7,002 bases of DNA from Syntrophales bacterium (GTDB taxonomy: Bacteria; Desulfobacterota; Syntrophia; Syntrophales; UBA2192): positions 1-7,002 of the forward strand of contig JALOPC010000084.1 of NCBI GenBank assembly GCA_025454095.1, written 5' to 3'. Shown here piece by piece: positions 1-7,002 of this stretch. Below the pieces are notes generated by a model. The model was not told the DNA's origin. It was given only the letters and a program-made list of their open reading frames with translations, and made no database searches. The translations under genes were made by a program, and so were the position numbers. Each line of letters starts with the position of its first letter. The stretch's first letter is position 1.

Positions 1-453
1 GGCGTTTACCTGTCGAAGGGGGATGTGGATCGCGCCATCGTGCACTTCGAGCGGGCGATCCGGACCCCGGAGCCTCAACCGAAGGCTTACGCGGGACTCG
101 CCGAGGCGTACATCCTGAAGGGCAGGATGGACGAGGCCCTGACCTTCAGCCTGGCGGCCCTCGCATGGCAGCCGGCGGACGCCAAGATGCACTACAACAT
201 CGGCAGCATTTACATCTACAAGGGGCGGATCGACGAGGCCATCGGCCGCTTTCAGGAGGCCGTCAGGCTCGCGCCCGATTACGCCAGGGCCCACAACAAC
301 CTCGGGAGCGCGCTGATGCTGCGCAGCCGCATCGACGAGGCGATCCATCACTTCCGGGAGGCCGTCCGCCTCGACCCGGACTACGGGATGGCCCGCGAGA
401 ACCTGAAAGATGCGCTGGCACAAAAGAAGGAAGTTAAGAAGAGCGGAAGGTAG
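1..453 (+). CDS. TPR-repeat protein, C-terminal part (5' end outside window)
   Basis: The frame is open from base 1, so the gene is cut by the window edge; the GTG at 25 is only the first start-like codon inside it and is not a convincing start. The visible 150 residues are almost entirely tetratricopeptide repeats: the end of one repeat, then three 34-residue units starting near PKAYAGLAEAY, AKMHYNIGSIY and ARAHNNLGSAL, each with the G/A-Y/L-...-A-...-P spacing of the TPR consensus. A short basic tail (KKEVKKSGR) ends the protein at a TAG. TPR arrays form helical scaffolds for protein-protein contact. In this lineage such C-terminal arrays often belong to membrane proteins (O-GlcNAc-transferase-like or glycosyltransferase-39-like), but nothing here identifies the N-terminal part. 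It is transcribed towards the SDR gene and is followed 24 bases later by a strong terminator. Confidence 0.9.
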   Translation, partial: GVYLSKGDVDRAIVHFERAIRTPEPQPKAYAGLAEAYILKGRMDEALTFSLAALAWQPADAKMHYNIGSIYIYKGRIDEAIGRFQEAVRLAPDYARAHNNLGSALMLRSRIDEAIHHFREAVRLDPDYGMARENLKDALAQKKEVKKSGR

Positions 454-477
454 AAAGAGCAGAACTCGAATGGAAGA

Positions 478-516
478 AAAAAGGGCATCGGGAATTGCCA
501 TCCCGATGCCCTTTTT
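478..516. terminator. Bidirectional intrinsic terminator between convergent genes
   Basis: A perfect inverted repeat, with arms 478-493 and 501-516 (core AGGGCATCGGGA / TCCCGATGCCCT) and a 7-base loop. It has an A-run on the left arm and a T-run on the right, so it reads as a hairpin plus U-tract on both strands. It lies between the stop of the TPR gene (453, +) and the stop of the SDR gene (555, -) and can end both transcripts. Confidence 0.9.
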
Positions 517-532
517 GTTTATCTTTGTCTTT

Positions 533-549
533 CCCTATACCCGATACCC
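533..549 (-). repeat. 17-bp inverted repeat copy 1 (downstream of SDR gene)
   Basis: CCCTATACCCGATACCC on the plus strand, 5 bases beyond the stop of the SDR gene. Its reverse complement, GGGTATCGGGTATAGGG, occurs exactly at 1409-1425 on the other side of the same gene. A third copy with one mismatch is at 1469-1485. The motif is internally repetitive (GGGTATnGGGTATA) and probably belongs to a dispersed intergenic repeat family of this genome (inference). Confidence 0.75.
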
Positions 550-554
550 TGCCG

Positions 555-1343
555 CTACATGATTCCCTTGTACCATCCCCCGTCGATCTGGATGGCCGCA
601 CCGGTGATGTAGCCCGCCTGCTGCGACGCGAGGTAGACGACGAGGCTGGCGAACTCCTCCGGCGTGCCGATCCGCTTCATGGGGATCTCCGACGCCCATT
701 TTTCGACAACGGCCTCGGGGGTCGTCGCCTGCTTCTCGGCGAGAACCTTCGAAAGGTTGCGGACGCGGTCCGTCATCGTGTAACCCGGGCAGACGCTGTT
801 GACGGTGATGTTGAAGGATGCCAGCTCGTTCGAGAGCGACTTGGCGAAGCCGATGACGCCCGAGCGCACCGTGTTGGAAAGGATGAGGCCGTCGATGGGT
901 TGCTTGACGGCGATGGAGGTCATGTTGATGATCCGCCCCCAGCGTTTCTCCTTCATGATGGGGACGGCCTCCCGCGTCATCACGATCGTGGAGAGCAGGT
1001 TGAGGCGGCAGCCCCGCAGCCACAGCTCGTCGTCGATCTCGAGGAAGCTCATCGAAGGGGGGCCCCCGGCGTTGTTCACCAGGATGTCCACCGTCCCGAA
1101 ATGGGCCGCCGACTTGCGAACGAAGTTCTTCGCCTGCTCCAGGTCCGACACGTCGGCCGGGATGGCGAAGACCTGCCCGCCCGCTTTCCGGATGGCCTCG
1201 GCCGCCGCAGGCAGATGAGGGTCGTCGAGCGCGCAGATGGCGACCTTCGCCCCTTCGCGGGCAAAATCCAGCGCCACGGCAAGCCCCAGCCCCTGGCTGC
1301 CCCCGGCCACCAGCGCCACCTTCCCTTTCAATCCGAGATCCAT
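555..1343 (-). CDS. SDR-family oxidoreductase-like protein lacking the catalytic Tyr/Lys
   Basis: 262 residues, the usual length for a classical short-chain dehydrogenase/reductase (FabG-like). The start ATG at 1343 has an ideal AAGGAGG seven bases upstream. The Rossmann fold is clear: AGGSQGLGLA at 13-22 is the dinucleotide-binding turn, although the usual leading Thr is Ala; D64V is in place, NNAG is at 90-93, Asn115 and Ser143 match two members of the SDR catalytic tetrad, and CPGYTMTD is at 185-192. The expected YxxxK is missing: LSNTVRSGV at 155-163 puts Ser156 at the Tyr position and Arg160 at the Lys position. This matches a known subgroup of beta-ketoacyl-ACP-reductase-like SDRs with imperfect catalytic tetrads (family knowledge). 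It may bind NAD(P)(H) and an acyl substrate with altered chemistry, or act without redox catalysis. It lies 158 bases downstream of porB on the same strand, with no clear promoter of its own, so it could be co-transcribed with the por genes. Substrate unknown. Confidence 0.88.
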   Translation of the reverse strand: MDLGLKGKVALVAGGSQGLGLAVALDFAREGAKVAICALDDPHLPAAAEAIRKAGGQVFAIPADVSDLEQAKNFVRKSAAHFGTVDILVNNAGGPPSMSFLEIDDELWLRGCRLNLLSTIVMTREAVPIMKEKRWGRIINMTSIAVKQPIDGLILSNTVRSGVIGFAKSLSNELASFNITVNSVCPGYTMTDRVRNLSKVLAEKQATTPEAVVEKWASEIPMKRIGTPEEFASLVVYLASQQAGYITGAAIQIDGGWYKGIM

Positions 1344-1408
1344 ATGCTTCCCTCCTTGCCGAGCTTTCAGGTTTGTCTTGTCTTTCCAGTCTATTTCGTC
1401 AGCATGAG

Positions 1409-1425
1409 GGGTATCGGGTATAGGG
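1409..1425 (+). repeat. 17-bp inverted repeat copy 2 (upstream of SDR gene)
   Basis: GGGTATCGGGTATAGGG, the exact reverse complement of 533-549. It also faces the near-identical copy at 1469-1485 (16 of 17 complementary), so in the RNA downstream of porB it can form a long stem with a loop of about 43 bases. No T-run follows the stem, so it is not a standard terminator. A shorter related piece, GGTATAGGG, follows at 1431-1439. Confidence 0.75.
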
Positions 1426-1468
1426 GCTCTGGTATAGGGAAGGAAGAAGAATTTTTCATTGTCCCAAA

Positions 1469-1499
1469 CCCTAGACCCGATACCCTAAACCCTAGACCC
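1469..1499 (-). repeat. Repeat copy 3 plus tandem CCCTAAACCCTAGACCC
   Basis: CCCTAGACCCGATACCC at 1469-1485 differs from copy 1 at one base. It runs straight into CCCTAAACCCTAGACCC (1483-1499), giving a tract built from CCCTAnACCC units that ends 2 bases before the porB stop codon. On the minus strand it is the first sequence transcribed after porB. Together with 1409-1425 it occupies most of the porB-SDR gap (1344-1501). Apart from the SDR ribosome binding site at 1351-1357, I see nothing else there, and no convincing promoter. Confidence 0.65.
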
Positions 1500-1501
1500 T
1501 T

Positions 1502-2407
1502 TTACTTGGATTCCGCCGCCTTCCTCTTGTACTCCTCCCAGCGGTCGTCCACCCAGGCCTGGAGCTGGTTGAGCTGCTCGATGCTCATCTTCTTGAACCG
1601 CCCCTGCTTCTCGACGTAGTGCACCACGGGGAGCTTGTTGCCCTTCTCGGCGAGCGTGCGGCTGCGCCCCGTGAAGCGGAACTTGCCGTTTTCGACCTCG
1701 AAGAGCACGCACAGGCCCGTGTCGACAGCGAGCCGCCCGATGCGGATCGTGTCCTTCGTGGGGTACTGCCACCCCGGCGGGCAGGGCGTGTGGATGTGGA
1801 TGAACCGCGTGCCCTTGATGCGCTTGGCCCGGACGAACTTGTCGTAGAGGTCGATGGGGTAGGCCGGCGTCGTCGTGGCGATGTAGGGGATCTGGTGGGC
1901 TTCCATGATCTTCAGGAAGTCCTTCTTGTGCTGCTGCTTCGTAAGAACGGGGGTCGTCGTCGTGAGGGCCCCCATGGGGGTCGCGCTGGAGCGCTGGGTG
2001 CCCGTGTTCATGTAGCCCTCGTTGTCGTAGGCCACGTAGATGAAATCCGTCCCCCGCTCGGCGGCGCCCGAGAGGGCCTGGATGCCCATGTCGAAGGTGC
2101 CGCCGTCGCCGGCGAAGGCCACGACGGTCGTCTCCGTCCGGTTCAGGGCGGCAAGCCCCGCCGCGATGCCCGAGGCCGAGGCGGCCGTGCTCGCAAAGGT
2201 ATTGTTCACGCTGGGGACGAGGACCGGCGTCAGGGGGTAGAGCCCGTGGAGCACGCACAGGCAGCATGCGGGAAGCGTCACGATCGTGTCTTCCCGGAGC
2301 GCCTTCAGGGCGAACCGGTAGGCGATGGAGAGCCCGCAGCCCTGGCAGGCCCTCGTGCCGGGCAGGACGTATTCTTTCTCGTGGATCTTGAAGAGATTCT
2401 GCGGCAT
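1502..2407 (-). CDS. porB: 2-oxoacid:ferredoxin oxidoreductase, beta (TPP-binding) subunit
   Basis: Catalytic thiamine-diphosphate subunit of a four-subunit 2-oxoacid:ferredoxin oxidoreductase (2-oxoacid + CoA + oxidised Fd to acyl-CoA + CO2 + reduced Fd, reversible). With the start at 2407 it is 301 residues. CQGCG at 21-25, Cys49 (25 residues after Cys24, as in pyruvate:ferredoxin oxidoreductase) and Cys209 in HTPCPPGW fit the four ligands of the proximal [4Fe-4S] cluster. GDGG at 100-103 with the following YDNEGYMNTGTQRSSATP (127-144) is the TPP/Mg signature of PorB-type subunits. A GTG at 2425 would add six residues but lies inside porA. The ATG at 2407 comes 4 bases after the porA stop with GGAG seven bases upstream, so I prefer it. 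The motif set does not separate pyruvate from branched-chain 2-oxoacids; the leucine-type leader upstream of the operon hints at the latter or at pyruvate made for branched-chain amino acids. Confidence 0.95.
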   Translation of the reverse strand: MPQNLFKIHEKEYVLPGTRACQGCGLSIAYRFALKALREDTIVTLPACCLCVLHGLYPLTPVLVPSVNNTFASTAASASGIAAGLAALNRTETTVVAFAGDGGTFDMGIQALSGAAERGTDFIYVAYDNEGYMNTGTQRSSATPMGALTTTTPVLTKQQHKKDFLKIMEAHQIPYIATTTPAYPIDLYDKFVRAKRIKGTRFIHIHTPCPPGWQYPTKDTIRIGRLAVDTGLCVLFEVENGKFRFTGRSRTLAEKGNKLPVVHYVEKQGRFKKMSIEQLNQLQAWVDDRWEEYKRKAAESK

Positions 2408-2411
2408 GGCG

Positions 2412-3620
2412 CTACTCCGTGGCACAGTTCAGCCAGGTGGTTTTCAGATCCTTCTCGCCCGCCTGGATCCGGGCAAGTGACGACTTGACGGCCTCGACGA
2501 GTTCCCTCGCCTTCACATCGCGGCCCCCGAGTCCCGCCACGTAATCGTGAATGGTCGCCTGGATCCCGCTGCCGTAGAAAGCGGCCTTGAGATCGGAGCA
2601 CAATCCCCCCTCGTAGCCGTAGCTGATGCTCTTTTCGAAGAGGATGATGGCCTTCGCCCCCCGGTAGGCCTCGACGGCCTCCTTGACCGGGAAGGGCCGG
2701 TAGACGCGGATCCCCACGACCCCGGCCTTGATGCCCTCTTCGCGCAGGGCATCGGCGGCCACCGTCGCCTCGGCGGCGAGCGACCCCATGCTCGTCAGGA
2801 TCACGTCGGCGTCCTCCGTCCGGTGCGTCCAGAGCATCCCGCCGTGGTCGCGTCCGAAGGCCTCCGCAAAACTCCGGTTCACCTCGCGGATCGCCTCCAT
2901 GGTCCGGTCGAGGGCGTTCTGCAGCTTCCAGCGCATCTCCATGTAGCCGTCGCAGAGCACCCCCTCGGCGTCGGGGCGCCGGTTGGGCAGGAGAACCGAG
3001 TTGATGGTCATCGGGTTTTCGGCATCGAGAATCGTGTGAGGCTTGTAGGGGGGCAGGAACTTCCGGACCGCCGCCGGCGTCGGGCTGATGACGGGCATCA
3101 TCGTGTGGGAAAGCACGAAGCCGTCGAAGCAGACCATGACGGGCACGTAGACCGTCTCGGCGATCCTGTAGGCCTGGATCACCGTGTCGAGGATCTCCTG
3201 GTTGTCGCGGCAGTAGATCTGGATCCATCCCGTGTCGCGCTGGGCCAGCGAGTCCTGCTGGTCGTTGAAGATCGACCAGGGTGCGCCCACGCCGCGGTTG
3301 ACGCAGCACATGACGATGGGAAGCCTCGACCCCGCCGCCCAGTGCAGCTGCTCGTGCATGTACAGCAGGCCGTTCGAGCTGGTCGCCGTGAAGACCCGGG
3401 CCCCCACGGTGGAGGCCCCGATGCAGACCGTCATGGCCGAGTGCTCGCCTTCCACCCGGACGTACTCGGCGCGCAGCTGGCCGCTTTCCACGTACAGGGA
3501 AAGCATCTCGGCAAGCTGCGACTGGGGGGTGATCGGGTAGGCGGCGACGACCTGGACGTCGCAGAGCCGTGCCGCCAGCGCCGCCGCCTGATTTCCGGTG
3601 ATGATGCGCGCGTCAGTCAT
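2412..3620 (-). CDS. porA: 2-oxoacid:ferredoxin oxidoreductase, alpha subunit
   Basis: 402 residues, normal for a PorA/VorA alpha subunit. It pairs with PorB to form the active site at their interface. Visible landmarks are AAYPITPQSQLAE at 26-38, VEGEHSAM at 56-63 (Glu expected to activate TPP), the SSNGL segment at 81-85, RDTGWIQIY at 128-136, and a C-terminal transketolase-like domain from about 270 (ADVILTSMGS) to FEKSISYGYEGG at 328-339. These correspond to the PFOR N-terminal and PFOR II domains. The ATG at 3620 overlaps the end of porD by 8 bases and has GGAGG nine bases upstream, indicating translational coupling. The stop is 4 bases before porB. No Fe-S motif is present, as expected for this subunit. 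The 2-oxoacid it prefers cannot be read off the sequence; candidates are pyruvate, branched-chain 2-oxoacids and aryl-glyoxylates. Confidence 0.96.
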   Translation of the reverse strand: MTDARIITGNQAAALAARLCDVQVVAAYPITPQSQLAEMLSLYVESGQLRAEYVRVEGEHSAMTVCIGASTVGARVFTATSSNGLLYMHEQLHWAAGSRLPIVMCCVNRGVGAPWSIFNDQQDSLAQRDTGWIQIYCRDNQEILDTVIQAYRIAETVYVPVMVCFDGFVLSHTMMPVISPTPAAVRKFLPPYKPHTILDAENPMTINSVLLPNRRPDAEGVLCDGYMEMRWKLQNALDRTMEAIREVNRSFAEAFGRDHGGMLWTHRTEDADVILTSMGSLAAEATVAADALREEGIKAGVVGIRVYRPFPVKEAVEAYRGAKAIILFEKSISYGYEGGLCSDLKAAFYGSGIQATIHDYVAGLGGRDVKARELVEAVKSSLARIQAGEKDLKTTWLNCATE

Positions 3621-3906
3621 TGCACTGGTCCTCCCTCACCATGCTGATGGCCCGGGACGGGCACTCCTCGGCGCAGATCCCGCAGCCCTTGCAGTACTCG
3701 AGGTCGATCTGGACGGGGATCCCCGCTTTGACCACCGCCTCGGGACAGTAGAGCCAGCACAGGTAACAGGCGGCCTTCTTCTTGACGAAGGGCGTGCACT
3801 TGCTGTGATCGATGACGGGCCTCAGGTCGCGCCAGTCGCCCGTCCTGCCCGCCTCGCCGATGGTGGGCTTGCACATCGCCGATATGTTCTCGTCTCGTTT
3901 CTTCAT
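3613..3906 (-). CDS. porD: 2-oxoacid:ferredoxin oxidoreductase, delta (2x[4Fe-4S] ferredoxin) subunit, with widened first cluster motif
   Basis: 97-residue ferredoxin-like subunit that carries electrons from the catalytic subunits to external ferredoxin. The second cluster motif is canonical: C72-KG-C75-GI-C78-AEE-C82-P. The first is not: C37 is followed by nine residues (TPFVKKKAA) before C47-YL-C50-WLY-C54-P, where the usual PorD reads CxxCxxCxxxCP. All eight cysteines are still present, so two clusters are likely, with a 7-residue basic loop inserted beside one of them. The N-terminal 30 residues (KPTIGEAGRTGDWRDLRPVID) are the usual PorD lead-in. The ATG at 3906 has a GAGG-type ribosome binding site about nine bases upstream. 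The gap to porG is 38 bases, and the 3' end overlaps porA by 8 bases. Confidence 0.95.
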   Translation of the reverse strand: MKKRDENISAMCKPTIGEAGRTGDWRDLRPVIDHSKCTPFVKKKAACYLCWLYCPEAVVKAGIPVQIDLEYCKGCGICAEECPSRAISMVREDQCND

Positions 3907-3944
3907 GCTGTCCGCCTCTTTCTTGCGCCGTTCCCGTTTGCCCG

Positions 3945-4514
3945 TTACCCTTGAACCTTCTGCACGACCGTTCCCTCGTAGGCCGCCCGCACCGTCTCGA
4001 AATTCTGCGAGGCCGCCGCCGCGGGGAGCTTGCTGCGAAGGGCTTTCTCGATGTTCTCCAGGGAGACGATCCCCGTGGCCTTCGCGAAGGCGCCCAGGAG
4101 CGGCGTGTTGATCAGCGGGGCTCCCTCCTTCATCAGGCGCAGCTTCAGGGCCACCCCGGTGGCATCGACCGTGGCCACGTTGAAATCCCCGTTGATGCCC
4201 GCGTCTTCCGGCTTGCAGGCGGTGTTGATGATGATCGTCCCGCCCTTGCGGACCCGGCCTTTCACGTCGACGACACCCAGGAGCGTGTTGTCCAGCACAA
4301 TGGCGATGTCGGCCATCTCGACCTGGGAAAACATCCGGATGGGCTCCTCCGAGATCCGCGTCGAGGCCGTGACCGGCGCGCCGCGGCGCTCGGGGCCGAA
4401 CGTCGGCGCCGACGTGACGCCCTTGAAGCCTTCCAGGTATGCCGACTCCGCCAGGATCTGCGCGGCGACGACGGCCCCCTGGCCTCCCCGACCGAACCAG
4501 ATGATCTCTTTCAT
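3945..4514 (-). CDS. porG: 2-oxoacid:ferredoxin oxidoreductase, gamma subunit
   Basis: 189 residues from the ATG at 4514, typical of the gamma subunit (POR/KOR gamma domain), which is structural and contributes to CoA binding in this enzyme class. It opens with KEIIWFGRGGQGAVVAAQIL, the family hallmark GRGGQG at 8-13, followed by FGPERRGAPVTAS near 39-51 and NTPLLGAFAK in the second half. In-frame ATGs at 4574 and 4559 would extend it, but they lie inside the leader terminator hairpin and the added residues are not family-like; the ATG at 4514 has AAGGAG about 12 bases upstream. It is the first structural gene of porGDAB, and transcription must pass the leader terminator at 4581-4547 to reach it. 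Confidence 0.95.
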   Translation of the reverse strand: MKEIIWFGRGGQGAVVAAQILAESAYLEGFKGVTSAPTFGPERRGAPVTASTRISEEPIRMFSQVEMADIAIVLDNTLLGVVDVKGRVRKGGTIIINTACKPEDAGINGDFNVATVDATGVALKLRLMKEGAPLINTPLLGAFAKATGIVSLENIEKALRSKLPAAAASQNFETVRAAYEGTVVQKVQG

Positions 4515-4546
4515 CGTGTCTGTCCGCTCCTTGTGTGCCGGGAAAT

Positions 4547-4581
4547 AAAAAAAGGCCATGAGCGTTTTGCCCATGGCCTTT
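4547..4581 (-). terminator. Leader intrinsic terminator (attenuator) in front of porG
   Basis: On the minus strand, arm AAAGGCCATGGGC (4581-4569), loop AAAAC, arm GCTCATGGCCTTT (4563-4551): 13 base pairs with one G-U, ending in seven T residues (4553-4547). It is a textbook intrinsic terminator, but it sits 33 bases before the porG start and 20 bases after the stop of the leader peptide, not at the end of a gene. Its 5' arm shares bases 4581-4576 with the competing hairpin at 4616-4576, so the two structures exclude each other. Confidence 0.88.
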
Positions 4582-4616
4582 AGAATTTCGTTCTCGATTC
4601 CCTAAATTCTAAAAAC
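4576..4616 (-). promoter_or_regulatory. Predicted antiterminator hairpin of the por leader
   Basis: On the minus strand TTTAGAATTT (4613-4604) is perfectly complementary to AAATTCTAAA (4588-4579). Two U-G pairs and one G-C pair extend the stem to 13 pairs (4616-4604 with 4588-4576), loop 15 bases. The 3' arm consumes six bases of the terminator 5' arm (AAAGGC). The 5' arm encodes the last residues of the leader peptide (F34-R35-I36 and the first base of the stop), so a ribosome at the stop codon would cover it. A ribosome stalled in the Leu run (4652-4638) would leave it free. Confidence 0.75.
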
Positions 4617-4712
4617 GACGGGCGATCGGGTTGTCCGCAGGAGCAGGAGCAGAGCGAGGCACAATAGCCCGTTGAGGCTCAGCAATTCTCTTCTTGCACC
4701 GATCGACGTCAT
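4602..4712 (-). CDS. Leucine-rich leader peptide of the por operon (attenuation control)
   Basis: A 36-codon ORF, ATG at 4712 to TAG at 4604-4602, read on the minus strand. It starts MTSIGARRE, continues LLSLNGLLCLA, then LLLLL, and ends RTTRSPVVFRI. Eleven of 36 codons are Leu (residues 10, 11, 13, 16, 17, 19 and 21-25), including five in a row as CTG CTC CTG CTC CTG; two adjacent Val codons follow. A GAGGG element lies 11 bases before the ATG, and a sigma70-like promoter about 25 bases further up. Composition and position resemble the leuL/ilv leader peptides of enterobacteria, whose role is to let ribosome position report tRNA charging; the peptide itself probably has no function. It could be taken for a small hydrophobic membrane peptide, but the overlapping hairpins argue for a leader. 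The CGATCGG at 4705-4699 is complementary to 4629-4623 and could form an early pause hairpin. Confidence 0.75.
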   Translation of the reverse strand: MTSIGARRELLSLNGLLCLALLLLLRTTRSPVVFRI

Positions 4713-4741
4713 TTCCAACGATTCCCTCACAAAGTAAACCC

Positions 4742-4770
4742 TAGATATAGGAAAGGATCCGCCTTGTCAA
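4742..4770 (-). promoter_or_regulatory. Sigma70-type promoter of the por operon
   Basis: Minus strand TTGACA (4770-4765), a perfect -35. A weaker -10 follows: TATCTA (4747-4742) after 17 bases, or TATATC (4749-4744) after 15. The start of transcription would be near 4735, placing about 23 bases of 5' leader before the leader-peptide ATG and about 220 bases before porG. It lies about 84 bases beyond the end of waaA, so porGDAB need not depend on waaA transcription. Confidence 0.65.
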
Positions 4771-4853
4771 CCACAAAAACGGGCTGACGACATCAGACAG
4801 GCATGCAAGCATCGGGCCCGATCGGGATGGATGCGTCGCGGGTCTCCCGCCGT

Positions 4854-6188
4854 TCACGCCCCGGGCCCGCCCTCCCTGCCGCCTGCCTCCCGTTGTCGGC
4901 TGCCCAATGCCCTGACGATCATTGCCGCATACCGCTCGGCGGCGCCGCGGCTCGACAGGACCACTCTCTGCCCCTCGGCCCCGCGACGCCTGAGCTCGGC
5001 CGGATCGGACAGGATTTTTTTCATCCCTTCGAACAGCTCCCGCTCCCCCCTCACGCAGACGCCCGCACCGGCTTCCTCCAGCAGGGCCTTTTCACCCATG
5101 AAGTCCTCCATGGAAGGCCCGTAAAAGACGACCTTCCCCCAGGCGGCCGGTTCGAGGATGTTCTGCCCTCCCTTCGGCACGAGGCTTCCTCCGCAGTAGA
5201 CGACGGTGGCAAGACTGTAGAGAGCGAAGAGCTCTCCGATCACGTCGACGACGACGACTTCGTTCCGCGGCACTCTCCCCGCGCGGATCTCGCTCATCAG
5301 GATGCCGGCGTGCCCTTCCTGCGCGGCCAGATCGCGCACGGCCGCCCCGCGCTCGGGGTGACGGGGCACGAGGATGAGCCGCAGCCCGGGCCACTCGCGC
5401 AGCAGCTCGCGGTACACCTTCAGGACAACCGCCTCTTCCCCCTCGTGGGTGCTGCCCGCCACGAGAACAAGGGTGTCGGCTCCCACCTTCAGCTGGGCGG
5501 CCTTCAGGGACCAGGCCTCTCCGCTGACCCGCGAGGCGAGGCTGTCGTACTTGGCGTTCCCCATGACGCGGACCTTCTGCGTCGGCGCCCCGATCGCCCG
5601 GATGCGTTCTGCGTCCACCGCGGAGATCACGCCGATCTCGAGAATCGATGCGAGAACCCCCTCCCAGAAAAAAGACGTCCGCGAATAGCGCCGGAAGGAA
5701 CGGGGCGAGATCCGGCCGTTGACCATGACGGCGGGGATTCCGCGCTTCGAACAGACCCGCAGGAAATTGGGCCACAGCTCCGTTTCCGTCAGGACGATGA
5801 TGTCGGGGTCGACCTTCCCGATGACGCGCTTCACGATCCAGGGCAGATCGATGGGGAAATACATCCGGGCGGTGGCCTGGGGAACGAGCTCGCGCGCCAT
5901 GGCCTGGCCGGTCTCCGTGCCGGTCGACAGGAGGATGCAGGCCCGCGGCAGCTTCCCCCTCAGGGCGGCGACGATAGGCGCCGCCGCCGTGACCTCGCCC
6001 ACGGAGACGGCATGAACCCAGATCCGCGGCCGGCCCTCGAGGGCGGACGTCGTCTCCGCGGGGATGACGCCCAGTTTCTGGCCGATGCTTCGACGGTACT
6101 TCCCCGCCACGAGGATCTTGAACGCGTAATACGGCGCAACGAGCACAAAGCCCGCGAGCAGGGTGAGATTGTAGAGCAGGGTCAGCAC
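4854..6188 (-). CDS. waaA: 3-deoxy-D-manno-octulosonic acid (Kdo) transferase
   Basis: Glycosyltransferase family 30 enzyme that adds Kdo from CMP-Kdo to lipid IVA at the inner face of the cytoplasmic membrane, an essential step of LPS core assembly. 444 residues from the GTG at 6188. That start aligns with E. coli WaaA (VLTLLYN against MLELLYT); a TTG at 6233 would add 15 non-homologous residues. An N-terminal membrane anchor (about 3-27) precedes VHAVSVGE (58-65; the Glu is the likely catalytic base), ETELWPN (135-141), a second Rossmann-like domain with GSTHEGEE (245-252) and VPRHPER (274-280), and GGSLVPKGGQNILEP (333-347), the nucleotide-sugar binding region. The Gly/Arg-rich C-terminal tail after about 430 looks dispensable. 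No convincing ribosome binding site precedes either start. The end is followed by a palindromic stretch (ATCGGGCCCGAT, 4811-4822) and a weak hairpin with five T residues near 4779-4775, a poor terminator at best. Confidence 0.95.
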   Translation of the reverse strand: MLTLLYNLTLLAGFVLVAPYYAFKILVAGKYRRSIGQKLGVIPAETTSALEGRPRIWVHAVSVGEVTAAAPIVAALRGKLPRACILLSTGTETGQAMARELVPQATARMYFPIDLPWIVKRVIGKVDPDIIVLTETELWPNFLRVCSKRGIPAVMVNGRISPRSFRRYSRTSFFWEGVLASILEIGVISAVDAERIRAIGAPTQKVRVMGNAKYDSLASRVSGEAWSLKAAQLKVGADTLVLVAGSTHEGEEAVVLKVYRELLREWPGLRLILVPRHPERGAAVRDLAAQEGHAGILMSEIRAGRVPRNEVVVVDVIGELFALYSLATVVYCGGSLVPKGGQNILEPAAWGKVVFYGPSMEDFMGEKALLEEAGAGVCVRGERELFEGMKKILSDPAELRRRGAEGQRVVLSSRGAAERYAAMIVRALGSRQREAGGREGGPGA

Positions 6189-6194
6189 CGCACG

Positions 6195-6223
6195 ACGATA
6201 ATGCCCTTTGTCTGCTCTGTCAA
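6195..6223 (-). promoter_or_regulatory. Possible waaA promoter overlapping the 5' end of its open frame
   Basis: Minus strand TTGACA (6223-6218), 17-base spacer, TATCGT (6200-6195, four of six). A second TTGACA lies ten bases further up (6233-6228). Initiation would fall at about 6188, the GTG proposed as the waaA start, implying a leaderless or near-leaderless mRNA. If so, the TTG at 6233 cannot be used from this promoter. Confidence 0.45.
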
Positions 6224-6281
6224 GGGCTGTCAACGCACAGGCGTCTTACGCGTTGCATGCCATTGAAACGCTCCCGGCAGC

Positions 6282-6324
6282 AAGCAGCAAGGGCCAGGAC
6301 ATCTTTTCATTTGCCTTGTTGCTT
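6282..6324. repeat. Inverted repeat in the waaA/lipoprotein divergent gap
   Basis: AAGCAGCAAGG (6282-6292) faces CCTTGTTGCTT (6314-6324): 11 pairs with one G-U, 21-base loop. It lies between two divergent promoters (6195-6223 and 6340-6368). There is no T-run, so it is not a terminator; an operator-like or cruciform site is possible but unsupported. Confidence 0.35.
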
Positions 6325-6339
6325 CTTCTTGCGGGGCGG

Positions 6340-6368
6340 TTGACATCGGCGGGGTAATGTTGTAGGTT
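6340..6368 (+). promoter_or_regulatory. Possible sigma70-type promoter of the lipoprotein gene
   Basis: TTGACA at 6340-6345, a 17-base spacer and TAGGTT at 6363-6368 (a weak -10). The predicted 5' leader is about 60-65 bases and contains GGGCC...GGCCC (6374-6378 with 6387-6391). The gap 6234-6437 otherwise shows only the inverted repeat at 6282-6324. Confidence 0.45.
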
Positions 6369-6437
6369 GGGTTGGGCCGTCCGAAAGGCCCGAAATTACG
6401 AGAGAATAGCCATCGGCGCAAACGGAGAGGAACCCTC

Positions 6438-7002
6438 ATGACATCCAGAAACGCGTTCAACGTGACAGCGGTCGTACTGCTCGCCGCAGTTCTGCTTGTG
6501 TCCTGCGCCCGGTACCAGCGCCAAGTCGTCCCCTTCAAGATGCCGCAAGCCTACCCCAATGCCACGACCGTCGGCGGGGCCGTCGTGGCTTCCAAAGCCT
6601 GGGACAACCCGGCAGAGGCCCAGAATGCATTCGGGTTCGACATCCGCCGACATCCTCCCCATCCAGGTCGTCTTCGACAACAAGGGAAACCACCCCCTCG
6701 AGATCGTCGCCGAGCAGACGATCCTCGTCGATGTGGAGAACAACGCCTGGCAGGTCCTCGATGCCAGGCTCGCCTACGACCGAATCGCGAAGAAAACGGA
6801 GTTCGGCGAAGTCGCCCCCGGCGCCGCCAAGTACGGCGCCCTCGGGGCCGTGGCGGGCGGAATCATCGGCGCGGCTATCGGGATCGTAAGCGGCCAGGGA
6901 GTCGGCGACGCCGCCATGAAGGGCGCGGCGGCCGGCGCGGCGACGGGAGCCGTCATGGGCGGCACCCAGGGCATGACGGACACCGACGTGCAGCGGCAGA
7001 TC
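6438..7002 (+). pseudogene. Glycine-zipper lipoprotein, frameshifted near 6645, 3' end outside window
   Basis: ATG at 6438 with GGAGAGG seven bases upstream. The N-terminus is a lipoprotein signal: a short polar start, hydrophobic VTAVVLLAAVLLVSC, and a lipobox ending at Cys23. The frame reads sensibly to AFGFDI (codons ending at 6644); after that this frame becomes an Arg/Pro-rich run typical of a wrong frame. The protein resumes one base later with ADILPIQVVFDNKGNHPLEI and runs open to the window end. The second part contains VAPGAAKYGALGAVAGGIIG and then GIVSGQGVGDAAMKGAAAGA, GxxxG/AxxxG-rich helices of the glycine-zipper type found in small outer-membrane lipoproteins. Joined, the two halves read as one protein, so the gene carries a net +1 (or -2) change at about 6645-6648. 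This is either a real lesion or a sequencing/assembly error. Function unknown; an envelope role is likely. Confidence 0.8.

Follow-up and report, generated by a model that had tools for sequence, protein, structure and literature searches.

A Leu-rich leader resembling those of leuA precedes a ferredoxin-dependent oxidoreductase operon in the Syntrophales and is a likely leucine attenuator

The porGDAB operon of a Syntrophales bacterium, which encodes a 2-oxoacid:ferredoxin oxidoreductase, is preceded by a leader that joins a conserved Leu-rich peptide to mutually exclusive RNA helices, much as leuA leaders do, and that is likely to be a ribosome-mediated leucine attenuator of the operon. The operon lies in the window, by which we mean the whole stretch of 7,002 nucleotides analysed (contig JALOPC010000084.1 of assembly GCA_025454095.1); the source genome is a draft, 86% complete. 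Judged from sequence, the attenuator itself is strongly supported; its response to leucine, the substrate of the enzyme and the direction of the reaction are what we infer. A wider reading, offered tentatively and at somewhat below an even chance, is that throughout the order PorGDAB acts as an isovaleryl-CoA carboxylase (4-methyl-2-oxopentanoate synthase) which fixes CO2 in forming leucine and is controlled by a leuA-like attenuator, that it has replaced LeuA repeatedly, and that its leader is a three-state switch gated at the start codon by stalled and queued ribosomes.

Direct reading of the minus strand from 4770 to 4515 gives a promoter box, a Leu-rich ORF and a terminator, followed by porG (Table 1), whose ATG at 4514 is downstream of the U-tract. 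These elements had been put forward in a preliminary description of the same DNA and they hold up: the TTGACA box is present, direct reading confirms the 36-codon ORF with its 11 Leu codons, five of them consecutive (codons 21–25), and the 13-pair intrinsic terminator before porG has a hairpin energy of -22.0 kcal/mol, with a z of -6.05 against shuffled sequences. Terminator-like sites are not in surplus across the window as a whole (four found, 4.4 expected). The -10 box is poor, matching consensus at 3/6 positions, and a simple promoter scan of the window did not have this TTGACA/TATCTA pair among its listed sites. A TTGACA-like box (at least 5/6) and a -10-like box (at least 3/6) 16–18 nt apart nevertheless stand upstream of 47 of 50 related leader ORFs, compared with 12 of 117 control stretches taken farther upstream.

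Table 1. Features of the leader and operon, numbered from the first letter of the window
Feature	Position	Strand	Basis or remark
Likely sigma-70-type promoter	4742..4770	-	TTGACA 4770-4765, 17 nt, TATCTA 4747-4742; read directly; predicted
Region 1, leader ORF start-codon region	4696..4718	-	pairs with arm 2 (helix 1:2)
Leader ORF	4602..4712	-	ATG start, 36 codons, 11 Leu; peptide MTSIGARRELLSLNGLLCLALLLLLRTTRSPVVFRI
Likely control codons Leu16-Leu25 (LLCLALLLLL)	4638..4667	-	alignment columns 90-100% Leu, mixed Leu codons
Arm 2, antiterminator 5' arm	4604..4623	-	GCCCGUCGUUUUUAGAAUUU; overlaps last leader codons to first stop-codon base
Arm 3, antiterminator 3' arm	4569..4588	-	AAAUUCUAAAGGCCAUGGGC; contains entire terminator 5' arm
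Intrinsic terminator	4547..4581	-	4581-4569 with 4563-4551, U-tract to 4547; 98.4% of cells paired in 51 sequences
porG, gamma subunit of 2-oxoacid:ferredoxin oxidoreductase	3945..4514	-	TIGR02175 181.2 bits, cut-off 81.1
porD, ferredoxin-like delta subunit	3613..3906	-	TIGR02179 88.4 bits, cut-off 60.05
porA, alpha subunit	2412..3620	-	PF01855, PF17147; under pyruvate and ketoisovalerate equivalog cut-offs
porB, beta subunit (TPP)	1502..2425	-	PF02775; NF008818 371.2/405, NF008819 341.7/405 bits
Short-chain dehydrogenase (SDR)	555..1343	-	PF13561; downstream of por genes

The alternative helices are more extensive than had been thought. The antiterminator was correctly placed over the last codons of the ORF, but the helix between arms 2 and 3 has 19 pairs and one C.C mismatch rather than 13 pairs. 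The two hairpins are indeed mutually exclusive; because of the longer 2:3 helix, however, they have in common the whole terminator 5' arm, 4581-4569, and not merely 4581-4576. A third helix, absent from the preliminary description, pairs region 1 with arm 2 (duplex -25.2 kcal/mol) and is part of the minimum free energy fold. The Leu run extends to 4638, arm 2 starts at 4623 and the stop codon occupies 4604-4602; with this spacing arm 2 would stay free while a ribosome is stalled on the Leu run, and would be covered once the ribosome is at the stop codon.

If the leader works as proposed, ample charged Leu-tRNA would let the ribosome reach the stop codon and cover arm 2, the terminator (3:4) would form and transcription would end. 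When charged Leu-tRNA is short the ribosome would stall in the Leu run, at least 14 nt before arm 2, and 2:3 would form before arm 4 is made, so that porGDAB would be transcribed. With no translation, 1:2 would form once arm 2 emerges, hiding the start codon and leaving the terminator free. The order of events would be kinetic, 1:2 arising ahead of arm 3 and 2:3 ahead of arm 4, and if a second ribosome were to queue on the start codon, 1:2 would be lost and 2:3 favoured.

The scheme was examined by folding with assumed ribosome footprints in all states. When the transcript ends before arm 3, the probability of 1:2 is 0.62 in the absence of a ribosome and likewise with one ribosome stalled in the Leu run. 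It is 0.05 when a ribosome sits at the stop codon, and 0.00 when the stalled ribosome is joined by another on the start codon. With a single stalled ribosome region 1 thus stays accessible, and 1:2 remains a competitor as long as the start codon is not occupied by a second. When the transcript ends before arm 4, 2:3 has a probability of 0.92–0.93 with or without a stalled ribosome, that of 1:2 is 0.00, and 2:3 prevails in all ribosome states except those at the stop codon. A two-state folding check of the whole leader had been suggested. When arm 2 is hidden by a ribosome at the stop codon the terminator is favoured (P(3:4) 0.97), but it is favoured at equilibrium in every ribosome state tried (P 0.89–0.97), and thermodynamic folding gave no separation of stalled from unstalled states. 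Since the terminator wins at equilibrium in all states, control must be kinetic, and the model does not reproduce the decision.

The leader recurs upstream of porG. Among 72 distinct porG-upstream sequences, 59 belong to loci with PorG at least 50% identical, and in 55 of those the upstream DNA amounts to 200 nt or more. The leader is present in 51 of the 55 and is therefore not a chance arrangement. The count leaves aside 13 loci with PorG below 50% identity and four with less than 200 nt upstream (L020, L028, L032, L057); loci with no PorG match, or with a match starting beyond the first five residues, never entered the set (L022, L024, L049, L050, L086, L088, L100-L110, L112, L113). Relatives found by PorA are mostly labelled Syntrophaceae, Syntrophales, Syntrophus, Smithella or Deltaproteobacteria, with a few other labels, and membership of the order was taken from those labels together with kinship labels. 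An alignment of relatives had been proposed as a check on the Leu-rich ORF, and the ORF came through it, being readable in 50 of the 51 leaders. The absence of such an ORF from relatives with the same operon had been named as evidence against attenuation; five of the 55 loci are without it and three more leaders are Leu-poor (2/25 residues in L075, 3/24 in L078 and 3/40 in L066). No leader was found upstream of porG in L060, L080 and L084. The por operon of L067 has lost the leader ORF but still shows a TTGACA box and what is left of the terminator (3450-3519, 18.3 bits), and L090 has a decayed copy with no readable ORF, left out of the 50-row tests below.

Leucine makes up 25.4% of the residues of the 50 leader peptides as against 8.4% in neighbouring proteins. 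Valine, isoleucine, alanine and methionine are not raised, and for that reason the Leu run is not put down to general hydrophobicity of a signal-peptide-like kind; phenylalanine is level with neighbouring proteins, and arginine is also raised (12.2 versus 6.9%). Four core columns of the peptide alignment are 94, 90, 94 and 100% Leu, each drawing on three to six different Leu codons, and CTT and TTG are raised over background among the Leu codons of the leaders. The L-A-L core is retained even in the three Leu-poor leaders, as might be expected of a nascent-chain arrest peptide whose signal is not charged tRNA-Leu. Such a peptide seems very improbable here: the residues flanking the Leu positions vary, the C-terminal part switches reading frame between species, and related leaders stand upstream of leuA.

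The frame switch falls on arm 2. The same RNA, CCCGTCGTTTTTAGG, is read as ..PVVFR.. (..PSPVVFRK and stop) in many species and as ..ARRF and stop (..SIARRF and stop) in others; divergent species carry a different arm 2 (GGCCTGTCATCTCTG, GGCCTCGTCGTC), accompanied by changes in its partners. By this comparison arm 2 is conserved as RNA across two frames, and the Leu codons are conserved as codons. In 23 dereplicated leaders, cognate arms pair better than arms swapped between species, both for helix 1:2 (-25.13 versus -19.24, sd 0.90) and for helix 2:3 (-24.06 versus -20.42, sd 0.66), and in neither case did any of 20000 permutations, which ignore phylogeny, reach the cognate value; cognate arms also beat between-species swaps when all 50 leaders are used. 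The covariation check that had been recommended came out in favour of the terminator and partly so for the antiterminator. Six terminator pairs show two-sided change, which none of 500 shuffles reached. For helix 2:3, the 23 cells with two-sided change exceed the 8.7 of the shuffles (0/500 reach), but the number of pairs with such change, seven, does not (103/500 reach).

The terminator is the best conserved part of the leader, and this alone would suit a plain terminator or a switch worked by a bound ligand or protein, with the ORF incidental. Such a device is hardly credible given the conservation of the ORF and its Leu columns and the failure to match any Rfam family: with the 4227 models of Rfam 15, nothing in the window reached a gathering score in a search up to E 1, nor did anything in nine related loci. 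The best window match (25.4 bits, gathering 100) was taken as chance, as was a DapZ match over the leader (24.8 bits, gathering 56).

At E 0.01 the model R1, trained on por leaders alone, has matches in 137 of the 149 genomes searched within the order; its single match in the source genome is the por leader, and nine distant por loci (L089, L091, L093-L099) gave none. Forty matches were fetched, with leuA as the next gene in 28, porG in nine and no downstream gene identified in three near contig ends (L145, L146, L148); as they were hand-chosen, mostly away from known por loci, 28 against nine is not a frequency. Behind leuA, leuC follows in 26 of the 28 loci and leuD in 24. Among the leuA leaders the highest score is 91.8 bits (L164), and the LeuA of L159 passes the 2-isopropylmalate synthase cut-offs. 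In 80 genomes 48 leuA genes exceed the family cut-off, and a count by eye among the matches listed gives at least 38 of them an R1 match just upstream. The leuA leaders share with the por leaders a CGCCCGTCGTTTTTAGG-type arm, a GGCCATGGG-type terminator and the Leu core, in addition to their similarity to R1. They differ in the operon that they precede, in that many of their peptides end RPSFLG.., and in arm 3, which often starts ACCTAAAGG in leuA leaders and TCCTAAAGG in por leaders. These relatives, read from sequence, are the strongest evidence that leucine would be the signal. They were overlooked in the preliminary description, along with the start-codon helix 1:2 and the possibility of a biosynthetic enzyme, and together with the Leu columns and the conserved helices they support its central claim of a leucine-type, ribosome-mediated attenuator of the por operon.

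Two of the contig-end matches, L145 and L146, are por-type leaders in a genome of the same genus (G002), each stopping 6 nt before the end of its contig; no por ortholog was detected in G002, and the ends are probably assembly breaks.

Other leaders of this general kind appear among 20 weaker R1 matches that were read for the gene downstream, one gene per type being checked by family model and the others by similar protein starts. The next gene is leuA after L185, L186, L187 and L189, and porG after L188 and L191. Lysine codons and terminators mark the leaders before dapA (L190, L192, L193, L194, L196 and L204; L192 ends ..GKKQGVKQMGLPIVLRTCMR and stop), which are possible lysine attenuators. 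Leaders rich in Phe, Tyr and Trp codons precede DAHP synthase (L195, with FYGYWFYTYF, and L199, L201, L203) and are possible aromatic attenuators. Trp codons occur before a TrpB-like gene (L197, LFCWWRAS; L198, IWWWQAH) and a Val-rich leader, VVAVLFVAVLVVVL, before the large subunit of acetolactate synthase (L202), whereas L200 is probably a chance match. Where leaders are translated, the codons of the Trp, Phe/Tyr/Trp, Val and Lys types fit the product of the operon. Outside the order, a 297-genome sample of the phylum gives another 47 genomes that match R1 at E 1e-4 (best 54.5 bits), and ten such loci were read: three precede LeuA-like genes, two dapA-like genes (L236, L239, with leaders of the dapA type), three aromatic-pathway genes and two something else. 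DAHP synthase follows L240 and L242 (NYFGFWYFY), and ADH synthase follows L241; all three leaders are rich in Phe, Tyr and Trp codons and are further possible aromatic attenuators. A Leu-rich leader, LLSLLLGLVLKG, precedes a nitronate-monooxygenase/FabK-like gene in L243, and a protein with a start similar to that of this gene (MKTRITELFGIKYPILLSGMSW) is near por in six of 50 loci. The collection suggests that ribosome-mediated attenuation governs a large part of amino-acid synthesis in the order (that of Leu, and perhaps of Val, Trp, aromatic amino acids and Lys).

What the por enzyme does is less certain. Its gamma and delta subunits score over the cut-offs of the pyruvate/2-ketoisovalerate family models (TIGR02175, TIGR02179). 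Its alpha and beta subunits fall below those of the pyruvate synthase equivalogs (PorA 433.1/550, PorB 341.7/405 bits) and of the 2-ketoisovalerate oxidoreductase models (alpha equivalog 373.9/646, beta subfamily 371.2/405 bits). Gene neighbours of 50 por loci give no hint of the substrate: with a crude ORF caller and names assigned partly by reading, a waaA-like gene is present in at least 40 of them, an epimerase-like gene in at least 18 and an SDR similar to that of the window in at least 13. In the window a strong 16-pair hairpin (478-516) separates the SDR gene from a TPR gene that converges on it and is perhaps a two-way terminator.

The attenuator could be real and the enzyme nonetheless a pyruvate synthase (acetyl-CoA + CO2 -> pyruvate), with leucine shortage as a signal of scarce carbon skeletons. 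We regard this as unlikely, though deserving of some weight. PorA scores highest with the archaeal pyruvate synthase model, and among solved structures the pyruvate:ferredoxin oxidoreductase 9bt4 comes closest, but the profile score of 433.1 bits is under the cut-off of 550. Moreover, the same genome has another por operon whose PorB exceeds the pyruvate-synthase cut-off (427.8 of 405), as that of the window does not, and the window enzyme is therefore probably not the housekeeping pyruvate synthase. A third por operon in this genome has a PorB over the ketoisovalerate-type beta cut-off (417.3 of 405); by that model it is the better VOR candidate, and so sequence models alone do not single out the window enzyme.

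The distribution of leuA also weighs against a pyruvate synthase. LeuA, called at about 390 bits or more with TIGR00973 and with partial genes included, is present in 50 of 80 genomes, the source genome being among the 80; the other 30, including G004 and G006 of the same genus, listed as 100% complete, have at most a more distant homologue. The por operon (at least 60% identity, so that four genomes with a 52–55% identical PorA count as without it) is over-represented where leuA is missing, in 25 of 30 genomes compared with 25 of 50 that have leuA (Fisher p 0.004, ignoring phylogeny). In the 59 genomes of good quality the figures are 17 of 20 and 19 of 39 (p 0.010, likewise). Five of the 80 lack both. 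The combination of por with no detected leuA is spread over 11 families, seven of them among the good-quality genomes, and ilvC was detected in 12 of the 17 good-quality genomes of this kind and not in the other five; leuA, por and ilvC calls were all read by eye. A Leu-specific leader in genomes without leuA would be hard to explain if the enzyme made pyruvate. LeuC was of no use as a second marker. The TIGR00170 model found it in none of the 80 genomes, being of the wrong subfamily (LeuC here matches TIGR02083), and a search with a LeuC protein gave homologues in 72, several of which adjoin the LeuA-like gene that is more distant (about 250 bits) and is probably a citramalate synthase; as LeuC cannot discriminate the pathway, LeuA alone was used.

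A leuA-like leader with a Leu-rich ORF and exclusive hairpins predicts that the por enzyme is switched on at leucine shortage, which would make it a likely second route to leucine. It may be a branched-chain 2-oxoacid:ferredoxin oxidoreductase run reductively, as an alternative to LeuA, converting isovaleryl-CoA and CO2 to 4-methyl-2-oxopentanoate and thence to leucine; leader and gene content would best be brought together by a branched-chain activity that forms leucine. Archaeal VOR enzymes are catabolic, and by that precedent the enzyme might instead degrade leucine (4-methyl-2-oxopentanoate -> isovaleryl-CoA), the leader having some other purpose. We think this most unlikely, for an operon turned on when leucine is scarce, as the proposed logic has it, would have the wrong sign for catabolism, and closely related leaders precede genes of leucine synthesis.

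A leader peptide names the amino acid served by its operon. If our reading of PorGDAB as leucine-forming is true, the leader assigns to leucine a ferredoxin oxidoreductase that is widespread in syntrophic anaerobes and so far unassigned, and predicts which uncultured members could use the isovalerate of their partners to make it. Rumen anaerobes carry out a reductive carboxylation of isovalerate to leucine, the same reaction as that proposed, from sequence, for PorGDAB. To our knowledge no genetic control of the rumen route has been described, and a search of the full-text literature, which covers few subscription journals, found no paper on this carboxylation. The same literature, with the same coverage, yielded no description of leucine-type control of a ferredoxin oxidoreductase, so that the earlier statement to this effect for por/vor operons stands, nor any paper on leucine attenuators in this group.

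Leucine attenuators as such are already known; by the searches above, the por-leader family is new to Rfam, adding a likely leucine attenuator family without an entry there, and has an unusual predicted start-codon helix. The leuL attenuator of the enterobacterial leuABCD operon has a run of Leu codons, mutually exclusive hairpins and a protector helix made by the control-codon region. The por leader likewise has a short ORF with a Leu-codon run, an exclusive antiterminator and terminator, and control codons placed before the antiterminator arm. It differs from leuL in matching no Rfam family, in its mixed Leu codons with CTT and TTG raised, and in the origin of the protector helix, which comes from the start-codon region here but from the control-codon region in enterobacteria. 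A passage of PMC1183508 mentions the enterobacterial leu leader. The operon itself, encoding a ferredoxin-dependent oxidoreductase, is unlike leuABCD. It has the gamma, delta, alpha and beta subunits and the domains of the four-subunit POR/VOR enzymes (TIGR02175, TIGR02179; 9bt4), from which it is set apart by falling under every substrate-specific cut-off and by the leucine-type leader upstream.
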